64,000 nucleotides of DNA from Pseudoalteromonas distincta (GTDB lineage Bacteria; Pseudomonadota; Gammaproteobacteria; Enterobacterales; Alteromonadaceae). A program made the translations under genes and the position numbers. Numbering within the stretch: the first letter of the stretch is position 1; each line of letters begins with the position of its first letter. A model generated the notes under the pieces. That model made no database searches, was not told the DNA's origin, and saw nothing but the letters and a program-made list of their open reading frames with translations. This document shows, piece by piece, positions 1 through 64,000 of the stretch. The stretch is from assembly GCF_000814675.1 (NCBI RefSeq), contig NZ_JWIG01000029.1, positions 62,001 through 126,000 on the forward strand, written 5' to 3'.

Positions 1-670
1 ATTAACACATAAAACCTTTGAAGCTATTCAATATTACTTAATGAAAGCATCAAACGAGCTTGCTAAAGAGCGTGGCGCATGTCCTAAGTTTAACGAGACA
101 ACGTATTCACAAGGTATTATGCCAACAGATACGTATAAACGTGATTTAGATAAAATTTGTGATGAGCCACTTCATCTTGATTGGGATACACTACGTGCAA
201 GTATTAAAGAGCACGGTATGCGTAACTCAACACTAAGTGCGTTAATGCCATCAGAAACATCGTCGCAAATCTCTAACGCAACTAACGGTATTGAGCCACC
301 ACGTGGGCATATTAGCGTTAAAGCAAGTAAAGACGGTATTTTAAAACAAGTTGTTCCTGAGTATGAGCGTTTAAAAGATCAGTACGAGCTACTATGGGAC
401 ATTCCATCAAACGATGGTTATCTACAACTTGTTGGCATAATGCAAAAATTTGTTGACCAAACAATTTCTGCAAATACAAATTATGATCCAAACAAGTTCG
501 AAGGCGGTAAAGTACCTATGCAAGTCTTATTAAAAGACTTACTAAGCGCGTACAAACTAGGTGTTAAAACCTTGTATTACCACAATACTCGCGATGGCGC
601 CTCAGATTCACAAGAAGATGCTCCAGAAGTGGAAGATGACGATTGTGAAGGCGGCGCGTGTAAAATATAA
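1..670 (+). CDS. nrdA: Ribonucleoside-diphosphate reductase 1 subunit alpha, C-terminal part (5' truncated by window)
   Basis: This is the C-terminal ~220 residues of the class Ia ribonucleotide reductase large subunit, which reduces ribonucleotides to deoxyribonucleotides in the cytoplasm. The reading frame is open from base 2 at the window edge, so the gene begins upstream. The text closely matches E. coli NrdA: the SALMPSETSSQISNATNG segment, the Tyr-Tyr pair of the radical transfer path in LYYHNTRDG, and the C-terminal redox tail CEGGACKI with its two cysteines. nrdB and yfaE follow on the same strand, completing the usual set. The frame is intact to its TAA stop. Confidence 0.97.
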   Translation, partial: LTHKTFEAIQYYLMKASNELAKERGACPKFNETTYSQGIMPTDTYKRDLDKICDEPLHLDWDTLRASIKEHGMRNSTLSALMPSETSSQISNATNGIEPPRGHISVKASKDGILKQVVPEYERLKDQYELLWDIPSNDGYLQLVGIMQKFVDQTISANTNYDPNKFEGGKVPMQVLLKDLLSAYKLGVKTLYYHNTRDGASDSQEDAPEVEDDDCEGGACKI

Positions 671-687
671 CTGCTGATTTTTATTTT

Positions 688-711
688 AAGCGGGCATTTA
701 GCCCGCTTTTT
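688..711 (+). terminator. Terminator-like hairpin between nrdA and nrdB
   Basis: An 8 bp stem (AAGCGGGC at 688-695 with GCCCGCTT at 701-708), a 5-base loop and five consecutive T. It lies 17 bases after the nrdA stop and 25 bases before the nrdB start. It looks like an intrinsic terminator that could attenuate nrdB relative to nrdA or separate the two transcripts. Confidence 0.7.
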
Positions 712-735
712 CTGATAGTTTTTTGAGTGATAAAC

Positions 736-1866
736 ATGTCTTATACTACTTTTAGCCGAAACCATAATAACCAAATGCAAGAGCCAATGTTTTTTGGCCA
801 AACTGTGAACGTATCTCGTTACGACCAACAAAAATACCCAATTTTTGAAAAGTTAATTGAAAAGCAACTGTCTTTCTTTTGGCGTCCTGAGGAAGTAGAT
901 GTAAGTAAAGACCGTTTAGACTTTCAGGCATTACCAGATCACGAAAAGCATATATTTTTAAGCAACTTAAAATACCAAACACTGCTTGATAGTGTACAAG
1001 GTCGTTCGCCAAACGTGGCTCTACTTCCAATTGTATCGCTACCAGAGCTCGAAACCTGGATAGAAACATGGGCGTTCAGTGAAACAATTCACAGCCGCTC
1101 ATACACGCATATTATCCGTAACGTAACACAAGCACCTGAGCTTATTTTTGATGACATTGTTAGCAACGATAAAATTAGCGAACGTGCTGATGCCGTAACT
1201 AAATACTACGATGACTTAATTAACTCTGTATCGCTTTACAACTTATACGGTGAAGGCAAACACGAGATTAACGGTAAAACAGTTATCATTAATTTATTTG
1301 AGCTTAAAAAGAAACTTTACCTGGCTATGATGTCGGTAAATATTCTTGAAGCGATTCGCTTTTACGTAAGTTTTGCATGTTCGTTTGCATTTGCTGAGCG
1401 CGAGCTAATGGAAGGTAACGCTAAAATCATCAAGCTAATTGCACGCGATGAAGCACTTCACCTTTCTGGTACTCAGCATATTTTAAACATCATGCAAGAC
1501 GGTAAGGACGATCCAGAAATGGCGATTGTTGCTGCCCAGTGCCGCGACGAAGCAATTAAAATGTTTGTCGATGCTGCAGAGCAAGAAAAAGAGTGGGCCG
1601 AATACTTATTTAAAGATGGTTCAATGATTGGCTTAAATAAACATATTTTATGTCAGTACGTTGAATACATTACCAATGCACGTATGACTGCGATTGGTTT
1701 GCCAGCACAGTTTGAAAACAACAGTAACCCTATCCCGTGGATAAACTCGTGGTTAGTGTCTGATAACGTGCAAGTAGCACCACAAGAAGCAGAAATAAGC
1801 TCATACCTTGTTGGTCAAATTGACTCTCAAGTTGATGCATCAGAATTTGGTGATTTTGATTTATAA
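736..1866 (+). CDS. nrdB: Ribonucleoside-diphosphate reductase 1 subunit beta
   Basis: This is the small subunit of class Ia ribonucleotide reductase; it holds the diiron-tyrosyl radical that starts catalysis in NrdA. The ATG at 736 gives 376 residues, the same length as E. coli NrdB; an in-frame GTG at 727 adds only three residues and was not chosen. Visible iron and radical residues include the Glu, His and Tyr of [12 protein letters not shown] and the Glu/His of ARDEALH. The C-terminus keeps the [11 protein letters not shown] tail that docks into NrdA. The stop overlaps the start of yfaE by one base (TAATG), indicating translational coupling. Confidence 0.97.
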
Positions 1867-2138
1867 TGAGTGACAAGTCTACTGCAAGCATAACGCTTGC
1901 AGAAAACAGCCAGTGTATAGAATTTATCGCTGGCTGCCCTTCTCTTCTACACTGCTTAGAATCCATGAAAATAGACGTCGCATTCCAATGCCGTGAAGGT
2001 TATTGCGGCGCTTGTAGAGCAACTTTAGTGTCAGGCAGTGTTGAGTATAACGAAGAGCCACTTGCGTTTGTACGCGAAGGCGAAATACTGTTGTGCTGCT
2101 GTAAACCCAATGGCAATGTAAGTATTGATCTGAAATAA
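1866..2138 (+). CDS. yfaE: 2Fe-2S ferredoxin-like protein maintaining the NrdB cofactor
   Basis: This 90-residue protein is a plant-type 2Fe-2S ferredoxin domain. The cluster cysteines are seen in CREGYCGACRATL and in the later LLCCCKP segment. In E. coli the equivalent YfaE, encoded just after nrdB, supplies electrons to rebuild the diferric-tyrosyl radical of NrdB. The one-base overlap with nrdB here supports the same role. The Cys-Cys-Cys run near the end leaves open which residue is the fourth ligand. Confidence 0.93.
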   Translation: MSDKSTASITLAENSQCIEFIAGCPSLLHCLESMKIDVAFQCREGYCGACRATLVSGSVEYNEEPLAFVREGEILLCCCKPNGNVSIDLK

Positions 2139-2152
2139 AAATCAATACTTAC
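2118..2152 (+). terminator. Inverted repeat at the 3' end of yfaE
   Basis: A perfect 12 bp inverted repeat (GTAAGTATTGAT at 2118-2129, ATCAATACTTAC at 2141-2152) spans the yfaE stop codon. It lies between convergent genes. There is no long T run after it, so it may stabilise the 3' end rather than act as a strong intrinsic terminator. Confidence 0.5.
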
Positions 2153-2173
2153 ATCTATCGTTTATTAAACTTA

Positions 2174-2761
2174 TCAATAGTGTGGAACGAACCGGTAATG
2201 TCCGGTAATTTTATAATCAAAAAGCATATCGCTTTTTTGCGGACCACGCCCTATATTATGCACAATAAGTGGGTTACCCGTATCTTGAGATAACTCATTA
2301 ATCACCATACCTATATGAGGTAAATTACCTGGTAACATCCACGTTATTATATCGCCGGTTTTATAATCACTCACTTTGTTGGATTTACTCAATACGTTTG
2401 CATGGCGCTCAAAGTAAGCTTGTAAATTTGGAACACGTCGGTGATCTATATTTTTATCAGGCTTAGTTAAGCCCCAAATACGTTTAGATGGATACAGCGC
2501 AAAGTTTTTTTGCATGTCTTCATGCACGAGTTTCTGTAAATCAACACCTAACTTTCTATAACTTCTAATTATTACATCGGTGCACACACCTATATTTTTA
2601 GGTACATCCCCACCAGGGTAGCCAATAGAGCGATAAGCGCCGTCGTAATTCACATCATGAGTTGTACGCTCAAGCAGAGCTGAAACAATATCTTCTTCAA
2701 ACGATGCTGCATTACTATTTATACACGCTAAAGTAAGTAAACACCCAATAATTCTGTACAT
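2174..2761 (-). CDS. DUF1287 family secreted protein (YijF-like)
   Basis: A 195-residue protein with a short N-terminal signal peptide ending near SNAA. The body matches the DUF1287 family, which includes E. coli YijF. Family-like segments are IGYPGGDVPKNIGVCTDVIIRSYRKLGVDLQ, described here by its Cys-Thr-Asp core at about residue 60, and the LPHIGMVI and IVHNIGRGPQ segments. The Cys near residue 60 and later His are arranged as in NlpC/P60-like cysteine peptidase folds, so a periplasmic hydrolase is possible but unproven. It has a clear GGAGT ribosome site and sits 27 bases after the zincin gene on the same strand, probably as an operon. Confidence 0.75.
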   Translation of the reverse strand: MYRIIGCLLTLACINSNAASFEEDIVSALLERTTHDVNYDGAYRSIGYPGGDVPKNIGVCTDVIIRSYRKLGVDLQKLVHEDMQKNFALYPSKRIWGLTKPDKNIDHRRVPNLQAYFERHANVLSKSNKVSDYKTGDIITWMLPGNLPHIGMVINELSQDTGNPLIVHNIGRGPQKSDMLFDYKITGHYRFVPHY

Positions 2762-2788
2762 ATAAACTCCTTTAAACCTAAAATTGAG

Positions 2789-3262
2789 TTACAGCGTTTG
2801 GGCTACGTGCCTAAGAACGTCTATTTTATTGCCTTTACTTGCAAATTGCGTATCCAGCGCATATGCCATTTTTTCAAGCGGAGCGTCGTTGTATCCTACA
2901 TGTTGGATTTCGCTAATGTAACGCATCATAAACGCGTCTGGACCAAGTTTAAGCCACTGCGCTACATGCACAAGCTCATGAAAATGAACCCTCAAATCTT
3001 TTGCAACCTCAGGAAGTAGATAATAGGTATTTTTATACGTTATACCCGCCGCGTCCATATCGACAAAATCACCTAGACCCATTTCTCGCAGACCCGCAAA
3101 GTCTGGCTTTGGTATTTGGTCTACAACAACGTAATACGCGTTTTTTAAAAACTCGCTAGAATAAAACCCATAAAATTCATTACTGAATTTATCACACCTC
3201 ACTTTTTGACTACTGTATTTTAAATTTGTAGCGTCAATCCAATTTTCTATTTGTTCTAGCAC
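2789..3262 (-). CDS. Putative zinc-metallopeptidase-like protein (HELVH motif)
   Basis: A protein of about 157 residues with the zincin signature HFHELVHVAQW in its C-terminal half. A conserved-looking Glu 25-30 residues later (NDAPLEKMAYA) could be the third zinc ligand. No signal peptide is evident. I chose the GTG at 3262 because TAGGAGAGGAGCT sits directly before it, giving an AGGAG with seven-base spacing; an upstream in-frame GTG at 3292 lacks such a site. The protein resembles DUF4157-type zincins in motif only; the substrate is unknown. It is probably co-transcribed with the DUF1287 gene downstream. Confidence 0.6.
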   Translation of the reverse strand: MLEQIENWIDATNLKYSSQKVRCDKFSNEFYGFYSSEFLKNAYYVVVDQIPKPDFAGLREMGLGDFVDMDAAGITYKNTYYLLPEVAKDLRVHFHELVHVAQWLKLGPDAFMMRYISEIQHVGYNDAPLEKMAYALDTQFASKGNKIDVLRHVAQTL

Positions 3263-3546
3263 AGCTCCTCTCCTAGAGTACAAATGCAACACACCATGTG
3301 TAAACCTTAATCTAATATTGTAGTAAACTTTTTAACCAGCACTTTTAGTATTAACACCTCGCAACTAGCGAAGAAAATAGAACGCATAGAATATCTAAAC
3401 AAAAAGCTCTAAATCAAAATTATCATATGAGCATAACCTGTCTATAAACAGTAAAACCCTTTTTTATACTTTTTAAAGTGTTATTATTTGTAACTAAAAT
3501 AGTAACACTTAAAATCATGTATAATTTTCCTAATACACTCTTTCGC

Positions 3547-3966
3547 ATGAAAATAATGCGTTTCAGTCCCATTGTCTTACTGGTCATATTAAGTAATACA
3601 GCAAATGCTGAAAATATAAAACCGTTCACATCAGATGGCTGTAGTGCTTTTCCGGACGGCACGACAAAAGATAAAAAGTTGTGGCTTGCATGTTGTAAAG
3701 CGCACGACTACGCCTACTGGCAAGGTGGCACTTATTGGCAACGTTTAGAAGCAGATAAAGCCTTGCAACAGTGTGTTATTGAAGCCGGCGAAACGAGTAT
3801 AGCGAACCTTATGCTTGCTGGAGTTCGATTTGGTGGCAGCCCTTATATACCATCGACTTTCAGATGGGGCTATGGTTGGCCCTATCCTAGGTTATATCAA
3901 GCATTAACAGCTGATGAAATTAAGCAAATTGCTGCTTTAAAAACGGTATTAACTCAAACCAATTAA
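3547..3966 (+). CDS. Secreted phospholipase A2-like protein
   Basis: A 139-residue protein with an N-terminal signal peptide (MKIMRFSPIVLLVILSNTANA). The mature part has features of bacterial phospholipase A2-like domains: DGCSAFPDGT, resembling a calcium loop, then CCKAHDYAYW with the His-Asp catalytic pair, then ADKALQQCV. Predicted role is a periplasmic or secreted calcium-dependent lipase, inferred from motifs only. The frame stays open upstream to 3478, but the signal peptide supports 3547 (or ATG 3556). No strong ribosome site is seen. It is a stand-alone gene. Confidence 0.6.
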   Translation: MKIMRFSPIVLLVILSNTANAENIKPFTSDGCSAFPDGTTKDKKLWLACCKAHDYAYWQGGTYWQRLEADKALQQCVIEAGETSIANLMLAGVRFGGSPYIPSTFRWGYGWPYPRLYQALTADEIKQIAALKTVLTQTN

Positions 3967-4019
3967 CACATTGTGAAAAACTGGGTTATGCAAATAATAT
4001 CAAAAGGAATTGAATCACT

Positions 4020-4367
4020 ATGCTTATACTGTTAAGTATCATTTTAACTTTGTTTCCAACGGTAATATCTTATTTTGTTTCACGTAATTACGCTAAAAAG
4101 GCTAAAGCGACTAATAAAGGTGCTTACATCAGAGCTGTGCTTTGGCCTAGTGTTTTCTCGTGGACACTATTTGCTGCTGTTGGGCACGGTGCAATAATCT
4201 TCCCCTTACCTTCAACGTTTGCGCTCGTGTTATATGTGTTTCTATATGACGAACGTGGTATCTATTTCCATCCTCACATATTTTTAAGCCCAACGATTCC
4301 AATAGCCGTTTATTTAATAAGCTATTTCAAATACAAAAAAGCGGCCAATAAAGAACTAACGCCCTAG
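4020..4367 (+). CDS. Small hypothetical integral membrane protein
   Basis: A 115-residue protein that I do not recognise. It has an N-terminal hydrophobic helix, a short basic stretch (RNYAKKAKATNKG), then two or three further hydrophobic segments and a basic C-terminus, so it is probably an inner-membrane protein with three to four helices. An AAGGAA sequence lies about ten bases before the ATG. It follows the PLA2-like gene by 53 bases on the same strand, so co-transcription is possible. Confidence 0.55.
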   Translation: MLILLSIILTLFPTVISYFVSRNYAKKAKATNKGAYIRAVLWPSVFSWTLFAAVGHGAIIFPLPSTFALVLYVFLYDERGIYFHPHIFLSPTIPIAVYLISYFKYKKAANKELTP

Positions 4368-4513
4368 CCCACTGTTGGCTCATCAGTATCTTGTAAGTCC
4401 TGCTGTACACTTCTTTGCTGTGAAACTACAACGTTATTATCTGAATATAAATGTGTAAATAACAGGTCTAGTAAATTAATAAAGCGTCATTACCAAAAAT
4501 AACGAGTTTACCT

Positions 4514-5503
4514 ATGCCCCTAGATATACAAAAAAGCCTTAAAGTAAAACCTGCTCACATCGTCTCATTTATTGTGTTTTTATTAGTTTCAATATCTACG
4601 TTTACCGCTCAAGTATATGCCGCTGATGCTGTATGGCCTTCAAAAACCACTTACAAATATGCAAATGTAAACGGTAAAAAGATATTTTACCGAGAAGCTG
4701 GCGCGCAGCATAAGCAAACCATTGTACTTTTACATGGGTATCCGTCGTCTTCACACAGCTACCGAGAATTGATCCCACTCTTATCAGGTCGTTATCATGT
4801 GATTGCACCTGATTATTTAGGCTCTGGTTATAGCGCACGCCCAAACCCAAAAACTCAAAAATATACTTTTGAATTACTAGCTCAATACGTTGAAGGATTA
4901 CTAACAACACTTAAAGTAAAGCGCTACAGCCTTTATATACAAGACTTTGGAGCTCCTGTGGGCTTTAGAATGTTGTTAAATAACCCAAATAAACTTGATG
5001 CACTTATTGTACAAAATGGTAATGCGTATTTAGAGGGGCTAACCCTACCGAGGCAAGCGTTTTTTAAAGCCGCGAATGAGGACAAATCACAAGCGCAGAG
5101 TGATAAAATTTATTCGTTCACGTCTAATAAAGCCATTATTAATAAGCAATATTTACGAGACGTACAAAGTAACCCAGAAGTAATGAGCCCTGATAGCTGG
5201 ACGCACGATCTTCACTTTTTACAAACTAAATCCGATAGAGTAATTCAAGTACAATTGCTACAAGATTACTACAATAACCTTCTCGACTATCCTAAATGGC
5301 AAGCTTATTTACGCAAGTACCAACCAGCAACATTAATTGTATGGGGTAAAAACGACCCTGCGTTTATAGCCGCAGGCGCTAAAGCATATTTGAAAGATGT
5401 ACCGAACGCTGAAATACATTTACTCGATTCAGGACACTTTAGTGTTGAAGAAAAACCAGTTGAGATTGCAAAGTACATTGTGAACTTTATGGATAAGCTA
5501 TAA
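4514..5503 (+). CDS. Alpha/beta hydrolase with Asp nucleophile (haloalkane dehalogenase / epoxide hydrolase-like)
   Basis: A 329-residue protein. The first ~38 residues form a hydrophobic leader ending in QVYAADA, consistent with a signal peptide. The catalytic domain shows HGYPSSSHSYREL (oxyanion-hole loop), a nucleophile elbow IQDFGAPVGFR with Asp in place of Ser, and the C-terminal DSGHFSVEEKP with the catalytic His. An Asp nucleophile is typical of haloalkane dehalogenases, fluoroacetate dehalogenases and epoxide hydrolases, rather than esterases. Exact substrate cannot be read from sequence. It appears monocistronic with a terminator just downstream. Confidence 0.8.
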   Translation: MPLDIQKSLKVKPAHIVSFIVFLLVSISTFTAQVYAADAVWPSKTTYKYANVNGKKIFYREAGAQHKQTIVLLHGYPSSSHSYRELIPLLSGRYHVIAPDYLGSGYSARPNPKTQKYTFELLAQYVEGLLTTLKVKRYSLYIQDFGAPVGFRMLLNNPNKLDALIVQNGNAYLEGLTLPRQAFFKAANEDKSQAQSDKIYSFTSNKAIINKQYLRDVQSNPEVMSPDSWTHDLHFLQTKSDRVIQVQLLQDYYNNLLDYPKWQAYLRKYQPATLIVWGKNDPAFIAAGAKAYLKDVPNAEIHLLDSGHFSVEEKPVEIAKYIVNFMDKL

Positions 5504-5518
5504 ATAGCGGAAATAAAA

Positions 5519-5550
5519 AAACGCTGAGGGTATAAACCATCAGCGTTTCA
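5519..5550 (+). terminator. Hairpin after the alpha/beta hydrolase gene
   Basis: AAACGCTGA (5519-5527) pairs with TCAGCGTTT (5540-5548), with an inner GGT/ACC extension. It lies 16 bases after the stop and is preceded by an A run and followed by a short T-rich stretch, so it could serve transcripts from both sides. Confidence 0.65.
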
Positions 5551-5641
5551 TTAAATTGTATTAACTTAAGCTAAATCCAAAGAAATAGTATTTAATATGG
5601 GTAACTGTCAGATCAAGTCTGAGCTAGTAAATTTTAAGTAT

Positions 5642-6070
5642 TTAACCTTCTTCTTCAATAAGTGATTCTAGTAGATCGTGTATTTCAGCTTTAAGCTCTT
5701 TGTCTTCTATTTTATTAGCACTAACCTTAGCATTTTGAAGATTTTTAATAGCCTCGTCTTTTTGACCAAGTTCTAGCTGCAGTGTAGCCATTGAAAAAGA
5801 AACTGATGACATGTGATCTTTGTTATTAATCGCAACAGACTTTTCTAATGCTTTTTCATAAGTCGTGATTGCCTCTTCTAGCTCTTCGGTAAAATCAGCC
5901 AAAGTTTCCCATTGTACTGGGTGATCTTTTGAGGTATTTTCGTTTTCAATACAAATCGCTTTTAATTGAGCAAATAAAGATTCAAATTTTTCTCGGTTAT
6001 TTTTGTTAGCCGCCGCCATTAAATCTTCTGCTAGGTCATGTACCGCTTTATATATTTTTGTATTCATCAT
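5642..6070 (-). CDS. Tetratricopeptide-like acidic cytoplasmic protein
   Basis: A 142-residue acidic, all-helical protein without signal or membrane segments. The central part (AITTYEKALEKSVAINNKD and ATLQLELGQKDEAIKNLQNA) looks like two TPR units. No function is recognised. The start is one of three adjacent codons (GTG 6073, ATG 6070, ATG 6067); an AGGA lies about nine bases before 6070. It stands alone between two intergenic regions. Confidence 0.65.
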   Translation of the reverse strand: MMNTKIYKAVHDLAEDLMAAANKNNREKFESLFAQLKAICIENENTSKDHPVQWETLADFTEELEEAITTYEKALEKSVAINNKDHMSSVSFSMATLQLELGQKDEAIKNLQNAKVSANKIEDKELKAEIHDLLESLIEEEG

Positions 6071-6269
6071 CACTGGTTATCCTTTAGTGCAGCTAAACTA
6101 ATTTACTGACTCAATTTAGCTAAAATGTATCATTACAGTCATTATAAAATGTATTTAAACAACTGATTTATTTAATTTGGTGTATATCGTAATAATACAT
6201 TAATAATGAACATCGCGTAGGCGTTAAACACACTGTAATTAAACTTTATCGCAATTACTCTTAGTAACC

Positions 6270-6449
6270 TCACACACTGATGAAACTTGAAACCCAATCC
6301 AACGTAAAGATGGTCGTAAACACTTTAAGTGCAATGACAACGATAAATAATAAGATGATTGCCGCTTTGGCTTTGCTACTTTTGAGGTTGTTCCAATATA
6401 ATAACTTTGCATTAAATTCTGTTTTTAACTTAGTAACAGCTTCTTTCAT
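6270..6449 (-). CDS. Small single-span membrane protein (59 aa)
   Basis: A 59-residue frame on the minus strand: ATG at 6449, TGA at 6270-6272. It starts MKEAVTKLKTEF, has a basic stretch (NLKSSKAKAA), then one hydrophobic helix (IILLFIVVIALKVF) and a short tail ending SSFISV. A TAGGA ribosome site sits eight to nine bases upstream of the ATG. The plus-strand frame over the same bases has no such site and an unconvincing composition. The arrangement suggests a cytoplasmic amphipathic N-terminus and one inner-membrane span; function unknown. Confidence 0.6.
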   Translation of the reverse strand: MKEAVTKLKTEFNAKLLYWNNLKSSKAKAAIILLFIVVIALKVFTTIFTLDWVSSFISV

Positions 6450-6729
6450 AATTACATCCTACTTAGGTATCCCGCTCAGCAACATTTAATAAATACACAG
6501 CTGCCCAAGCAGGTTTCATAATATTTTTCGCCACCTTAGAGTAAAGCATTAAATAAAGCCTGTACTATATAAAATGTAACAAGGGGTTTTAACTTAAGTT
6601 ATTGTATCTAACTTTTTTACACACCCAAAAAGCAAACAATGGGGCAATTCAGTAGAGCGTTAATAATAAATTTGGTGCTACACTAATAGCTAACTTAAAT
6701 GTGTTAACAGCCAACTAAATTAGCAAATT

Positions 6730-7119
6730 ATGAAAGAGTGTAATCAGTGTGGTAAATGCTGTATTAAATATGGTGGCGGCGACTTAAGCGCAACGAAAGA
6801 AGAAATAGATTTATGGGAGCTCTTTAACCCCGAAATTTATGAGTACGTTAAAAACAACGAAATTTGGTTTGACCCAAAAACAGGCTCAAGACTTCAAGTG
6901 TGCCCATTTTTAGAAATTGCGCCTAAAAAGGAGCCTCTCGCTAAAAATATGTATACCTGCAGTATTTACCTTGACCGTCCAGAAGACTGCCGCCACTACC
7001 CTAGCCTTATTTCAGAGATGATCCGCGACGAATGCGAAATGATTGAATCTATAGATATTACAAACCAGACAAGAGCGCAGCATAAACTAGATTTGATAAT
7101 GATAGATAGCCGCTCTTAG
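6730..7119 (+). CDS. YkgJ-family cysteine cluster protein
   Basis: A 129-residue protein with the CxxCGxCC N-terminal motif (CNQCGKCC) and further Cys in VCPFLE, YTCSIY and DCRHYP. This is the pattern of the YkgJ / Fe-S zinc cluster family (CxxCxxCC), thought to bind a metal or Fe-S cluster. Biochemical role is not established. It lies alone, 215 bases before the TonB-dependent receptor; a weak hairpin and two Zur-like boxes separate them. Confidence 0.85.
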   Translation: MKECNQCGKCCIKYGGGDLSATKEEIDLWELFNPEIYEYVKNNEIWFDPKTGSRLQVCPFLEIAPKKEPLAKNMYTCSIYLDRPEDCRHYPSLISEMIRDECEMIESIDITNQTRAQHKLDLIMIDSRS

Positions 7120-7163
7120 ATACCTAGATAAACCTGCAGCGCTATGAGTCTCGCACTTAAATA

Positions 7164-7191
7164 AATAGGTATTTCTATTAACATACCTATT
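7164..7191 (+). terminator. Possible terminator of the YkgJ-family gene
   Basis: A 9 bp inverted repeat, AATAGGTAT (7164-7172) and ATACCTATT (7183-7191), followed by an A/T-rich but interrupted T stretch. It begins 45 bases after the stop codon. The stem is weak, so this is a tentative call. Confidence 0.4.
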
Positions 7192-7251
7192 ATTATAATT
7201 TTTATAAAATTGGTTTAATCGTCATTTTTAGATCATTCATCGCAAAATACA

Positions 7252-7268
7252 AAGTTATACTATAACAT
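7252..7268 (+). promoter_or_regulatory. Zur-box-like operator 1
   Basis: The core GTTATACTATAAC (7254-7266) is a perfect 6-1-6 palindrome. It matches the core of the enterobacterial Zur consensus, TGTTATANTATAACA, except that the outer left T is A. It lies 68-83 bases before the receptor start codon. Zur binding is inferred. Confidence 0.7.
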
Positions 7269-7290
7269 TGTTGATTCACTGATTTTGCGG

Positions 7291-7305
7291 TGTTATATTA
7301 TATCA
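7291..7305 (+). promoter_or_regulatory. Zur-box-like operator 2
   Basis: TGTTATATTATATCA matches the Zur consensus TGTTATANTATAACA at 13 of 14 defined positions. Its centre is 38 bases from that of the first box, and it ends 29 bases before the receptor ATG, a position where bound Zur would block transcription or lie over the promoter. Confidence 0.65.
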
Positions 7306-7334
7306 CAACATAATAACCGCGAACCAATATATCC

Positions 7335-9704
7335 ATGACAAAGTTAACATTAATCTCCTCTGCTATTTTTTCTGTTTTATGTTCTCAATCAGCTTTGGCT
7401 GCCACTGTTACTGGTAAAGTAATGGATGATAAAAATCAACCAATTAAAAATGCCTCAATTCATGTGCATGGCAAAAACCAAAGCGTAAAAAGTAATGATT
7501 TAGGCGAATTTGCTATAGAAATCGATGCAAATAGCCAATTACATATTAGTAAAGACAACTACGTAGACTCTCGTATTGCTGTTAGCGAATCTTCAAATAA
7601 TCTGTCTGTGTCACTTAAACCAACATCGGTTGAGACAGTGGTTGTTTATGCCTCTGCACTTCATAAAAATAGCCTCGAGATGATATCGCCAGTAAGCGTG
7701 CTCTCAGGTGATGAATTAAGAAATAAATCAAAACCAACTCTTGGTGAAACTCTAAAAGGTTTACCAGGCGTAAATGCAAGTTACTTTGGCCCTGTATCAT
7801 CAAGCCCAATTATTCGTGGTTTAGATGGCCCTCGCGTTAAAATCACACAAAACGGATTAGATGCCAGCGATGCATCACGCATTGGCCCAGACCACGCAAC
7901 ATCAAGCGACAGCCTAGCAGCAGAACAAATTGAAGTATTACGTGGCCCAAGTACCCTACTTTATGGCTCTGGTGCAATTGGCGGTGTTGTTAACGTGGTT
8001 GATAACCGCATCCCTACAGACAATATCGACGAGCTTACGGGTGCTGCTGAATACAGCCACGATACAGTGTCAAACTCAAACACAGTAGCTGCAAAACTTG
8101 AAACAGGTAATGAAGGCTTTAACTTTCATTTTGATGGCACTAAGCGCAGTGGCGATGATTACCAAACACCTACCTTTACTATTGCCGACGATGATGGCGA
8201 TGTAGAAACAGAGAATTCTGTAGAAAACACATTTATTGATAGCGAAACACTTAACTTTGGTACCAGCTATGTTGGCGATCATTTAACGATTGGTTTTTCG
8301 TACGGTAGTATTGATACCGATTACGGTATTCCTGGGCATGAGCATCATCACGATCACGAAGGTGAAACTGAAGAAGAGCATGCAGAACATGAAGACGAAG
8401 CAGCTGAAGAGCCGGTTTACGCACATTTAGCGCAAGATCGCTGGCAAGGGCTTGTAAGTTACGCCCTTCATAATAACTGGATTGAAACCATCAACCTACG
8501 TGTTGGCTACACAGATTACTCGCACAGCGAAATTGAAGATGGCGAAATTGGTACTACTTTTAAAAATAAAACGACTGAAGCACGTTTAAATGTAGAGCAT
8601 AAGTTTGCTGATTGGCACGGAATGATGGGCTATCACTACAGCGATTCTGACTACGATGCAATTGGTGAAGAAGCATTTACACCTGCAAGTGTAACTACAA
8701 CTAACGCATTATATTTACTTGAAGAGCGTGAATTTGGCGACGTTACAATTGAACTTGGCGCACGTGTTGAAGATTACAAAATTGAAAGCCAAATCACGGC
8801 ACACGAGCATAGCCACGGTGAAGTAGAGATAGATCACAGCGACGAAGAAACCATTGGGTATAACGAAAGTTTTACCAATTTAAGTGCCTCTGCTGGTGCC
8901 ATTTGGCAATACAAGCCGGGTCATAGTATCGCTACGAGTATTTCTCATTCAGAACGAGCACCACTTTCGGCAGAGCTTTTATCTAACGGTTTACACATTG
9001 CAACTGGCACTTACGAGCTAGGCCTTGGTTACAATATTGAAGATAATGAAGCGCATTTTGAGCCAGAAAATATCAAACAGGAAACTTCAACAAACTTAGA
9101 TTTAAGCTTTAGACGCTTTAGCGGTGATTTTGGTTACACCGTTAACTTTTTCTATAACGATATCAAAAACTTTTATTTTCAAGAAAATACGGGTTTAGTT
9201 TACGATGAAGAAGATGGTTTAGAATCAGCTATTGGTGCACATGACGATGCTGTTGCGGTTTATCAGTTTACAAGTAAAGACGCAGAGCTTTATGGAATTG
9301 AGTTTGACGCGCATTACCAAGTAACACCAAGCGCTATGGTTAAAGTATTTGGTGACTCAACTCGTGCAAAACTAAAAGACGACGAAGGTAATTTACCACG
9401 TATCCCTGCTAATAAATTAGGCTCTGAGTTACAGTACGATTTAGGTGACTTACAACTAACATTAACGGGTACTCATTACTTTGATCAAAACGATGTAACT
9501 GCCTTTGAAACTCAAACTGATGGCTATACGTTATTTGATGCACAAGCTAATTACCAATTAGGTTTAGGCAGTGTCGATGCACAGCTGTATATAAACGTTG
9601 ATAACATTACTGATGAGTTAGGTTTTGTACATAGCTCATTTATTAAAGATAAAGCACCACTACCAGGCAGAAACTTCCGCTTTGGTGTTCGTGGCTATTT
9701 TTAA
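7335..9704 (+). CDS. TonB-dependent receptor with His-rich loop, probable outer-membrane zinc importer (ZnuD-like)
   Basis: A 789-residue outer-membrane receptor. It has a signal peptide (cut after QSALAA), then a carboxypeptidase-regulatory-like domain (about residues 24-95), then a TonB-dependent plug domain (PVSVLSGDELRNKSKPTLGE, SSPIIRGLDGPRVKI, EQIEVLRGPSTLLYG) and a 22-strand-type barrel ending in FRFGVRGYF. A loop around residues 333-360 is very rich in His, Glu and Asp (GHEHHHDHEGE), and another His-rich patch lies near residue 495. Such loops and the two upstream Zur-like boxes are typical of ZnuD-type zinc receptors. Predicted role: TonB-driven zinc uptake under zinc limitation. Confidence 0.88.
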   Translation: MTKLTLISSAIFSVLCSQSALAATVTGKVMDDKNQPIKNASIHVHGKNQSVKSNDLGEFAIEIDANSQLHISKDNYVDSRIAVSESSNNLSVSLKPTSVETVVVYASALHKNSLEMISPVSVLSGDELRNKSKPTLGETLKGLPGVNASYFGPVSSSPIIRGLDGPRVKITQNGLDASDASRIGPDHATSSDSLAAEQIEVLRGPSTLLYGSGAIGGVVNVVDNRIPTDNIDELTGAAEYSHDTVSNSNTVAAKLETGNEGFNFHFDGTKRSGDDYQTPTFTIADDDGDVETENSVENTFIDSETLNFGTSYVGDHLTIGFSYGSIDTDYGIPGHEHHHDHEGETEEEHAEHEDEAAEEPVYAHLAQDRWQGLVSYALHNNWIETINLRVGYTDYSHSEIEDGEIGTTFKNKTTEARLNVEHKFADWHGMMGYHYSDSDYDAIGEEAFTPASVTTTNALYLLEEREFGDVTIELGARVEDYKIESQITAHEHSHGEVEIDHSDEETIGYNESFTNLSASAGAIWQYKPGHSIATSISHSERAPLSAELLSNGLHIATGTYELGLGYNIEDNEAHFEPENIKQETSTNLDLSFRRFSGDFGYTVNFFYNDIKNFYFQENTGLVYDEEDGLESAIGAHDDAVAVYQFTSKDAELYGIEFDAHYQVTPSAMVKVFGDSTRAKLKDDEGNLPRIPANKLGSELQYDLGDLQLTLTGTHYFDQNDVTAFETQTDGYTLFDAQANYQLGLGSVDAQLYINVDNITDELGFVHSSFIKDKAPLPGRNFRFGVRGYF

Positions 9705-9728
9705 TAATTAAAAGTAGTTTTAGTTTAT

Positions 9729-9757
9729 AAACCGCATTTTATTAATGCGGTTTTTTT
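9729..9757 (+). terminator. Terminator of the TonB-dependent receptor gene
   Basis: A 10 bp stem (AAACCGCATT at 9729-9738, AATGCGGTTT at 9744-9753), 5-base loop and a run of seven T (9751-9757). It begins 25 bases after the stop codon. A strong intrinsic terminator. Confidence 0.88.
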
Positions 9758-9774
9758 ATTTTTAGAATATATAA

Positions 9775-10246
9775 TATCGATCGGCAATAATACTTGATCA
9801 ATTCAAGGGATTAAACTTTGCACTAACTGCGTAAAAATTATGATATACGACTGCATGGATGCAAAAGGTAGAGCAATGCAGGAGCAATTAGTGATAACAA
9901 TTAGTTAAAAAAGCTTTTGCCTTGTTATCAACACTATTTTCTTAGCGCAAAATAGATCACTTAATTAGGGTCTGTTGATCTTTGCGGATTAAAATTTGTT
10001 CAAACTAGGGGCTATTTAATCGCGGCGCGAGGTTTGTAACCTAGTGGGCTAAGTAAAAACCGAGCAACAAAGAGTAAATAGCCCCTAGAAAGAACCCTTT
10101 GGGCAGCGCCTGTTTGGCATTAATGCTACGTTATCGCCCATTTATGGGGAATAACCACACTACATAGGCTCTGCCTTGCCTAAATACCAAACAGACTGCT
10201 GCAAATTTAACCTTGAAAGATCAACAGACCCTAATCGAATTGGTAT
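9775..10246. mobile_element. MITE-like repeat A, copy 1, split by a second element
   Basis: The outer parts (9775-9967 and 10234-10246) match a second copy at 29203-29393. Shared blocks include GCAATAATACTT near the left end, ACGACTGCATGGATGCA (9847-9863), GCAGGAGCAATT, TATCAACAC and CAAAATAGATCA near the right end. The right end, GAATTGGTAT, mirrors the ATACCAAT left end of copy 2; the left end here (ATATCGATCGGC) is degraded. No coding frame is present. The element is interrupted at a TA near its right end by another MITE. Confidence 0.75.
9968..10231. mobile_element. MITE B (264 bp) with 16 bp terminal inverted repeats and TA duplication
   Basis: The ends are GGGTCTGTTGATCTTT (9968-9983) and its exact complement AAAGATCAACAGACCC (10216-10231); weaker inverted similarity continues for about 15 more bases. 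Both ends are flanked by TA (9966-9967 and 10232-10233). Removing the element and one TA restores TTAATTAATCGAATTGG, which matches copy 2 of repeat A except for one base. The TA duplication points to mobilisation by an IS630/Tc1-mariner-type transposase. An internal 14 bp inverted repeat (CTAGGGGCTATTTA at 10005-10018, complement at 10075-10088) could form a long hairpin. No transposase gene is inside. Confidence 0.82.
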
Positions 10247-10267
10247 AAAACACTTAGATTACAGACA

Positions 10268-10302
10268 CAAAAAAGCCGTATTCAGATTGAATACGGCTTT
10301 TT
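10268..10302 (-). terminator. Terminator of fklB
   Basis: A 14 bp perfect stem (AAAAGCCGTATTCA at 10271-10284 with TGAATACGGCTTTT at 10288-10301) around a 3-base loop, flanked by A and T runs. It lies 30 bases beyond the fklB stop on the minus strand and could work in both directions. Confidence 0.88.
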
Positions 10303-10330
10303 AAACTCTTAATTTTAAAATTTATTTAAA

Positions 10331-10951
10331 TTAAGAAATGATTTCGTGTAGTTCAACGTCAAATACAAGCGTTGAGAAAGGTGCGATTGCAGCACCTGCG
10401 CCACGTTCACCATAAGCAAGCTCATGAGGAACGTAGATACGCCATTTAGTACCTACAGGCATCATTTGTAATGCTTCAGTCCAACCTTTGATCACGCCAC
10501 CAACTGGAAATTCAGCTGGTTGACCGCGCTCGTATGAGCTATCAAACACAGTACCGTTAATTAGTGTACCGTGGTAATCAACACGTACTGTAGACTCAGC
10601 TGTTGGCTTTTCGCCTTCGCCAGTCGCTAGTACTTCATATTGAAGACCAGACTCAGTTACTGTGATTTCAGGACGTTTTGCGTTTTCTTCTAAGAATGCA
10701 ATACCTTCGGCAGAAAGTACTTTAGATTCTTCTTCACGACGAGCTTGGATCTCTTCGTTAATCTTTTCGAATGCAGCTTGAATCTCAGGGATCTCAACTT
10801 GAAATGCGCTACCAGCGTACGCATCTTTCATGCCTTCAAATACTGAATTTAGGTTTAAGCCTTCAAAAGGATTAGACTTAAGTTGCTCACCCATTTGTAA
10901 GCCAATACCGTAACTTGCTTTTTCAGCATCTGTAGTAAAATTATCTGACAT
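10331..10951 (-). CDS. fklB: FKBP-type peptidyl-prolyl cis-trans isomerase
   Basis: A 206-residue protein, the same length as E. coli FklB. The N-terminal half is the FKBP-type dimerisation domain (ASYGIGLQMGEQLKSNP, ENAKRPEITVTESGLQY), and the C-terminal half is the FKBP catalytic domain (VRVDYHGTLINGTVFDSSYERG, here reported as its VDYHGTL and GTVFDSS cores, then FPVGGVIKGWTEALQMMPVG and AYGERGAGAAI). No signal peptide is present, so it is cytoplasmic, as for FklB rather than FkpA. It catalyses proline isomerisation in protein folding. Monocistronic with its own terminator. Confidence 0.93.
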   Translation of the reverse strand: MSDNFTTDAEKASYGIGLQMGEQLKSNPFEGLNLNSVFEGMKDAYAGSAFQVEIPEIQAAFEKINEEIQARREEESKVLSAEGIAFLEENAKRPEITVTESGLQYEVLATGEGEKPTAESTVRVDYHGTLINGTVFDSSYERGQPAEFPVGGVIKGWTEALQMMPVGTKWRIYVPHELAYGERGAGAAIAPFSTLVFDVELHEIIS

Positions 10952-11020
10952 AATGTGTTTTTCACGTTTTGTTAGTTAAAAGACACGTATATGCTATCAC
11001 AAAATAAACCCCGTTTGGGG

Positions 11021-11407
11021 CTAGTTTTTGCTGAGTTTTAGCTTAATTAGGCCAACAATATAACTACAAAGCGGTAAAGTGAATAAAATTCCAACAAGTA
11101 AAGGAATAGCTAATAATCCAGATTCACCAGACAATAAAAATGGCACTGCAACTAAGCCTACTAAACCAATAAAAGCAGAGCCAATTACTGGCCAATGTTT
11201 ATCATATTTAGTAATAAGATGGGCAGCCAAAATATTAAAACCAAGACCATAAGCAAAAGCGGTAATTAATGGATATTCTGGTTGTGCGTCGACCGCCATT
11301 TTTGCCAACAAGCTAATAGCACTTTGATAGCAGTAACCAAATACCACCCATAATAAAAGATGTTTTATTAATTGCTGTGAGGTTGATAGGTTCGTTGCTT
11401 TAGTCAT
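11021..11407 (-). CDS. Hypothetical membrane protein, four predicted helices
   Basis: A 128-residue protein that I do not recognise. It has a polar N-terminus, then four hydrophobic stretches (about residues 15-37, 44-64, 72-91 and 96-120) and a basic tail LKLKLSKN-like (KLKLSKN), consistent with an inner-membrane protein. It lies between the tRNA-Ser terminator and fklB, on the same strand as fklB. Function unknown. Confidence 0.6.
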   Translation of the reverse strand: MTKATNLSTSQQLIKHLLLWVVFGYCYQSAISLLAKMAVDAQPEYPLITAFAYGLGFNILAAHLITKYDKHWPVIGSAFIGLVGLVAVPFLLSGESGLLAIPLLVGILFTLPLCSYIVGLIKLKLSKN

Positions 11408-11424
11408 TAATTAAACTCCACAAA

Positions 11425-11454
11425 GCAAAAAACCGCCTATAAGGCGGTTTTTTT
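11425..11454 (-). terminator. Terminator downstream of tRNA-Ser
   Basis: AAACCGCCT (11430-11438) pairs with AGGCGGTTT (11442-11450) around a 3-base loop, with A and T runs on the two sides. It begins seven bases beyond the 3' end of the tRNA on the minus strand and can also serve as a bidirectional stop. Confidence 0.85.
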
Positions 11455-11460
11455 AAATAA

Positions 11461-11551
11461 TGGTGGAGAGATAGGGATTTGAACCCTAGATGGGCTATAA
11501 ACCCATGCCGGTTTTCAAGACCGGTGCATTCGACCACTCTGCCATCTCTCC
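11461..11551 (-). tRNA. tRNA-Ser (anticodon UGA)
   Basis: On the minus strand the acceptor stem GGAGAGA (5') pairs with TCTCTCC (3'), followed by discriminator A and an encoded CCA. The anticodon arm CCGGT-CTTGAAA-ACCGG has TGA at plus positions 11515-11517. A long variable arm (CATGGGTTTATAGCCCATC) is present, as required for a class II serine tRNA. The T arm TAGGGTTCAAATCCCTA is canonical. It decodes UCN codons, mainly UCA. Confidence 0.97.
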
Positions 11552-11695
11552 GTACGGCGCGAATAATATGGTTAAACGTGTTACTTGTAAAGAGCTAAAT
11601 ATAAATTAATCGTAAATAATTATTAAACGATTAAAAACAAGTCACATTGCTCTTTTGTTGCGCTATTTACTGCAACACGCTTATTAATTCAATAC

Positions 11696-12073
11696 TCAGT
11701 AATATTGTTTGGGCCTGCGAGCAATCCAAGAACAAATCAAACAAGCCAATAAACTCAATGCCGTGAATGTTACACTTTGAAAAATTAAGTCAAACCGATT
11801 TAAATCATCACTTGGCACTATTACAAACATAAAAGCGGGGAGTACACTTAGCGCTAAAACATAACAACACACTTTAAATGCCCGTCCAAAGTCAAAACGT
11901 TTAGACTGTTGCATCCACAAAGTTAACAGTATTAGCATACCTATTGCAGAGCCTGCTATAAAATGCGCTGCATTTGTACTCATTGCAACATACAAAGTTA
12001 CAAAAGCACCAACAACTCCCCAAATTGACCACGCAAGCCAGTTTTCTTTTTCCTGTAAAAATAAATTTCCCAT
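11696..12073 (-). CDS. Hypothetical membrane protein, about four helices
   Basis: A 125-residue protein starting at MGNLFLQEKENWLAW; the frame is open further upstream to 12148, but that extension is very basic and low in complexity, so I prefer 12073. Hydrophobic segments fall at about residues 14-33, 36-56, 70-90 and 99-119, with a basic end RRPKQYY. Not recognised. A stand-alone gene between tRNA-Ser and ydjA. Confidence 0.6.
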   Translation of the reverse strand: MGNLFLQEKENWLAWSIWGVVGAFVTLYVAMSTNAAHFIAGSAIGMLILLTLWMQQSKRFDFGRAFKVCCYVLALSVLPAFMFVIVPSDDLNRFDLIFQSVTFTALSLLACLICSWIARRPKQYY

Positions 12074-12276
12074 TGTTTTCGTCTTCTTTATCGTTATTTT
12101 TATTAAGACTTTCCATAATGTATCAAAAAACAACCGATTAAAAAACAAACTGAAGAAGAATTATTAACTTTTGTGCTTCCAAGCGCTTCTCACAGCCAAA
12201 CCACTAACTCTTTTATATTACTCTTAGTAACCTTAATGAATTATGACTATGCAAATTGCATAAAGTTCATACTATT

Positions 12277-12825
12277 TCACAAATTACTAAAATAATGTTC
12301 TGGTTTATGGCGAGGTGACTTTTTACACTCGACTTGAGGAGTACCAATGTATAAGTACCCTACTATTTCATCTTGCTCATGTAAGTTAAGCGCTTTTTTG
12401 ACTGCTCTACTTTGTGCAAAATAACCTGTGCGCCAAACACCACCTAAACCTTGAGCAAATGCAGCTTGTTGCATTGCTAATACACTACAGCCTGCACTTT
12501 GTACTTGCTCGATACGAGGAACTTTTGGGTGTTCTTGATATTTAGCAATTGCTATTACAATCATCGGCGAACGAAGGGGAAGCTCTTTAGCACGGTTAAT
12601 TACTTTTTCTGTCTGTTGCTCTGCCACTGCACTTTGATGGTAAATTTCACCCAGTTTATTGCGTGCATCACCTTGAGCTATGATGAACTGCCACGGTGCT
12701 ATACAGCCATGATCAGGAACACGTAATGCTGCTTGCTTAATTATGTCGAGCTGCTCAGGCGTAGGGCCCGGCTCTGTTAGTTTAGAGTCTGATTGGCGAG
12801 TAAGTAAAAGCTCGATAGCGTTCAT
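12277..12825 (-). CDS. ydjA: Nitroreductase family protein, YdjA-like
   Basis: A 182-residue FMN-dependent oxidoreductase of the minimal nitroreductase type. It aligns with E. coli YdjA (183 residues): N-terminal LLTRQSDSKLTEPGPT with the FMN-binding Arg, VPDHGCIAPWQFI, VPRIEQVQSAGCSVLAMQQA, GLGGVWRTGYF and the C-terminal GYLYIGTPQ. The physiological substrate is unknown in this family; reduction of nitro compounds or quinones with NAD(P)H is likely. The GGAA site lies five bases from the ATG. In E. coli ydjA neighbours sppA and ansA; here doxX and fadH lie between. Confidence 0.88.
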   Translation of the reverse strand: MNAIELLLTRQSDSKLTEPGPTPEQLDIIKQAALRVPDHGCIAPWQFIIAQGDARNKLGEIYHQSAVAEQQTEKVINRAKELPLRSPMIVIAIAKYQEHPKVPRIEQVQSAGCSVLAMQQAAFAQGLGGVWRTGYFAQSRAVKKALNLHEQDEIVGYLYIGTPQVECKKSPRHKPEHYFSNL

Positions 12826-12902
12826 AACGATTCCTCAAAATTCAAAACGATAGAGTAACATTTAAAACCTTAAATAATAAATACCGAGAAATTAAAATGC
12901 AA

Positions 12903-12934
12903 AACGGCCGCAAAGGGTCAACTATGCAGCCGTT
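12903..12934 (-). terminator. Probable terminator of the DoxX-family gene
   Basis: AACGGCCGCA (12903-12912) pairs with TGCAGCCGTT (12925-12934) with one mismatch. On the minus strand the hairpin is followed by TTTTGCATTTT. It starts 21 bases after the doxX stop codon. Confidence 0.6.
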
Positions 12935-12954
12935 AATAAAATACATTTAATGCG

Positions 12955-13638
12955 CTATTTTTTTATAACGTTTCGCTTTAACCAGTAATCAAAACTAACA
13001 AAACGCCCACCGCCCATAAAAAATAAACTTAAGAGCATAGCAAAATAAATTGCCGAAAATTCTATGCCATTATTTAAAATAGATGGTTTACCTTTTTCGT
13101 ATAGGTAATCAGGAAAGCCATGCTCTTCAACTAAGCCTCGAATTTTTCCTATCCTGTCTTGTACTTCTAGTGAGTTTTCGAGGCTTTCTTTTGCACCTGG
13201 TATAGATAACCAATCAAGTACTTGCGCAGCACTTGTTTCTGGATTAGTCGGCGCTATTGCAAACCACCCGTTATGCCAATGTACTGAAGTAGCCGCTACA
13301 ACCATTGTGAACATAAGCGGGATACTGACTAGGCGAGTTAAAAGGCCAAATAATAACAACCAACCACCTAAAAATTCACTCCATCCAGCTAAAAAAGCTA
13401 GTAAGTCAGGAAACGGTAAGCCTAAACCCCATTCACTATTACCAAACCATTGAACGACATCAGGCGACGCTAAAAAGTTATTTAGAAAGCCTTCTGTTTC
13501 AGTGCTTATAGCAAGTTTGTTATAACCTGCGATGATCATAACGGGAGCTAAGATTAAGCGAAATAGTAAAGCAGGTAAACCATCTAAAAACGATAGTTTA
13601 CCCAATATTGTGTTATAAAAACTGATTAGTTTATTCAT
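12955..13638 (-). CDS. DoxX family membrane protein
   Basis: A 227-residue inner-membrane protein of the DoxX/SURF4-like type. Features are the first helix with LLFRLILAPVMIIAGYNKL, a central GWSEFLGGWLLLFGLLTRL helix pair, VHWHNGWFAIAP with a His-rich loop, and a last helix near residue 200. A loop insertion of about 50 polar residues (about 150-195) separates the third and fourth helices. Members have poorly defined roles in redox or sulfur metabolism and stress. An AGGA site precedes the ATG. It lies alone between ydjA and fadH on the same strand. Confidence 0.8.
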   Translation of the reverse strand: MNKLISFYNTILGKLSFLDGLPALLFRLILAPVMIIAGYNKLAISTETEGFLNNFLASPDVVQWFGNSEWGLGLPFPDLLAFLAGWSEFLGGWLLLFGLLTRLVSIPLMFTMVVAATSVHWHNGWFAIAPTNPETSAAQVLDWLSIPGAKESLENSLEVQDRIGKIRGLVEEHGFPDYLYEKGKPSILNNGIEFSAIYFAMLLSLFFMGGGRFVSFDYWLKRNVIKK

Positions 13639-13731
13639 GCGTATCCTGTGTGTTCAATGTTTATTAAGTTATAGACTATAAACAACAAAGACCGTATAAA
13701 TTGATAAACTATTTCAATTTATTTACAAAGG

Positions 13732-15693
13732 TTAAATACTTCTCGCCACTTGTAGGGCTTCAAAAATAGCGCGTTTAGCATCAATTGCAGCAGCCAGTTT
13801 AGCTCCGCCTATCACATGCACTTTTGCGTTATCTGTGTAACCTTCTAGCACTTCGCTATTAGAAACCTGACCAATACAGGCAATAACAGTATCTACCGGC
13901 AGCACTTGTACTTCTCCAGCAACATTAATTGTTAACCCATTTTTATCAAAACTTTGATATTGGCAATCAGCAATTTGTTTAACGCCATGCTGTTTAGCAA
14001 CTTGGCGATGTATCCAACCAGTGGTTTTACCAAGCTCACTACCAAAACGACCCGAACTGCGTTTTAACATATACAATTGGCGCTCGTCTTTATGAGGCTG
14101 TGCATCACACTCAATCCCCCATTGCGTTTTAAACTCGCTAATAGATTGTGATTTATGTTCGCTTAAAAACGCAACCATATCAAAACCAATACCGCCAGCA
14201 CCTAAAATAGCGATTGATTTGCCCAATTCTACTTCGCCGCGTATGACTTCGTCATAGGCAAACACACGCTTATCATCACTACATTTAATAGAGGCTTCAC
14301 GCGGCCTAACGCCTGTTGCAAAAACAATATCATCATAATCTTTAAGCATTGAATCGTCGTAAGCTTTACTAAGCTCCACACTTACTTTTAATCGCTCGAG
14401 CTCATTAGTGAAGTAAGTAAGTGTATGGTTAAAGTCTTCTTTACCCGGTATCTGCATGGCTAAATTAAATTGACCGCCCATTTGCGATTTTTGATCAATT
14501 AACGTGACGTTATGCCCTTTTTGAGCCAAGTAACAACTTGCTGATAAACCAGCAGGACCTGCACCGACAACTAATACATTTTTAGCTTTGGCTGCTTGCT
14601 CTAGCGGGTAATCTAGCTCAAATGCAGCTTGTGGATTAACTAAACACGTAGCACGTTTATTTTTAAATACGTGATCTAGACAACCCTGGTTACATCCAAT
14701 ACAAATATTAATTTGTTTAGATTGATTGTTTACATACTTATTAAAAAACTCAGGATCAGCCAATAACGGACGTGCCATCGAAATTAAATCAGCCTCGCCC
14801 GCATTTAAAATATCGTTAGCAATTTCTGGAGTATTAATTCGGTTAACAGCAATAACTGGCACGCTCACCACGTCTTTTAAACGTTTTGATGCTTCTTTAA
14901 ATGCACCCGGTGGCACCATACTCGCAATAGTCGGTACACGCGCTTCGTGCCAACCAATGCCAGTGTTAAATATATCAACACCTGCTTTTTCAAGTTCGGT
15001 AGCCTGAATAACAACTTCCTCTGGTGTTGAACCGTTTGGAATCAAATCAATGACCGACAATCTAAAAATAATTAAGAATTTTTCAGATACTTTTGCTCTT
15101 ACAGCTTTAACTATTTCAAGTGCAAGTCGCATTCTATTTTCTAAGCTGCCACCAAACTCATCATCGCGTTTATTGGTGTGCGGCGCCATAAACTCATTGA
15201 TCAAATACCCTTCAGAACCCATGACTTCTACGCCATCGTAGCCGGCTTTTTCAGCCATATAGGCAGAATACGCAAAGTCTTTAATTGTTTTTTTAATCGA
15301 GCCAAGCGACATCGCTTTAGGTTTATAAGGATTAATAGGTGCTTTTATTGCACTTGGTGCTTGATTGAAAGGATGGTATGCGTAACGTCCAGCATGTAAT
15401 AATTGCAAACAAATTTTTCCACCGTGTTTATGCACAGCATCTGTGTAGGCGCGATGCTTAAACACATCGTAATAACTATTAAATGAGGAAGAAATAGGTG
15501 TTAGCTTGCCACGTAAATTAGGGCTGTATCCGCCTGTAATTAACATCGCGGTGCCACCTTTTGCACGTGCTTCATAAAATGCGCGTAAGCGTTTGCGGTT
15601 ATGCCAGCCCTCTTCAAGACCTGTATGCATTGAGCCCATAACTAAGCGGTTACGTAATTGTGTGTGTTTTAGTTGTAATTGTTGTTCTAACAT
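13732..15693 (-). CDS. fadH: NADPH-dependent 2,4-dienoyl-CoA reductase
   Basis: A 653-residue iron-sulfur flavoprotein (E. coli FadH is 672). The N-terminal half is an Old-Yellow-Enzyme-type TIM barrel (LRNRLVMGSMHTGLEEG, HAGRYAYHPF, GYLINEFMAPHTNKRDDEFGG). Four cysteines in ICIGCNQGCLDH and ATCLVNP bind the 4Fe-4S cluster. The C-terminal half holds FAD- and NADPH-binding Rossmann folds (VLVVGAGPAGLSASCYLA, IAILGAGGIGFDMVAFL). It reduces 2,4-dienoyl-CoA so that polyunsaturated fatty acids can enter beta-oxidation. Monocistronic here; a FadR-like sequence lies just upstream. Confidence 0.94.
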   Translation of the reverse strand: MLEQQLQLKHTQLRNRLVMGSMHTGLEEGWHNRKRLRAFYEARAKGGTAMLITGGYSPNLRGKLTPISSSFNSYYDVFKHRAYTDAVHKHGGKICLQLLHAGRYAYHPFNQAPSAIKAPINPYKPKAMSLGSIKKTIKDFAYSAYMAEKAGYDGVEVMGSEGYLINEFMAPHTNKRDDEFGGSLENRMRLALEIVKAVRAKVSEKFLIIFRLSVIDLIPNGSTPEEVVIQATELEKAGVDIFNTGIGWHEARVPTIASMVPPGAFKEASKRLKDVVSVPVIAVNRINTPEIANDILNAGEADLISMARPLLADPEFFNKYVNNQSKQINICIGCNQGCLDHVFKNKRATCLVNPQAAFELDYPLEQAAKAKNVLVVGAGPAGLSASCYLAQKGHNVTLIDQKSQMGGQFNLAMQIPGKEDFNHTLTYFTNELERLKVSVELSKAYDDSMLKDYDDIVFATGVRPREASIKCSDDKRVFAYDEVIRGEVELGKSIAILGAGGIGFDMVAFLSEHKSQSISEFKTQWGIECDAQPHKDERQLYMLKRSSGRFGSELGKTTGWIHRQVAKQHGVKQIADCQYQSFDKNGLTINVAGEVQVLPVDTVIACIGQVSNSEVLEGYTDNAKVHVIGGAKLAAAIDAKRAIFEALQVARSI

Positions 15694-15706
15694 CTTGTGC
15701 CCCGTT

Positions 15707-15723
15707 AACTGGTCTAACCTGTA
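15707..15723 (-). promoter_or_regulatory. Possible FadR-type operator upstream of fadH
   Basis: AACTGGTCTAACCTGTA resembles the FadR consensus AACTGGTCNGACCAGTT with three mismatches among the defined positions, all in the right half. It starts 14 bases upstream of the fadH ATG. The left half-site is perfect, but whether this organism uses FadR or another fatty-acid regulator (for example PsrA) cannot be seen here. Confidence 0.35.
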
Positions 15724-15912
15724 TACATTAGCTAATTCTGCTTTAATGGCAAGTAATAAGCAATATGTGCATGCATTTAATTAAAAATAGCAGTAAAAAC
15801 TTACGTTTATATAGGTTCATAAACACTTCGTTACGATTTAGCAGTTAAATTTATTTTTATTCTAGGCTAAGATGGAACTAATGTATTAACTGTACCAAAT
15901 TAAGGAGCTATT

Positions 15913-17778
15913 TTGATAGCAAAGGTATTTAAAGGTATTTGGGCTGGAATTAATTTTTCTCGTCGCTTAATACTAAACATTTTGTTTTTATTACTGGTAA
16001 TTGTTTTCTTTGTGTCACTCTCAAGTGACGATGATCAAATAATAGTTGAAAATGGCTCTGTACTCAGGCTTAACTTAAATGGCCCTATTGTTGAAGAGAA
16101 AACATATATAGACCCAGTTGAAGCCGCAATTAGTGATGCAACCTCTGGTTCTGAAGCACCAAGCGAAATATTACTCGACGATATTGTTGAAGTAATAAAC
16201 GAAGCGACTAAAGACGATCGTATCACGGTGATATTGCTTGATTTACAAGAGATGCCTAAAGCACATTTAAATAAACTTAAGCAAATTACAAAGGCTATTG
16301 ATGCCTTCAAGCAAGCTGGCAAAAAAGTAATTGCATCGGGTTATTACTATACTCAAGCACAATACTATATTGCATCGCATGCTGACGAAATAGCTATGCA
16401 CCCATACGGCAGCGTAGGTATTGAAGGTTATGGCATGTACCCGCTTTACTTTAAAGATGCACTTGAAAAGCTTGAAGTAACGCAGCATATTTTCCGTGTT
16501 GGTACATTTAAGTCAGCAGTAGAACCTTTTATTCGTAACGACATGTCCGATGCAGCTAAAGAAGCTAACCGCGTTTGGTTAGGCGCTCTTTGGAGCGAAT
16601 ACAAACAAGATGTTGCCGCTGTTCGCCCGTTTGATGAGTCAAATTTTGACGAAACAATGGACGTATATCTAGAAAAAATGAAAGCTGCCGATGGCGATGC
16701 AGGTAAATATGCACTTGATCACCAGTGGGTTGACTCTTTAAAAACAAATCAGCAAGTTCGCAAACAATTAATTGATTTAGTGGGCACACAAGAAGATGGT
16801 AAGACATTTAAGCAAGTTTCATTTCGTGAATACTTAAGCTTAATTAAACCGCCTATTGAAATTGATAACCCTATTACCGAAAAAGTAGCGGTAGTTGTTG
16901 CTAAAGGTACGATTGTTGATGGTGAGCGTAAAGCGGGCGAAATTGGGGGTGACTCTACAGCTGCCCTACTTCGTAAAGCACGCCTGGATGATAAAGTTAA
17001 AGCGGTTGTACTACGTATAGACTCTGGTGGCGGTAGTATGTTTGCCTCTGAAGTTATTCGTGCTGAAGTATTAGCCCTTAAGGCTGCTGGTAAACCTGTT
17101 ATTGCTTCAATGAGTTCTGTGGCTGCATCAGGTGGTTATTGGATTGCCTCTGCTGCAAACGAAATTTGGGCAGCACCAAGTACAATTACAGGCTCAATTG
17201 GTGTATTTGGTACGTTTATGACATTTGAGAAAACCTTATCGAAAATTGGTGTTTATTCAGATGGCGTTGCAACAACCGAAATGGCTGGCTTTTCTATCAC
17301 TCGTCCACTAAATGAAAAGATGGGTCAAGTAATTCAAATGAACGTTGAGGAAGCATACGGTCGCTTTTTAAATGTTGTTGCTGATGCGCGTAATATGACG
17401 CCTGAGCAGGTTGACAAAATTGCCCAAGGCCGTGTATGGATTGCATCTCAAGCACTTGAACTAGGTTTGGTTGATAAGCTAGGCGACAAACAAGGTGCGA
17501 TTGAAGCCGCTGCTGCACTTGCCAAGCTTAATCATTATGAAGTTAAAACTATTAAACAAGATTTAAGCTCGCAAGAAAAAATGATTCAAAACATTTTTGG
17601 TAATGCGTCTATTAAATCTATGCTTGGTTTGCAAACACAAAAAACATCTGTGTTAGCAACACAAGCTAATTTACAAAGTGTTATTAACCAATTAAGTACT
17701 GAAGTTGAAAACCTTAAGGATTACAACGATCCACAAGGTGTATACGCACGCTGTTTAGTGTGTAACGTTGCACAATAA
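15913..17778 (+). CDS. sppA: Signal peptide peptidase SppA, 67 kDa type
   Basis: A 621-residue protein (E. coli SppA 618) that degrades cleaved signal peptides in the inner membrane. An N-terminal hydrophobic segment (LILNILFLLLVIVFFVSL) anchors it. It is the double-length form with two S49 domains. The catalytic Lys is at about residue 200 in GTFKSAVEPF and the catalytic Ser at about 406 in VAASGGYWIA. The start is TTG at 15913: AAGGAG lies five bases before it and no in-frame ATG fits as well. The next gene, ansA, follows as in E. coli. Confidence 0.94.
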   Translation: MIAKVFKGIWAGINFSRRLILNILFLLLVIVFFVSLSSDDDQIIVENGSVLRLNLNGPIVEEKTYIDPVEAAISDATSGSEAPSEILLDDIVEVINEATKDDRITVILLDLQEMPKAHLNKLKQITKAIDAFKQAGKKVIASGYYYTQAQYYIASHADEIAMHPYGSVGIEGYGMYPLYFKDALEKLEVTQHIFRVGTFKSAVEPFIRNDMSDAAKEANRVWLGALWSEYKQDVAAVRPFDESNFDETMDVYLEKMKAADGDAGKYALDHQWVDSLKTNQQVRKQLIDLVGTQEDGKTFKQVSFREYLSLIKPPIEIDNPITEKVAVVVAKGTIVDGERKAGEIGGDSTAALLRKARLDDKVKAVVLRIDSGGGSMFASEVIRAEVLALKAAGKPVIASMSSVAASGGYWIASAANEIWAAPSTITGSIGVFGTFMTFEKTLSKIGVYSDGVATTEMAGFSITRPLNEKMGQVIQMNVEEAYGRFLNVVADARNMTPEQVDKIAQGRVWIASQALELGLVDKLGDKQGAIEAAAALAKLNHYEVKTIKQDLSSQEKMIQNIFGNASIKSMLGLQTQKTSVLATQANLQSVINQLSTEVENLKDYNDPQGVYARCLVCNVAQ

Positions 17779-17833
17779 AAGTGCATAGCTTCACCTAATC
17801 AGCTGTATTTAAAGCTGCTTAACGTTATACTAG

Positions 17834-17860
17834 GCCCAGTTTTTTTACTGGGCTTTTTTT
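17834..17860 (+). terminator. Terminator ending directly at the ansA start codon
   Basis: A perfect 7 bp stem (GCCCAGT at 17834-17840 with ACTGGGC at 17847-17853), 6-base T loop and seven T (17854-17860). The next base is the A of the ansA ATG. It terminates sppA transcripts and occupies the place where the ansA ribosome site should be. Confidence 0.85.
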
Positions 17861-18871
17861 ATGAAACGTAAACGCATTTATATCGCTTATACTGGCGGTA
17901 CTATAGGTATGAAAAAATCGAGTCGAGGCTATATTCCGGCTGAAGGTTTTTTAACAGAAACCGTAGTGAATAACGCAGAATTTAATCGTGATGAAATGCC
18001 TTTGTTTGATATTCACGAATACTGCCCTCTTATAGATTCTTCAGACATGTCTCCAGAGCATTGGCAACTTATTGCTAATGATATCAAAGATAAATACCAA
18101 GATTATGATGGTTTTGTGGTGCTCCATGGCACTGATACTATGGCGTATACAGCCTCAGCGCTGTCATTTATGTTCGAAAATTTGACTAAACCTGTGATTG
18201 TAACCGGCTCACAAATTCCGCTCTCACAATTACGTTCTGATGGCCAAGTAAACTTACTTAATGCCATGTATTTAGCTGCAAATTATCCTATTGCTGAAGT
18301 AAGTCTCTTCTTTAATAACCAACTGTTTAGAGGTAATAGAGCAACTAAAGCACACGCGGATGGGTTTAATGCTTTTGCCTCGCCTAATCTAGACCCCTTA
18401 GCGTTATCAGGTATTAATATTCAACTTATTAAGGGTCAGCTTAGCCCATATGTTGAAAATGAGCTGCAAGTTACACCAATTACACCTCAACCTATCGGGG
18501 TGCTTTATTTGTATCCTGGCATTAGCCAAGAGGTAGTTAAAAGCTTGGTCAATGGCAATATTAAATCACTGGTGCTACTGAGCTTTGGTGTAGGTAATGC
18601 ACCACAAGATCCGAGCTTTTTGTCAATACTCGAAGAAGCAAGTAAACGTGGCGTCGTAATTGTTAACTTAACTCAGTGTTTAAAAGGTCATGTAAACATG
18701 GGTGGCTATGCAACAGGTAATGCGCTATTAAATATTGGTGTAATAAGTGGGTATGATATGACCCTTGAAGCATGTTTAACTAAGTTACATTATTTATTTA
18801 GCCAAAATCTTGAAGTCGAAACGATTCGTCATTTAATGCAAGATAACTTACGTGGTGAGTTAAGCCGTTAA
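17861..18871 (+). CDS. ansA: L-asparaginase I, cytoplasmic
   Basis: A 336-residue type I asparaginase (E. coli AnsA 338) that hydrolyses asparagine to aspartate and ammonia. Both catalytic Thr motifs are seen: AYTGGTIGMKK near the N-terminus and VVLHGTDTMAYTAS around residue 90. No signal peptide is present, in line with the low-affinity cytoplasmic enzyme. The start is fixed by alignment with E. coli. No Shine-Dalgarno sequence precedes it: a terminator hairpin and T run end at base 17860. Expression may therefore rely on a leaderless or read-through transcript, which is unusual. Confidence 0.94.
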   Translation: MKRKRIYIAYTGGTIGMKKSSRGYIPAEGFLTETVVNNAEFNRDEMPLFDIHEYCPLIDSSDMSPEHWQLIANDIKDKYQDYDGFVVLHGTDTMAYTASALSFMFENLTKPVIVTGSQIPLSQLRSDGQVNLLNAMYLAANYPIAEVSLFFNNQLFRGNRATKAHADGFNAFASPNLDPLALSGINIQLIKGQLSPYVENELQVTPITPQPIGVLYLYPGISQEVVKSLVNGNIKSLVLLSFGVGNAPQDPSFLSILEEASKRGVVIVNLTQCLKGHVNMGGYATGNALLNIGVISGYDMTLEACLTKLHYLFSQNLEVETIRHLMQDNLRGELSR

Positions 18872-18892
18872 TTTTTACGGGCTAAAAATACA

Positions 18893-18918
18893 AAAGGCAC
18901 GCTAAATAGCGTGCCTTT
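18893..18918. terminator. Bidirectional terminator between ansA and gnd
   Basis: AAAGGCACGCTA (18893-18904) pairs with TAGCGTGCCTTT (18907-18918) around two bases. It lies between two convergent genes, 22 bases from each stop. A short T or A run follows on each side. Confidence 0.85.
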
Positions 18919-18939
18919 ATCGTTTTAAACAACTGTTTT

Positions 18940-20313
18940 TTATCTAACTTTAGCGTCTATATCTACTAAATCAGTTAAATGACACATTTCACCACTGTGG
19001 GTTTTTATGCCGTGCTCACCAAAGTAATCACGCTGGGCTTGAACTAAATGCCCATTACTCGGTGTAGTTAATGTTGCTAAATACGTTTGTGTAGCTCCCA
19101 ATACAGGGAATGCTAAACCAGTCATTATTGCTTGACCGGTAATTTTTCGCAAAGAGTTAGACTCTTTTTCAAGAGTGTCAATAAATTCAACACCTTGTGC
19201 AACGCTATCAAGGTAATCAGCACGGATTATACAACCAGCGCGCCATGTTTGAAGCGTTTTAGATAAATCTACTTTCCACTGATGAGTACGTGATGCACCT
19301 TTAATTAGCGCTAAACCTTGACGATACGCAAGTAAGCTTGCAAGTAAGAACGCGTCTTTTAGCTCTTCTAAATCAATTTCAACATTGTTCGTTGATTTAG
19401 ATGCATATGTCATCTCTTGTGCAGCCGTTGTGTTACATGCATTAGTTAAATGACGAGCTTGAACAGCAGCAACAAGTGAAGGGACAGCAATACCAAGCTC
19501 TAGTGCATTTTGCGCAGTCCAAAGACCAGTACCTTTAGCGCCAACTTTATTATCAATTAAGTCCGCAAGCGGTACATTATTATGATTTTCAAGTGACAAT
19601 ATATGGCTAGAAATAGACAGTAAGTAACTATTTAATTGACCTTCTGACCAGTCATTAAATATCTCAGCTACTTCTTGTGGAGAACGATTAGTACCTAAAC
19701 GAAGTAATTGGTACACTTCTGCAATAAGTTGCATCAGTGCGTATTCAATACCGTTGTGAACCATTTTTACAAAATGACCACTTGCTGATTGGCCAACACG
19801 TGCAAAACACGAGTCGCCATTATAGCTAGCAGCTACTTTTTCAAACCATGGCTCAATACGTTCCCAACCACCTTCAGAACCACTTGCCATCATTGCAGGA
19901 CCATGACGAGCGCCTTCTGCACCGCCAGAAATTCCCATAGTGGCAAATTCAAATTTATTTTGGTATTTGAGTTTACGCGTTATACCATCTTTATAATTAC
20001 TATTACCGCAATCGACTATCATATCGTCACAATTAACGCCGGCCTCTACAAGTTCATTACAAACTGTATCAACTAACTCACCAGCAGGAACAAGTAATAA
20101 AATAGAACGAGGTGCCTCTAAACGCCTTACCATGTCACTTAAATCAGAGACAATGTGAAGCCTATCAGCCATGCCTTGTGATTTGGCACAACTTAGTAAC
20201 TCTTCACCCGCATGTGGGTTTTTATCATAAGCGACTAGCGTTATCCCTTTTTCAATCAAGTTTAGGGCAAGATTTTTTCCCATAACGCCTAACCCTACTA
20301 ATGCAACTTGCAT
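18940..20313 (-). CDS. gnd: 6-phosphogluconate dehydrogenase, decarboxylating
   Basis: A 457-residue enzyme of the oxidative pentose phosphate pathway; it converts 6-phosphogluconate to ribulose 5-phosphate, CO2 and NADPH. The N-terminal Rossmann motif is VALVGLGVMGKNLALN. Substrate-site segments seen are GNSNYKDG, GISGGAEGARHGPAMM, and GHFVKMVHNGIEY with the catalytic Lys. The family signature IDNKVGAKGTGLWT is present around residue 260. It is slightly shorter than the usual 468 residues. It lies alone and divergent from pykA; zwf and edd genes are not in the window. Confidence 0.94.
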   Translation of the reverse strand: MQVALVGLGVMGKNLALNLIEKGITLVAYDKNPHAGEELLSCAKSQGMADRLHIVSDLSDMVRRLEAPRSILLLVPAGELVDTVCNELVEAGVNCDDMIVDCGNSNYKDGITRKLKYQNKFEFATMGISGGAEGARHGPAMMASGSEGGWERIEPWFEKVAASYNGDSCFARVGQSASGHFVKMVHNGIEYALMQLIAEVYQLLRLGTNRSPQEVAEIFNDWSEGQLNSYLLSISSHILSLENHNNVPLADLIDNKVGAKGTGLWTAQNALELGIAVPSLVAAVQARHLTNACNTTAAQEMTYASKSTNNVEIDLEELKDAFLLASLLAYRQGLALIKGASRTHQWKVDLSKTLQTWRAGCIIRADYLDSVAQGVEFIDTLEKESNSLRKITGQAIMTGLAFPVLGATQTYLATLTTPSNGHLVQAQRDYFGEHGIKTHSGEMCHLTDLVDIDAKVR

Positions 20314-20690
20314 CTAGTGTCCTCCTCGGTAACAACTATTTGGTTAGAAAATTCAGTGTATAAATTAAATAATACCGCGTGCATTATACTCATACAGTCA
20401 TAAAATACTAACTATGAGCCCATACAACATGCTTTTTTATTACAGATAAATAAGCTACGTAATTATATCAAACATCAATGCTCTCGGGGTGACTAAAAGC
20501 TACGCTAATTGAAATTAAGATCATTGACGCATTCTGACACCGGTGTCATAATGATGACACAATAGTTTTGTATAAAATAGTGGCAAACCTTTGAAGTTTG
20601 CACATAATTAAAATATTTTAATCTAATATAGATGTTTTAATTCAACAAAATAACGTCAACATGCTTTCACCAAGCAAACAGGAGAAATTG
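20314..20690. other. Divergent gnd/pykA regulatory region
   Basis: This 377-base gap holds the promoters for gnd (minus) and pykA (plus). It contains a 14 bp perfect palindrome (listed separately), an overlapping TGTCAT/ATGACA inverted repeat at 20543-20558, and a smaller inverted repeat GCAAAC/GTTTGC at 20583-20601. An in-frame ATG at 20661 exists but lacks a ribosome site. I see no coding frame here. Confidence 0.6.
20535..20548. promoter_or_regulatory. Perfect palindromic operator candidate, TGACACCGGTGTCA
   Basis: A 14 bp perfect palindrome with a central CG step, the usual form of LacI-family operators. It lies 143 bases before the pykA start. A second TGACAC follows at 20555-20560. The regulator is not identified; a carbohydrate-responsive LacI-family protein is the best guess. 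Confidence 0.5.
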
Positions 20691-22127
20691 ATGCTAAGAC
20701 GCACGAAAATAGTCGCTACCCTTGGACCTGCTACCGATAGAGATAACAACTTAGAAAAAATTATTATCGCTGGGGCTAATGTAGTACGTTTAAACTTCTC
20801 ACATGGTGTTGCCCAAGATCATAAAGACCGTGCGCAAGCTGTACGCGATATTGCAAAAAAATTAGGCAAGCATATTGCTATCCTTGCTGACCTTCAAGGC
20901 CCTAAAATCCGCGTTTCTACTTTTAAAGAAGGTAAAGTAACGCTTGCTGTGGGTGCAAAGTTCACTCTTGATGCAAAAATGGAAAAAGGCGAAGGCGATG
21001 TTAACTCTGTAGGTATTGATTATAAAGAACTACCTAACGATGTTAGCCCTAACGACCTACTACTCCTAAATGACGGCCTTATTCAACTAAGTGTTGATGA
21101 AGTAGCTGGGCACTTAGTACATTGTACTGTAACTGTTGGCGGTGTTTTATCTAACAATAAAGGTATTAACCGTTTAGGTGGTGGCTTAACTGCTCCAGCA
21201 TTTACTGAAAAAGATAAAGAAGATTTAATAACTGCCGCTGAAATTGACGTAGATTACATTGCCGTATCATTCCCACGTAGTGGCGACGATATGCGCTACG
21301 TACGCTCACTTGCTGAAGCTGCTGGTTCAAAAGCACAACTACTTGCAAAAATTGAACGTGCTGAAGCCGTAGAAACACAAGAAGCTGTTGATGACATCAT
21401 TCTAGCGTCTGACGCTGTAATGGTTGCTCGTGGTGATTTAGGTGTTGAAATTGGTGATGCAGCTCTTATGGGCAAGCAAAAACTAATTATTCGTCGTGCT
21501 CGTTCATTAAACCGTACTGTAGTAACAGCAACGCAAATGATGGAATCGATGATCGATAACCCTATGCCTACACGTGCAGAGGTTATGGATGTTGCAAATG
21601 CTGTTCTTGATGGAACAGATGCTGTAATGCTTTCAGCTGAAACAGCTGCAGGTGATTACCCTGAAGAAACTGTTGCAACTATGGCACGTGTTTGTTTAGG
21701 TGCTGAATCTCAAAAAGAAACGCATGTTTCTAAGCATCGTTTAGATAGTCGCTTTTCTAACAATGCAGAATCTATCGCACTTTCTGCTATGTATGCAGCT
21801 AATCACTTAGATTCTGTTAAGGCTATCATCACGCTTACTGAATCTGGTAGCACGGCTAAATTAATGTCACGTATCAGCTCAGGCTTACCAATCTACTCGC
21901 TTTCACGCCATGCGAGTACATTAGGTCAAACAGCACTTTATCGTGGTGTTTACCCAGTATTTTTTGATTCTACAAAAACTGAAAAAGACGGTATGGTAAA
22001 AGCGGCACTTGATACTTTAGTTTCTCAAGGTTCTTTACAGTCTGGCGATACAGTAATTATTACTCACGGTGACTCAATGGAAACTGTGGGCGCAACTAAC
22101 ACTATGAAAATTGTAACTGTTGCGTAA
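20691..22127 (+). CDS. pykA: Pyruvate kinase (PykA type)
   Basis: A 478-residue pyruvate kinase of the E. coli PykA (type II) group; it makes pyruvate and ATP from phosphoenolpyruvate and ADP. I chose the ATG at 20691 because AGGAGA lies five bases before it and the protein then begins [15 protein letters not shown], as in E. coli PykA; an upstream ATG at 20661 lacks a ribosome site. Active-site segments are [18 protein letters not shown], the signature with catalytic Lys [13 protein letters not shown], and ATQMMESM. The C-terminal allosteric domain is complete. A strong terminator follows. Confidence 0.95.
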
Positions 22128-22142
22128 TTAAACGCCGAATAT

Positions 22143-22171
22143 AAAAAATGCGAGCTTAGCTCGCATTTTTT
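22143..22171. terminator. Bidirectional terminator between pykA and the LytTR regulator
   Basis: A 13 bp stem (AAAAAATGCGAGC at 22143-22155 with GCTCGCATTTTTT at 22159-22171) around TTA. It carries A and T runs on both sides and lies between convergent genes. Confidence 0.9.
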
Positions 22172-22195
22172 GTGCCTGTAATAAAAGCGTTGGCT

Positions 22196-23020
22196 TTAAC
22201 TTGCTAATGCCGCTTTAACCTTATCTCGGTAGCTACGGCTCACTTTTAATTCTTGTCCGTTTTCAAGTACTAATAAATACTCGCCACTTACTTGTGTAAC
22301 CAGCTTACTAATTTGTTTTGTATTTACTATTGCACTGCGGTGTACACGCACAAATAACTGAGGGTCCAGCTCTTGCTCAAGCTCTTTCATTGTTTTACGA
22401 AGTATATGCGTTTGTCCATCTTCACAGTGTAAACACATATAGTCACCTGCAGCATCAACCCATTGGATAGTCGCTACAGGTACCCGTATAATTTCACCCT
22501 GCTCTTTTACTGCAAGCGATTCTGGGTAACGTCTATCTGTTAAGGTATCGCCAGTCGCTAATTTTTTTAATATTTCTTCGCAATTATTACCAGTAATACC
22601 GGCTACAAAACTCGCTAGTTTTTTCTTATGGGCGTTGTCTTGCTGCGTTTTTAAATAAGTATGCACTTTTTCTACCGCCTGTTTTAATCTGTTATCATCA
22701 ACGGGTTTTAAAATGTAATCGAGAGCATGAATTTCAAATGCTTTTACAGCAAACTGATCAAAAGCAGTTACAAATACAATTGCAGGTAATACTTTTGTAC
22801 TTTCGCTAAGCGCTCTTGCCACCTCAAAGCCATTCATACCTGGCATCTGAATATCTAAAAAAACCAAATCGATTTTCTCTCTTTGGCACATTTCAATTGC
22901 ATCAGCGCCTGAACTACATAATTTAATTACTTCAATATCAGAATATTCTTCAAGTCTTACCGCTAAACCTTTTCGCGCTAACGGTTCATCATCAACAATG
23001 AGTGTTTTTATTTTAGTCAT
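22196..23020 (-). CDS. LytTR-family response regulator
   Basis: A 274-residue response regulator. The receiver domain (about 1-120) has the acidic pair VDDEP, the phosphorylated Asp at residue 56 in VFLDIQMPG and the Lys in ILKPVDD. A linker of about 50 residues leads to a C-terminal LytTR DNA-binding domain (WVDAAGDYMCLHCEDGQ, FVRVHRSAIVNTKQI, LKVSRSYRDKV). It overlaps the upstream histidine kinase gene by eight bases, so the two form a pair like LytS/LytT or YehU/YehT. The target genes are not known. Confidence 0.9.
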   Translation of the reverse strand: MTKIKTLIVDDEPLARKGLAVRLEEYSDIEVIKLCSSGADAIEMCQREKIDLVFLDIQMPGMNGFEVARALSESTKVLPAIVFVTAFDQFAVKAFEIHALDYILKPVDDNRLKQAVEKVHTYLKTQQDNAHKKKLASFVAGITGNNCEEILKKLATGDTLTDRRYPESLAVKEQGEIIRVPVATIQWVDAAGDYMCLHCEDGQTHILRKTMKELEQELDPQLFVRVHRSAIVNTKQISKLVTQVSGEYLLVLENGQELKVSRSYRDKVKAALAS

Positions 23021-24089
23021 TTTTCACAGCCTTCTCAAAAGGTACTCGCAGATTAACTTTTAATCCACTTGGCGTATTATGTGATAATACAAACGAATAA
23101 TTATTTTCATACAACGTTTTTAATCTATCTTTGGTGTTAGCAACACCTACACCTTGAGCGTTAACTAATTGGCCATCAAGTATTTCAGTGCCTGGGCCGT
23201 TGTCACCCACTTCTAGTAATAATTCATTCGCAAATACTTGTGCTTTAATATCAATTACACCACCTTCTGTAAGATGGGCAATGGCATATTTAATCGCGTT
23301 TTCTATAATTGGTTGCAAAATTAAGCTCGGTACTAAAGCCTCTTTTGCTTGCTCGCTAATATCTACATTTACTTTCAATCGCTCATCAAAACGGACGCGC
23401 TCTATTTCTAAATAAAGCATGAGAGCATGTAGCTCTTGCTCAAGCGGTACTTTTTTAATTGGATCGGTATTAAGTGTGTAACGTAAAAAGTCACTTAACC
23501 TTGCTACCATTAAGTTAGCATCTTTGTTTTCTTTAACCAAAATTAAAGTAGAAATAGCGTTAAGTGTATTGAATAAAAAATGGGGATTTAACTGATACCT
23601 GAGCATTTTTAGTTGCGCTTCGTGTGCCATCGTTGTGGCCTTTAACGCTTTTTGTCGCTCACTTTGTAATAACTGATAATATTTAACGCCAAAGTACAAA
23701 CCACTCCAACATAAAATAATATAAACCGAATCTAAACCTTGCTGCAGGTAATAAAACCACTCCTCTGGTCTATAACCATGGCGGTATATTTCCCATAGAT
23801 TGAATTTTTGAACGACAGCCCATAGAGTTCCCGTTATATAAGAGGCACCAAATACTACAATCATTAATACCCAAGGCGAGGCATTCCAAATTTTACGATA
23901 AATATACCTAAGCGGCACTGTCATCAAACAACCAGCGTAAGCATTCAATAAAATAACAAATACGTATATATCACGCATTTCAAATACTTTAGAGCCGATA
24001 TAATTTACTAACGCGTAACCAATCCAGCCCGCGATTTGCAAAAGCCAAAAAAAACGTTGCCTGTTATCGACTAAAGATTGCCAGTTCAA
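23013..24089 (-). CDS. LytS/YehU-family sensor histidine kinase
   Basis: A 358-residue membrane histidine kinase. Four hydrophobic segments fall within the first ~150 residues. The His-kinase domain shows the phospho-acceptor block LRYQLNPHFLFNTLNAIS, then the ATP-binding LQPIIENAIKYA and LEVGDNGPGT plus GVGVANTKDRLKTLY. There is no extracellular sensor domain of note, so the membrane segments may sense the signal. It precedes its response regulator with an eight-base overlap. Signal unknown. Confidence 0.88.
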   Translation of the reverse strand: MNWQSLVDNRQRFFWLLQIAGWIGYALVNYIGSKVFEMRDIYVFVILLNAYAGCLMTVPLRYIYRKIWNASPWVLMIVVFGASYITGTLWAVVQKFNLWEIYRHGYRPEEWFYYLQQGLDSVYIILCWSGLYFGVKYYQLLQSERQKALKATTMAHEAQLKMLRYQLNPHFLFNTLNAISTLILVKENKDANLMVARLSDFLRYTLNTDPIKKVPLEQELHALMLYLEIERVRFDERLKVNVDISEQAKEALVPSLILQPIIENAIKYAIAHLTEGGVIDIKAQVFANELLLEVGDNGPGTEILDGQLVNAQGVGVANTKDRLKTLYENNYSFVLSHNTPSGLKVNLRVPFEKAVKND

Positions 24090-24281
24090 AATAGATGTTT
24101 ACTCCGTATGGTTAAAACTAATTCCATAAAATAGGCGTTTGTTATTTTTATTATTTTTACCAATGTAGGGCTAATTTTCACAAAATTAGATAGCCTTATT
24201 ATATAGATTTATGAGTTTGCATAGCACTACAGCTTGCCTTGCTTTTTAAGAGTCTTACCGCAAACAAATAGTCGAGACACT

Positions 24282-24315
24282 AAAAAAGCGAAAGGTTATC
24301 CACCTTCCGCTTTTT
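24282..24315 (-). terminator. Terminator of the SulP transporter gene
   Basis: On the minus strand AAAAAGCGGAAGGT pairs with AACCTTTCGCTTTTTT around a short loop, followed by T. The G/T pair in the middle favours the minus orientation. It lies 24 bases after the stop. Confidence 0.8.
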
Positions 24316-24338
24316 AAATATCAATAGCTTTGTGTAAA

Positions 24339-25895
24339 TTAAGCTAGTTTATCTGATGCTACCTTGTAGGTTGGATCTTCAATCACATTCACTTCAACTA
24401 AATCACGTGCTTTATGAAGCAACTGCGTACAGTCTTTACTTAAGTGACGTAAATGAAGTTGTTTACCTGCTTTTGTGTATTTGTCAGCAAGTGTATCAAT
24501 TGCTTCTATTGCACTGTGGTCAGATACGCGGCTGTGTTTAAATTCAACAATCACATTTTTAGGATCATTTTTCACATCGAATAACTCAGAAAAGTTTTTA
24601 ACAGAGCCAAAGAATAACGGACCATGTAGTTCGTACACCTTAGCGCCTTCCTGATCAATGTAGTTAGTTGTATATATCTGCTTCGCATGCTGCCAAGCAA
24701 ATACTAGAGCCGATACAATAACACCCACACATACAGCAATCGCTAAATCAGTAATAACCGTCACGCCCGACACAAGAACAATTACAAATGCATCAGATAA
24801 TGGTACGCGCTTCATCATTTTAAAGCTTGCCCACTCAAATGTACCAAGTACTACCATAAACATAACACCAACAAGTGCAGCTAATGGGATCATTTCAATT
24901 AAGCTAGAGGCAAAAATAATAAAACCAAGTAGCATAAGTGCAGCGCTTATACCTGATAAACGAGAGCGGCCACCTGAATTTATATTGATCATTGATTGAC
25001 CAATCATTGCACAACCACCCATTGCACCAAACATACCGCAGGTAATATTTGCAGCGCCTTGACCAATACATTCTTTATTACTATGACCACGGGTTTCTGT
25101 GATCTCATCAATTAAGCTAAGCGTTAATAATGATTCAATTAAACCAATAGCCGCTAAAATAAGTGCATATGGGAAGATAATTTTCAGTGTTTCTAAATTA
25201 AAAGGCACCATAGGAATATGAAATTCAGGTAAGCCGCCAGCGATTGTTGCTGTTTCGTCACCAGTCATTCCTTTTAAGAAATCTAATACTGTATGCGCCT
25301 CTAAATCAAACCCAATCACTAATCCAGTTACAGTTACAATAGCAACTAGAGATGAAGGCACTGCTGTAGTCAATTTTGGCAAAAAGTGGATTATTGCCAT
25401 GGTCAATGCAACTAAGCCAAGCATGATAAATAATGGATTACCTGTCATCCATTCTTGTCCGCCCATACCGTCTGGCACTTTAAACTGCCCTAGCTGAGCT
25501 AAAAATATAACAATTGCTAACCCGTTTACAAAACCAAGCATTACCGGATGAGGAACCATACGGATAAATTTACCGAGTTTAAATACACCCGCGAGAATTT
25601 GCAGTATTCCCATCAGCAACACAGTTGCAAATAGATACTCAACACCGTGATCAAGCACTAAACTTACCATGACAACAGCTAGTGCACCGGTTGCACCTGA
25701 AATCATACCAGGGCGACCACCAAAAATAGCCGTAATTAAACCAACGATAAACGCGGCATATAGACCAACCAAAGGTTCTACATTTGCAACAAATGCAAAC
25801 GCAACTGCTTCTGGGACTAAGGCTAACGCCACAGTTAATCCAGATAGAATATCGTTTTTAGCAGAGCTAGGCGCCCTACTGAGTAAGTTAAACAT
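24339..25895 (-). CDS. SulP family inorganic anion transporter
   Basis: A 518-residue transporter of the SulP (SLC26) family, with 12-14 membrane segments and a C-terminal cytoplasmic STAS domain (about residues 415-510; [20 protein letters not shown]). The N-terminal [18 protein letters not shown] is the typical SulP motif, and later [21 protein letters not shown] is family-like. Substrate could be sulfate or bicarbonate; this cannot be settled from sequence. I chose ATG 25895 because GAGGA lies six bases before it and covers the alternative TTG at 25907. Its own terminator follows. Confidence 0.9.
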
Positions 25896-25924
25896 TGAGG
25901 TCCTCAAATGGTGTAATGGGTATC

Positions 25925-25957
25925 AAAAAAAGCGCTAAATTCTACCAAATTAGCGCT
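25925..25957 (-). terminator. Terminator of the Lrp/AsnC-family gene
   Basis: On the minus strand AGCGCTAA pairs with TTAGCGCT and is followed by six further T (A run at 25925-25930 on plus). It lies between the Lrp-like gene and the SulP gene and isolates the two. Confidence 0.82.
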
Positions 25958-26024
25958 CAGTTAACAATTGTCATTATGTGGTTAAGCTAAACTAAAAATG
26001 GTTTAGCTTTTAAAAGAAGTGCTT

Positions 26025-26483
26025 TTACAAAGGAAGGGAAGTACTGCGTTTTACACATGTCATTGTTACATTAGAATGTACTTCTTGAACGTATTCTAAG
26101 CTTAGTAAATTATCGCGCACAAAATGCTCATACCCTTCTATGCCTTGTGAAATTATGCGTAGCATAAAGTCCATGGTACCAGCCATAGTGTAACACTCTG
26201 TTACCTCGTCGTAGCTCATGATCAGCTTTTCAAACTCAGCAAGATTCTTTTTACCGTGATTTGATAAACGCACATGTGCATATACAAGCATATCAAAGCC
26301 AAGTTTTTTCTCATCTAAAAGAGCCACTTTGCTTTTTATATAACCATCTTGCTCTAGCTTAGCGATTCGACGCCAGCATGGAGATTGAGACAAGCCTACT
26401 TTATCTGCAATTTCTGCGGTTGATAAACTAGCATCTTGTTGTAAAAGTGCCAATATTTGGCGATCTACGTGATTTAGAGACAT
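26025..26483 (-). CDS. Lrp/AsnC family transcriptional regulator
   Basis: A 152-residue regulator. The N-terminal winged helix-turn-helix (VDRQILALLQQDASLSTAEIADKVGLSQSPCWRRI, read here by its LSTAEIADKVGLSQSPC helix pair) is followed by the RAM/AsnC ligand domain (VTECYTMAGTMDFMLRI). The length equals that of E. coli DecR (YbaO), and it is shorter than Lrp (164), so I do not call it lrp itself. Such proteins respond to amino acids. The neighbouring SulP and gloC genes give no clear clue to the target. Confidence 0.85.
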   Translation of the reverse strand: MSLNHVDRQILALLQQDASLSTAEIADKVGLSQSPCWRRIAKLEQDGYIKSKVALLDEKKLGFDMLVYAHVRLSNHGKKNLAEFEKLIMSYDEVTECYTMAGTMDFMLRIISQGIEGYEHFVRDNLLSLEYVQEVHSNVTMTCVKRSTSLPL

Positions 26484-26589
26484 TTTATTTCTTATTTATC
26501 AAATAAACTGGTTAAATTATACAACCATTTTAAAACTCAGTCTGCTTATTTTTAATGTTTATGCAGTTTGTAAACTTAAAATAAGTAAC

Positions 26590-27231
26590 TTAACCAAACT
26601 TACCACTCACAAAAGGATTTGTTTTCTTTTCAAATCCCACCGTAGTGTCGCTACCATGTCCTGCCAGTATTTTAGTATTATCAGGTAAGGTTAAAATATG
26701 CGTCTTAATCGACTCTATAAGTTGTTCACTGTTCCCCTTAGGGAAGTCAGTGCGCCCTACTGAGCCTTTAAAAATAACATCACCTACAATAACGCATTCA
26801 TTCTCTTGTTGATAAAACACAATATGACCGGGTGTATGCCCTGGGCAATGCTTCACTAAAAAGCTAAGTTTACCTACGCTCACGGTGTCGTTATGGTTTA
26901 GCCAAATATCCGGATAAAACGGTTCAATGGGTTTAAATCCAAACATCTGTGCTTGCATAGGTAAGTTTTCAAACCAAAAGTGCTCATCTTTTTGTGGACC
27001 AATAATTTGTACGTTAAATTGATTTCGTAAAATATCAGCCCCACCCACATGATCTAAATGCCCGTGCGTTAACCAAATAGCACTTAATGCTAGTTTATTC
27101 TCATTAAGGACCGTTATTATTTTATCAGTGTCGCCACCTGGGTCGATAACCACAGCGTGTTTAGTTTCGCTACACCAAATAATACGGCTGTTTTGTGCAA
27201 AGGCAGTGACAGGTATAGTTATGATTTCCAT
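26590..27231 (-). CDS. gloC: Metallo-beta-lactamase fold hydrolase, type II glyoxalase (YcbL/GloC-like)
   Basis: A 213-residue hydrolase very close in layout to E. coli GloC/YcbL (215 residues), which hydrolyses S-lactoylglutathione. Metal-binding motifs are THGHLDHVGG, HCPGHTPGH, GDVIFKGSVGRTDFP and GHGSDTTVGFE. The alignment with YcbL supports the start at 27231 (MEIITIPVTAF); the frame stays open upstream to 27267 but overlaps the M14 gene. It begins one base after the M14 peptidase stop, so the two are probably translated from one mRNA. Confidence 0.88.
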   Translation of the reverse strand: MEIITIPVTAFAQNSRIIWCSETKHAVVIDPGGDTDKIITVLNENKLALSAIWLTHGHLDHVGGADILRNQFNVQIIGPQKDEHFWFENLPMQAQMFGFKPIEPFYPDIWLNHNDTVSVGKLSFLVKHCPGHTPGHIVFYQQENECVIVGDVIFKGSVGRTDFPKGNSEQLIESIKTHILTLPDNTKILAGHGSDTTVGFEKKTNPFVSGKFG

Positions 27232-27232
27232 A

Positions 27233-29050
27233 TTAAATTTCTTTACTTTTTTGATCTGGAATAACAACTTCTTCTTCGAATGACATAAGTATTGGATACT
27301 TTAAGTACGCTTGATCATAAAATGGACTTTGCTCATATAACCAGTTTAATCGTGCCTCTGCGTCACTTGCGAATGATTTATCTTTAAGTTTTTTATCAAA
27401 CTTAAGCGCAAGTTTTGGGTTATCTTTTAGCATTTGGCGTGCATACGGAATTAGCGCATAGTTTTCCATATATTCAGTACGCTGAAAAATAGTATTAAAC
27501 TCACCCCACGCAAAAAATGAATCAGGGGCTTCTGGGTGCAATAAATGCACAGCAAGCTCACCTGCTTTTTGTTGAGTATTGACTTGATACCAACCATCTA
27601 AATCTACATTTATAGCGGGGACGTAATCAAAAGTTGCTGATACTCTAAAGCGCCCTTCAAATGGTGCTTTATCAAACGTGTAGTCTGCCACCTTTGCAAC
27701 TTTCAAAGGCTGTGTGTTTGCCCCTTCAAGTTTATTAATAGAGACACCATGTAACTTTAGTTTCTTAATTATATTGCGATATACAGGCGGAATAAAAAAA
27801 GCTTTAGGTACTTCAACTGTATGTTGTACATCTTTTTGCCAATAAATAGGTAAGTCAGTATATGTATGTGCTTTACCCAAATACTTCACTTCATTTTGAC
27901 CCGAAAGTGAATTCATGCTTGATGAATATTCAATGCCTTTAAACTGTGCAATAGTATCAGCTTGCTTGGCATAGCCACGCTTTACTATTAACTGTTTAGG
28001 AACAAATTCTTGTTCTTTTTTTACTGCATTAGCTAATTCATGACTGTGCTTTGATAGCGCAGTAATAGCACCATCTAAAAATACATAAGTTCCCAATACA
28101 CGTTGCTTGTAAGGCTTCAATGAATGATTTTCGACTAAAATAGTCGGCAATGACTTTAAATCCCCCCAACCATTTGAAAAACGTGGCGTAGCAACCCAGC
28201 CCGCTAACCCTTTTTTAAAGTCGCGTTTATCCATAACAAAAACAAGTGGTCCTGGGATGTGTCCTTGCTTCGCTAGCGTATCGTCAATGAGAGGTTTAAA
28301 AAACTGGTTTAATGCATCAGATACCGCAGGCGATTCGCTCGAAAATACCGGATTGTAACCATAAGTCACATCGTATTGGTAATCTGCGCCGTCGGTAACG
28401 TGTACATCAATGTATAAATTTGGGTTGTAGTCGTTAATAACCTTTAAAACACTTCTAACTTCTGGGGTATCTAATTTAGTAAAATCACGATTTAAATTAA
28501 GGTTATTAGCATTTGTTCTAAAGCCCATTTTTGCAGGGCCCCGTTGATTAATGCGATTGAATGCACTGCTACGTTCGTGACCATCTACATTTAAAATAGG
28601 AATAAATAATATGTTTACCTTTTTTAAAATGTCACGGCGCTTACCCGTCGCTATATCTCTGAGTAACATGAACATGGCATCTTTACCGTCTATCTCACCA
28701 GAATGTATTCCTGCCTGGATAAAAATAGTTGGCTTAGTGCTATTAGCCATTTGCCTTGCTTCAAAAAAACCTTGCTCACTGGCAATCAACATTTTTATTG
28801 CGCGTTTACTATTACTATAGCCAATGGTTTGAGATTGAAACTGAGTAGGGTTTGCAGCAACTAACCTATCTACAAATGCCATTGTATTTGCATAATCGGG
28901 CGACGCTTCACCTGCAGATAACTCAAAGTCAGTAGTTAACGGCCCTTGTTTTTGTAAAAGCTCTACGCTTTTCCCCTGCCACTCAATGAGTGGAGGTAAG
29001 TGTGCGTCATACGCCACACTTGCAGATAAAATTAGTAAACTTGCAAACAT
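27233..29050 (-). CDS. M14 family zinc carboxypeptidase-like protein, secreted
   Basis: A 605-residue protein with a short signal peptide (MFASLLILSASVAYDA). The M14 catalytic domain shows AGIHSGEIDGKD (first His and Glu zinc ligands), the RNANNLNLNRDF-type segment with substrate-binding Arg/Asn, and LYIDVHVTDGADY with the third zinc ligand His. A possible general base is in LVENHSLKPYKQRVLG. The C-terminal ~250 residues form an accessory region. I chose ATG 29050 (AGAGA before it) over TTG 29065. Likely role is periplasmic or secreted peptide degradation; gloC follows directly. Confidence 0.85.
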   Translation of the reverse strand: MFASLLILSASVAYDAHLPPLIEWQGKSVELLQKQGPLTTDFELSAGEASPDYANTMAFVDRLVAANPTQFQSQTIGYSNSKRAIKMLIASEQGFFEARQMANSTKPTIFIQAGIHSGEIDGKDAMFMLLRDIATGKRRDILKKVNILFIPILNVDGHERSSAFNRINQRGPAKMGFRTNANNLNLNRDFTKLDTPEVRSVLKVINDYNPNLYIDVHVTDGADYQYDVTYGYNPVFSSESPAVSDALNQFFKPLIDDTLAKQGHIPGPLVFVMDKRDFKKGLAGWVATPRFSNGWGDLKSLPTILVENHSLKPYKQRVLGTYVFLDGAITALSKHSHELANAVKKEQEFVPKQLIVKRGYAKQADTIAQFKGIEYSSSMNSLSGQNEVKYLGKAHTYTDLPIYWQKDVQHTVEVPKAFFIPPVYRNIIKKLKLHGVSINKLEGANTQPLKVAKVADYTFDKAPFEGRFRVSATFDYVPAINVDLDGWYQVNTQQKAGELAVHLLHPEAPDSFFAWGEFNTIFQRTEYMENYALIPYARQMLKDNPKLALKFDKKLKDKSFASDAEARLNWLYEQSPFYDQAYLKYPILMSFEEEVVIPDQKSKEI

Positions 29051-29202
29051 AAAATTCTCTAACAAACGCCTTAATTATATAAATTATATCAACTAAATTT
29101 TTTATAATGAGGAAACTGCGGTGATTCAACAAAAAAATGCAGCCAAATACATTTCACTCATTCACACCTGTGTTTTTAGGCTTTATAACCTTATTAAGTA
29201 TT

Positions 29203-29393
29203 ATACCAATGCGCAATAATACTTAATCATTTTGCGGGGCTAACCATGTCGCTACCTGCGTTAAAAAACCCTCATTTACGACTGCATGGATGCAGGAGCA
29301 ATTGCCGAGAACAACTAAATAGCGAATTTTTGCCTAGCTATCAACACGTTTTTCCGCCCTCAAAATAGATCATTTAATTAAGCGAATTGGTAT
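29203..29393. mobile_element. MITE-like repeat A, copy 2 (intact, 191 bp)
   Basis: The ends are ATACCAATGCGC and its near-complement GCGAATTGGTAT, giving imperfect terminal inverted repeats that extend into TAATTAAATGATC-like sequence. The interior shares blocks with copy 1 at 9775-10246, including ACGACTGCATGGATGCA (29278-29294) and CAAAATAGATCA. No frame is coding. It lies in the 423-base gap between the M14 gene and rplT. Confidence 0.75.
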
Positions 29394-29427
29394 TACTCAT
29401 TGGTTTAAGTTACTAAATTACAGGCAC

Positions 29428-29454
29428 AAAAAAAGGAGCCATAGGCTCCTTTTT
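29428..29454 (-). terminator. Terminator of the thrS-infC-rpmI-rplT operon
   Basis: AAAAAGGAGCC (29430-29440) and GGCTCCTTTTT (29444-29454) form an 11 bp stem with a 3-base loop and a T run on the minus strand. It lies 20 bases after the rplT stop. The operon therefore ends here and does not continue into pheST as in E. coli. Confidence 0.9.
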
Positions 29455-29473
29455 AATACTTATATAAAAAAGC

Positions 29474-29833
29474 TTAAGCGGCTAGGCCTTCTTTTGCTTT
29501 TTCTACAAGCGCTGCGAATGCAACTTGGTCATAAACAGCGATATCTGCAAGGATCTTACGATCGATTTCTACAGAAGTCTTTTTAAGACCATTGATAAAA
29601 CGGCTGTAAGACAGACCATTTTGACGTGAAGCAGCATTGATACGTGCAATCCATAATTGACGGAAAGTACGTTTCTTCGCACGACGGTCACGGTAAGCGT
29701 ATTGACCCGCTTTAGTAACAGCCTGGAAAGCTACGCGGTAAACACGTGAACGTGCTCCGTAGTAACCTTTTGCTTGTTTTAAAACTTTTTTGTGACGTGC
29801 ACGTGCGACAACGCCGCGTTTAACTCTTGCCAT
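29474..29833 (-). CDS. rplT: 50S ribosomal protein L20
   Basis: A 119-residue basic protein that binds 23S rRNA early in 50S assembly. It shows the family pattern [20 protein letters not shown] at the N-terminus and [13 protein letters not shown] at the end. In E. coli L20 also represses its own operon by binding the rpmI leader; the 211-base leader here before rpmI leaves room for this. It follows rpmI by 15 bases, with GGGG as ribosome site. Confidence 0.97.
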
Positions 29834-29848
29834 TTCTAAAAACCCCTA

Positions 29849-30049
29849 TTAAGCGAACGGTAACATACGTGAAACTAGACCATGGTCATTTTTATGAACC
29901 ATCATCTTAGGACGTAGGTGTAACTTACGCTTAGAAGTTTTCTTAGTCAGAATATGACGAAGATGCGCTTGTTTACGCTTGAAACCGCCAGAAGCAGTCT
30001 TTTTGAAACGCTTAGCAGCGCCACTGTGACTTTTTAGCTTATAAGCCAT
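29849..30049 (-). CDS. rpmI: 50S ribosomal protein L35
   Basis: A 66-residue, highly basic ribosomal protein (E. coli L35 is 65). Family segments are [20 protein letters not shown] and [19 protein letters not shown] lies eight bases before the ATG. It sits between infC and rplT in the conserved order. Confidence 0.97.
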
Positions 30050-30260
30050 TGCAATAACTCCAATTGTATTGCTTTTAAATTAGTAAGCAGGCGTGAGATA
30101 TATTTCTATAGCTCCACTTTTAGGCCTAACTTACTGCCATGTTCCGGTGAAGACCCAACATAAATGCCGCAATCTTACTTTAAGACCGGTTAACTCAGGT
30201 GAATATTCGCATATTGCTTGCAGACCTGAGCTAATTTCGGTGCGTATTATCGCTTAAAAA
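30050..30260 (-). promoter_or_regulatory. infC-rpmI leader with inverted repeats, candidate L20 control region
   Basis: This 211-base non-coding stretch separates infC from rpmI, which is long for this operon. On the plus strand CTCAGGT (30194-30200) and ACCTGAG (30224-30230) form a hairpin with a smaller AATAT/ATATT stem inside. In E. coli the region upstream of rpmI contains the L20 binding site and pseudoknot for autorepression. The length and pairing here agree with such a role, but I cannot fold the full RNA. Confidence 0.45.
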
Positions 30261-30806
30261 TTATTTTTTAGCAACAGGCGCCATCATCATAACCATTTGG
30301 CGGCCTTCAACACGATTTGGGAAAGACTCAACTACTGCAAGCTCTTCTAAATCGGCTTTGATACGGTTTAATAATTCTATACCAATTTCTTGGTGAGCCA
30401 TTTCACGACCACGGAAGCGGATAGTAATCTTAGCTTTATCACCAGCTTCTAAGAACTTACGTAAGTTGCGAAGCTTAACCTGATAATCACCTTCATCCGT
30501 ACCAGGACGGAATTTGATTTCTTTTATCTGGATTTGCTTTTGCTTCTTCTTCTGCTCTTTTAGTTCTTTGCTTTTTTCAAAGATGAACTTACCGTAGTCC
30601 ATGATTCTACAAACAGGCGGCTCAGCGTTTGGACTGATCTCAACAAGATCAACACCCGCTGCATCGGCCATAGTTTGCGCGTCTTGTAATGACTGAATTC
30701 CAGCTTGTTCGCCTTCAATGTCAATTAAACGAACTTCTTGCGCTGTAATTTCTTCGTTAATACGATTTTTTTGAGCTGTTTGTTGCCCTTTCTTGCCGCC
30801 TCTAAT
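30261..30806 (-). CDS. infC: Translation initiation factor IF-3
   Basis: IF-3 binds the 30S subunit, checks start codon pairing and prevents 70S formation. I place the start at the ATT codon at 30806: GGAGG lies eight bases before it, and the protein then begins at IRGGKKGQQ, matching E. coli MKGGKRVQ. This gives 181 residues against 180 in E. coli, whose infC also starts at ATT, which IF-3 itself discriminates against for autoregulation. An upstream in-frame start at 30830 would place the ribosome site inside the gene. Both IF-3 domains and the linker [17 protein letters not shown] are present. Confidence 0.96.
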
Positions 30807-30880
30807 AGTACGTTCCTCCAAGAATATCAATAATATAAGCGTGTAAATGGCTGTTTGTTAATGCCTTACACGCTCGATTT

Positions 30881-32791
30881 TTACTGTCGATTTTTAATTT
30901 CTTCACTAATTTTAGCTACAAAATCATCAACATTAAATTTGCCAAGGTCTTCACCTGTGCGAGTACGCACTGCTACTTCTTGCTGTTCAACTTCTTTATC
31001 GCCAACAACAAGCAAGTATGGAATACGCTTCAGTGTATGCTCACGGATTTTAAAGCCAATCTTCTCATTTCTCAAGTCAGCAGCGGCTCTAATTCCAAGT
31101 TTATTTAATTTTTGTACAACTTCTTTAACATAAGGAGCCTGTTTATCGGTAATATTCATAATTACCACTTGCTTTGGTGCAAGCCACGTCGGGAATAAAC
31201 CAGCGTACTCTTCAGTTAAAATGCCAATAAAGCGTTCAATAGAACCTAAAATAGCACGATGTATCATTACAGGTGTACGACGCTCGTTATTTTCTGCTAC
31301 ATAAGTAGCACCTAAACGACCCGGTAATGCAAAGTCTAATTGCACTGTACCACACTGCCACGCTCTGTCTAAACAATCGTACAAAGTAAATTCAATCTTC
31401 GGACCGTAAAACGCGCCTTCGCCCGGAAGATAATCAAATTCAATATCGTTTAGCTTAAGTGCATCAGCTAAAGCAAGCTCTGCTTTATCCCACATATGGT
31501 CTTCACCAATGCGTTGTTCTGGGCGAGTAGATAGCTTAACTACAATCTTCTCAAATCCGAATGTTTCATATGTATCATAAACCATCTTAATACACGCTGA
31601 CACTTCGTCCATTATCTGCTCTTCAGTACAGAAAATGTGAGCATCATCTTGTGTAAAGCCACGTACACGCATTAAACCGTGTAGTGCACCTGATGGTTCA
31701 TTACGGTGACAACAACCAAATTCAGCCATACGAAGTGGTAAATCACGGTACGATTTTAAACCTTGGTTAAAGATTTGCACGTGACCAGGACAGTTCATAG
31801 GTTTAATTGCGTATTCACGTTTTTCAGACTCAGTGGTAAACATTGCTTCTGAATATTTTTCCCAGTGACCTGATTTTTCCCAAAGTGAACGGTCCATCAT
31901 CATTGGACCTTTTACTTCTTCGTACTCATATTCGCGTAATTTTTCACGTACAAATTCTTCAAGCTCGCGGTAAATGCTCCAACCATCGTTGTGCCAAAAT
32001 ACCATGCCTGGTGCTTCTTCTTGCCAATGCCATAAATCAAGCGCTTTACCAATACGACGGTGATCGCGTTTTTCAGCTTCTTCAAGGCGCTTTAAATACG
32101 CTTTAAGTTGCTTTTTATCGCCCCACGCGGTGCCATAAATGCGTTGTAGCATTTTGTTTTCTGAATCACCACGCCAATATGCACCCGCCACTTTCATTAT
32201 TTTGAAGTTTTGGCAAAATTTCATGTTAGGAACGTGAGGTCCACGACACATGTCTACATATTCTTCGTGATGATATAAACCTGGGCGGTCATCTTTAGCG
32301 ATGTTTTCGTCCAGAATTTCTATTTTGTATGTTTCGCCACGCGCTTCAAATGTATCGCGTGCTTCTTGCCAGCTTACTGTTTTTTTCACTACGTCGTAGT
32401 TGGTTTTTGCAAGTTGCAGCATACGCTTTTCAATTGCTTCAAGATCATCTTGTGATAATGAATGTTCCATATCGATATCGTAGTAAAAACCGTTATCAAT
32501 GGTAGGACCAATTGCCATTTTTGCGTCTGGGAAAAGTTGCTTAACGGCATGACCAATTAAGTGAGCACAAGAGTGACGAATGATTTCAAGGCCGTCATCG
32601 TCTTTAGCGGTAATGATCTCAAGACGAGAGTCTTTACTAATTAAATCACATGCATCAACACGGTCGCCATTAACACGACCCGCAATGGTCGCTTTAGCTA
32701 AACCAGGACCAATGTCGTTTGCAACATCAAGCGTGCTTACAGGGTTTTCAAAACTACGTTGACTTCCGTCTGGAAGAGTAATAACTGGCAT
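30881..32791 (-). CDS. thrS: Threonine--tRNA ligase
   Basis: A 636-residue class II aminoacyl-tRNA synthetase. The N-terminal TGS domain ([19 protein letters not shown]) and the editing domain with [16 protein letters not shown] are present. The catalytic core has [10 protein letters not shown] with the zinc Cys and [20 protein letters not shown] (motif 2, read in part), and [19 protein letters not shown] (motif 3). The C-terminal anticodon-binding domain is complete. AGGA lies six bases before the ATG. It is the first gene of the operon with infC, rpmI and rplT, in the E. coli order. Confidence 0.97.
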
Positions 32792-33145
32792 TATAAATCC
32801 TTGCTACAGTGGTGACACCTACAATGTATCACGTGTATTTTTAATAAATTAAATGAGAATGACTCGACAACGCTTTTACGAATAAGCATTGACTAATATA
32901 TGTAGATGAGGAGTCTATTCAACTACAAAGATATATTGTCGCGTGCCGCGCATTTAATTACAAGTTTAAAGGGGTGAAATCCACCCGTTTTATCCACAAA
33001 ATGTAGCTTTTAAAGCAAAAAAATCATTTTATTAAAATATAAAAGCATCAATGCATTAATTACGCGCCTACAACTATACCCACACTCGCATTTTAATGTG
33101 CGTTGCGTATAATACTGCGTAATTAAGTTATTTTAGAGAATAGAC
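32792..33145. other. Divergent thrS / DUF3010 intergenic region
   Basis: This 354-base gap carries the promoters for thrS (minus) and the DUF3010 gene (plus). It is strongly AT-rich. A small hairpin (GGGTG at 32972-32976 with CACCC at 32982-32986) lies about 180 bases upstream of thrS and might belong to a thrS leader or operator. No coding frame or repeat was seen. Confidence 0.5.
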
Positions 33146-33592
33146 ATGAGAACATGTGGTGTAGAAATTACCGGTAGTGATGTACTACTTTGTATTTTAA
33201 GTAAAGATAATGACGTATTTGATATTCGCGATGTGCGCCAAACACGCTTTACCTTAGGTAACGGTAACGACACTGAAGTAATGCGTAAATTTCAATTCGA
33301 TTTTGCAAAACTAATGCAAGATTACCAAATTGATTCTGTTGCAATTCGTGAGCGTCAGCCTAAAGGTAAATTTGCTGGCAGTGCAAAAGGCTTTAAAATG
33401 GAAACTGCAATTCAATTAATCGACAACTTAGATGTACGTTTATTTACTACAACTGAAGTTAAAGAGCAGTTAAAACGCAACCCCATCCCTATTGATTTTG
33501 AAGAAACAGGCCTTAAAAAGTACCAAGAAAATGCTTTTGTAAACGCTTACGTTTACATCATGAAAAAAACATACCGCAGCGACGAAATGTAA
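33146..33592 (+). CDS. DUF3010 family protein
   Basis: A 148-residue cytoplasmic protein that I assign to DUF3010 from overall pattern. The N-terminus RTCGVEITGSDVLLCIL resembles the first strand of an RNase H-like fold, and acidic residues follow later (TTTEVKEQL, IPIDFEETGLKKYQENAF). A nuclease-like fold is therefore possible, but no activity is known to me. The terminator downstream indicates that it is transcribed alone. Confidence 0.7.
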   Translation: MRTCGVEITGSDVLLCILSKDNDVFDIRDVRQTRFTLGNGNDTEVMRKFQFDFAKLMQDYQIDSVAIRERQPKGKFAGSAKGFKMETAIQLIDNLDVRLFTTTEVKEQLKRNPIPIDFEETGLKKYQENAFVNAYVYIMKKTYRSDEM

Positions 33593-33608
33593 ACTCATTA
33601 CTCGTTTA

Positions 33609-33643
33609 AAAACGCGTACTTACATTGTAAGACGCGTTTTTTT
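33609..33643 (+). terminator. Terminator of the DUF3010 gene
   Basis: AAAACGCGT (33609-33617) pairs with ACGCGTTTT (33632-33640), and inside it CTTACA pairs with TGTAAG. Seven T follow from 33637. It lies 17 bases after the stop. Confidence 0.88.
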
Positions 33644-33777
33644 GTGTCTAAAAAGTAGTATTAGCTTTTATTAATCTAATAATACATTAGTCTAACTGCA
33701 CTTCTCTTTGTCGACAATATGTGTTTATTTTAACTTTGTAGTTTACATAACTCACACACATTTTCATGGAGAGAGCA

Positions 33778-35511
33778 ATGCACACACACACTATTGCGGT
33801 AAAAGAAGTAGAACAAATAAATCACTTGCCGTTATCTCAAAGCTACTTTAAAGGTATACAAAGCACACCTTTAACAAATTCGACTATCGGGGAGTACTTT
33901 GACTTTATTGTCGACAAAAATCCAAAGGCGTTAGCTGTTGTAGTTCATCACCAGGGTATTCGCTTAACGTATAAAGAATTTCAAAAAGAAGTTAATCAGC
34001 TTGCTATGGGGTTACTTGCCCTTGGCGTGAAACCAGGCGAGCGTGTTGGCATTTGGTCTCCTAATAATATTGAGTGGTGCTTAACCCAATTTGCAACGGC
34101 AAAAATTGGCGCAATAATGGTGTGCATCAACCCGGCCTATCGCCCTAACGAATTACAATACGCCTTAAATAGTGTTGAATGCTCTACTCTAATCACAGCA
34201 TCAAACTTTAAAGGCAGTGATTATTTAGAAATGCTCAATGGTTTGGCTCCAGAACTTGCAACTTGCGATAAAGACACACTTAATTTAAAAGCACTGCCCA
34301 CTCTTAAAAATATAATCCGCATTGGCGATGAAGCATCTCCTGGTATGCACTCTTTTAATGATGTTATTAACTTGCCAACATCAGCACATGAGCTTGAATT
34401 AAAAGCAATAGGTGCAAACTTAAATGCTGAGCAAGACATCAATATACAATTTACATCAGGCACAACAGGTAACCCAAAAGGCGCAACGCTCACTCATAAA
34501 AACATTTTAAATAATGCGCTATTCGTCGCCGAATCTATGCACTTTACGAGCGATGACAAGTTATGTATCCCTATCCCGTTATATCATTGCTTTGCAATGG
34601 TATTGGGTAGCTTATTGTGTGTTAGTAAAGGTGCAGCAGCCATTTACCCAAGTGATTCGTTCGATGCAAAAACCACGCTTGATGTAGTTCAACAAGAAGG
34701 ATGTACAGCGCTGCACGGTGTACCTACTATGTTTATTAGTGAGCTTGAGCTGAGTAATTTTAACGATTATGACCTAAGTACTTTACGCACGGGTGTAATG
34801 GCAGGCTCTACATGCCCAGAGCAAGTAATGCGCAAAGTACAAACACAAATGAACATGCATCAAGTACTGATTGCTTACGGGCAAACGGAGTGCAGCCCCA
34901 TAAACAATATTACCGAAACAGACTCTTCAATAGAGCGGCAAGTAACAACGGTTGGCCGCGCACTTGCCCATACCGAGGTTAAAATAATTGACGAGCTGGG
35001 TAACATTCAAAAAATTGGTCAACCTGGCGAAGTGTGTAGTAAAGGCGCAGGCATAATGCGCTGCTATTGGAATGACGATGCTAAAACAAAAGCCACAATA
35101 GATGAAAGTGGTTGGCTACACTCTGGCGATTTAGGTGTCATGGATACAGAAGGGTTTGTCACGATTGTTGGCCGTATTAAAGATATGATTATTCGCGGCG
35201 GCGAAAACATTTACCCGCGCGAAATAGAAGAAGTACTTTACACCTACCCTGGCATTCAAGATGCTGCCATATTTGGTATAACCGATGAAAAGTATGGCGA
35301 AGAAGTGTGCGCTTGGATCCAACCAAAAGAAGATGCTGTACTTGATGAGCAAGCAATTCGTGAGTTTTTAAAAGACAAACTAGCCTACTTTAAAATGCCA
35401 CGACATATCCGTTTTGTAGAAAACTACCCAATGACAGTAACAGGTAAACTGCAAAAATTTAAAATGCGCGAGCAAATGCAAGAAGAGCTAAGCGACAACG
35501 CTTTTTCCTAG
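33778..35511 (+). CDS. AMP-dependent fatty acyl-CoA synthetase
   Basis: A 577-residue AMP-forming acyl-CoA ligase. Motifs are the P-loop-like FTSGTTGNPKGATLTH, YGQTECSP, the Asp of WLHSGDLGVMD, the hinge GRIKDMIIRGGENIYPREIEE (only in part counted here) and the C-terminal catalytic Lys in TVTGKLQKFKM. It probably activates medium- or long-chain fatty acids for beta-oxidation; it resembles AtuH/FadD3-like enzymes more than E. coli FadD, so I give no symbol. I chose ATG 33778 because GGAGAG precedes it by a few bases, within the alternative start at 33766. Confidence 0.9.
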   Translation: MHTHTIAVKEVEQINHLPLSQSYFKGIQSTPLTNSTIGEYFDFIVDKNPKALAVVVHHQGIRLTYKEFQKEVNQLAMGLLALGVKPGERVGIWSPNNIEWCLTQFATAKIGAIMVCINPAYRPNELQYALNSVECSTLITASNFKGSDYLEMLNGLAPELATCDKDTLNLKALPTLKNIIRIGDEASPGMHSFNDVINLPTSAHELELKAIGANLNAEQDINIQFTSGTTGNPKGATLTHKNILNNALFVAESMHFTSDDKLCIPIPLYHCFAMVLGSLLCVSKGAAAIYPSDSFDAKTTLDVVQQEGCTALHGVPTMFISELELSNFNDYDLSTLRTGVMAGSTCPEQVMRKVQTQMNMHQVLIAYGQTECSPINNITETDSSIERQVTTVGRALAHTEVKIIDELGNIQKIGQPGEVCSKGAGIMRCYWNDDAKTKATIDESGWLHSGDLGVMDTEGFVTIVGRIKDMIIRGGENIYPREIEEVLYTYPGIQDAAIFGITDEKYGEEVCAWIQPKEDAVLDEQAIREFLKDKLAYFKMPRHIRFVENYPMTVTGKLQKFKMREQMQEELSDNAFS

Positions 35512-35609
35512 TTTCGTCTTTAAGTAACTGAGGCTCTGGATAGGGAATTTATCTCAGAGCTATGTTCAGAGCTAGCAGCGTTAAATTTACGTATGTTAGG
35601 ACTAATACT

Positions 35610-35639
35610 AAAAAGCACAGCCAATTGGCTGTGCTTTTT
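35610..35639. terminator. Bidirectional terminator between acyl-CoA synthetase and hflX
   Basis: A perfect 30-base palindrome: AAAAAGCACAGCCAA (35610-35624) and TTGGCTGTGCTTTTT (35625-35639). It lies between convergent genes, 14 bases from the hflX stop. Confidence 0.9.
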
Positions 35640-35653
35640 ATGTACTGAATTTA

Positions 35654-37003
35654 TTATAAATTCAACATTCTCTTTTTTAAACGTTCTAAATCAATCGCAC
35701 TCGAGCGCACTGTTAATTTAATATGGCTGTATTCATATTCTTCTTTAACAACACTCATACTCGATCGGATTTCGCCCACGATACCTTTGGCTGTGTACGG
35801 TATAACAATCTCTTCTTCAATCATGTCCTCTTGAGCAATGCCAATAATGTATTTGTGCAGTTTACTAATATCATCTGGATTACGTGTAGAGGTCATCATC
35901 GCATCAGGAAATTCATCCATTAGCGACTGCTGCTGCTCAGTACTTAATTGGTCTGACTTATTCAATACTAATAGTTTTTTGCTACCTTCTACTCCAACTT
36001 CTGCCAGTACTTTATGTACTACTTCAAGTTGTGAGCGAAAAGAAGGATCTGAAGCATCTACAACATACAACAATAACGACGCATCATGTGCCTCAGCGAG
36101 CGTTGAATGAAATGAAGCAACCAAATCATGAGGTAATTTTTTAATAAAACCAACCGTATCTGAAACCAATATACGAGGCTGGGTAATCGGATACAGCGCG
36201 CGAACAGTGGTATCTAGCGTTGCAAAAAGTTTGTTTTCGCCTTCTACATCACTACCTGTAATTGCGCGCATCATTGATGACTTGCCCGCATTGGTATAAC
36301 CAATTAAAGCCACTGAGAATAGCTCAGAGCGCTGCGTACGTCTGTCCATCATTACATCTTGAACACTAACAAGTTCGCGCTTTAATTCTGCTAACTGATC
36401 GCGCACCTTACGGCGATTAAGCTCAAGTGTGGTTTCACCCGCACCTTTACCCATTTGGCGTTCTTTATCACCTGTTGATGTTTCACGCAGTCGTGGCGCT
36501 ACATAATTAAGGCGAGCTATTTCAACTTGTAATTTTGCAGTTTTAGTACGCGCATGACGACTAAATATTTCAATGATAATACCGGTGCGGTCAAATACTT
36601 CTACACCTAGCTGGTTCTCAACATTACGTAGTTGAGAAGGCGTTAAATCGCAGTCAAATACCACTACATCAGCACATGCAAAATCAAGTTCGCCTGATGG
36701 GATTTCTGAGGATATTTCGGTTAAAGGGTCTTCATCAAGTAAATCATCTTCTTGCTCGTTTTCAACCATCCCTTTATTACCGGTAAGGTGGGCTATTTCA
36801 GCTAGTTTACCTGAGCCCAGTACATTAACTTTTTGAGTTGAGCTTTGCTTTTGCGATTGCGTACCTACTACTTTAAATCCTAACGTAGTCACCAAACGAG
36901 CAAGCTCTGCAAGCGACTCTGTTGCTTCGTCGCCTTTAAATTGTGGTGTGCTAATAGAAATAAGTAACGCATTAGGAAGTGATGGTTTTGCAGTTAGTTG
37001 CAT
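35654..37003 (-). CDS. hflX: HflX-family ribosome-associated GTPase
   Basis: A 449-residue GTPase that in other bacteria splits stalled 70S ribosomes. The N-terminal HflX domain has VLGSGKLAEIA and DLTPSQLRNVENQLGVEVFDR; the coiled linker has AKLQVEIARLNYVAPRLR; the G domain has GYTNAGKSSMM (G1), SDTVGFIKKLPHDLV (G3) and LNKSD (G4). An acidic insertion of about 30 residues (about 75-105; NEQEDDLLDEDPLTE) is not usual. It is not next to hfq-hflKC, so this may be a second HflX paralogue; the rest of the genome is needed to tell. Confidence 0.9.
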   Translation of the reverse strand: MQLTAKPSLPNALLISISTPQFKGDEATESLAELARLVTTLGFKVVGTQSQKQSSTQKVNVLGSGKLAEIAHLTGNKGMVENEQEDDLLDEDPLTEISSEIPSGELDFACADVVVFDCDLTPSQLRNVENQLGVEVFDRTGIIIEIFSRHARTKTAKLQVEIARLNYVAPRLRETSTGDKERQMGKGAGETTLELNRRKVRDQLAELKRELVSVQDVMMDRRTQRSELFSVALIGYTNAGKSSMMRAITGSDVEGENKLFATLDTTVRALYPITQPRILVSDTVGFIKKLPHDLVASFHSTLAEAHDASLLLYVVDASDPSFRSQLEVVHKVLAEVGVEGSKKLLVLNKSDQLSTEQQQSLMDEFPDAMMTSTRNPDDISKLHKYIIGIAQEDMIEEEIVIPYTAKGIVGEIRSSMSVVKEEYEYSHIKLTVRSSAIDLERLKKRMLNL

Positions 37004-37121
37004 AATTTTTTGTCTTAATGCACCTAAAGTGCAAACCTAATTTTCATTCGAAAGTAACTTGATCCTACGCTGTTATAGCCCAGCTTTATAGGGTTATAGT
37101 TCACTAATGGCGTTAATATTT

Positions 37122-37160
37122 AAAACTAACCATAATATACTCAATTTTATGGCTAGTTTT
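37122..37160 (-). terminator. Terminator of gdhA
   Basis: On the minus strand AAAACTAGCCATAA pairs with TTATGGTTAGTTTT through one G-T pair, around an 11-base loop. It lies 41 bases after the gdhA stop. The T run is short, so strength is moderate. Confidence 0.65.
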
Positions 37161-37200
37161 AAAATCACATTATATTAAAGCCTTATGTTCAGCTTTAATA

Positions 37201-38926
<1,726 letters not shown>

Positions 38927-39400
38927 TTACTCAGCAGACTCTTCTGGGCGGTGCTGCTTTTGTACGCCAGTTAAAAACAAACGTAATATTTGATCGTTAC
39001 AAACACGGTAATGTTTGTTATCTACTTTTCGAGAAAATGCGCTTAACTCATGTTTACTTAAATCAAAATCAACAAGTGCAAGTGTTGCTATAACATCTTC
39101 TGCTTTCATATTTAAAGCAATACGTAGCTTCATAAAGATAATATTGTTGTTTAGCTTTTTCTCAGGCTCTGGTTGCTCACCTTCGCGTTTGCCACGTTGG
39201 GTATTAATAAACCCATTTAAAAAGCTAGCAAACTCAGTATCACTTATTGGGGTAAAAGCCTCTTCACCTTCTTTAGTTAACCATGCAATTACTTGCTCTT
39301 TGGTGACCGTATGCTCTGCTGATGCAAAAACATTGACCATAGCAGTATCAGTTAAGTTAAAAGTGTAGCGAATGCGGCGTAAAATATCGTTATTAGTCAA
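38927..39400 (-). CDS. yehS: DUF1456 family protein (YehS-like)
   Basis: A 157-residue protein that aligns with E. coli YehS (156). It has two tandem DUF1456 units: TNNDILRRIRYTFNLTD with SFLNGFINTQRGKREG, and NNNIIFMKLRIALNMKAEDV with DQILRLFLTGVQKQ. Function is unknown. I place the start at TTG 39400 because this matches E. coli MLSNDILRSVRY and the length; the upstream extension to 39427 has no homology support and no ribosome site. Confidence 0.85.
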   Translation of the reverse strand: MTNNDILRRIRYTFNLTDTAMVNVFASAEHTVTKEQVIAWLTKEGEEAFTPISDTEFASFLNGFINTQRGKREGEQPEPEKKLNNNIIFMKLRIALNMKAEDVIATLALVDFDLSKHELSAFSRKVDNKHYRVCNDQILRLFLTGVQKQHRPEESAE

Positions 39401-39517
39401 AGTAAATCCCAAAGTGAGGTATAGCAACCAAGCAGTTATTGCTTAATTTTAAATAAGCACCTAGTTTAACAGGTTTACTAATACCACCCTATTAATTTTT
39501 ATCTGAGCTTCTTGTAC

Positions 39518-40762
39518 CTAGTTACCAAGCACCTTGGCAGGATCTACGCGCGTTGCTTGCCATGCAGGATAAATAGTGGCAAGTATCGCAAGCACAAACG
39601 TAACAATCACTGTAATACCAATGTCTTCAAGTACTAATTTACTTGGTAAAAACTCTATAAAATAAACGCCCTCAAGTGGATTGGCTCCAAATAATTGGCT
39701 TATCCACGTAAAAAGCTCACTTATATTAAGCGCTAATACCACACCAATTAGTGTTCCTAGTGCCACGCCTACAAATGCTTGCATTAAGCCTTGCATTACA
39801 AAGGTGGCTAAAATAGTACTGTCTTTCGCGCCCATGGTTTTTAAAATCGCGATATTGCCTTGTTTTTCGCGTACTTCCATCACCAAGGAGGACACAATAT
39901 TAAAACTGGCTACCGCTATAATTAAAAACACCACAATATAAACAATGGTACGCACCATTTGAATATCTTGATAAAGGCTACCTTGGGTTCTAAACCAACT
40001 AGAAATATACACGTAGTCGTCAATAGTTTGCCCTACTTTTAGCGCTATTTGGTGCGCCGAAAACACATCATCAACACTTAAACGCAGCCCTGTTACTTGG
40101 GTTTCATCGTAACCCAATGTTTGCTGTGCTTTGTTAAGATGTATAAATGCAGCGGTACTATCAATCGGTCCGCCCATTTCTATAACACCTGCAAGGTTAA
40201 GTGTTACGCGTTTAGGCGCTAATAATGATTGACCTTTTTGACTAATTTGCGGAATAAGTAATGTAATGTTATCGCCTACTTTGGCGTCTAACTGTTTTAC
40301 TATTTGCTTACCTAAAATTACATCGTCAAGGCCTAACTGACTCACTAATTTACCACTGGTAAACTGGTTTACCGCCGATACATTACTCTCGAGCGATGGC
40401 TCAACACCTCGAATTTCTATCGCTTTTAGCTGGCTTTTATATTGCGCCATTCCGTTAACGGCAATAAATGGCGCAGCCCCTGTTACGTGAGGTTGTGTTT
40501 GTAAATCCTCAACCTTTTGCGACCAATTTGCAATGGGTCTACTTGGTGCTACATATTCAACCTGCGGCACAACACTTAGCAATCTATGTACTAGTTGCTG
40601 CTCAAAACCATTAATTACCGACAGCGCCACAATTAAAACCGCGACACCTAATAAAATACCAATAGTCGACGCTTTAGCGATAAAACTAACAAAGCCGTTT
40701 TTTTCATCTTTGTGGCCTGAATAGGCTCTAAAACGTTTACTTAAAAATGCACTAAGCAACAT
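39518..40762 (-). CDS. lolE: Lipoprotein-releasing ABC transporter permease LolE
   Basis: A 414-residue permease, the same length as E. coli LolE. It has one N-terminal membrane helix (STIGILLGVAVLIVALSVINGFEQQL), a large periplasmic domain of about 220 residues and three C-terminal helices typical of MacB/FtsX-type permeases (VASFNIVSSLVMEVREKQGNIAILKTMGA). The end is IYPAWQATRVDPAKVLGN. With LolC and LolD it extracts lipoproteins from the inner membrane and passes them to LolA. It overlaps lolD by 11 bases, as last gene of the operon. Confidence 0.93.
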   Translation of the reverse strand: MLLSAFLSKRFRAYSGHKDEKNGFVSFIAKASTIGILLGVAVLIVALSVINGFEQQLVHRLLSVVPQVEYVAPSRPIANWSQKVEDLQTQPHVTGAAPFIAVNGMAQYKSQLKAIEIRGVEPSLESNVSAVNQFTSGKLVSQLGLDDVILGKQIVKQLDAKVGDNITLLIPQISQKGQSLLAPKRVTLNLAGVIEMGGPIDSTAAFIHLNKAQQTLGYDETQVTGLRLSVDDVFSAHQIALKVGQTIDDYVYISSWFRTQGSLYQDIQMVRTIVYIVVFLIIAVASFNIVSSLVMEVREKQGNIAILKTMGAKDSTILATFVMQGLMQAFVGVALGTLIGVVLALNISELFTWISQLFGANPLEGVYFIEFLPSKLVLEDIGITVIVTFVLAILATIYPAWQATRVDPAKVLGN

Positions 40763-41450
40763 GCTGCGACTCTTTAATAGCTAGTTTTCCATCGTCTAAA
40801 TAAGCTATTTTGCCTAGCTTATCGGCAAGTTCTAAATCGTGTGTAACTACCACAAAACTGGTGTTTAAGCTTTGGTTAAGCTCATTAATTAAATCGTAAA
40901 TTTTAATCGCATTTTGTTTATCTAAATTACCGGTTGGTTCATCAGCAAGCACAAGCGCAGGTTTTGTAACCAGTGCACGGGCAATAGCCACGCGTTGGCG
41001 CTCTCCACCAGAAAGCGCAGACGGTTTATGCGAACTGCGATGTGCAAGGCCTACTTTTTCGAGCATATCGAGCGCTTGAGCTTTGGCTTCTTTTGCACTC
41101 AAGCCTTTAATTAATAATGGCATAGCTACGTTTTCAACTGCGCTAAACTCCATTAATAAATGATGAAATTGATAGATAAAGCCCAAGTTTTGGTTTCTAA
41201 ATGCGGCTTGCTCTGTTCGCGAAAGTTTTGCAACTTCTTGGTTTCTAATTTTAGCGCTACCTGAGCTTGCGGTATCTAATGTGCCAAGTATGTGTAAAAG
41301 CGTACTTTTACCAGAGCCAGAACTCCCCACAATAGCGAGCATTTCACCTTGCTGCAGCGCTAAATCAACGCCTTTTAATACTTCAACTTGGTTGCTGCCA
41401 TCTTGATAAACTTTACTTAAATTTTCACAACTAATTACTAAATCATTCAT
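40752..41450 (-). CDS. lolD: Lipoprotein-releasing ABC transporter ATPase LolD
   Basis: A 232-residue ATPase. The Walker A is GSSGSGKSTLLH, the Q loop lies in FIYQFHHLLMEFSA, the ABC signature is LSGGERQRVAIARAL and the Walker B is ALVLADEPTGNLD, followed by VVTHDLELA with the H-loop His. It powers lipoprotein release by LolCE. It overlaps both lolC and lolE, consistent with strict co-translation. Confidence 0.95.
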   Translation of the reverse strand: MNDLVISCENLSKVYQDGSNQVEVLKGVDLALQQGEMLAIVGSSGSGKSTLLHILGTLDTASSGSAKIRNQEVAKLSRTEQAAFRNQNLGFIYQFHHLLMEFSAVENVAMPLLIKGLSAKEAKAQALDMLEKVGLAHRSSHKPSALSGGERQRVAIARALVTKPALVLADEPTGNLDKQNAIKIYDLINELNQSLNTSFVVVTHDLELADKLGKIAYLDDGKLAIKESQHVA

Positions 41451-42660
41451 AACGTAATACCTCTGCTGGTTTTACTTTTGCGGCTTTACGCGCAGGATAT
41501 AAGGTAGCTAAAAAGCTCATAGCAATACTGGCAAACGCTATTATTACTAAACTCAAAATATCAAATTTTACCGGAAGCTCTATACCCGCCAATAAGTTTA
41601 AGCCCACTAATGCAAGTAGCTCATTTATATATAAACTAAATATTACACCTAAAAATGCGCCTATTGCGGTACCAATTACGCCGTTATATAAGCCTTGCAC
41701 CATAAACACTTTTTGCACTTGCGAAGGTGTTAAACCTAACGTTTGTAGTATGGCCACTTCACCTTGTTTTTCGCTTACCATCATGGTTAATGCCGATACA
41801 ATATTAAATACAGCCACCAATACAATGAGGGCAAGCAACATAGACATAATGCGCTTTTCCATAGCAACGGCTGCAAATAGAGTACCTTGGGTACTGCGCC
41901 AATCACTATAATTATGATCTTGTAAAATACGCTGGCTTGCTTCAATAAACTCATCTAGTTCGAAAGGTTCGTGCAATGAAACACTTAAATTTGGGGCAGT
42001 GTTTTTATCCAGCTTTAATACCCGTTGTAGTGAAGCGCCACTTGTAAACGCAAGTGCCATATCTATCTCAGATCCGGTTTCGTATATTGCGGCAACTTTA
42101 AATAAACGCTGGCTGGGTACTCGCCCAAGAGGTGTATACGTTGAAGCATTAGGCATAATAACGCGAAGCTTATCACCCACGCTAACGCCTAATTTACGAC
42201 TCAAATAACGACTTATAGCAATGTTGTAATTTTTGTTTAATACAGTTTTCCAATCGCCTTGCACTATTTTATCGGTAATTTTATACAAAGAACCACTATC
42301 GTTATAAAGGCCTTGTAGTAAAACGCCGTGCAAGTCTTTATTAGTTTGCAAAATAGCTTCACCGTGGCGATATAAGCTTACATGATCAACATAAGGAGAT
42401 TGTTCGAGGTCGGTTTTTAGGGTGTTCATTTGGGTGGCAGTGTGTTTACCTGCGCTAACTTCAACATGCGGAATAAGTCCGAGCATATTGGTTTTGAGGC
42501 TATTTTCAAACCCGTTCATTACACTGCTTACCGTAAATAATGCCATTAAACCAATAGCGATACCGGCAATAGAAAAAAACGAAATAAACGATATAAACGC
42601 ATTTCCTTTAGATGAGCGACTATATCTAAGCCCTATAAATAAGCTAACCGGTTGAAACAT
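41443..42660 (-). CDS. lolC: Lipoprotein-releasing ABC transporter permease LolC
   Basis: A 405-residue permease matching E. coli LolC from MFQPVSLFIGLRYSR onward, which fixes the start at 42660; the open frame extends upstream to 42705 without support. It carries the N-terminal helix near IAIGLMALFTVSSVMNGFE, a periplasmic domain with PLGRVPSQRLFKVAAIYETG, and three C-terminal helices ending LYPARKAAKVKPAEVLRYE. In E. coli LolC binds LolA through its periplasmic hook. It is the first gene of lolCDE, with an eight-base overlap into lolD. Confidence 0.94.
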   Translation of the reverse strand: MFQPVSLFIGLRYSRSSKGNAFISFISFFSIAGIAIGLMALFTVSSVMNGFENSLKTNMLGLIPHVEVSAGKHTATQMNTLKTDLEQSPYVDHVSLYRHGEAILQTNKDLHGVLLQGLYNDSGSLYKITDKIVQGDWKTVLNKNYNIAISRYLSRKLGVSVGDKLRVIMPNASTYTPLGRVPSQRLFKVAAIYETGSEIDMALAFTSGASLQRVLKLDKNTAPNLSVSLHEPFELDEFIEASQRILQDHNYSDWRSTQGTLFAAVAMEKRIMSMLLALIVLVAVFNIVSALTMMVSEKQGEVAILQTLGLTPSQVQKVFMVQGLYNGVIGTAIGAFLGVIFSLYINELLALVGLNLLAGIELPVKFDILSLVIIAFASIAMSFLATLYPARKAAKVKPAEVLRYE

Positions 42661-42807
42661 ATTATTTTTAACACTTATCGTAAAAGTATTGAGCAATAGT
42701 AGCACGAAAAAAGTGCCTTTGGGTATGGCGTAAAATGTAAGAAATAATTTAAAAATCTGATACTTGGCTATATTTACAGCAATACATGCTTAACCATTAA
42801 TTCGCTG

Positions 42808-43680
42808 TTAAGCTTTCAGCCCTTTAACTAAATAATCGAGCAATACCCGTACATTAGTGGCCACAAACTGCCTTGGTGGATATACGCCCCATACCCCTTC
42901 TTGCTGTGGTTGATAGGGTGTTAAAATAGGCACCAATTGCCCTGAGTTAATTTCGTTTTCAATGTAGTAGTCTGGGAGCTGTACAATACCAAGCCCCTTT
43001 TTTGCGCCATCCACCAGCGCCCAACCACTATTACACTGTAGCCGCCCCGCTATTTTAATGTGTTTATCGCGCCCATTTTCGTTTACGCGCCAATAGCTAC
43101 TATTCCCAATTAAACATTCATGGCTGTTTAGCTCGCCTAAAGTATGCGGCTCACCAAATCGCGCTAAATACTGTGGTGCCGCGCACATAATAAAACGCCG
43201 CGCACTTAACCTACGCGCTTTTAAGCTCGAATCTTTTAAATGCCCTAACCTTATGGCTAAATCAAATCCGCCCTCTAATAAGTTTTCTTGCTCGTTACTT
43301 AGTGTGGCAACAACTTCGACCTCAGGATGATCCTTCATAAAATTATGCACTATGGGCATAATAAAACTCTCTCCGTACATAACGGGTGCTGTGAGCTTTA
43401 TTTTACCTTTAGGTGTACTTTGTTGTTGAGCAAGACCTTGAGTTGCCTCGTCCATAGCGTGTTGTAAGTGCTTTATTTGATGTAAATACACTTCGCCTTC
43501 TTTAGTTAAAACCACTTTACGAGTAGTACGGGTTAAAAGCTGGGTATTTAAACGTTTCTCAAGCGCCGTAACATGGCGGCTAATATGCGCAACCGAAAGC
43601 CCAAGCGTTTTTGCAGCCGCAGTAAAGCTGCCCTCCTCCCCCACCGCTATAAACTCATCTATTCCATCCCAACGCGCCAT
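42808..43680 (-). CDS. LysR family regulator, probable frmAB activator
   Basis: A 290-residue LysR-type regulator. The N-terminal helix-turn-helix shows GSFTAAAKTLGLSVAHISRHVTALEKRL (read by its FTAAAKTLGLSVAHISRHV core) and LLTRTTRKVVLT. The C-terminal effector domain is complete. I prefer the start at 43680 (MARWDGIDEF). It is divergent from frmA across 134 bases, the usual layout for a LysR regulator and its target. Control of formaldehyde detoxification is inferred from this; there is no frmR in the window. Confidence 0.85.
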   Translation of the reverse strand: MARWDGIDEFIAVGEEGSFTAAAKTLGLSVAHISRHVTALEKRLNTQLLTRTTRKVVLTKEGEVYLHQIKHLQHAMDEATQGLAQQQSTPKGKIKLTAPVMYGESFIMPIVHNFMKDHPEVEVVATLSNEQENLLEGGFDLAIRLGHLKDSSLKARRLSARRFIMCAAPQYLARFGEPHTLGELNSHECLIGNSSYWRVNENGRDKHIKIAGRLQCNSGWALVDGAKKGLGIVQLPDYYIENEINSGQLVPILTPYQPQQEGVWGVYPPRQFVATNVRVLLDYLVKGLKA

Positions 43681-43748
43681 TATTACCATACTGTAAAAGT
43701 GTTTTAATAAAATTGAGATTATCATTATTTGAGAAACAAATACAATAA

Positions 43749-44936
<1,188 letters not shown>

Positions 44937-44966
44937 TAAACTGCATTCGTAAAATAGCTTATTAAT

Positions 44967-44995
44967 AAGCCGTAATACTTTTAAGTTTACGGCTT
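44967..44995 (+). terminator. Hairpin between frmA and frmB
   Basis: AAGCCGTAA (44967-44975) pairs with TTACGGCTT (44987-44995), followed by TTAAGGATTAAG that includes the frmB ribosome site. It could partly terminate transcription or tune frmB translation. The T run is short, so read-through is expected. Confidence 0.45.
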
Positions 44996-45008
44996 TTAAG
45001 GATTAAGT

Positions 45009-45851
45009 ATGTTAGAAAATATCTCAAGTGTAAAAGTGTCTGGCGGTTGGCATAAGCAATATACTCACAGCTCGCAAAGTACACATTGCACTATGCGCTT
45101 TGCCGTATTTTTACCACCTGGCGCAAGTGAAGCAAATAAAGTACCGGTACTTTATTGGTTATCGGGATTAACCTGTACCGACGAAAATTTTATGCAAAAA
45201 GCCGGTGCATTTAACAAAGCAGCAGAGCTGGGCATTGCTATTGTAGCGCCTGACACCAGCCCGCGTGGCGAAAACGTACCCAATGAAGACAGCTACGACT
45301 TTGCACAAGGCGCAGGCTTTTACGTAAATGCCACGCAAGCTCCTTACAACACCCATTTTAATATGTACGATTATGTTGTTAGGGAATTACCAGCATTGAT
45401 AGAACAACATTTTCCGGTAACAAGTACAAAAGCAATTAGTGGTCACTCTATGGGCGGGCACGGTGCATTAATGGTCGCACTTAAAAACCCGACTGCGTTT
45501 GTAAGTGCCTCGGCTTTTAGCCCTATTGTAAATCCGATTGAATGCCCTTGGGGTGTAAAAGCATTTACTGGTTATTTAGGAAATGATAAAGCGCTTTGGG
45601 CGCAATATGATAGCTGCGAGCTGATGAAAAACGCAGAGCAAGCTAATTACTTACCCATGTTAGTGAGTCAAGGTGATGCCGATGGTTTTTTACAAGAGCA
45701 ACTTAAGCCAGAAAACCTAGTCGCTATTGCAGATAAAAAAGGCTACCCGCTTACACTTGAAATGCAAGCGGGCTACGACCATAGCTACTTTTTTATAAGC
45801 AGCTTTATTGACCAACACTTATTATTTCATCATCAGTTTTTAACTGCTTAG
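45009..45851 (+). CDS. frmB: S-formylglutathione hydrolase
   Basis: A 280-residue esterase-D-type hydrolase (E. coli FrmB and YeiG are 277-278) that converts S-formylglutathione to formate and glutathione. The catalytic Ser is in SGHSMGGHGAL, the Asp near QGDADGFL and the His in GYDHSYFFISSF. LSGLTCTDENFMQKAGA near residue 55 is a strong family segment. AAGGA lies before the ATG. It follows frmA and overlaps a convergent lipoprotein gene at its 3' end by 47 bases. Confidence 0.94.
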   Translation: MLENISSVKVSGGWHKQYTHSSQSTHCTMRFAVFLPPGASEANKVPVLYWLSGLTCTDENFMQKAGAFNKAAELGIAIVAPDTSPRGENVPNEDSYDFAQGAGFYVNATQAPYNTHFNMYDYVVRELPALIEQHFPVTSTKAISGHSMGGHGALMVALKNPTAFVSASAFSPIVNPIECPWGVKAFTGYLGNDKALWAQYDSCELMKNAEQANYLPMLVSQGDADGFLQEQLKPENLVAIADKKGYPLTLEMQAGYDHSYFFISSFIDQHLLFHHQFLTA

Positions 45852-46182
45852 ACTCATTAGTGTGTAGAGATGACTTTTCTACCTCTACACACTCTTTTAG
45901 ACTTTTAGTGACCTGCCTACATACTTGCGTAGTAGTGCTTTCCCCTTTAACTAGGCTAACAAGAGCCGAATCTATCTTTAATCCCATATCAGTAAAGTTA
46001 AATCCGTTTTTATCTGTAGGTACTGGCTCTAGTGGGTTTTTATAAGGTTTTGACTGCGCCGGGCTAATACTATTTTTATCATTACGCGCCTGAGATTGTG
46101 CTTGCCCATCAATAATAGCGCCCGCAACTGTACAGCCAGAAAGGCAATAAAAAAACAAAAGTACAATAATTGTTTTCATCAT
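45805..46182 (-). CDS. Hypothetical small lipoprotein
   Basis: A 125-residue protein with a type II signal sequence: IIVLLFFYCLSGC, giving an LSGC lipobox with Cys at about residue 17. The rest is polar, rich in Lys, Ser and Thr, with two further Cys (QVCRQV, LKECVE). No family is recognised. AGGA precedes the ATG. Its last 47 bases overlap the end of frmB on the other strand, which is uncommon but both ends look real. Confidence 0.62.
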   Translation of the reverse strand: MMKTIIVLLFFYCLSGCTVAGAIIDGQAQSQARNDKNSISPAQSKPYKNPLEPVPTDKNGFNFTDMGLKIDSALVSLVKGESTTTQVCRQVTKSLKECVEVEKSSLHTNESKQLKTDDEIISVGQ

Positions 46183-46254
46183 TCATCCTAAACAAAATAT
46201 TACCTAAATTGTATACGTTTTTTATTGTAACTCTGTAAAAAAATGTAAGTATTA

Positions 46255-46479
46255 CTACCTAAAATCATTTATAAACTTTCTTGTAACACCCACCAGCTGC
46301 AATATAAAAAATGGTGATCCTAAATAACCTAAAATTTTATTAATGGTAGGTTGTAAGTGTTCTGTGAGTAATTCAGGAAATAAAAAAGCAAAAACAGATA
46401 ACCCAGCGCAAAATAGTAACGCTGTTTTTTCAAGTTTAGTTGTTGTGATTAATGTTTTATTTAAAGGTAAAAGGTTCAC
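46255..46479 (-). CDS. Small hypothetical membrane protein
   Basis: A 74-residue protein with two hydrophobic stretches (about 19-37 and 46-62) and a basic C-terminus TRKFINDFR. It starts at GTG 46479 without an obvious ribosome site. It follows the lipoprotein in direction but is separated from it by about 70 bases. Not recognised; it could be spurious. Confidence 0.4.
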   Translation of the reverse strand: MNLLPLNKTLITTTKLEKTALLFCAGLSVFAFLFPELLTEHLQPTINKILGYLGSPFFILQLVGVTRKFINDFR

Positions 46480-46692
46480 ATAGGTGTCTTTTAGGTATGA
46501 TAAAAGGATACGGGGCTTTAAAACTCAGATCAAATTAACTATCGCGTAAAATAGTAATAAAAACATGTAAAAGTTTCTTCAATAACTTTTATTAAACTCA
46601 GCTTCCTACAATAAACCATTGATTATTAGTTATTTATGCAATGGCCCGCTGTTTGCTTATTATTAACAAAATTAACCCGCATAGGCTCAATA

Positions 46693-47109
46693 ATGGAAAT
46701 TGATTTACAGTGGAATGAAATCATCGATAACTTAATACATTTAGGTATTGCATACCTACTTGCGCTACCTATGGCTTACGACAGAGAGCGTAGCCATGAT
46801 GGTGCAGGCCTTCGTACCTTTCCTCTTGTTGCTGTTGCATCGTGTGGGTATGCATTAATAGCTATGTCGGTTTTAGATGGCGCAGAAGCTCAATCTAAAA
46901 TGTTGCAAGGTATCATTACTGGCATTGGTTTTATTGGCGGTGGCGCAATTTTGAAAAATAACAAATCAACCTCCGGTACAGCAACCGCAGCCAGTATTTG
47001 GAATATGGGCTTAATTGGTATAGCTGTAGCCTATAGCCGTTACGAAATAGCCATTTTGCTTGCCATTATTAATTTTATAACGCTAAGGTATGTAAAAAAG
47101 TTTAAGTGA
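46693..47109 (+). CDS. MgtC/SapB family membrane protein, short form
   Basis: A 138-residue inner-membrane protein. Family segments are LALPMAYDRERSHDGAGLRTFPLVAVAS and GIITGIGFIGGGAILKNN with TAASIWNMGLIGIAVAYSRY, given here for their RERxxxGAGLRT and GFIGGGAIL cores. This form has four helices and lacks the C-terminal ACT-like domain of MgtC. The start at 46693 is inferred from family length; the frame stays open to 46636. Role in magnesium homeostasis or ATP synthase control is known for MgtC itself, not for this form. Confidence 0.8.
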   Translation: MEIDLQWNEIIDNLIHLGIAYLLALPMAYDRERSHDGAGLRTFPLVAVASCGYALIAMSVLDGAEAQSKMLQGIITGIGFIGGGAILKNNKSTSGTATAASIWNMGLIGIAVAYSRYEIAILLAIINFITLRYVKKFK

Positions 47110-47258
47110 TAATTAGCAGTATTATTACAAGTAATGCGAGCAAATATTGGTCGTATTACGTGTGTATAATCACTGGCAAAATATAAATACACGATTTCAA
47201 TTTGATACAATATAACATATAATAAATGCAGTTTTAAATCACTCTATATAGCTCTCTT

Positions 47259-48443
47259 ATGTCGCTACCTTCAACCGATAACCGCTTACATCATATTGAT
47301 ATATTACGGGGTATTATAATTATATTTATGGTTATTGACCATGGTATGTATTATTGCCTTAATTACTCAGTTACCGATCCGATGACCATTCCAGGGACTG
47401 ATCCCGTTACCTTTTTTACGCGTTTTGTTTCTCACTTTTGCGCACCACTCTTCGTATTCTTAGCAGGTCTATCTGCGGCTATAACAGAGCATAAATATGT
47501 ATCCACTAAAGCATTTTCACAAAGCTTGATTATTCGTGGTTTAGTGCTAATTTTGTTTGAATTTACTATTGTTTCGTGGTCTTGGAGCTTTAACCCATTA
47601 TACCCAATGCTATACGCACAAGTTATTTGGGCTATCGGCTGGAGCTTTGTTATTTTAGGACTGCTGCGTTTCCTGGGCATTTATGCCATTTTTGTAGCAG
47701 GGTTATTACTCGTGTTTGGGCATAATTTATTTGATGGAACAAGCTTTGAGCCCAATACATTTGCACATACTGCTTGGTCCATTGCACATCAAAAAAATGT
47801 ACTTGATCTCCCATTTGATTTTCAAATTAGAACAACCTACCCAATTGCCCCCATTGTTGGCTTAATGGCATTGGCATATTGCGCTGGTGTTTATTACAAA
47901 GCGCAACAATACAGTAAAAAAGTGATGAATCACGCATTATTATTAGGGGTTACTTGCCTTGCGCTTTATGGCGTTTTACGTGGATTTAACTTATACGGTG
48001 ATATGTCACAGTTTGATATACATACAAGCTCATTGCTCACTGTTATGTCGTTTCTGAACCCAACAAAGTATCCGCTTTCGCTTCAGTTCATGTTACTTAC
48101 AGTTGGCCTTGGACTTATTTCTTTAAAGGCATTAAGTGGTTTAAAAACCGATTTTTCGCATAACTTTTTACAAGTACTGGGTAAAACAAGTATGTTTTCA
48201 TACCTTGTGCATTTGTATTTATTACATGCTATTGCTTGGTTACTTATACCTATTTTTGGCTTTAATTTTAGCGATATGACCTACGCAGATACTCTCGTTG
48301 GTTTGCCTGAAGGTTATGGCATGAGTTACACAGCAACACTTCTATTCATAGCCGTTGTAATAGGGCTAACAACCCTACTCGCTAAGCGATACATTGTTTG
48401 GAAGCGAAGCCACAAACATAGCTTAATTGCTAAATATATATAA
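47259..48443 (+). CDS. Heparan-alpha-glucosaminide N-acetyltransferase-like membrane protein (DUF1624)
   Basis: A 394-residue integral membrane protein with about ten helices. The N-terminus RLHHIDILRGIIIIFMVIDH is the typical HGSNAT_cat/DUF1624 motif, with the His of DHGM. Further motifs include SHFCAPLFVFLAGLSAA and MFSYLVHLYLLHAIAW. Such proteins are predicted transmembrane acyltransferases that may use cytoplasmic acetyl-CoA to modify sugars outside. No direct neighbour points to the substrate. It has its own terminator. Confidence 0.82.
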   Translation: MSLPSTDNRLHHIDILRGIIIIFMVIDHGMYYCLNYSVTDPMTIPGTDPVTFFTRFVSHFCAPLFVFLAGLSAAITEHKYVSTKAFSQSLIIRGLVLILFEFTIVSWSWSFNPLYPMLYAQVIWAIGWSFVILGLLRFLGIYAIFVAGLLLVFGHNLFDGTSFEPNTFAHTAWSIAHQKNVLDLPFDFQIRTTYPIAPIVGLMALAYCAGVYYKAQQYSKKVMNHALLLGVTCLALYGVLRGFNLYGDMSQFDIHTSSLLTVMSFLNPTKYPLSLQFMLLTVGLGLISLKALSGLKTDFSHNFLQVLGKTSMFSYLVHLYLLHAIAWLLIPIFGFNFSDMTYADTLVGLPEGYGMSYTATLLFIAVVIGLTTLLAKRYIVWKRSHKHSLIAKYI

Positions 48444-48453
48444 GTAAAAACAC

Positions 48454-48481
48454 AAACCCCGCATAATATTTGCGGGGTTTT
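48454..48481 (+). terminator. Terminator of the DUF1624 gene
   Basis: AAACCCCGCA (48454-48463) pairs with TGCGGGGTTT (48471-48480) around a 7-base loop, followed by T. It starts 11 bases after the stop codon and could also stop transcripts from the convergent gene. Confidence 0.85.
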
Positions 48482-48505
48482 ATGTCATTAACCAATACGT
48501 AAAAC

Positions 48506-49531
48506 TTATAAAAAGCTATCACCACTTTGCTTTAGCGTAACAGTTTGTGCTTGAGCGCTTTTAATTAATAACCCACAACGCACATCGTTTTGTGAAATTA
48601 CAATTTTATCAATTGTGCTTGTATCGTAATTTACTACTTTGTTCTCGCAGCGTAACTGGACTTTAGTTAGCGGCATTTGCGCTTCAAGCGCTACTTCACT
48701 TTTTGACAATAAAGGTAATACCGCCTGCTTAGGCAATAGCTCTATTTGTTGTTTTATATCGCCAGAACTTTTATAAATGTCATTAACTTGAGCTAATAAC
48801 TGCTCCTTATTTTGCTGTGTAAAAGTGATGGATTCAATATTGCCTAACGCATCTATTGCGTCATAGGCACGTACATAATCTTGTTTTGATATAAACCATT
48901 GTAATGCATTTTTTATCACACGCTTTTGAATTTGATCTGGTAGGTTACCTCGAAATAAAAATGCTTCGTTGATGTGCTGATCAAAGCTCTTCCAGTCTTG
49001 TACAAAATAACTGTGCTGGCTTTTAAGCCATGCAAGCAAAACAATCTCAACCGTATTTTTCGTATGTTCGTTTTCTAACTCATTAATACGGCTTTTAGCT
49101 TCATCGTATTTCTTTTCATCGATTAACTTACTAGCTTGTTCATAATCATTAAAAAAGCCGCGAGACGCTTTGTCATTTGAAAAACCAGCATGTAAATTTT
49201 GCGAACTTACAGTAATAGTTTTTGCTACAGGTATAGTCTCGCCATTTAATTTTGCACTTTTGTAGTTGAGCTTAGACACGTAGTCCATTACTTCTCTTTG
49301 ATACTTTTTTTGACCAGCTGTAGCTACAATTTCGATATCGCTCACTTGGCCGTTTTCATCAACAAGATAACTACTTAAATTAATTCCTTCTAATCGAGAC
49401 GCACGCGGTGAGGTATTAGTAAGTTGATCGTAATTTTTATTAATCACCTCTGCAGGGACAAAGTCGTCAGCAAACGCAGGGAGTTGAGTAAAAGCAGAAG
49501 TTAAAGAAAGCGCTAATATGAGTTTTTTCAT
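48506..49531 (-). CDS. Secreted protein with TonB C-terminal-like domain
   Basis: A 341-residue protein with a signal peptide (MKKLILALSLTSAFTQLPAFA). Residues ~25-105 resemble a TonB C-terminal domain (VDENGQVSDIEIVATAGQKKYQREVMDYVSKLNY, by its GxVxxIEI and Y pattern). The middle part is helical and TPR-like (YDEAKSRINELENEH and later segments). Two Cys lie near the C-terminus (LRCENKV, DVRCGLL). It probably acts in the periplasm as a scaffold. No partner genes are adjacent. The start at 49531 is chosen for the signal peptide. Confidence 0.65.
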   Translation of the reverse strand: MKKLILALSLTSAFTQLPAFADDFVPAEVINKNYDQLTNTSPRASRLEGINLSSYLVDENGQVSDIEIVATAGQKKYQREVMDYVSKLNYKSAKLNGETIPVAKTITVSSQNLHAGFSNDKASRGFFNDYEQASKLIDEKKYDEAKSRINELENEHTKNTVEIVLLAWLKSQHSYFVQDWKSFDQHINEAFLFRGNLPDQIQKRVIKNALQWFISKQDYVRAYDAIDALGNIESITFTQQNKEQLLAQVNDIYKSSGDIKQQIELLPKQAVLPLLSKSEVALEAQMPLTKVQLRCENKVVNYDTSTIDKIVISQNDVRCGLLIKSAQAQTVTLKQSGDSFL

Positions 49532-49670
49532 CGATTTTATCCATCCTAGATAGTGTTTATATAATAGAAACAAACGATCGATATAAAAGCAAGTGTAAAT
49601 ACAAAAAATTAGTTCATTTAATGAGCTTAACTTAGAAAAAACTTAATAGATAAATATATTTGAGGAATTA

Positions 49671-49694
49671 AAAAAGGCGCTTAAAAAGCGCCTT
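49671..49694 (-). terminator. Terminator of fabY
   Basis: On the minus strand AAGGCGCTT pairs with AAGCGCCTT around TTT, followed by TTTT (A run at 49671-49675 on plus). It begins 19 bases after the fabY stop. Confidence 0.88.
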
Positions 49695-49712
49695 GCTAAC
49701 AAGTATGTGTGC

Positions 49713-51620
49713 TTAAAACATATCTTGATAGGAGTTTGTTGTGCTAAACGTAATTGCTTTTTCAAAGCCTGGTAACTGAATACTTTGCTCGTCTATTACA
49801 ATGTCGTTGTCGTCAATAAGTCCGTCGCCAAAGCGATAAATAAGCTCGTACTGCCCTAAATCTGCTTGTGTTTGATACGTTTGTTGCGCGGCTTTAATTG
49901 CCATGTTTTTCTGCGCGTAACTACTCATAACTTCATCGCCATGGCGCTTAGCAAGCATCTGCATTGTTACTTTTGGTGAAAGTACAGTCGCTGTTGCATT
50001 GTTACCGCCAAAGCCTTTTGAATTTATAAAAGCAATATCCATATCAGCGCACTCGTAATGGCTATTACGAATATCAAGATGGTCGCTATAAACATCATCA
50101 GCCACTTTATCAATAGTGGTAATACCCGGCATAATATTATGACTAAATATGCCTAACGCAATCGCTAACTGGTCACCACTTGCAGGTGCAATAGTATGGC
50201 CAACATACGCTTTTGGCGCTGTTACTTTCCAGTTATCAATAGCAAACGTTTGCGCTACTTTATGATAAATCAAAGACTCTGTTACACGGTTTTGCGGTGT
50301 ACTAGAACCATGGGCTAAAATAAAGCTACGTTCTTGCAGTGCTTCTTTACCTAATAAGCTGCTAGCAAGTGCGGCTGATTTTGCCATTGTAATATAGTTA
50401 CCGGGTCCAGGTGATGTAATCGACTTTTTAACGCCATCTGCATTTACAAACACATCCGGTACGCTGCCCATAATATCAGCGCCCAACTCAAGGGCTAAAG
50501 CATCATCCATTAAAATAGTAACTTGCGCGCCTTCTCCTAATGTAAAGCCACAGTTATCGCCAAATGGGCGGCTGCTATTACGGTAGTCTGGTTCTTCATC
50601 ATTTGATAAGTTATCTAAACGACGCAGCCCTTCAACGTTTGCAAGCGCGCTCATGTTACCAAAGCCTTCTACAACTTCTGGTGTAATAGCACACTCAACA
50701 CTTGCGACAACCGCAACGCGTGTACGCCCTGCCTGTATGTCGTTAACCGCTGCACGTAAATTATATAAAAACGTTGCACATGCGCCCGAGGTCGAAAACG
50801 TAGTACCTACATTGCCCGTAACATAGGCATTAATAAAATCGGTAGACATTGTATTTAAGCCCAGTGCTAACTGCTTAGTGCTAACACGGTCGCCTTGTTG
50901 GCGCGCCTTTACTAAACCGCCTAGGCCTTTGTCGTCCATTTGGCCAATTACCGATGCTGAATAGGTACCAATTTTATCTGGCTCTACGCTATTCATAATA
51001 TGCTGCCAATCAAGCCCTGTTGATTTAATCGCATCAGTAGCTGCAAAAATAGTGGCTTGCAAACCACGAGGCTGATAGCGGCTGTTATACATAACTGATG
51101 GATCAAACCCAGTCGGAAATTGCCCAGCAGATTTAATTGGGTTATCGCGTGTTGAGTCGTGCTTTACGTCTAAGTCAGCTGCAATAGTTACTTTAACTTT
51201 TTTGCCTTCAAGCTCTTCAACTTGCCAGCTAGCTGGAACAGGTGCAGGTAAGTCGCGAGCACGCGTTTCAAACACAATTGCGTTATCGCTTGATGCGGTT
51301 AGTGTCATTTTTTGCTGCCACGGTGTGGCATCGGCATCAAAGTGTTCTTTTTCAATTTTACGAATAAGTGTACCAGCAATAATTTGCTCACCAAAGCGTG
51401 CTTCTATGTCGCTTTGCTCAACATTATTACCTTGTGTATCTTGTAATTGGCCGTTTACAACGCTTACTAGATTCATCAGTGTGGCGAGGCCTAAAAATGT
51501 TTCACTGCGATCTTGAGCATTTAAACTATCTAACACGATACGGCGATAACCTTGATGAAAAGAAGTACGGCCAGCGGCGTTAATGCCACCCATGCCTACT
51601 ATAACGGGTAATGCTGTCAT
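49713..51620 (-). CDS. fabY: Beta-ketoacyl-ACP synthase, FabY type
   Basis: A 635-residue condensing enzyme. It matches the layout of Pseudomonas aeruginosa FabY (PA5174, about 634 residues), which starts fatty-acid synthesis from acetyl-CoA and malonyl-ACP. N-terminal PVIVGMGGINAAGRTSFHQG is typical. The catalytic Cys is at residue 281 in STSGACATFLYN, with His 437 in LAHGSSTPQNR and His 475 in AYVGHTIAPASGDQ. The N-terminal ~160 residues before the thiolase fold are longer than in FabB or FabF. AAGG precedes the ATG. It is monocistronic and divergent from a GlxA-type regulator. Confidence 0.85.
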   Translation of the reverse strand: MTALPVIVGMGGINAAGRTSFHQGYRRIVLDSLNAQDRSETFLGLATLMNLVSVVNGQLQDTQGNNVEQSDIEARFGEQIIAGTLIRKIEKEHFDADATPWQQKMTLTASSDNAIVFETRARDLPAPVPASWQVEELEGKKVKVTIAADLDVKHDSTRDNPIKSAGQFPTGFDPSVMYNSRYQPRGLQATIFAATDAIKSTGLDWQHIMNSVEPDKIGTYSASVIGQMDDKGLGGLVKARQQGDRVSTKQLALGLNTMSTDFINAYVTGNVGTTFSTSGACATFLYNLRAAVNDIQAGRTRVAVVASVECAITPEVVEGFGNMSALANVEGLRRLDNLSNDEEPDYRNSSRPFGDNCGFTLGEGAQVTILMDDALALELGADIMGSVPDVFVNADGVKKSITSPGPGNYITMAKSAALASSLLGKEALQERSFILAHGSSTPQNRVTESLIYHKVAQTFAIDNWKVTAPKAYVGHTIAPASGDQLAIALGIFSHNIMPGITTIDKVADDVYSDHLDIRNSHYECADMDIAFINSKGFGGNNATATVLSPKVTMQMLAKRHGDEVMSSYAQKNMAIKAAQQTYQTQADLGQYELIYRFGDGLIDDNDIVIDEQSIQLPGFEKAITFSTTNSYQDMF

Positions 51621-51746
51621 AATTTACCTTTTAGAAACGTGTTATAAGGAGAAGAGGCAGTTTAAATGGATTATGCACCACACATTATGCTTTAATGGCC
51701 AAATATTCAGCACAAAAGGCCAGAATGTACTGGTCGGAGCATTTAT

Positions 51747-52757
51747 ATGACTGATAAACACACTAATCCACCTCTAAACATTGCTATAGCGGTATATCCG
51801 CATTTATTAGTGACTAGTTTAACGCTGCCTATAGAAATGCTAAGAGCCGGCGAGGCCTTTGCTAAAGGGCATCTTGATAAGCAAAGCTTTAGGCCACTTG
51901 CTATAAATTTAGTGGCTAAAAGTGCTGAATCTATACCCACCCGTGCAGGCCTTGCTATAAATCCTGATTGCATAACAACTAACGCGCCCTACAGCGATTT
52001 GATTATAGTGCCGGGTATTTGGCGAAACCCACGCCCAGTGGTGCGAACAAATCAAGAAATAGTTGATTGGCTAAGTGAGAGCTTTAGCGCAGGCAGCCAT
52101 ATAATTGGTGTAGGCACTGGCAACTGTTTATTAGCTGAGGCAGGCTTACTCGATGGACACCCTGCTACCACCCATTGGCATTACGCCAAACAATTTAGCC
52201 ATGACTACCCGCAGGTGCACCTAAAGCCCGACTTTTTTATAACCCAGTCAGAGCGAATGTATACGGTGGCCAGTCTTAATGCGCTTGCAGATGTGATCGT
52301 ACACATTATTAGCCAGTACTACACAAAAGCCGCCGCGCAGCATGTAGAGCGTAATTTTTCGCACGAAATACGCAAACCCTATGAAGATCAACGCTACTTA
52401 GAAGGTGCAGTAGACCGCCACCCCGATGAGCTAATTGCGCAAATTCAATTTTGGATAAAAACAAATTTAGCCACCGAGTTAAACCTGCAAGAAGTCGCTG
52501 CTCAATTTAGCTTAAGCTACCGTACTTTTACCCGCCGTTTTAGAGCCGCCACTAACCAAAGCCCAATTGAGTATTGGCAACAACTACGTGTAGAAGGCGC
52601 AAAAGAGTTATTAGCATCATCAAATTTATCAATTCAAGAAGTGGCTTTAGAAGTTGGATATAATGACCAAGGGCATTTAACACGCGTGTTTAAAAAAGTA
52701 TTAAGCCAAACACCCAGTGGTTACAGAAAAGTAGTTAGGAGAAAGTTGTTTGGCTAG
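51747..52757 (+). CDS. GlxA-family regulator: DJ-1/PfpI domain plus AraC helix-turn-helix
   Basis: A 336-residue regulator. The N-terminal ~190 residues form a DJ-1/PfpI-like domain (LNIAIAVYPHLLVTSLTLPIEML, by its N-terminal strand, and HIIGVGTGNCLLAEAGLLDG with the nucleophile-elbow Cys). The C-terminal ~100 residues are an AraC domain (LQEVAAQFSLSYRTFTRRFRA, read in part, and SIQEVALEVGYNDQGHLTRVF). It probably senses a small metabolite. It is divergent from fabY across 126 bases, so it may control fabY, but that is only positional. Confidence 0.85.
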   Translation: MTDKHTNPPLNIAIAVYPHLLVTSLTLPIEMLRAGEAFAKGHLDKQSFRPLAINLVAKSAESIPTRAGLAINPDCITTNAPYSDLIIVPGIWRNPRPVVRTNQEIVDWLSESFSAGSHIIGVGTGNCLLAEAGLLDGHPATTHWHYAKQFSHDYPQVHLKPDFFITQSERMYTVASLNALADVIVHIISQYYTKAAAQHVERNFSHEIRKPYEDQRYLEGAVDRHPDELIAQIQFWIKTNLATELNLQEVAAQFSLSYRTFTRRFRAATNQSPIEYWQQLRVEGAKELLASSNLSIQEVALEVGYNDQGHLTRVFKKVLSQTPSGYRKVVRRKLFG

Positions 52758-52776
52758 TAACTATTTCAATAACACT

Positions 52777-52801
52777 AAAAAACGCCACTTTTAGTGGCGT
52801 T
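52777..52801. terminator. Bidirectional terminator overlapping the mgtC-like stop codon
   Basis: AACGCCACT (52781-52789) pairs with AGTGGCGTT (52793-52801) around three bases. The stop codon of the minus-strand MgtC-like gene (52791-52793) lies in the hairpin. A runs precede it on the plus strand, giving TTTTTT on the minus side. Confidence 0.82.
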
Positions 52802-53303
52802 CTGATTCGTTAAATTCTTTTCGATAGTAACGTTTTTGATAGTTTTTTACTTTAGTGTGTACGCCTTTGCTTAAGCTTTTAAATTTAGCTTCGAGTACGT
52901 CTACACCGTATAAAATACCGACCACCAGCACCGAGAGTTTTATTGCAGCGCCAAGGTTTTCGGTCGCTATCATAACGCCTATTGATGCAAGCACCCAGAT
53001 GGTTGCAGCTGATGTAACGCCAACTACCGCACCATCTTTTGCGAGCATAACGCCTGCCCCTAAAAAGCCAATACCTGTAATTATTTGCCCCACTACACGA
53101 GAATGATCTATTACATCCCCTTGTAAATTAAACGCAGTGGATAAAAACAAATACGTGCCCAGCGTTATTAGGGCTGATGTCCGAATACCTACAGGTTTAC
53201 CACGCAACTGGCGCTCTATACCAATAATAGCACCACAAAAAGCCGCAGTACCAATAGCCGCCCACGAATACGGGGCTACATCAATTAAATCTAAAAAAGT
53301 CAC
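52791..53303 (-). CDS. MgtC/SapB family membrane protein
   Basis: A 170-residue inner-membrane protein. Family segments are GAIIGIERQLRGKPVGIRTSAL, represented by GIERQxxGKPVGIRT, and GQIITGIGFLGAGVMLAKDG with VTSAATIWVLASIGVMIA. After four to five helices it has a basic tail of about 40 residues (KSLSKGVHTKVKNYQKRYYRKE). The start is GTG 53303 with AAGG six bases upstream that overlaps the stop region of the preceding gene. It is the third gene of a tight operon after the RimK-like and GNAT/C39 genes. Confidence 0.82.
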   Translation of the reverse strand: MTFLDLIDVAPYSWAAIGTAAFCGAIIGIERQLRGKPVGIRTSALITLGTYLFLSTAFNLQGDVIDHSRVVGQIITGIGFLGAGVMLAKDGAVVGVTSAATIWVLASIGVMIATENLGAAIKLSVLVVGILYGVDVLEAKFKSLSKGVHTKVKNYQKRYYRKEFNESERH

Positions 53304-53311
53304 TGTTAACC

Positions 53312-54424
53312 TTATATTTTATTAGCTATAGCCACCGCCGTTCTTAAACGTTGGCTACCAAACGCTGACATTTTACTAAAATCACTTCGTGCAATAGGTA
53401 CATATTGGCAATCTATTGCGAGCTGTTTATCGTTTCCAGGCTCACAAAATGGATCGTGAACATACACGCAGTGCTCATCAAAGTGCGTAACACACACCCA
53501 GTGTGGCGATTTTTTACCATCAAAACTGTATGTACTAATTAATAACAGCACACTAAAGCCTTTACTCAGCCACTGCTCAATATGCTCAAGCTCTACATCT
53601 TTATGCGTAAGCGGTATATTTGCCTGTGCAATACCATCTACAAATTGCTGATGCACGGTGGCAAGTACCACTTTTTTGTTTTCGTTGCGTACGCCATCTA
53701 AAAACAAAGGCTCTATGGTATTAACCATTACTTCGCTTTTAAAGCCCCGCTTATTAGCCCCAAGTGCCAAACCAAACGGATGGCAACCACCATGACCCGA
53801 TGTCATAAAAATGGTGGTACCTTCACGCCAAAGTGCCAGCTCATGTGATTGGCTAAGCTCAGTTGTTGGCTCAAGTGCCCCCATTGCCATTAATAGCGCA
53901 GCAGGTCCGCACGTAAATTCGGTAGTTTGCTGATACCACGGCGTTAAACGCGCCACTTTTAACTCACTTGTTTGTCGAATGTTTTTTTGCATTCGTAGTG
54001 CGTCACTGTGGTCATCGTAATAATCGCTATATTGACCAAACACTCTGTAACCCAAGCTTTTATAAAGCCCTATCGCACCTTCGTTATTTACAGCCACTTC
54101 TAAACGAAGGTAAATACGAGCCCGCTCACACGTTTCTTTTTCAAGGCTAGTAAGTAGTGCTTTTGCAACGCCCTTACCTTGCATTGTGGGTAAAACAGCA
54201 AGCGAATATAAACGCGCTAAACGCGTCCCTTTATGGCACCACACTAACCCGTAACCGCATATTTGCTCGCCACTTTGGGCAACGAGTAAAATACCGTGCT
54301 TAGCACTTAGCCAGCGCTTTAAACTGCGCGGGCTCAATTTATCGTTATTAAAGCAAGCATTTTCAACGTCAATCAGTGCATTTAAATCACTGCTAAGCGC
54401 CTTTCGAATAACAAGGTTGCTCAT
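53312..54424 (-). CDS. GNAT acetyltransferase / C39-like cysteine peptidase fusion
   Basis: A 370-residue fusion protein. The N-terminal ~150 residues are a RimI-like GNAT domain (LAVLPTMQGKGVAKALLTSL with the acetyl-CoA loop, and LEVAVNNEGAIGLYKSLGY). The C-terminal ~200 residues are a C39-type papain-like peptidase: the Cys in TTEFTCGPAALLMAM, the His in SPHWVCVTHF and the Asp in VYVHDPF. No signal peptide or export domain is present, so it should act in the cytoplasm. It starts four bases after the RimK-like gene stop. The pair is known from comparative genomics of ATP-grasp ligases; the substrate is unknown. Confidence 0.85.
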   Translation of the reverse strand: MSNLVIRKALSSDLNALIDVENACFNNDKLSPRSLKRWLSAKHGILLVAQSGEQICGYGLVWCHKGTRLARLYSLAVLPTMQGKGVAKALLTSLEKETCERARIYLRLEVAVNNEGAIGLYKSLGYRVFGQYSDYYDDHSDALRMQKNIRQTSELKVARLTPWYQQTTEFTCGPAALLMAMGALEPTTELSQSHELALWREGTTIFMTSGHGGCHPFGLALGANKRGFKSEVMVNTIEPLFLDGVRNENKKVVLATVHQQFVDGIAQANIPLTHKDVELEHIEQWLSKGFSVLLLISTYSFDGKKSPHWVCVTHFDEHCVYVHDPFCEPGNDKQLAIDCQYVPIARSDFSKMSAFGSQRLRTAVAIANKI

Positions 54425-54428
54425 GTTA

Positions 54429-55823
54429 TTACCCACGGCCTCGTGCTTCTAAGCGTTGTTTAAACTCATCCATAATGATCATGTATAGCTCGTCGCCTAA
54501 ATAGCCGTCTTCTACTTTGTGATCAATACTTGGGTTGTCGTTTACTTCAAGCACGTATGCTTTGCCTTGATGCTCTTTAACATCTACGCCATATAAACCC
54601 CTACCCACTGTTTTACATGCTTTTAATGCTGCATCTAATACCGCTTTTGGTAACTCAAAGGTTGGTAATGTTTCAAAGCCACCAGAGAAAAAACGTTTAG
54701 CGTCGTGGTTATAAATTTGCCAATGGTTACGCGCCATTAAATAGCGACATGCATAAATTGCACGGCCATTTAACACACCCACTCGCCAATCGTATTCGGT
54801 ATACATGTATTCTTGTGCAAGCACTAATGCGCTATATTCAAACAGCTCTGTAAGCTTAGCGGCAAGCTCATCACGGTTTGAAACTTTAAACACACCTTTT
54901 GAGAACGACCCTTCAGGCATTTTTAAAACAAGCGGATACGTAAACGCTTCTTCTAATTGCTCAAGCGTTTCATTTGCTTGATCAGCCACTACAAGCGTTT
55001 TTAAACTTGGCACTTTTTGATAATTAAATGCATCGTGTAAATACACTTTATTACAACAACGTAAAATAGACTCAGCATCGTCAATAACCACTAACCCCAG
55101 GCTTTGCGCTTTGCTCGCAAGGCGATACGTTGGGTGGTCAATCGCTGTAGTTTGGCGAATAAATAATGCATCAAACTGGGCAATGTTATCAATTTCGTCA
55201 AAGCTTAATGCTTGTGCATAAATACCGTGTTTAGCCGCAGCTTTAATAAAACGTGCAATGGCGTCTTTATCACTCGGAGGTACTTTTTCGTTATGATCAA
55301 CAAGTATTGCCATGTCCCATCTAAAGCGACGTTGTACCGAACTAATACGCCACTGCGTTTTAGTAAAGTTATCTAGCTTGGCTACAAATTCGCTGTACTG
55401 CTGCTCGTTTAAAGACGACATCGAGCCTTGTTGCAATAAGCCTTGCTCATCAACAAATAAAATAGGCGCCGGGTATTGTTTAAATACCGACTTTGCTGCT
55501 TTTGATTGTAAATCGTTTTGGGCATTGCCAAAGTAAAGTGTGCCATCTATTTGGCCCACATTTAACATAGGAGCTTGGCCACTACGAAGAGCATTAATGG
55601 TTTTTACACTGGGTAAAACTTGGTGCTTGCGCGCCTCTGCAAGTAATGAGCAATAGTAACCTTTGCTCAAGTATTGGCTTGAGTCGCACAGATTAATAAT
55701 GCGTGTTTTTGGTTCATTATGTTTTGGGTAATCACGTAAGTAGGTATTAAACGTAATTACATTTTCGAACGATTGAGCAAGCGTTTGCTCGTTGTTATCA
55801 ACCACAATTAAGGTTTTAAACAC
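54429..55823 (-). CDS. RimK-like ATP-grasp ligase with N-terminal RLAN-type domain
   Basis: A 464-residue protein. The N-terminal ~190 residues are not ATP-grasp and fit the RimK-like N-terminal (RLAN) domain. The rest is an ATP-grasp fold of the RimK group: YPLVLKMPEGSFSKGVFKV, LVLAQEYMYTEYDWRVGVL, and the Mg-binding KAYVLEVNDNPSIDH. Family members join amino acids to a carboxylate of a protein or peptide; the target here is unknown. The start is GTG 55823 with AGGA six bases before it. It leads a three-gene operon with the GNAT/C39 fusion and an MgtC protein, and a hairpin-rich leader precedes it. Confidence 0.87.
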   Translation of the reverse strand: MFKTLIVVDNNEQTLAQSFENVITFNTYLRDYPKHNEPKTRIINLCDSSQYLSKGYYCSLLAEARKHQVLPSVKTINALRSGQAPMLNVGQIDGTLYFGNAQNDLQSKAAKSVFKQYPAPILFVDEQGLLQQGSMSSLNEQQYSEFVAKLDNFTKTQWRISSVQRRFRWDMAILVDHNEKVPPSDKDAIARFIKAAAKHGIYAQALSFDEIDNIAQFDALFIRQTTAIDHPTYRLASKAQSLGLVVIDDAESILRCCNKVYLHDAFNYQKVPSLKTLVVADQANETLEQLEEAFTYPLVLKMPEGSFSKGVFKVSNRDELAAKLTELFEYSALVLAQEYMYTEYDWRVGVLNGRAIYACRYLMARNHWQIYNHDAKRFFSGGFETLPTFELPKAVLDAALKACKTVGRGLYGVDVKEHQGKAYVLEVNDNPSIDHKVEDGYLGDELYMIIMDEFKQRLEARGRG

Positions 55824-55856
55824 GACTTTTCCTAGTTAAGTCAAAATATAAAAAGC

Positions 55857-55989
55857 ATGCTTAGTAAAATACTAAGCATTATAAATAGAAACACCCATCG
55901 TACTAAGTGGGCATTGCGCGAATCACTTAATATGATGGGTGCTTTAACAGGTACCTACTGTACGAGTTAGCGCTTAAATTGCTTAAGCG
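55857..55989 (-). promoter_or_regulatory. Structured leader with serial hairpins before the RimK-like operon
   Basis: Within the 304-base gap, on the minus strand in order: a CGCTTAA/TTAAGCG hairpin (55989-55971); a long two-part stem (CACCCATC/GATGGGTG outer, TAAGTG/CACTTA inner, with a symmetric 4x4 internal loop and 14-base loop, 55941-55892); and a terminator-like hairpin (ATGCTTAGTA/TACTAAGCAT, 55879-55857) followed by GCTTTTTATATTTT. The last hairpin ends 33 bases before the GTG start of the RimK-like gene. The order suggests an attenuator or structured RNA element. Confidence 0.5.
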
Positions 55990-56127
55990 ACATGTGCTTT
56001 ATATGCCCTTTTTTAAAAACGCACAAACGAGATATTTTTAGCGTGAAGATGAAAAATATTGATTAACTATATTTTCCTATAAATGCAGATTAAAATACGC
56101 AAAACAATACCTTATGAGAGTTTAAAA

Positions 56128-56466
56128 ATGTCGCTGCCTGCTTGCCCAAAATGCCAATGTGAATATGTTTACGAGGACCAACAACTGCTTATTTGCCCCG
56201 AGTGCGCCCATGAGTGGAACCCAAATAATACAAACGATGAAGACGCTATTTTAGTTAAAGATGCCAACGGCACTTTACTTAATGATGGCGATAAAGTGAC
56301 CGTAGCCAAAGATTTAAAAATTAAAGGCAGCTCGCAAGTAATTAAAATTGGCACCAAAGCGGTAGTTAGAAGAGTGCTTGATAAAAAAGATCACGAACTT
56401 GATTGTAAAGTGGAAGGCATTGGCGAAATGATGGTAACTGCTAAGTTTGTGAAAAAGGCTAATTGA
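56128..56466 (+). CDS. yjdM: PhnA/YjdM family zinc-ribbon protein
   Basis: A 112-residue protein close in length and pattern to E. coli YjdM (PhnA, 111). The N-terminal zinc ribbon has CPKCQCEYVYEDQQLLICPECAHEW, with Cys pairs CxxC at both ends; the C-terminal domain has VKDANGTLLNDGDKVTV and LKIKGSSQVIKIGT. Despite the old name, the protein is not shown to work in phosphonate use. Start at 56128 is chosen because GAGAG precedes it; the frame stays open upstream to 56083. Confidence 0.88.
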   Translation: MSLPACPKCQCEYVYEDQQLLICPECAHEWNPNNTNDEDAILVKDANGTLLNDGDKVTVAKDLKIKGSSQVIKIGTKAVVRRVLDKKDHELDCKVEGIGEMMVTAKFVKKAN

Positions 56467-56512
56467 GTTAGCCTCCCTATAACCGAGTAGTTATAAGCGA
56501 AGAATTGGTTTT

Positions 56513-56899
56513 TCATATTCGCTTTAACAAGCATATACTAAAATTTTCTAACATTTTTTGGCATTGATTTATGTACATCTCGGAGTCCATTTTAGGCAAA
56601 ATATATGCTAGTTGATCCTTGTCGCCATTAATATGCTTTACAGCATTTTTAGAGTAGTTAAATTTTTTGATTGCAAGTCGGGGCTTAGAGAAAAAATCAG
56701 GATTTGAATTATGGAAGTCCCATACCATTTTTTTTAAGTTTTGGTGTGAGCTTTCAAATCCATAAATTTCACTTAAACCAGATAATAATTCAGATGCTGC
56801 AGCAGATAAATGTAAGCTAGAAATAAAGCGTTCTTCATTGTACAGGTCGATAGCGTCTTCAATCATATCCATAGCAATATCACCTTTATGAATTTTCAT
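56513..56899 (-). CDS. Hypothetical alpha-helical protein, possibly HEPN-like
   Basis: A 128-residue protein with a strong ribosome site (GGAGGGAACT before the ATG). It is helical, without signal or membrane segments. The N-terminal DAIDLYNEERFISSLHLSAAASELLSG and the later FNYSKNAVKHINGDKD give a pattern like small HEPN-type bundles, but the Arg of the usual RxxxxH motif is absent (Lys-Asn-Ala-Val-Lys-His instead). No function is claimed. It is convergent with yjdM. Confidence 0.55.
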   Translation of the reverse strand: MKIHKGDIAMDMIEDAIDLYNEERFISSLHLSAAASELLSGLSEIYGFESSHQNLKKMVWDFHNSNPDFFSKPRLAIKKFNYSKNAVKHINGDKDQLAYILPKMDSEMYINQCQKMLENFSICLLKRI

Positions 56900-57081
56900 A
56901 GTTCCCTCCGGTCTCCCTTAATATAATCAAGGACATTTTACATTTTTGAGTATTACACTCTACAAAAACACTAATAATTGAGTAGTAACTCCAAGTAATA
57001 TAGCTACAAAATCAGATAAGTTAGTTCAAGCTATGTATATAAAGTAGTCCCTCAGAAGGTTTACTTTGCTGAAGGAAGTAT

Positions 57082-57558
57082 TTATAAAATCTCTACCACC
57101 ACGTATTCGTGGGCTTTACCTGCAATTGTTAACGTAATTTCATCATCAATCTGTTTATTTAATAACTGCTTACCCAGTGGTGCGCCGGGTGTTACTACGG
57201 CTATTGCGTGCTCTTTAACATTTACCGTTAACCCACCAGCTGCAGGGCCTAAATAAAACCATTTTTGCGCTGCGTTATCATCTTCTAAACATACCAGCGA
57301 ACCGATAGCTATTTTGTCGGTTGGTTTTTCATTAAAGGCAGGTTCGAACAATTCTATGCTTTTATAGCAATCGTTTACGCGCTGGGCTTGGCCTTGTGCT
57401 AAATAAGCGGCTTCGAGCCCTAGGGTATCGTATTTGTTTTCGGCTATGTTTTCTTCATGCGTGGCGGTGTCGTGCGCGGTTTTTGCCGCTACTTTTGCTG
57501 TTGTAAGCTGCGCTTCTAGCGCAAAGCGAAGATGTTCAATAACGTGGGTTTTATTCAT
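57082..57558 (-). CDS. GreA/GreB-like transcription factor
   Basis: A 158-residue protein. The N-terminal ~80 residues form an alpha-helical region that could be a coiled coil (EENIAENKYDTLGLEAAYLAQ). The C-terminal ~75 residues resemble the GreA/GreB FKBP-like domain (AIAVVTPGAPLGKQLLNKQIDDEITL). It is shorter and diverged from canonical GreA and GreB, more like the GreAB/Rnk-type relatives that bind RNA polymerase through the secondary channel. It stands alone. Confidence 0.72.
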   Translation of the reverse strand: MNKTHVIEHLRFALEAQLTTAKVAAKTAHDTATHEENIAENKYDTLGLEAAYLAQGQAQRVNDCYKSIELFEPAFNEKPTDKIAIGSLVCLEDDNAAQKWFYLGPAAGGLTVNVKEHAIAVVTPGAPLGKQLLNKQIDDEITLTIAGKAHEYVVVEIL

Positions 57559-57635
57559 GAGGATTAGTACAATACAGGCTGTAAAAATAAGGCAGCTAGT
57601 TTAACATTTTTGCTAGGCTTAAAACCATTGTTTTA

Positions 57636-57671
57636 AACCCCGCAAGTTTGGTGGGAATACTAGCGGGGCTT
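57636..57671 (-). terminator. Terminator of secDF
   Basis: On the minus strand AAGCCCCGC pairs with GCGGGGTTT (one G-T pair) around a 19-base loop, followed by AAAACAATGG. It starts about 70 bases after the secF stop. The T run is short. Confidence 0.6.
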
Positions 57672-57739
57672 AAATTAGCATTAAACAAGCAAATTGCGGT
57701 TGGTTGGTGCAGCTCTTTGCTTGTGCTTTATTAAAAACC

Positions 57740-58675
57740 TTATGGCATATCTAATAATGTTTGCGTGTGGGCATCTACTTTAACTTCGTAGTTTTTAGCG
57801 CTTAAGCCCAATAGCTCCGGCAAGGTTGCCGCTATACAAATAGACGAGAACGTACCCACTACAATGCCAGTAAATAATGCAATAGCAAAGCCTTGCAGTG
57901 GTGCGCCTGCAAGTAACCAAACGCTCGCAACCGTTGCAAGTGTGGTACCCGACGTTATTAAGGTGCGCGTTAGTGTGCTTTTAATCGCATTATTAATAAT
58001 AGTCGCTGGGGTAAGTACATTGTTTGATTGAACACGTAAAAGCTCACGTACTCTATCCCCCACTATTATTGAGTCGTTAAGTGAGTAACCAATAATAGCC
58101 AGTAAACTTGCCAGTACGGTTAAGTTAAATTCAATTTGTAATAGTGAAAATAACCCAAGTACGAGTATTAAATCGTGCACTAGCGCAACCACAGAGCCAA
58201 CAGCTAATCGCCATTCAAAACGCACTGCAAGGTAAATCATTACCGCAATCATTGCAGCAAACATTGCTAAACAGCCTTGATCAAATAACTCATCGCCCAC
58301 TTGTGAGCCAATATAAGCTGACGATAATACCTGTGCGTTTATATCATCGTTTTGTGTAACAGCGCTTTGCCAATCAAGGCTATTAGCTGTTGTTGATGCA
58401 CTTGGCGCTTCTCTTAATTGAAAATGACTATTACCTTGCGCGGTTAGCTCAAACTCACCGTTGTGATTTTTAGCAATAAACGATTGAAGCTCTTTTAGCT
58501 CAACACTTTGACTGGTTGTAAACTCAGTTAAATAACCGCCGGTAAAATCTAGGCCAAAATTTAGACCCTTTTGTGCAAGCGTAAATACTGATAGCAGCAC
58601 TAAGATGGCGCTTAAAAGCATGCCCATAAAGCGTAAACGTGTGCCCTTTTCACCTTTCAAAAAATAATTAAGCAT
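57740..58675 (-). CDS. secF: Protein translocase subunit SecF (probable second copy)
   Basis: A 311-residue RND-family membrane protein with six helices. Family segments are GLNFGLDFTGGYLTEF, LAVRFEWRLAVGSVVALVHDL with the Asp of SecF, and IIGYSLNDSIIVGDRVRELLR. With SecD it uses the ion gradient to help proteins leave the Sec channel. It overlaps secD by eight bases. There is no yajC, tgt or queA next to it, unlike the main secDF locus of gammaproteobacteria. The vemP-like gene upstream suggests it corresponds to Vibrio SecF2. Confidence 0.9.
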   Translation of the reverse strand: MLNYFLKGEKGTRLRFMGMLLSAILVLLSVFTLAQKGLNFGLDFTGGYLTEFTTSQSVELKELQSFIAKNHNGEFELTAQGNSHFQLREAPSASTTANSLDWQSAVTQNDDINAQVLSSAYIGSQVGDELFDQGCLAMFAAMIAVMIYLAVRFEWRLAVGSVVALVHDLILVLGLFSLLQIEFNLTVLASLLAIIGYSLNDSIIVGDRVRELLRVQSNNVLTPATIINNAIKSTLTRTLITSGTTLATVASVWLLAGAPLQGFAIALFTGIVVGTFSSICIAATLPELLGLSAKNYEVKVDAHTQTLLDMP

Positions 58676-60506
58676 GTGCTTTTACTCCTGCTTTTTTACC
58701 CATTTTTAAATACAACGTTTGGCTTAATATTTTTGATACGTACACACCTGTAAATACAGACGTTAAAAGCCCCAGTGCGAGTGTAATGGCAAAACCTTTA
58801 ACGGGCCCATAGCCTATGCCGTATAAGATAAGTGCGGTGATCATGGTCGTTATATTGGCATCAAATATTGTATTTGCGGCTTGTTTATAACCCTCTTGAA
58901 TAGCTTGATATGGTGCACGGCCTTGGCGACGTTCTTCTTTAATACGTTCAAATATTATTACGTTAGTGTCTACCGCCATACCTATCGTTAGCACCAGGCC
59001 AGCGATACCCGGAAGCGTTAACACAACCCCTGGTAATAATGACATTAAGCCCACAAGCGACGTTAAATTTAATATAAGTGCTACGTTTGCAATAAGGCCT
59101 AAACGGCGATACCAAAGCGCCATAAATGCAAGGGTAATACCCATACCTAACATAAGCGCGGCTAAGCCATTACTAATATTTTCGCTGCCGAGGCTTGGCC
59201 CTATAGTTTGTTCGTGCACAATTGTAACGGGTGCTGTAAGCGAGCCTGCACGTAATAACAATGCTAGGTCGGCTGCCGCTTGTTGGCTTTTCATATTGGT
59301 AATACTAAAACGCGAACTTAAATGCTGAGCAATATTGGCAACGTTAATAACTTCGCTTTTTTTAACGACTTCGCCTTTAGCGTTTTGAGAATACTCAGAG
59401 TAAACCGTCGCCATTGGCTTACCAATATTGGCTTTTGAAAACGCCGACATTGCATCCCCGCCTTGGCCGTCTAGGCTTAGTTGTACAAGTGGTTTACCCC
59501 AATCGTCGCGGCCTATGTTTGCATTATTAATATGATCGCCTGTAAAAATTGGCACAGGATCGAGCTTTATGGTTCCGCCCGATTGCATATTAAATGTTTG
59601 CCCGCCAATTTCTTTTAATTGATAAAAACCAAGCGATGCTGTTGCACCAATAATACGTTTTGCTTCGGTTGGATCTTGCACGCCAGGAAGCTCTATACGA
59701 ATGCGATGTTTGCCTTGTTGCTGTGTTATCGCTTCGGTAATGCCTAACTCTTCAATACGTGAACGAAGGGTTGTGAGTGTTTGCCCCATTACTTCTTTAT
59801 CAAAGCTGCTGCGGCCTTGCTCTGAATAACTAAATTTGGCAGTTTTAACGCTGCCGTTATTGCTTGTTACAACGGCTAAATTAGCAAATCGGCTTTGTAG
59901 CTCTTCAATAACTGGGGTTAACTTGTCGGTTGAATTAGGCAATGCGTTTATTTCAAACCCGTGCTGAGTTTGCTGCGCTTTTACGCCATGTGCTTTTTGC
60001 TTAATGATGATTGATTTAGCTTGTTGATACGCACTGACTAATTGCTCATCAACGGCTTTATCTAAATCTACGTCTAGTACAAATAGCACACCGCCATTTA
60101 AATCAAGGCCCAGCTTTATTGGTGATAAACCAAAATCTTGTAACCATGTTGGGCTGGTTGCATGCTCAACAATTTTAACTTGCGTGTTTGGATATTGCGC
60201 TTTTATAGCCGCTTGCGCCTGAGCGCTTTTAGTTGGCTCGTTTAAAAGTATATTAATAGTGGATTGCTTATCTAAACCCTGCTCAACCTCTAGCCCTTGT
60301 TTATTTAAAAAAGTAACTAGCGTTTTAGTGCTCGGTAAAGATTGCGTTTCGCTGTGCGGAGCAGCACTGATGTGCAACCACGATTTATTTGGGTATAAAT
60401 TTGGTAATGCGCTGATAGCTAATAAAACCAATACTATTAGCATGGCTATATAGCTTAATTTGAACTTAGCCGTAGACGGCTTTTTATCTTTTTTAAAACT
60501 TAACAT
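58668..60506 (-). CDS. secD: Protein translocase subunit SecD (probable second, VemP-controlled copy)
   Basis: A 612-residue RND-family membrane protein (E. coli SecD 615) with a large periplasmic domain and six helices. Family segments are GLDLNGGVLFVLDVD (GLDLRGG in E. coli), RIRIELPGVQDPTEAKRIIG and GMAVDTNVIIFERIKEE, whose Asp 513 corresponds to the proton- or sodium-translocation Asp 519 of E. coli. AAGGA lies six bases before the ATG but is part of an 8 bp helix with the end of the vemP-like gene region, so it may be masked. Absence of yajC and the upstream arrest-peptide-like ORF indicate a regulated paralogue rather than the housekeeping copy. Confidence 0.92.
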   Translation of the reverse strand: MLSFKKDKKPSTAKFKLSYIAMLIVLVLLAISALPNLYPNKSWLHISAAPHSETQSLPSTKTLVTFLNKQGLEVEQGLDKQSTINILLNEPTKSAQAQAAIKAQYPNTQVKIVEHATSPTWLQDFGLSPIKLGLDLNGGVLFVLDVDLDKAVDEQLVSAYQQAKSIIIKQKAHGVKAQQTQHGFEINALPNSTDKLTPVIEELQSRFANLAVVTSNNGSVKTAKFSYSEQGRSSFDKEVMGQTLTTLRSRIEELGITEAITQQQGKHRIRIELPGVQDPTEAKRIIGATASLGFYQLKEIGGQTFNMQSGGTIKLDPVPIFTGDHINNANIGRDDWGKPLVQLSLDGQGGDAMSAFSKANIGKPMATVYSEYSQNAKGEVVKKSEVINVANIAQHLSSRFSITNMKSQQAAADLALLLRAGSLTAPVTIVHEQTIGPSLGSENISNGLAALMLGMGITLAFMALWYRRLGLIANVALILNLTSLVGLMSLLPGVVLTLPGIAGLVLTIGMAVDTNVIIFERIKEERRQGRAPYQAIQEGYKQAANTIFDANITTMITALILYGIGYGPVKGFAITLALGLLTSVFTGVYVSKILSQTLYLKMGKKAGVKAHA

Positions 60507-60512
60507 GTTGAA

Positions 60513-60611
60513 TCCTTATTGCCAGCAAAGCTAGCAACGTACTTTTTAAAAGCACAATTAATCTGCAGGCTAAAACTTTAAAAGTTAAAACCTAATAAAA
60601 TTAAATAAGGA
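60513..60611 (-). promoter_or_regulatory. Candidate SD-masking RNA structure between vemP-like gene and secD
   Basis: On the minus strand TCCTTATT (60611-60604) just after the vemP-like stop is the exact complement of AATAAGGA (60520-60513), which contains the secD ribosome site. An 8 bp hairpin, TTGCTAGC/GCTGGCAA with a 3-base loop, sits right before the site. In Vibrio the vemP-secD2 mRNA masks the secD2 ribosome site in a stem-loop that a stalled ribosome opens. The same layout is seen here. Confidence 0.7.
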
Positions 60612-60614
60612 AAA

Positions 60615-61076
60615 TCAAGCGTGGTAGGTAGTTACAGCTTTGTAGAGTAAATTAACGTCTTTCCAGCCACTCAAACGCGACTTTTTACTATTAGTTACAA
60701 ACGTATACCAAGGCTGTATAGGATTAATCGCTCTTGGTCGTAAGAATATATGCCTAACAAGATTTTGAGCAAAAAATTCAAAAACCACATCGTATTCTGG
60801 CTCACTTTGAACAGTGTGCAAAAACAATGATGAATTATTGGCAGTTAACCTTGGTTGGTGCGCGTCAAAATCGGTTTGATGCGTTTTTTTATGCTGCGAA
60901 GTATCTACAGACTTACTAATAGGCTGTATTTTAGTTAAATCGGCAATATCAGTAAGCGAAACCTGCGTACTAACATTGATATTTAAATTTTGTGAGGCGC
61001 CCATAGCATTGCTCTGCACACTAAAAAGTGCAGCAAGTAGCAAAAAGGCAGTTAAAAACACTCTAAATTTAAACAT
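60615..61076 (-). CDS. VemP-like secretory arrest peptide (SecDF regulator)
   Basis: A 153-residue protein with a signal peptide (MFKFRVFLTAFLLLAALFSVQSNA). Its C-terminus, RLSGWKDVNLLYKAVTTY at residues 134-151, aligns with the arrest motif of Vibrio alginolyticus VemP as I recall it (R-I-x-G-W-K-E-T-N-A-M-Y-V-A-L-N). Arg, Gly, Trp, Lys, Asn, Tyr and Ala are identical and most others are conservative. The protein length (VemP 159), the signal peptide, the motif next to the stop codon and the position upstream of secD-secF all agree with VemP. Predicted role: stalls its own ribosome when export is slow, which opens the secD ribosome site. Confidence 0.8.
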   Translation of the reverse strand: MFKFRVFLTAFLLLAALFSVQSNAMGASQNLNINVSTQVSLTDIADLTKIQPISKSVDTSQHKKTHQTDFDAHQPRLTANNSSLFLHTVQSEPEYDVVFEFFAQNLVRHIFLRPRAINPIQPWYTFVTNSKKSRLSGWKDVNLLYKAVTTYHA

Positions 61077-61536
61077 TCACGTTTTAAAACTAAAATAAGT
61101 GATGCGTAGTATATAAGGGCTAGTATTTAAAATACAACAGCCTGCTCGTTAATTTAGTTTGATTTTACAACTTAACCTGAGGCGCTGGCGTTGCTTTATT
61201 TAGAACCAATTATTTAAAGATTTTTTTGGTAATTTCATTTATAAAATATGTTGCGCTCAAATCTACTACTTCGACAGCATCTCTTTTCCTTACCAAATAC
61301 AAAAGGAGTAGTTATTTAGGGTTAATTTTAATTTATTACTTGTAGTTTTATTATTCATTTTGCATTCATTTGGTCGTTTTTTTTGGTAAAATAATAAATA
61401 AGCCATAAAACTTCGTACTATAAATGGTCAAGTTGCAGCGGCTATACGAAATTAGTATAATTAAATGTAAACAAATAGCTAAATTTTGATTTTCTTAATT
61501 ATGTTATGGATAGTAGATAAGGCAGGGAAAGTCATT
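61077..61536. other. Divergent intergenic region, vemP-like gene and HAD protein
   Basis: This 460-base AT-rich gap holds the putative promoter of the vemP-like gene near 61108-61137 and presumably that of the HAD gene. I searched for JUMPstart or ops elements because the next gene is typical of surface-sugar loci and found none. Long T and A runs lie at 61370-61400. No coding frame or repeat is convincing. Confidence 0.5.
61108..61137 (-). promoter_or_regulatory. Candidate sigma-70 promoter of the vemP-like gene
   Basis: On the minus strand TTGTAT (-35, plus 61132-61137) and TATACT (-10, plus 61108-61113) are separated by 18 bases. Transcription would begin about 25 bases before the ATG at 61076. 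No other promoter is seen between the vemP-like gene and secD, which suggests a vemP-secD-secF transcript. Confidence 0.4.
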
Positions 61537-63600
61537 ATGGAAAAAAACATATTTAGTAAAATAGCCTCAAAATTTTACAACAAAAGCTTAAAGCTAATAA
61601 ATACCCTAAGTAATGACACTGACCTAAAAAAGCTAATAAACAACAGTGAAATAGTCTCTTTTGATATCTTTGATACTGTAATCCTTAGAAAAGTCTTCGA
61701 ACCAGCTGATATTTTTACAATAGTTGAGAATTTATATAATGATGAACATAAAAAGCTAGACATAGACTTTAAAAGCATCCGAGGTAATGCCGAGGCAGAA
61801 GCAACAAAAATACTAGCTGAGCTAAATGGTACCCAATCCATAGGTTTGGATGAGATATATGCACATATACAAAAAACACAAAATCTAGATAGCAAAGTAA
61901 TTAACATATTGAAAGCGCTAGAAATCGAAATAGAATTAAAATTTTGTGTCAAAAATGAATATATGCACTCTTTTTATCAATACTGTATTGATAATGGTAA
62001 AAAGGTTATTTTCACCTCGGACATGTACTTACCGGAGTACGTGATAAAAAAAATTCTTTACGATAATGGGTATACAAAATTTCATAAATTATTTTTATCC
62101 TCTGTAATTCGTAAATCAAAGTCTAAAGGAGGGTTATATCCGCATATACTTAAAGACCTATCCTGTAAACCGTCTAAGCTTTTACATATTGGCGATTATT
62201 ACTTCGCCGATGTCATTAACGCGATGAAAGAAGGCATCAAACCTTATTATTACAAAAAAACCAGTGAATATGCGCTTAGCCATCATTCATTTAAAAGACT
62301 AAGGCAGCTATACCCTTCTAAACTCTCTATAGAAGAATCTATTTATTTTGCGACTATCATCAACAAAACGTTTACCCAAAGAGATAATAACAACGAGAAT
62401 ATATGGTACGACTTTGGTTATGTATACTGTGGAATAATATATTTTGGCTTAACTCGTTGGTTAACTAGCCAGGTTTTGCATCAAGAAATAGAACATATAT
62501 TTTTCCTTGCTCGCGACGGCTATATTATGCACAAAGCCTATAGCCTTATGAATCAGGGAGCTAAAACGCCTGTTAGTAAGTATATGTACGCATCAAGACG
62601 AGCTATAAACATCCCAACTATATACAATGGAATCGATGAATATTCGATAAAAGTACTATGCCATTTTGTTCCTAATTTGAGCGTCGCTAATTACCTTGAT
62701 AGAGTTGATATAGATGCAACAAAACATATTAAAAAAATAAAAGAAGTTGGATTTTTTGATCAAAATCATATAATTGACACAGATAACGATAAGGATAAAT
62801 TAGCAAAACTCTTTCATTTATTAGTTGATGATGTATGCAGTATTGCAGCTGTAGAAAGAGAAAACCTACTAATTTACCTAAATCAAATTGGGTTTATGGA
62901 TGCCAAAAAAGTCGCGATTGTTGACATTGGGTGGCAAGGGACAATTCAGAACTCATTAAATAAGCTAATGTTATTAGAAAATAATGAAATAGACATTAAT
63001 GGTTATTACCTAGGCACATTTCAAACTGTTCTGAAATTTGCTGAAAAAGGATTTCCGATGTCAGGTTATATGTGTAACTTTTCAGAACCTAAAAATAATT
63101 TTCAGGTCTTATCGGGAGGTGTACATATGCTCGAATTTATTTTTTCGGCACCTCATGGCTCTGTAATAAAATTTGATAAAAAAAATGATGAAGTAATAGC
63201 TATATTTGAACCTAATGATTTTTCTAATAACAAATTAGACACAATAAACGAATTTCAAAAAGGAGCTATGGACTTTATTTCTGATTTTATGGCTATTGAA
63301 AGAGATTATAAAAAAATAAATATCGCTCCTGAAACGGCTATAAAACCTATATCTAGATTATTAAAAACTCCTACCTATAGCGAGTCTGTGAACTTTGGTA
63401 ATCTCAAACACTCTGAGTATGTAGGAGCAAATAGCCATGAAAGTTACTTTGCGAAATCGCCTGATCCATTAAAAATGTATCTTAATCCAATTAAGTTTAA
63501 GCAAACCTATAACAAATCATTATGGAAAGCTGGCTTCAGAAAGCGCTACATGAGATATATTCTACCAGAAAACATATACTGCTTTTTCAGAAAGCATTAA
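61537..63600 (+). CDS. Large HAD-superfamily hydrolase-like protein (COG5610 type)
   Basis: A 687-residue cytoplasmic protein. Residues ~35-265 hold a HAD domain: SFDIFDTVILRK (motif I, DxD-like), VIFTSDMYLP (motif II), SKSKGGLYPHIL with the motif III Lys, and LLHIGDYYFADVINAM (motif IV). The C-terminal ~400 residues include HIFFLARDGYIMHKAY and VAIVDIGWQGTIQNSLNKL, typical of these large HAD proteins often found in capsule or O-antigen loci. The exact reaction is unknown. The gene is more AT-rich in codon use than its neighbours, which suggests transfer. AGGGA precedes ATG 61537. Confidence 0.8.
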   Translation: MEKNIFSKIASKFYNKSLKLINTLSNDTDLKKLINNSEIVSFDIFDTVILRKVFEPADIFTIVENLYNDEHKKLDIDFKSIRGNAEAEATKILAELNGTQSIGLDEIYAHIQKTQNLDSKVINILKALEIEIELKFCVKNEYMHSFYQYCIDNGKKVIFTSDMYLPEYVIKKILYDNGYTKFHKLFLSSVIRKSKSKGGLYPHILKDLSCKPSKLLHIGDYYFADVINAMKEGIKPYYYKKTSEYALSHHSFKRLRQLYPSKLSIEESIYFATIINKTFTQRDNNNENIWYDFGYVYCGIIYFGLTRWLTSQVLHQEIEHIFFLARDGYIMHKAYSLMNQGAKTPVSKYMYASRRAINIPTIYNGIDEYSIKVLCHFVPNLSVANYLDRVDIDATKHIKKIKEVGFFDQNHIIDTDNDKDKLAKLFHLLVDDVCSIAAVERENLLIYLNQIGFMDAKKVAIVDIGWQGTIQNSLNKLMLLENNEIDINGYYLGTFQTVLKFAEKGFPMSGYMCNFSEPKNNFQVLSGGVHMLEFIFSAPHGSVIKFDKKNDEVIAIFEPNDFSNNKLDTINEFQKGAMDFISDFMAIERDYKKINIAPETAIKPISRLLKTPTYSESVNFGNLKHSEYVGANSHESYFAKSPDPLKMYLNPIKFKQTYNKSLWKAGFRKRYMRYILPENIYCFFRKH

Positions 63601-63729
63601 TTTGGTAACCGTATTTTAATGCTTAAAATTAATATTCAAAAAACTAATACCTTTCCTTGTTTCAATTAACGGCGTTTACTGAACTTATAAGTTATTTTAT
63701 TTACCCATATACCAACTCTGAGATACTGA

Positions 63730-64000
63730 ATGCGCCCCAGACAAAGCAGTGAAAAACGCCCCGACGCCATGAATTTACGCCAAAGTGTAAAAACACTGTG
63801 GCCCTACCTTACAAAATTTAAAGGCCGTGTTTTTATCGCACTTATGGCGCTTATAGGCGCAAAAGGTGCCACGCTTTTAATGCCTTGGGCGCTTAAAGAA
63901 ATAATAGACTCTGTAGATAAGTCAATTAACCCACTGTTAGTTATTCCCGCTTTATTATTATTGATGTACGGCGCGCTGCGTTTTGCTAGCGTGTTTTTAG
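63730..64000 (+). CDS. ABC exporter of the Atm1 type, N-terminal part (3' truncated by window)
   Basis: The first 90 codons of a membrane-fused ABC transporter. The translated N-terminus has a polar lead (MRPRQSSEKRPDAMNLRQS), then the first membrane helix and the segments LLMPWALKEIIDSVD and LLLLMYGALRFAS, typical of Atm1/HMT-type exporters of glutathione-linked compounds or metals. The ATPase domain lies outside the window, so the family call rests on the first helices only. Confidence 0.7.
   Translation, partial: MRPRQSSEKRPDAMNLRQSVKTLWPYLTKFKGRVFIALMALIGAKGATLLMPWALKEIIDSVDKSINPLLVIPALLLLMYGALRFASVFL

Follow-up and report, generated by a model that had tools for sequence, protein, structure and literature searches.

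A VemP-type leader upstream of secD2-secF2 in Pseudoalteromonas distincta as a predicted export-monitoring arrest switch

VemP is the reference case for force-sensing arrest peptides. In the VemP-SecD2F2 system of Vibrio alginolyticus (PMC5449182, PMC7793623, PMC11470409), as far as the accessible text of these papers goes, an exported leader with an R-x-x-G-W-K-x-x-N-x-x-Y core has been described. A locus in a 64,000-nucleotide stretch of Pseudoalteromonas distincta DNA (the window) has a leader with this core and, by eye, a signal-peptide-like start. The two systems are also alike in tail length, in a masked secD2 site and in their SecDF group, whereas the window differs in V-T at L153-N154, the lack of the Arg-85 element, a conserved middle module of its own and a four-way RNA junction. 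SecM-secA and MifM-yidC2 follow the same monitoring-substrate logic, but their arrest sequences and targets differ. In Alteromonas naphthalenivorans, uDF_RQH_Enterobacterales has been shown to act by arrest; this leader precedes secDF2 and has a stem masking the Shine-Dalgarno (SD) site, as here, but an RGPP arrest motif stands in place of the VemP core, according to the accessible part of PMC10987492. The CutF-CutO system of Rhodobacter capsulatus has a target outside Sec. CutF is an exported leader with a stalling-like C-terminus that opens an SD-shielding stem, as predicted here, but, unlike the window leader, it senses copper via its own metal-binding motif and carries a proline-rich stalling motif; CutF-like proteins are said to be widespread (PMC9973294, accessible text).

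In addition, PMC10987492 describes a cluster of 339 VemP-like sequences that lie upstream of secDF and carry an RxxxWKxxNxxY-like motif. The window leader has such a motif, as defined in that paper, and the same place upstream of secD-secF, and it may belong to this cluster. The narrower features of V. alginolyticus VemP, namely the published arrest sequence, L-N-S-Q and Arg-85, were not found in it. The first-pass annotation of this DNA had proposed that such a system may be undescribed outside Vibrio. This is only partly right: in PMC11470409 the vemP operon is called specifically conserved among Vibrio, while PMC10987492 has the 339 VemP-like sequences, whose taxa are not visible in its accessible part.

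The leader ORF encodes 153 amino acids (60615..61076, minus strand; translation and relatives in the genus) and is followed by secD2 (58668..60506, minus) and secF2 (57740..58675, minus). The coordinates and the Pfam/NCBIfam SecD and SecF matches agree with the initial reading of a secretory-type ORF directly upstream of secD-secF. By eye on the translation, residues 1-24 (61005..61076, minus) are signal-peptide-like, with a basic start, a hydrophobic core and then S-N-A, and their pN/pS is 0.25. A conserved middle module (residues 73-104; 60765..60860, minus; pN/pS 0.13) has the consensus QPRLTxxNSSLFLHxxQxEPxYxxxFEFF, in which R76, F85, Q90, P93, Y95, E100 and F101 are invariant in 23 aligned leaders, and it is a candidate for the segment touching the translocon. 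The invariant R76 precedes the short hydrophobic segment SLFLHTVQS, and the Arg-85 element of VemP was not found behind this segment. Also invariant in the 23 leaders is W123 (60708..60710, minus), a possible counterpart of VemP W124. Matches of the leader to LT-IIB (Pfam, E 0.16) and to a phage tail needle (phmmer, E 0.42) were rejected as noise, and a promoter scan gave 2 sites against a mean of 4.0 in shuffles.

Leader residues 134-151, RLSGWKDVNLLYKAVTTY, contain the VemP-type core R-x-S-G-W-K-x-x-N-x-x-Y near the C-terminus, and a conserved T-Y-H tail lies near the stop. By alignment to VemP, whose P-site residue is Q156 (PMC5449182), the predicted arrest segment comprises residues 134-152 (60621..60677, minus), with Y151 (60624-60626, minus) as the predicted P-site and H152 (60621-60623, minus) as the predicted A-site residue. 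In an alignment with 5nwy_s, the VemP nascent chain of known structure (HRISGWKETNAMYVALNS), the leader has the same residue at R, S, G, W, K, N, Y and A. The seven identities proposed earlier are all among these, but the Ala falls on an X in the published arrest sequence HRIXGWKETNAMYVXLNXX, where X marks an unimportant residue (PMC7897499, accessible text); six of the 15 marked positions are identical in the leader (R, G, W, K, N, Y) and the other nine differ. The degenerate pattern W-K-D-(A/V)-N-L-(L/F)-Y has a single match in the whole genome, and because relatives show both the motif and the placement of the mask again, the arrest motif is regarded as beyond chance. A PDB search with the leader family profile returned VemP 5nwy_s as the top match, aligned on the motif (E 0.091). 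In a full-length profile comparison with Vibrio VemP, the signal peptides alone were aligned; the C-terminal parts were therefore compared instead, and these matched on the motif (probability 94.4, E 8.4e-8).

Towards the peptidyl-transferase centre, VemP L153 and N154 are replaced by V and T. L-N-S is present in 12 of 12 Vibrio loci, picked by an upstream pattern, and the Q in 11, while the leader has V-T-T-Y. Since the residues beside the peptidyl-transferase centre differ from those of V. alginolyticus VemP, the final silencing step may differ as well. The Ser and Gln of L-N-S-Q are themselves X in the published arrest sequence, and other Vibrio leaders (L168, L169) are also without L-N-S-Q.

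Conservation of the C-terminal motif in homologues had been named beforehand as a point on which the proposal could fail, and the motif proved to be conserved. The core is invariant in the 23 aligned leaders and conserved among class I relatives, the rows of which were pre-filtered on the W-K-N-Y pattern. Judged from 21 leaders, the arrest segment is constrained as a peptide, with a pN/pS of 0.08 in residues 133-153 versus 0.63 in the spacer. Of 40 class I leaders, 39 retain T150, 38 retain Y151 and 38 retain H152. In one Pseudoalteromonas group, the core Trp is replaced by Cys. Many further core-bearing leaders stand before secD across the order to which the window belongs. Among 369 genomes of the class, a short profile (13 rows, 89 positions) matched only in the window's genome and in G108, and no leader match was obtained outside the order. 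Matches in G148 and G434 (L341, L342) were rejected as the middle part of a different, 204-aa protein, and L170 (Pseudohongiella) as a match to the tail only, without SecD.

The link between leader and SecD2 was surveyed in 108 Pseudoalteromonas genomes. SecD2 is present in 76, each with a leader match (76/76), and the leader adjoins secD in 75 of these; the G076 locus ends at a contig edge, and the gap at G083 is 634 nt. No SecD-linked leader was found in the 32 genomes without SecD2. The window's genome carries two SecD, the one outside the window operon in a tgt-yajC-secD1-secF1 locus. In an unrooted tree, with rows labelled SecD2-type or SecD1 by the higher-scoring match, one branch (100/100) splits SecD2-type from SecD1, and the window SecD2 groups with the SecD2 of Vibrio vemP operons, apart from SecD1.

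The secD SD site AAGGA lies at 60513..60517 (minus), 6 nt from the ATG. The segment after the leader stop, TCCTTATT at 60611-60604, is complementary to AATAAGGA at 60520-60513, so that both strands of the masking helix proposed in the first-pass annotation were recovered. Folding of the region, the check suggested there, likewise bore it out: RNAfold of 60480-60640 (minus) closes a multi-branch structure with helix H2 (-34.9 kcal/mol, z -1.98; an equally good fold in 11 of 200 shuffles). H2, which masks the SD site (60605-60611 with 60513-60519, minus; RNAfold, RNAalifold and pair counts), is paired in 98.5% of cells and has no compensatory pair; five of its seven pairs never vary, hence there is no covariation within it. 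The outer helix H1 (60615-60620 with 60498-60503, minus; RNAalifold and pair counts) joins the leader end to codons just past the secD ATG and is paired in 99.1% of cells, with no two-sided change. Of the minus-strand hairpins between the arms, H3 (60568..60592) has two pairs with compensatory change, H4 (60538..60556) is paired in 100% of cells with one-sided changes only, and H5 (60520..60536), just before the SD site, has five pairs with compensatory change. Over the spacer RNA, 98.0% of cells are paired versus 92.9 in shuffles, and two-sided cells number 39 versus 12.9 (0 of 500 shuffles as high); pairs with two-sided change (7 versus 5.6; 84/500) and pair types (27 versus 27.5; 409/500) are not above shuffles. 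By these counts, the spacer mRNA structure is conserved in position, partly by compensatory change. A search of 60300-61500 against Rfam, with E values up to 1 allowed, was negative.

The position of the mask relative to the predicted stall also recurs. In nine of ten sequence clusters, the SD site pairs at 0.43-0.97 with nucleotides +13 to +23, counted from the predicted P-site codon; the mean over the ten is 0.67 (null mean 0.032, null maximum 0.110; 60 shuffles), and the masking strand begins some 15 nt away from that codon's first base. The modelled cost of opening the SD site in the window is 4.3 kcal/mol when free, 3.0 with nucleotides blocked through +15 and 0.5 through +16. The earlier claim that the edge of the stalled ribosome lies at the helix base thus stands in that the predicted edge reaches H2, but barely, by a margin of about 1 nt. 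Masking strength alone is ordinary in the window, where it is equalled by 5 of 40 spacer shuffles, and among 21 loci tested for masking, L031, L033, L034, L025, L023, L048 and L017 lie within their own shuffles (13-34 of 40).

From these comparisons, the leader-secD2-secF2 locus is very likely a VemP-type monitoring-substrate operon with a predicted arrest switch, in which the predicted exported leader probably jams its own ribosome when export fails and so brings a reserve export motor into play. If export or the main SecDF1 weakened, the leader would stall the ribosome, Y151 occupying the P site and H152 the A site; in this state the ribosome would remove H1 and the first H2 pairs, exposing AAGGA, and SecD2/F2 would be made. 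Active Sec pulling on the leader would release the stall, and the mRNA would refold.

An ordinary small exported protein, with a fold that couples secD to leader translation without arrest, would be compatible with the nine differing arrest-relevant positions, and coupling alone is explicable by the mRNA fold. Such a protein is improbable here, as the strongest constraint falls on the VemP core in the last 20 residues while the spacer diverges, and the masking strand begins at the ribosome edge for a codon-151 stall. Arrest could also occur at another codon, either one step later, when H152 has reached the P site, or on the stop codon, T-Y-H being the active end. The strong retention of T150, Y151 and H152 speaks for this, and in the model a 3-nt shift of the stall would open H2 fully; however, position 152 varies among relatives (H, F, Y, Q or L), as does A-site position 157 of Vibrio VemP (F or Y), and in some leaders H152 is the last residue, which makes this placement rather unlikely. 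Convergence of the motif, without a common ancestor with Vibrio VemP, would explain why overall similarity is lacking past signal peptide and motif, but it is very improbable given the same place before SecD2 of one group and the many further core-bearing leaders before secD across the order.

Besides the predicted VemP-type switch before secD2, homologous leaders have been found before S41 peptidases (IRBP-like; 12 genomes, three families) and before DedA-family proteins (four genomes, one family), and SecD2 was found in none of these 16 genomes. At two of the S41 loci, both stem-arm sequences are retained although the gaps are far longer. SD masking at the DedA- and ChaA-linked loci received no support from the pairing test, and no stem is formed on folding L187. 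It is conceivable, if somewhat doubtful, that VemP-type leaders serve as a portable export sensor rather than as an accessory of SecDF2 and, where SecDF2 is absent, would drive an S41 or DedA gene by arrest-and-unmask; the arrest would then be modular, with a fixed tunnel grip, exchangeable ends at the peptidyl-transferase centre and, in one group, Cys for the uL22-contacting Trp. A lower probability is given to this reading because L187 lacks the stem fold and because of CutF, which by analogy is a precedent for the logic of export-leader control outside the Sec machinery. The search in PMC10987492, as described in its accessible part, was confined to leaders in front of sec and yidC genes and so did not cover relatives linked to S41 or DedA. 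The literature searched on VemP, arrest peptides, S41, IRBP, DedA and ChaA yielded no VemP relatives re-targeted to other genes.

The window operon is a variant of the already known VemP-type system, which has now been followed through the window's order, while a 2024 paper still calls the operon Vibrio-specific. The natural variants separate the tunnel core from the end beside the peptidyl-transferase centre, and the leader variants provide ready test sets for how arrest works. If the portable-sensor reading is true, VemP-type export sensing extends to genes outside the Sec/YidC machinery, and cells without SecDF2 would instead respond to failing export by envelope proteolysis or through DedA functions.

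The vemP-like leader and the secD and secF genes described in the first-pass annotation are all present on the minus strand, at 60615-61076 (ORF translation), 58668-60506 (SecD family match) and 57740-58675 (SecF family match), respectively. Judged from its sequence, the locus is most likely a VemP-type arrest switch that controls SecDF2 and has an end and a middle module (leader residues 73-104) of its own. The leader begins with MFKFRVFLTAFLLLAALFSVQSNA, which is signal-peptide-like by eye, and its C-terminal end is RLSGWKDVNLLYKAVTTYHA. The other SecD in the same genome is 40% identical to the SecD of the window and sits in a tgt-yajC-secD-secF cluster (genes recognized by eye from translations). 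Divergent from the operon, a 704-aa ORF at 61486-63600 (+) has a HAD-like start by eye, SFDIFDTVILRK; no link between this ORF and the operon was seen.

Stalling has been published for VemP of V. alginolyticus, and the C-terminus of the leader had been likened to its arrest motif. This likeness stands in part: the aligned sequences indicate that the tunnel core is common to the window leader and Vibrio VemP, and the profiles match, but 6 of the 15 marked positions of the published arrest sequence are identical in the window leader and the end is not shared. The I/L, E/D, M/L and L/V changes are conservative, and N154 is replaced by T. In the true Vibrio VemPs, a set of 12 loci in the genus Vibrio found with the GWKE[ST]NxMY pattern, the end residues are L-N-S (12/12) and Q (11/12), whereas V-T-T-Y is found at the end of the window leader. 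The P-site residue is described as unimportant in VemP in the part of PMC7897499 consulted. When the leader profile A1 was compared with PDB sequences, the top match was the VemP nascent chain 5nwy_s, aligned at the motif with an E-value of only 0.091. A C-terminal profile of the leader family (A6, 18 rows) and its counterpart built from ten Vibrio VemPs (A7) matched at the motif with a probability of 94.4 and an E-value of 8.4e-8, and the alignment of full-length profiles of the leader family and Vibrio VemP was confined to the signal peptides. In an unrooted tree of 32 SecD proteins, labelled according to the better-scoring hit against the window SecD, 17 SecD2-type proteins split from 15 SecD1 proteins with support of 100/100, and three of the 17 come from genomes with true Vibrio VemPs. 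Two of the SecD2-type rows are supplied by a single genome, G125, where a leader was looked for at one; its three SecD matches (L278, L290) are two SecD2-type proteins on separate branches and one that is SecD1-like by score.

Searching with the leader gave matches in 75/196 relatives and 7/56 genera, and an order-wide draw with profile A1 gave matches in 78/394 genomes and 19/114 genera. A scan of a named collection, biased to the [LI]SGWKD[AG]N core because that pattern defined it, found 57 loci in Pseudoalteromonas, Colwellia and relatives, Thalassotalea, Aliikangiella, Aliiglaciecola, Vibrio and others; leader and SecD were recognized together by script at 52 of them. R134, S136, W138, K139, N142, Y145 and T150 are invariant in 23 aligned homologues. 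Among 40 unique class I leaders (those with the window-type core, pre-filtered on [WC][KQHR]..N..[YF]), T150 is found in 39 and Y151 and H152 in 38 each, and all 40 have two codons beyond position 151. Across 21 class I leaders, residues 133-153 have a pN/pS of 0.08 and residues 73-104 one of 0.13, compared with 0.25 for the signal, 0.63 for the spacer and 0.33 for the second spacer. The leader peptide itself is the target of selection. In the leaders L061 and L064, GWQ or GWH replaces GWK in the core, and two Cys and one Cys, respectively, lie close to the end.

SecD2 is present in 76 and absent from 32 of 108 Pseudoalteromonas genomes. All 76 SecD2 genomes have a leader match, and a SecD-linked leader was found in 0/32 genomes without SecD2. 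The leader was seen beside secD in 75/76 (G076 is interrupted by a contig end), and 634 nt separate the two in G083 (L234). In a second leader class of 26 loci, Cys replaces W138 in 26/26; the W143A variant of Vibrio VemP is arrest-defective, as reported in the consulted part of PMC11470409. The ten unique Cys-class leaders tabulated have all lost R134 and kept N142, with Y145 in nine and F in one, and the class profile A4 matches A1 with an E-value of 1.5e-15. In predicted folds, read by eye and without a shuffled control, the leader end pairs with the secD start region in 17/26 (e.g., TCACTTATC/GATGAGTGA) and not in 8/26, L234 being ambiguous. An altered tunnel contact or a redox role is possible for these leaders. 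The Cys-for-Trp leaders of Pseudoalteromonas are L062, L063, L065, L068, L075, L076, L080-L083 and L213-L238, and several of the class have a second Cys after PWY/PWH. One TGA lies within the matched SecD2 stretch in each of G006 and G055.

A helix between TCCTTATT and AATAAGGA had been proposed to mask the secD Shine-Dalgarno (SD) site, and RNAfold places it as the closing helix of a multi-branch structure in the window RNA. RNAalifold on 19 aligned relatives gave 35 pairs, 7 of them with two-sided changes. Paired cells (98.0% vs. 92.9 shuffled), two-sided cells (39 vs. 12.9) and the covariation score (0.278 vs. 0.179) were each reached by 0/500 shuffles, whereas the number of pairs with two-sided change (7 vs. 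5.6; 84/500) and of further pair types (27 vs. 27.5; 409/500) was not above shuffles. No two-sided change was found in the SD helix itself in these 19 relatives; H3 and H5, hairpins between the leader stop and the SD, do show such changes. In other relatives, unrelated sequence is used at the same place; the L035 group, for example, has a CTTCC-containing stem of ten pairs. SD pairing to nt +13..+23 of the P-site codon, measured in 10 clusters (46 class I sequences in which an SD could be recognized), averaged 0.67; spacer shuffles averaged 0.032, and the highest of 60 gave 0.110. Per cluster it ranged from 0.43 to 0.97 and was matched by 0-3 of 60 shuffles, except in L031 (0.01; 12 of 60). 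Masking strength alone is not extraordinary, with 5/40 shuffles as strong in the window and 7/21 tested loci within their shuffles. Ribosome coverage reaches about +15 or +16. The modelled cost of opening the window SD is 4.3 kcal/mol when free, 3.0 with a ribosome through +15 and 0.5 through +16; given this drop from 3.0 to 0.5, the proposed geometry, in which the edge of a stalled ribosome would reach the masking helix, is right by a margin of ~1 nt.

At 6 of 75 checked loci secD is missing: one is a contig end (L047), and at the five others the leader precedes the gene of an S41 peptidase (about 320 aa). Pfam, run on two of the five (L060, L074), gave S41 domains (PF03572, PF11918), and the L060 protein resembles IRBP in a PDB comparison; the L060 leader sits behind a prolyl-oligopeptidase-type gene. 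The S41-leader profile A3 aligns with A1 (E 1.5e-10) along 75 columns that span the middle module and the core. In the genus search, A3 matched 39/108 genomes, seven with at least 182 bits and G029 with 48, the remainder being SecD-linked leaders. All eight genomes (loci L060, L066, L070, L074, L079, L183-L189, L192) have the S41 gene downstream of the leader and are SecD2-less. S41-linked leaders occur in 8/32 SecD2-less vs. 0/76 SecD2 genomes (Fisher p 3e-5, not phylogeny-corrected), and an S41 gene of at least 48% identity was found only in those eight of the 108 genomes searched, 29 others having at most 42%. The last codon and stop of these leaders (CTTTAATTTGT) form one arm of a stem whose second arm (ACAAATTAAAG) runs into the SD. 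The leader-S41 gap is 160 nt in L187 and 223 nt in L188, and 44-51 nt at the five further loci where it was resolved; the two long-gap loci keep both arm sequences (one mismatch in L187), and the stem forms in the lowest-energy fold of L188, not of L187. In the pairing test, which covered L183-L189 and not L192, the observed value was reached by 26/60 (L183), 19/60 (L184), 4/60 (L185), 27/60 (L186) and 5/60 (L189) shuffles, and by 2/60 (L187) and 1/25 (L188) at the long-gap loci.

Across the order, the leader lies before secD in 65 of the 78 A1-positive genomes and not before secD in nine, and two are spurious (G418 has one copy at a contig edge; G382 was left out). Among the nine, S41-linked leaders occur in G050, G267, G226, G501 and G484, and DedA-linked leaders in G408, G372, G435 and G488. 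Pfam supports S41 at L317, L318 and L321, PF09335 at L303 and L305, and PF01699 at L313; the S41 gene of L324 (G226), which reads across two overlapping frames, was identified by eye. Identity among the four DedA genes is 83-98%. The second G418 leader (L313, Vibrio genus) precedes a ChaA-like antiporter, followed by a gene that is DedA-like by eye. The S41-linked leaders L317, L324, L318 and L321 come from two further families (f16 and f6) and carry, next to the stop, an arm complementary to the region of the SD (AAACCTTATT/AATAAGGTTT in L317, for instance), and the DedA-linked leaders L303-L306 (four genomes) have the core GWKESNxxYxGxLTYH. In the pairing test, 0/60 (L317), 0/60 (L321) and 1/60 (L318, its P site misplaced by the script) shuffles reached the observed value; at the DedA loci 12/25, 4/25, 5/60 and 10/25 did so, and 23/25 at the ChaA locus, and RNA masking is therefore unsupported there. 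The eight outside-genus genomes with S41- or DedA-linked leaders show one SecD each, with a SecD1-like score, and G418 shows two; completeness is only 88% for G226 and 95% for G267. With the eight Pseudoalteromonas genomes included, SecD2 was seen in 0/16 genomes with S41- or DedA-linked leaders. Leader-linked S41 proteins score 184-199 bits against that of L060, and five Pseudoalteromonas paralogues at most 169, which would weakly fit one ancestral leader-S41 pair.

No re-targeted VemP-type leaders were found in the literature searched. In the portion consulted, PMC10987492 covers leaders of sec and yidC genes only, and re-targeted leaders would therefore fall outside its set. A precedent for the logic of leaders re-targeted to other genes is CutF, which the consulted part of PMC9973294 describes as an exported leader that precedes a copper oxidase gene and has a stalling-like end, together with a stem that shields the SD. 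In the broader picture, these loci suggest a sensor leader that may retain its tunnel core while swapping its end and its target.
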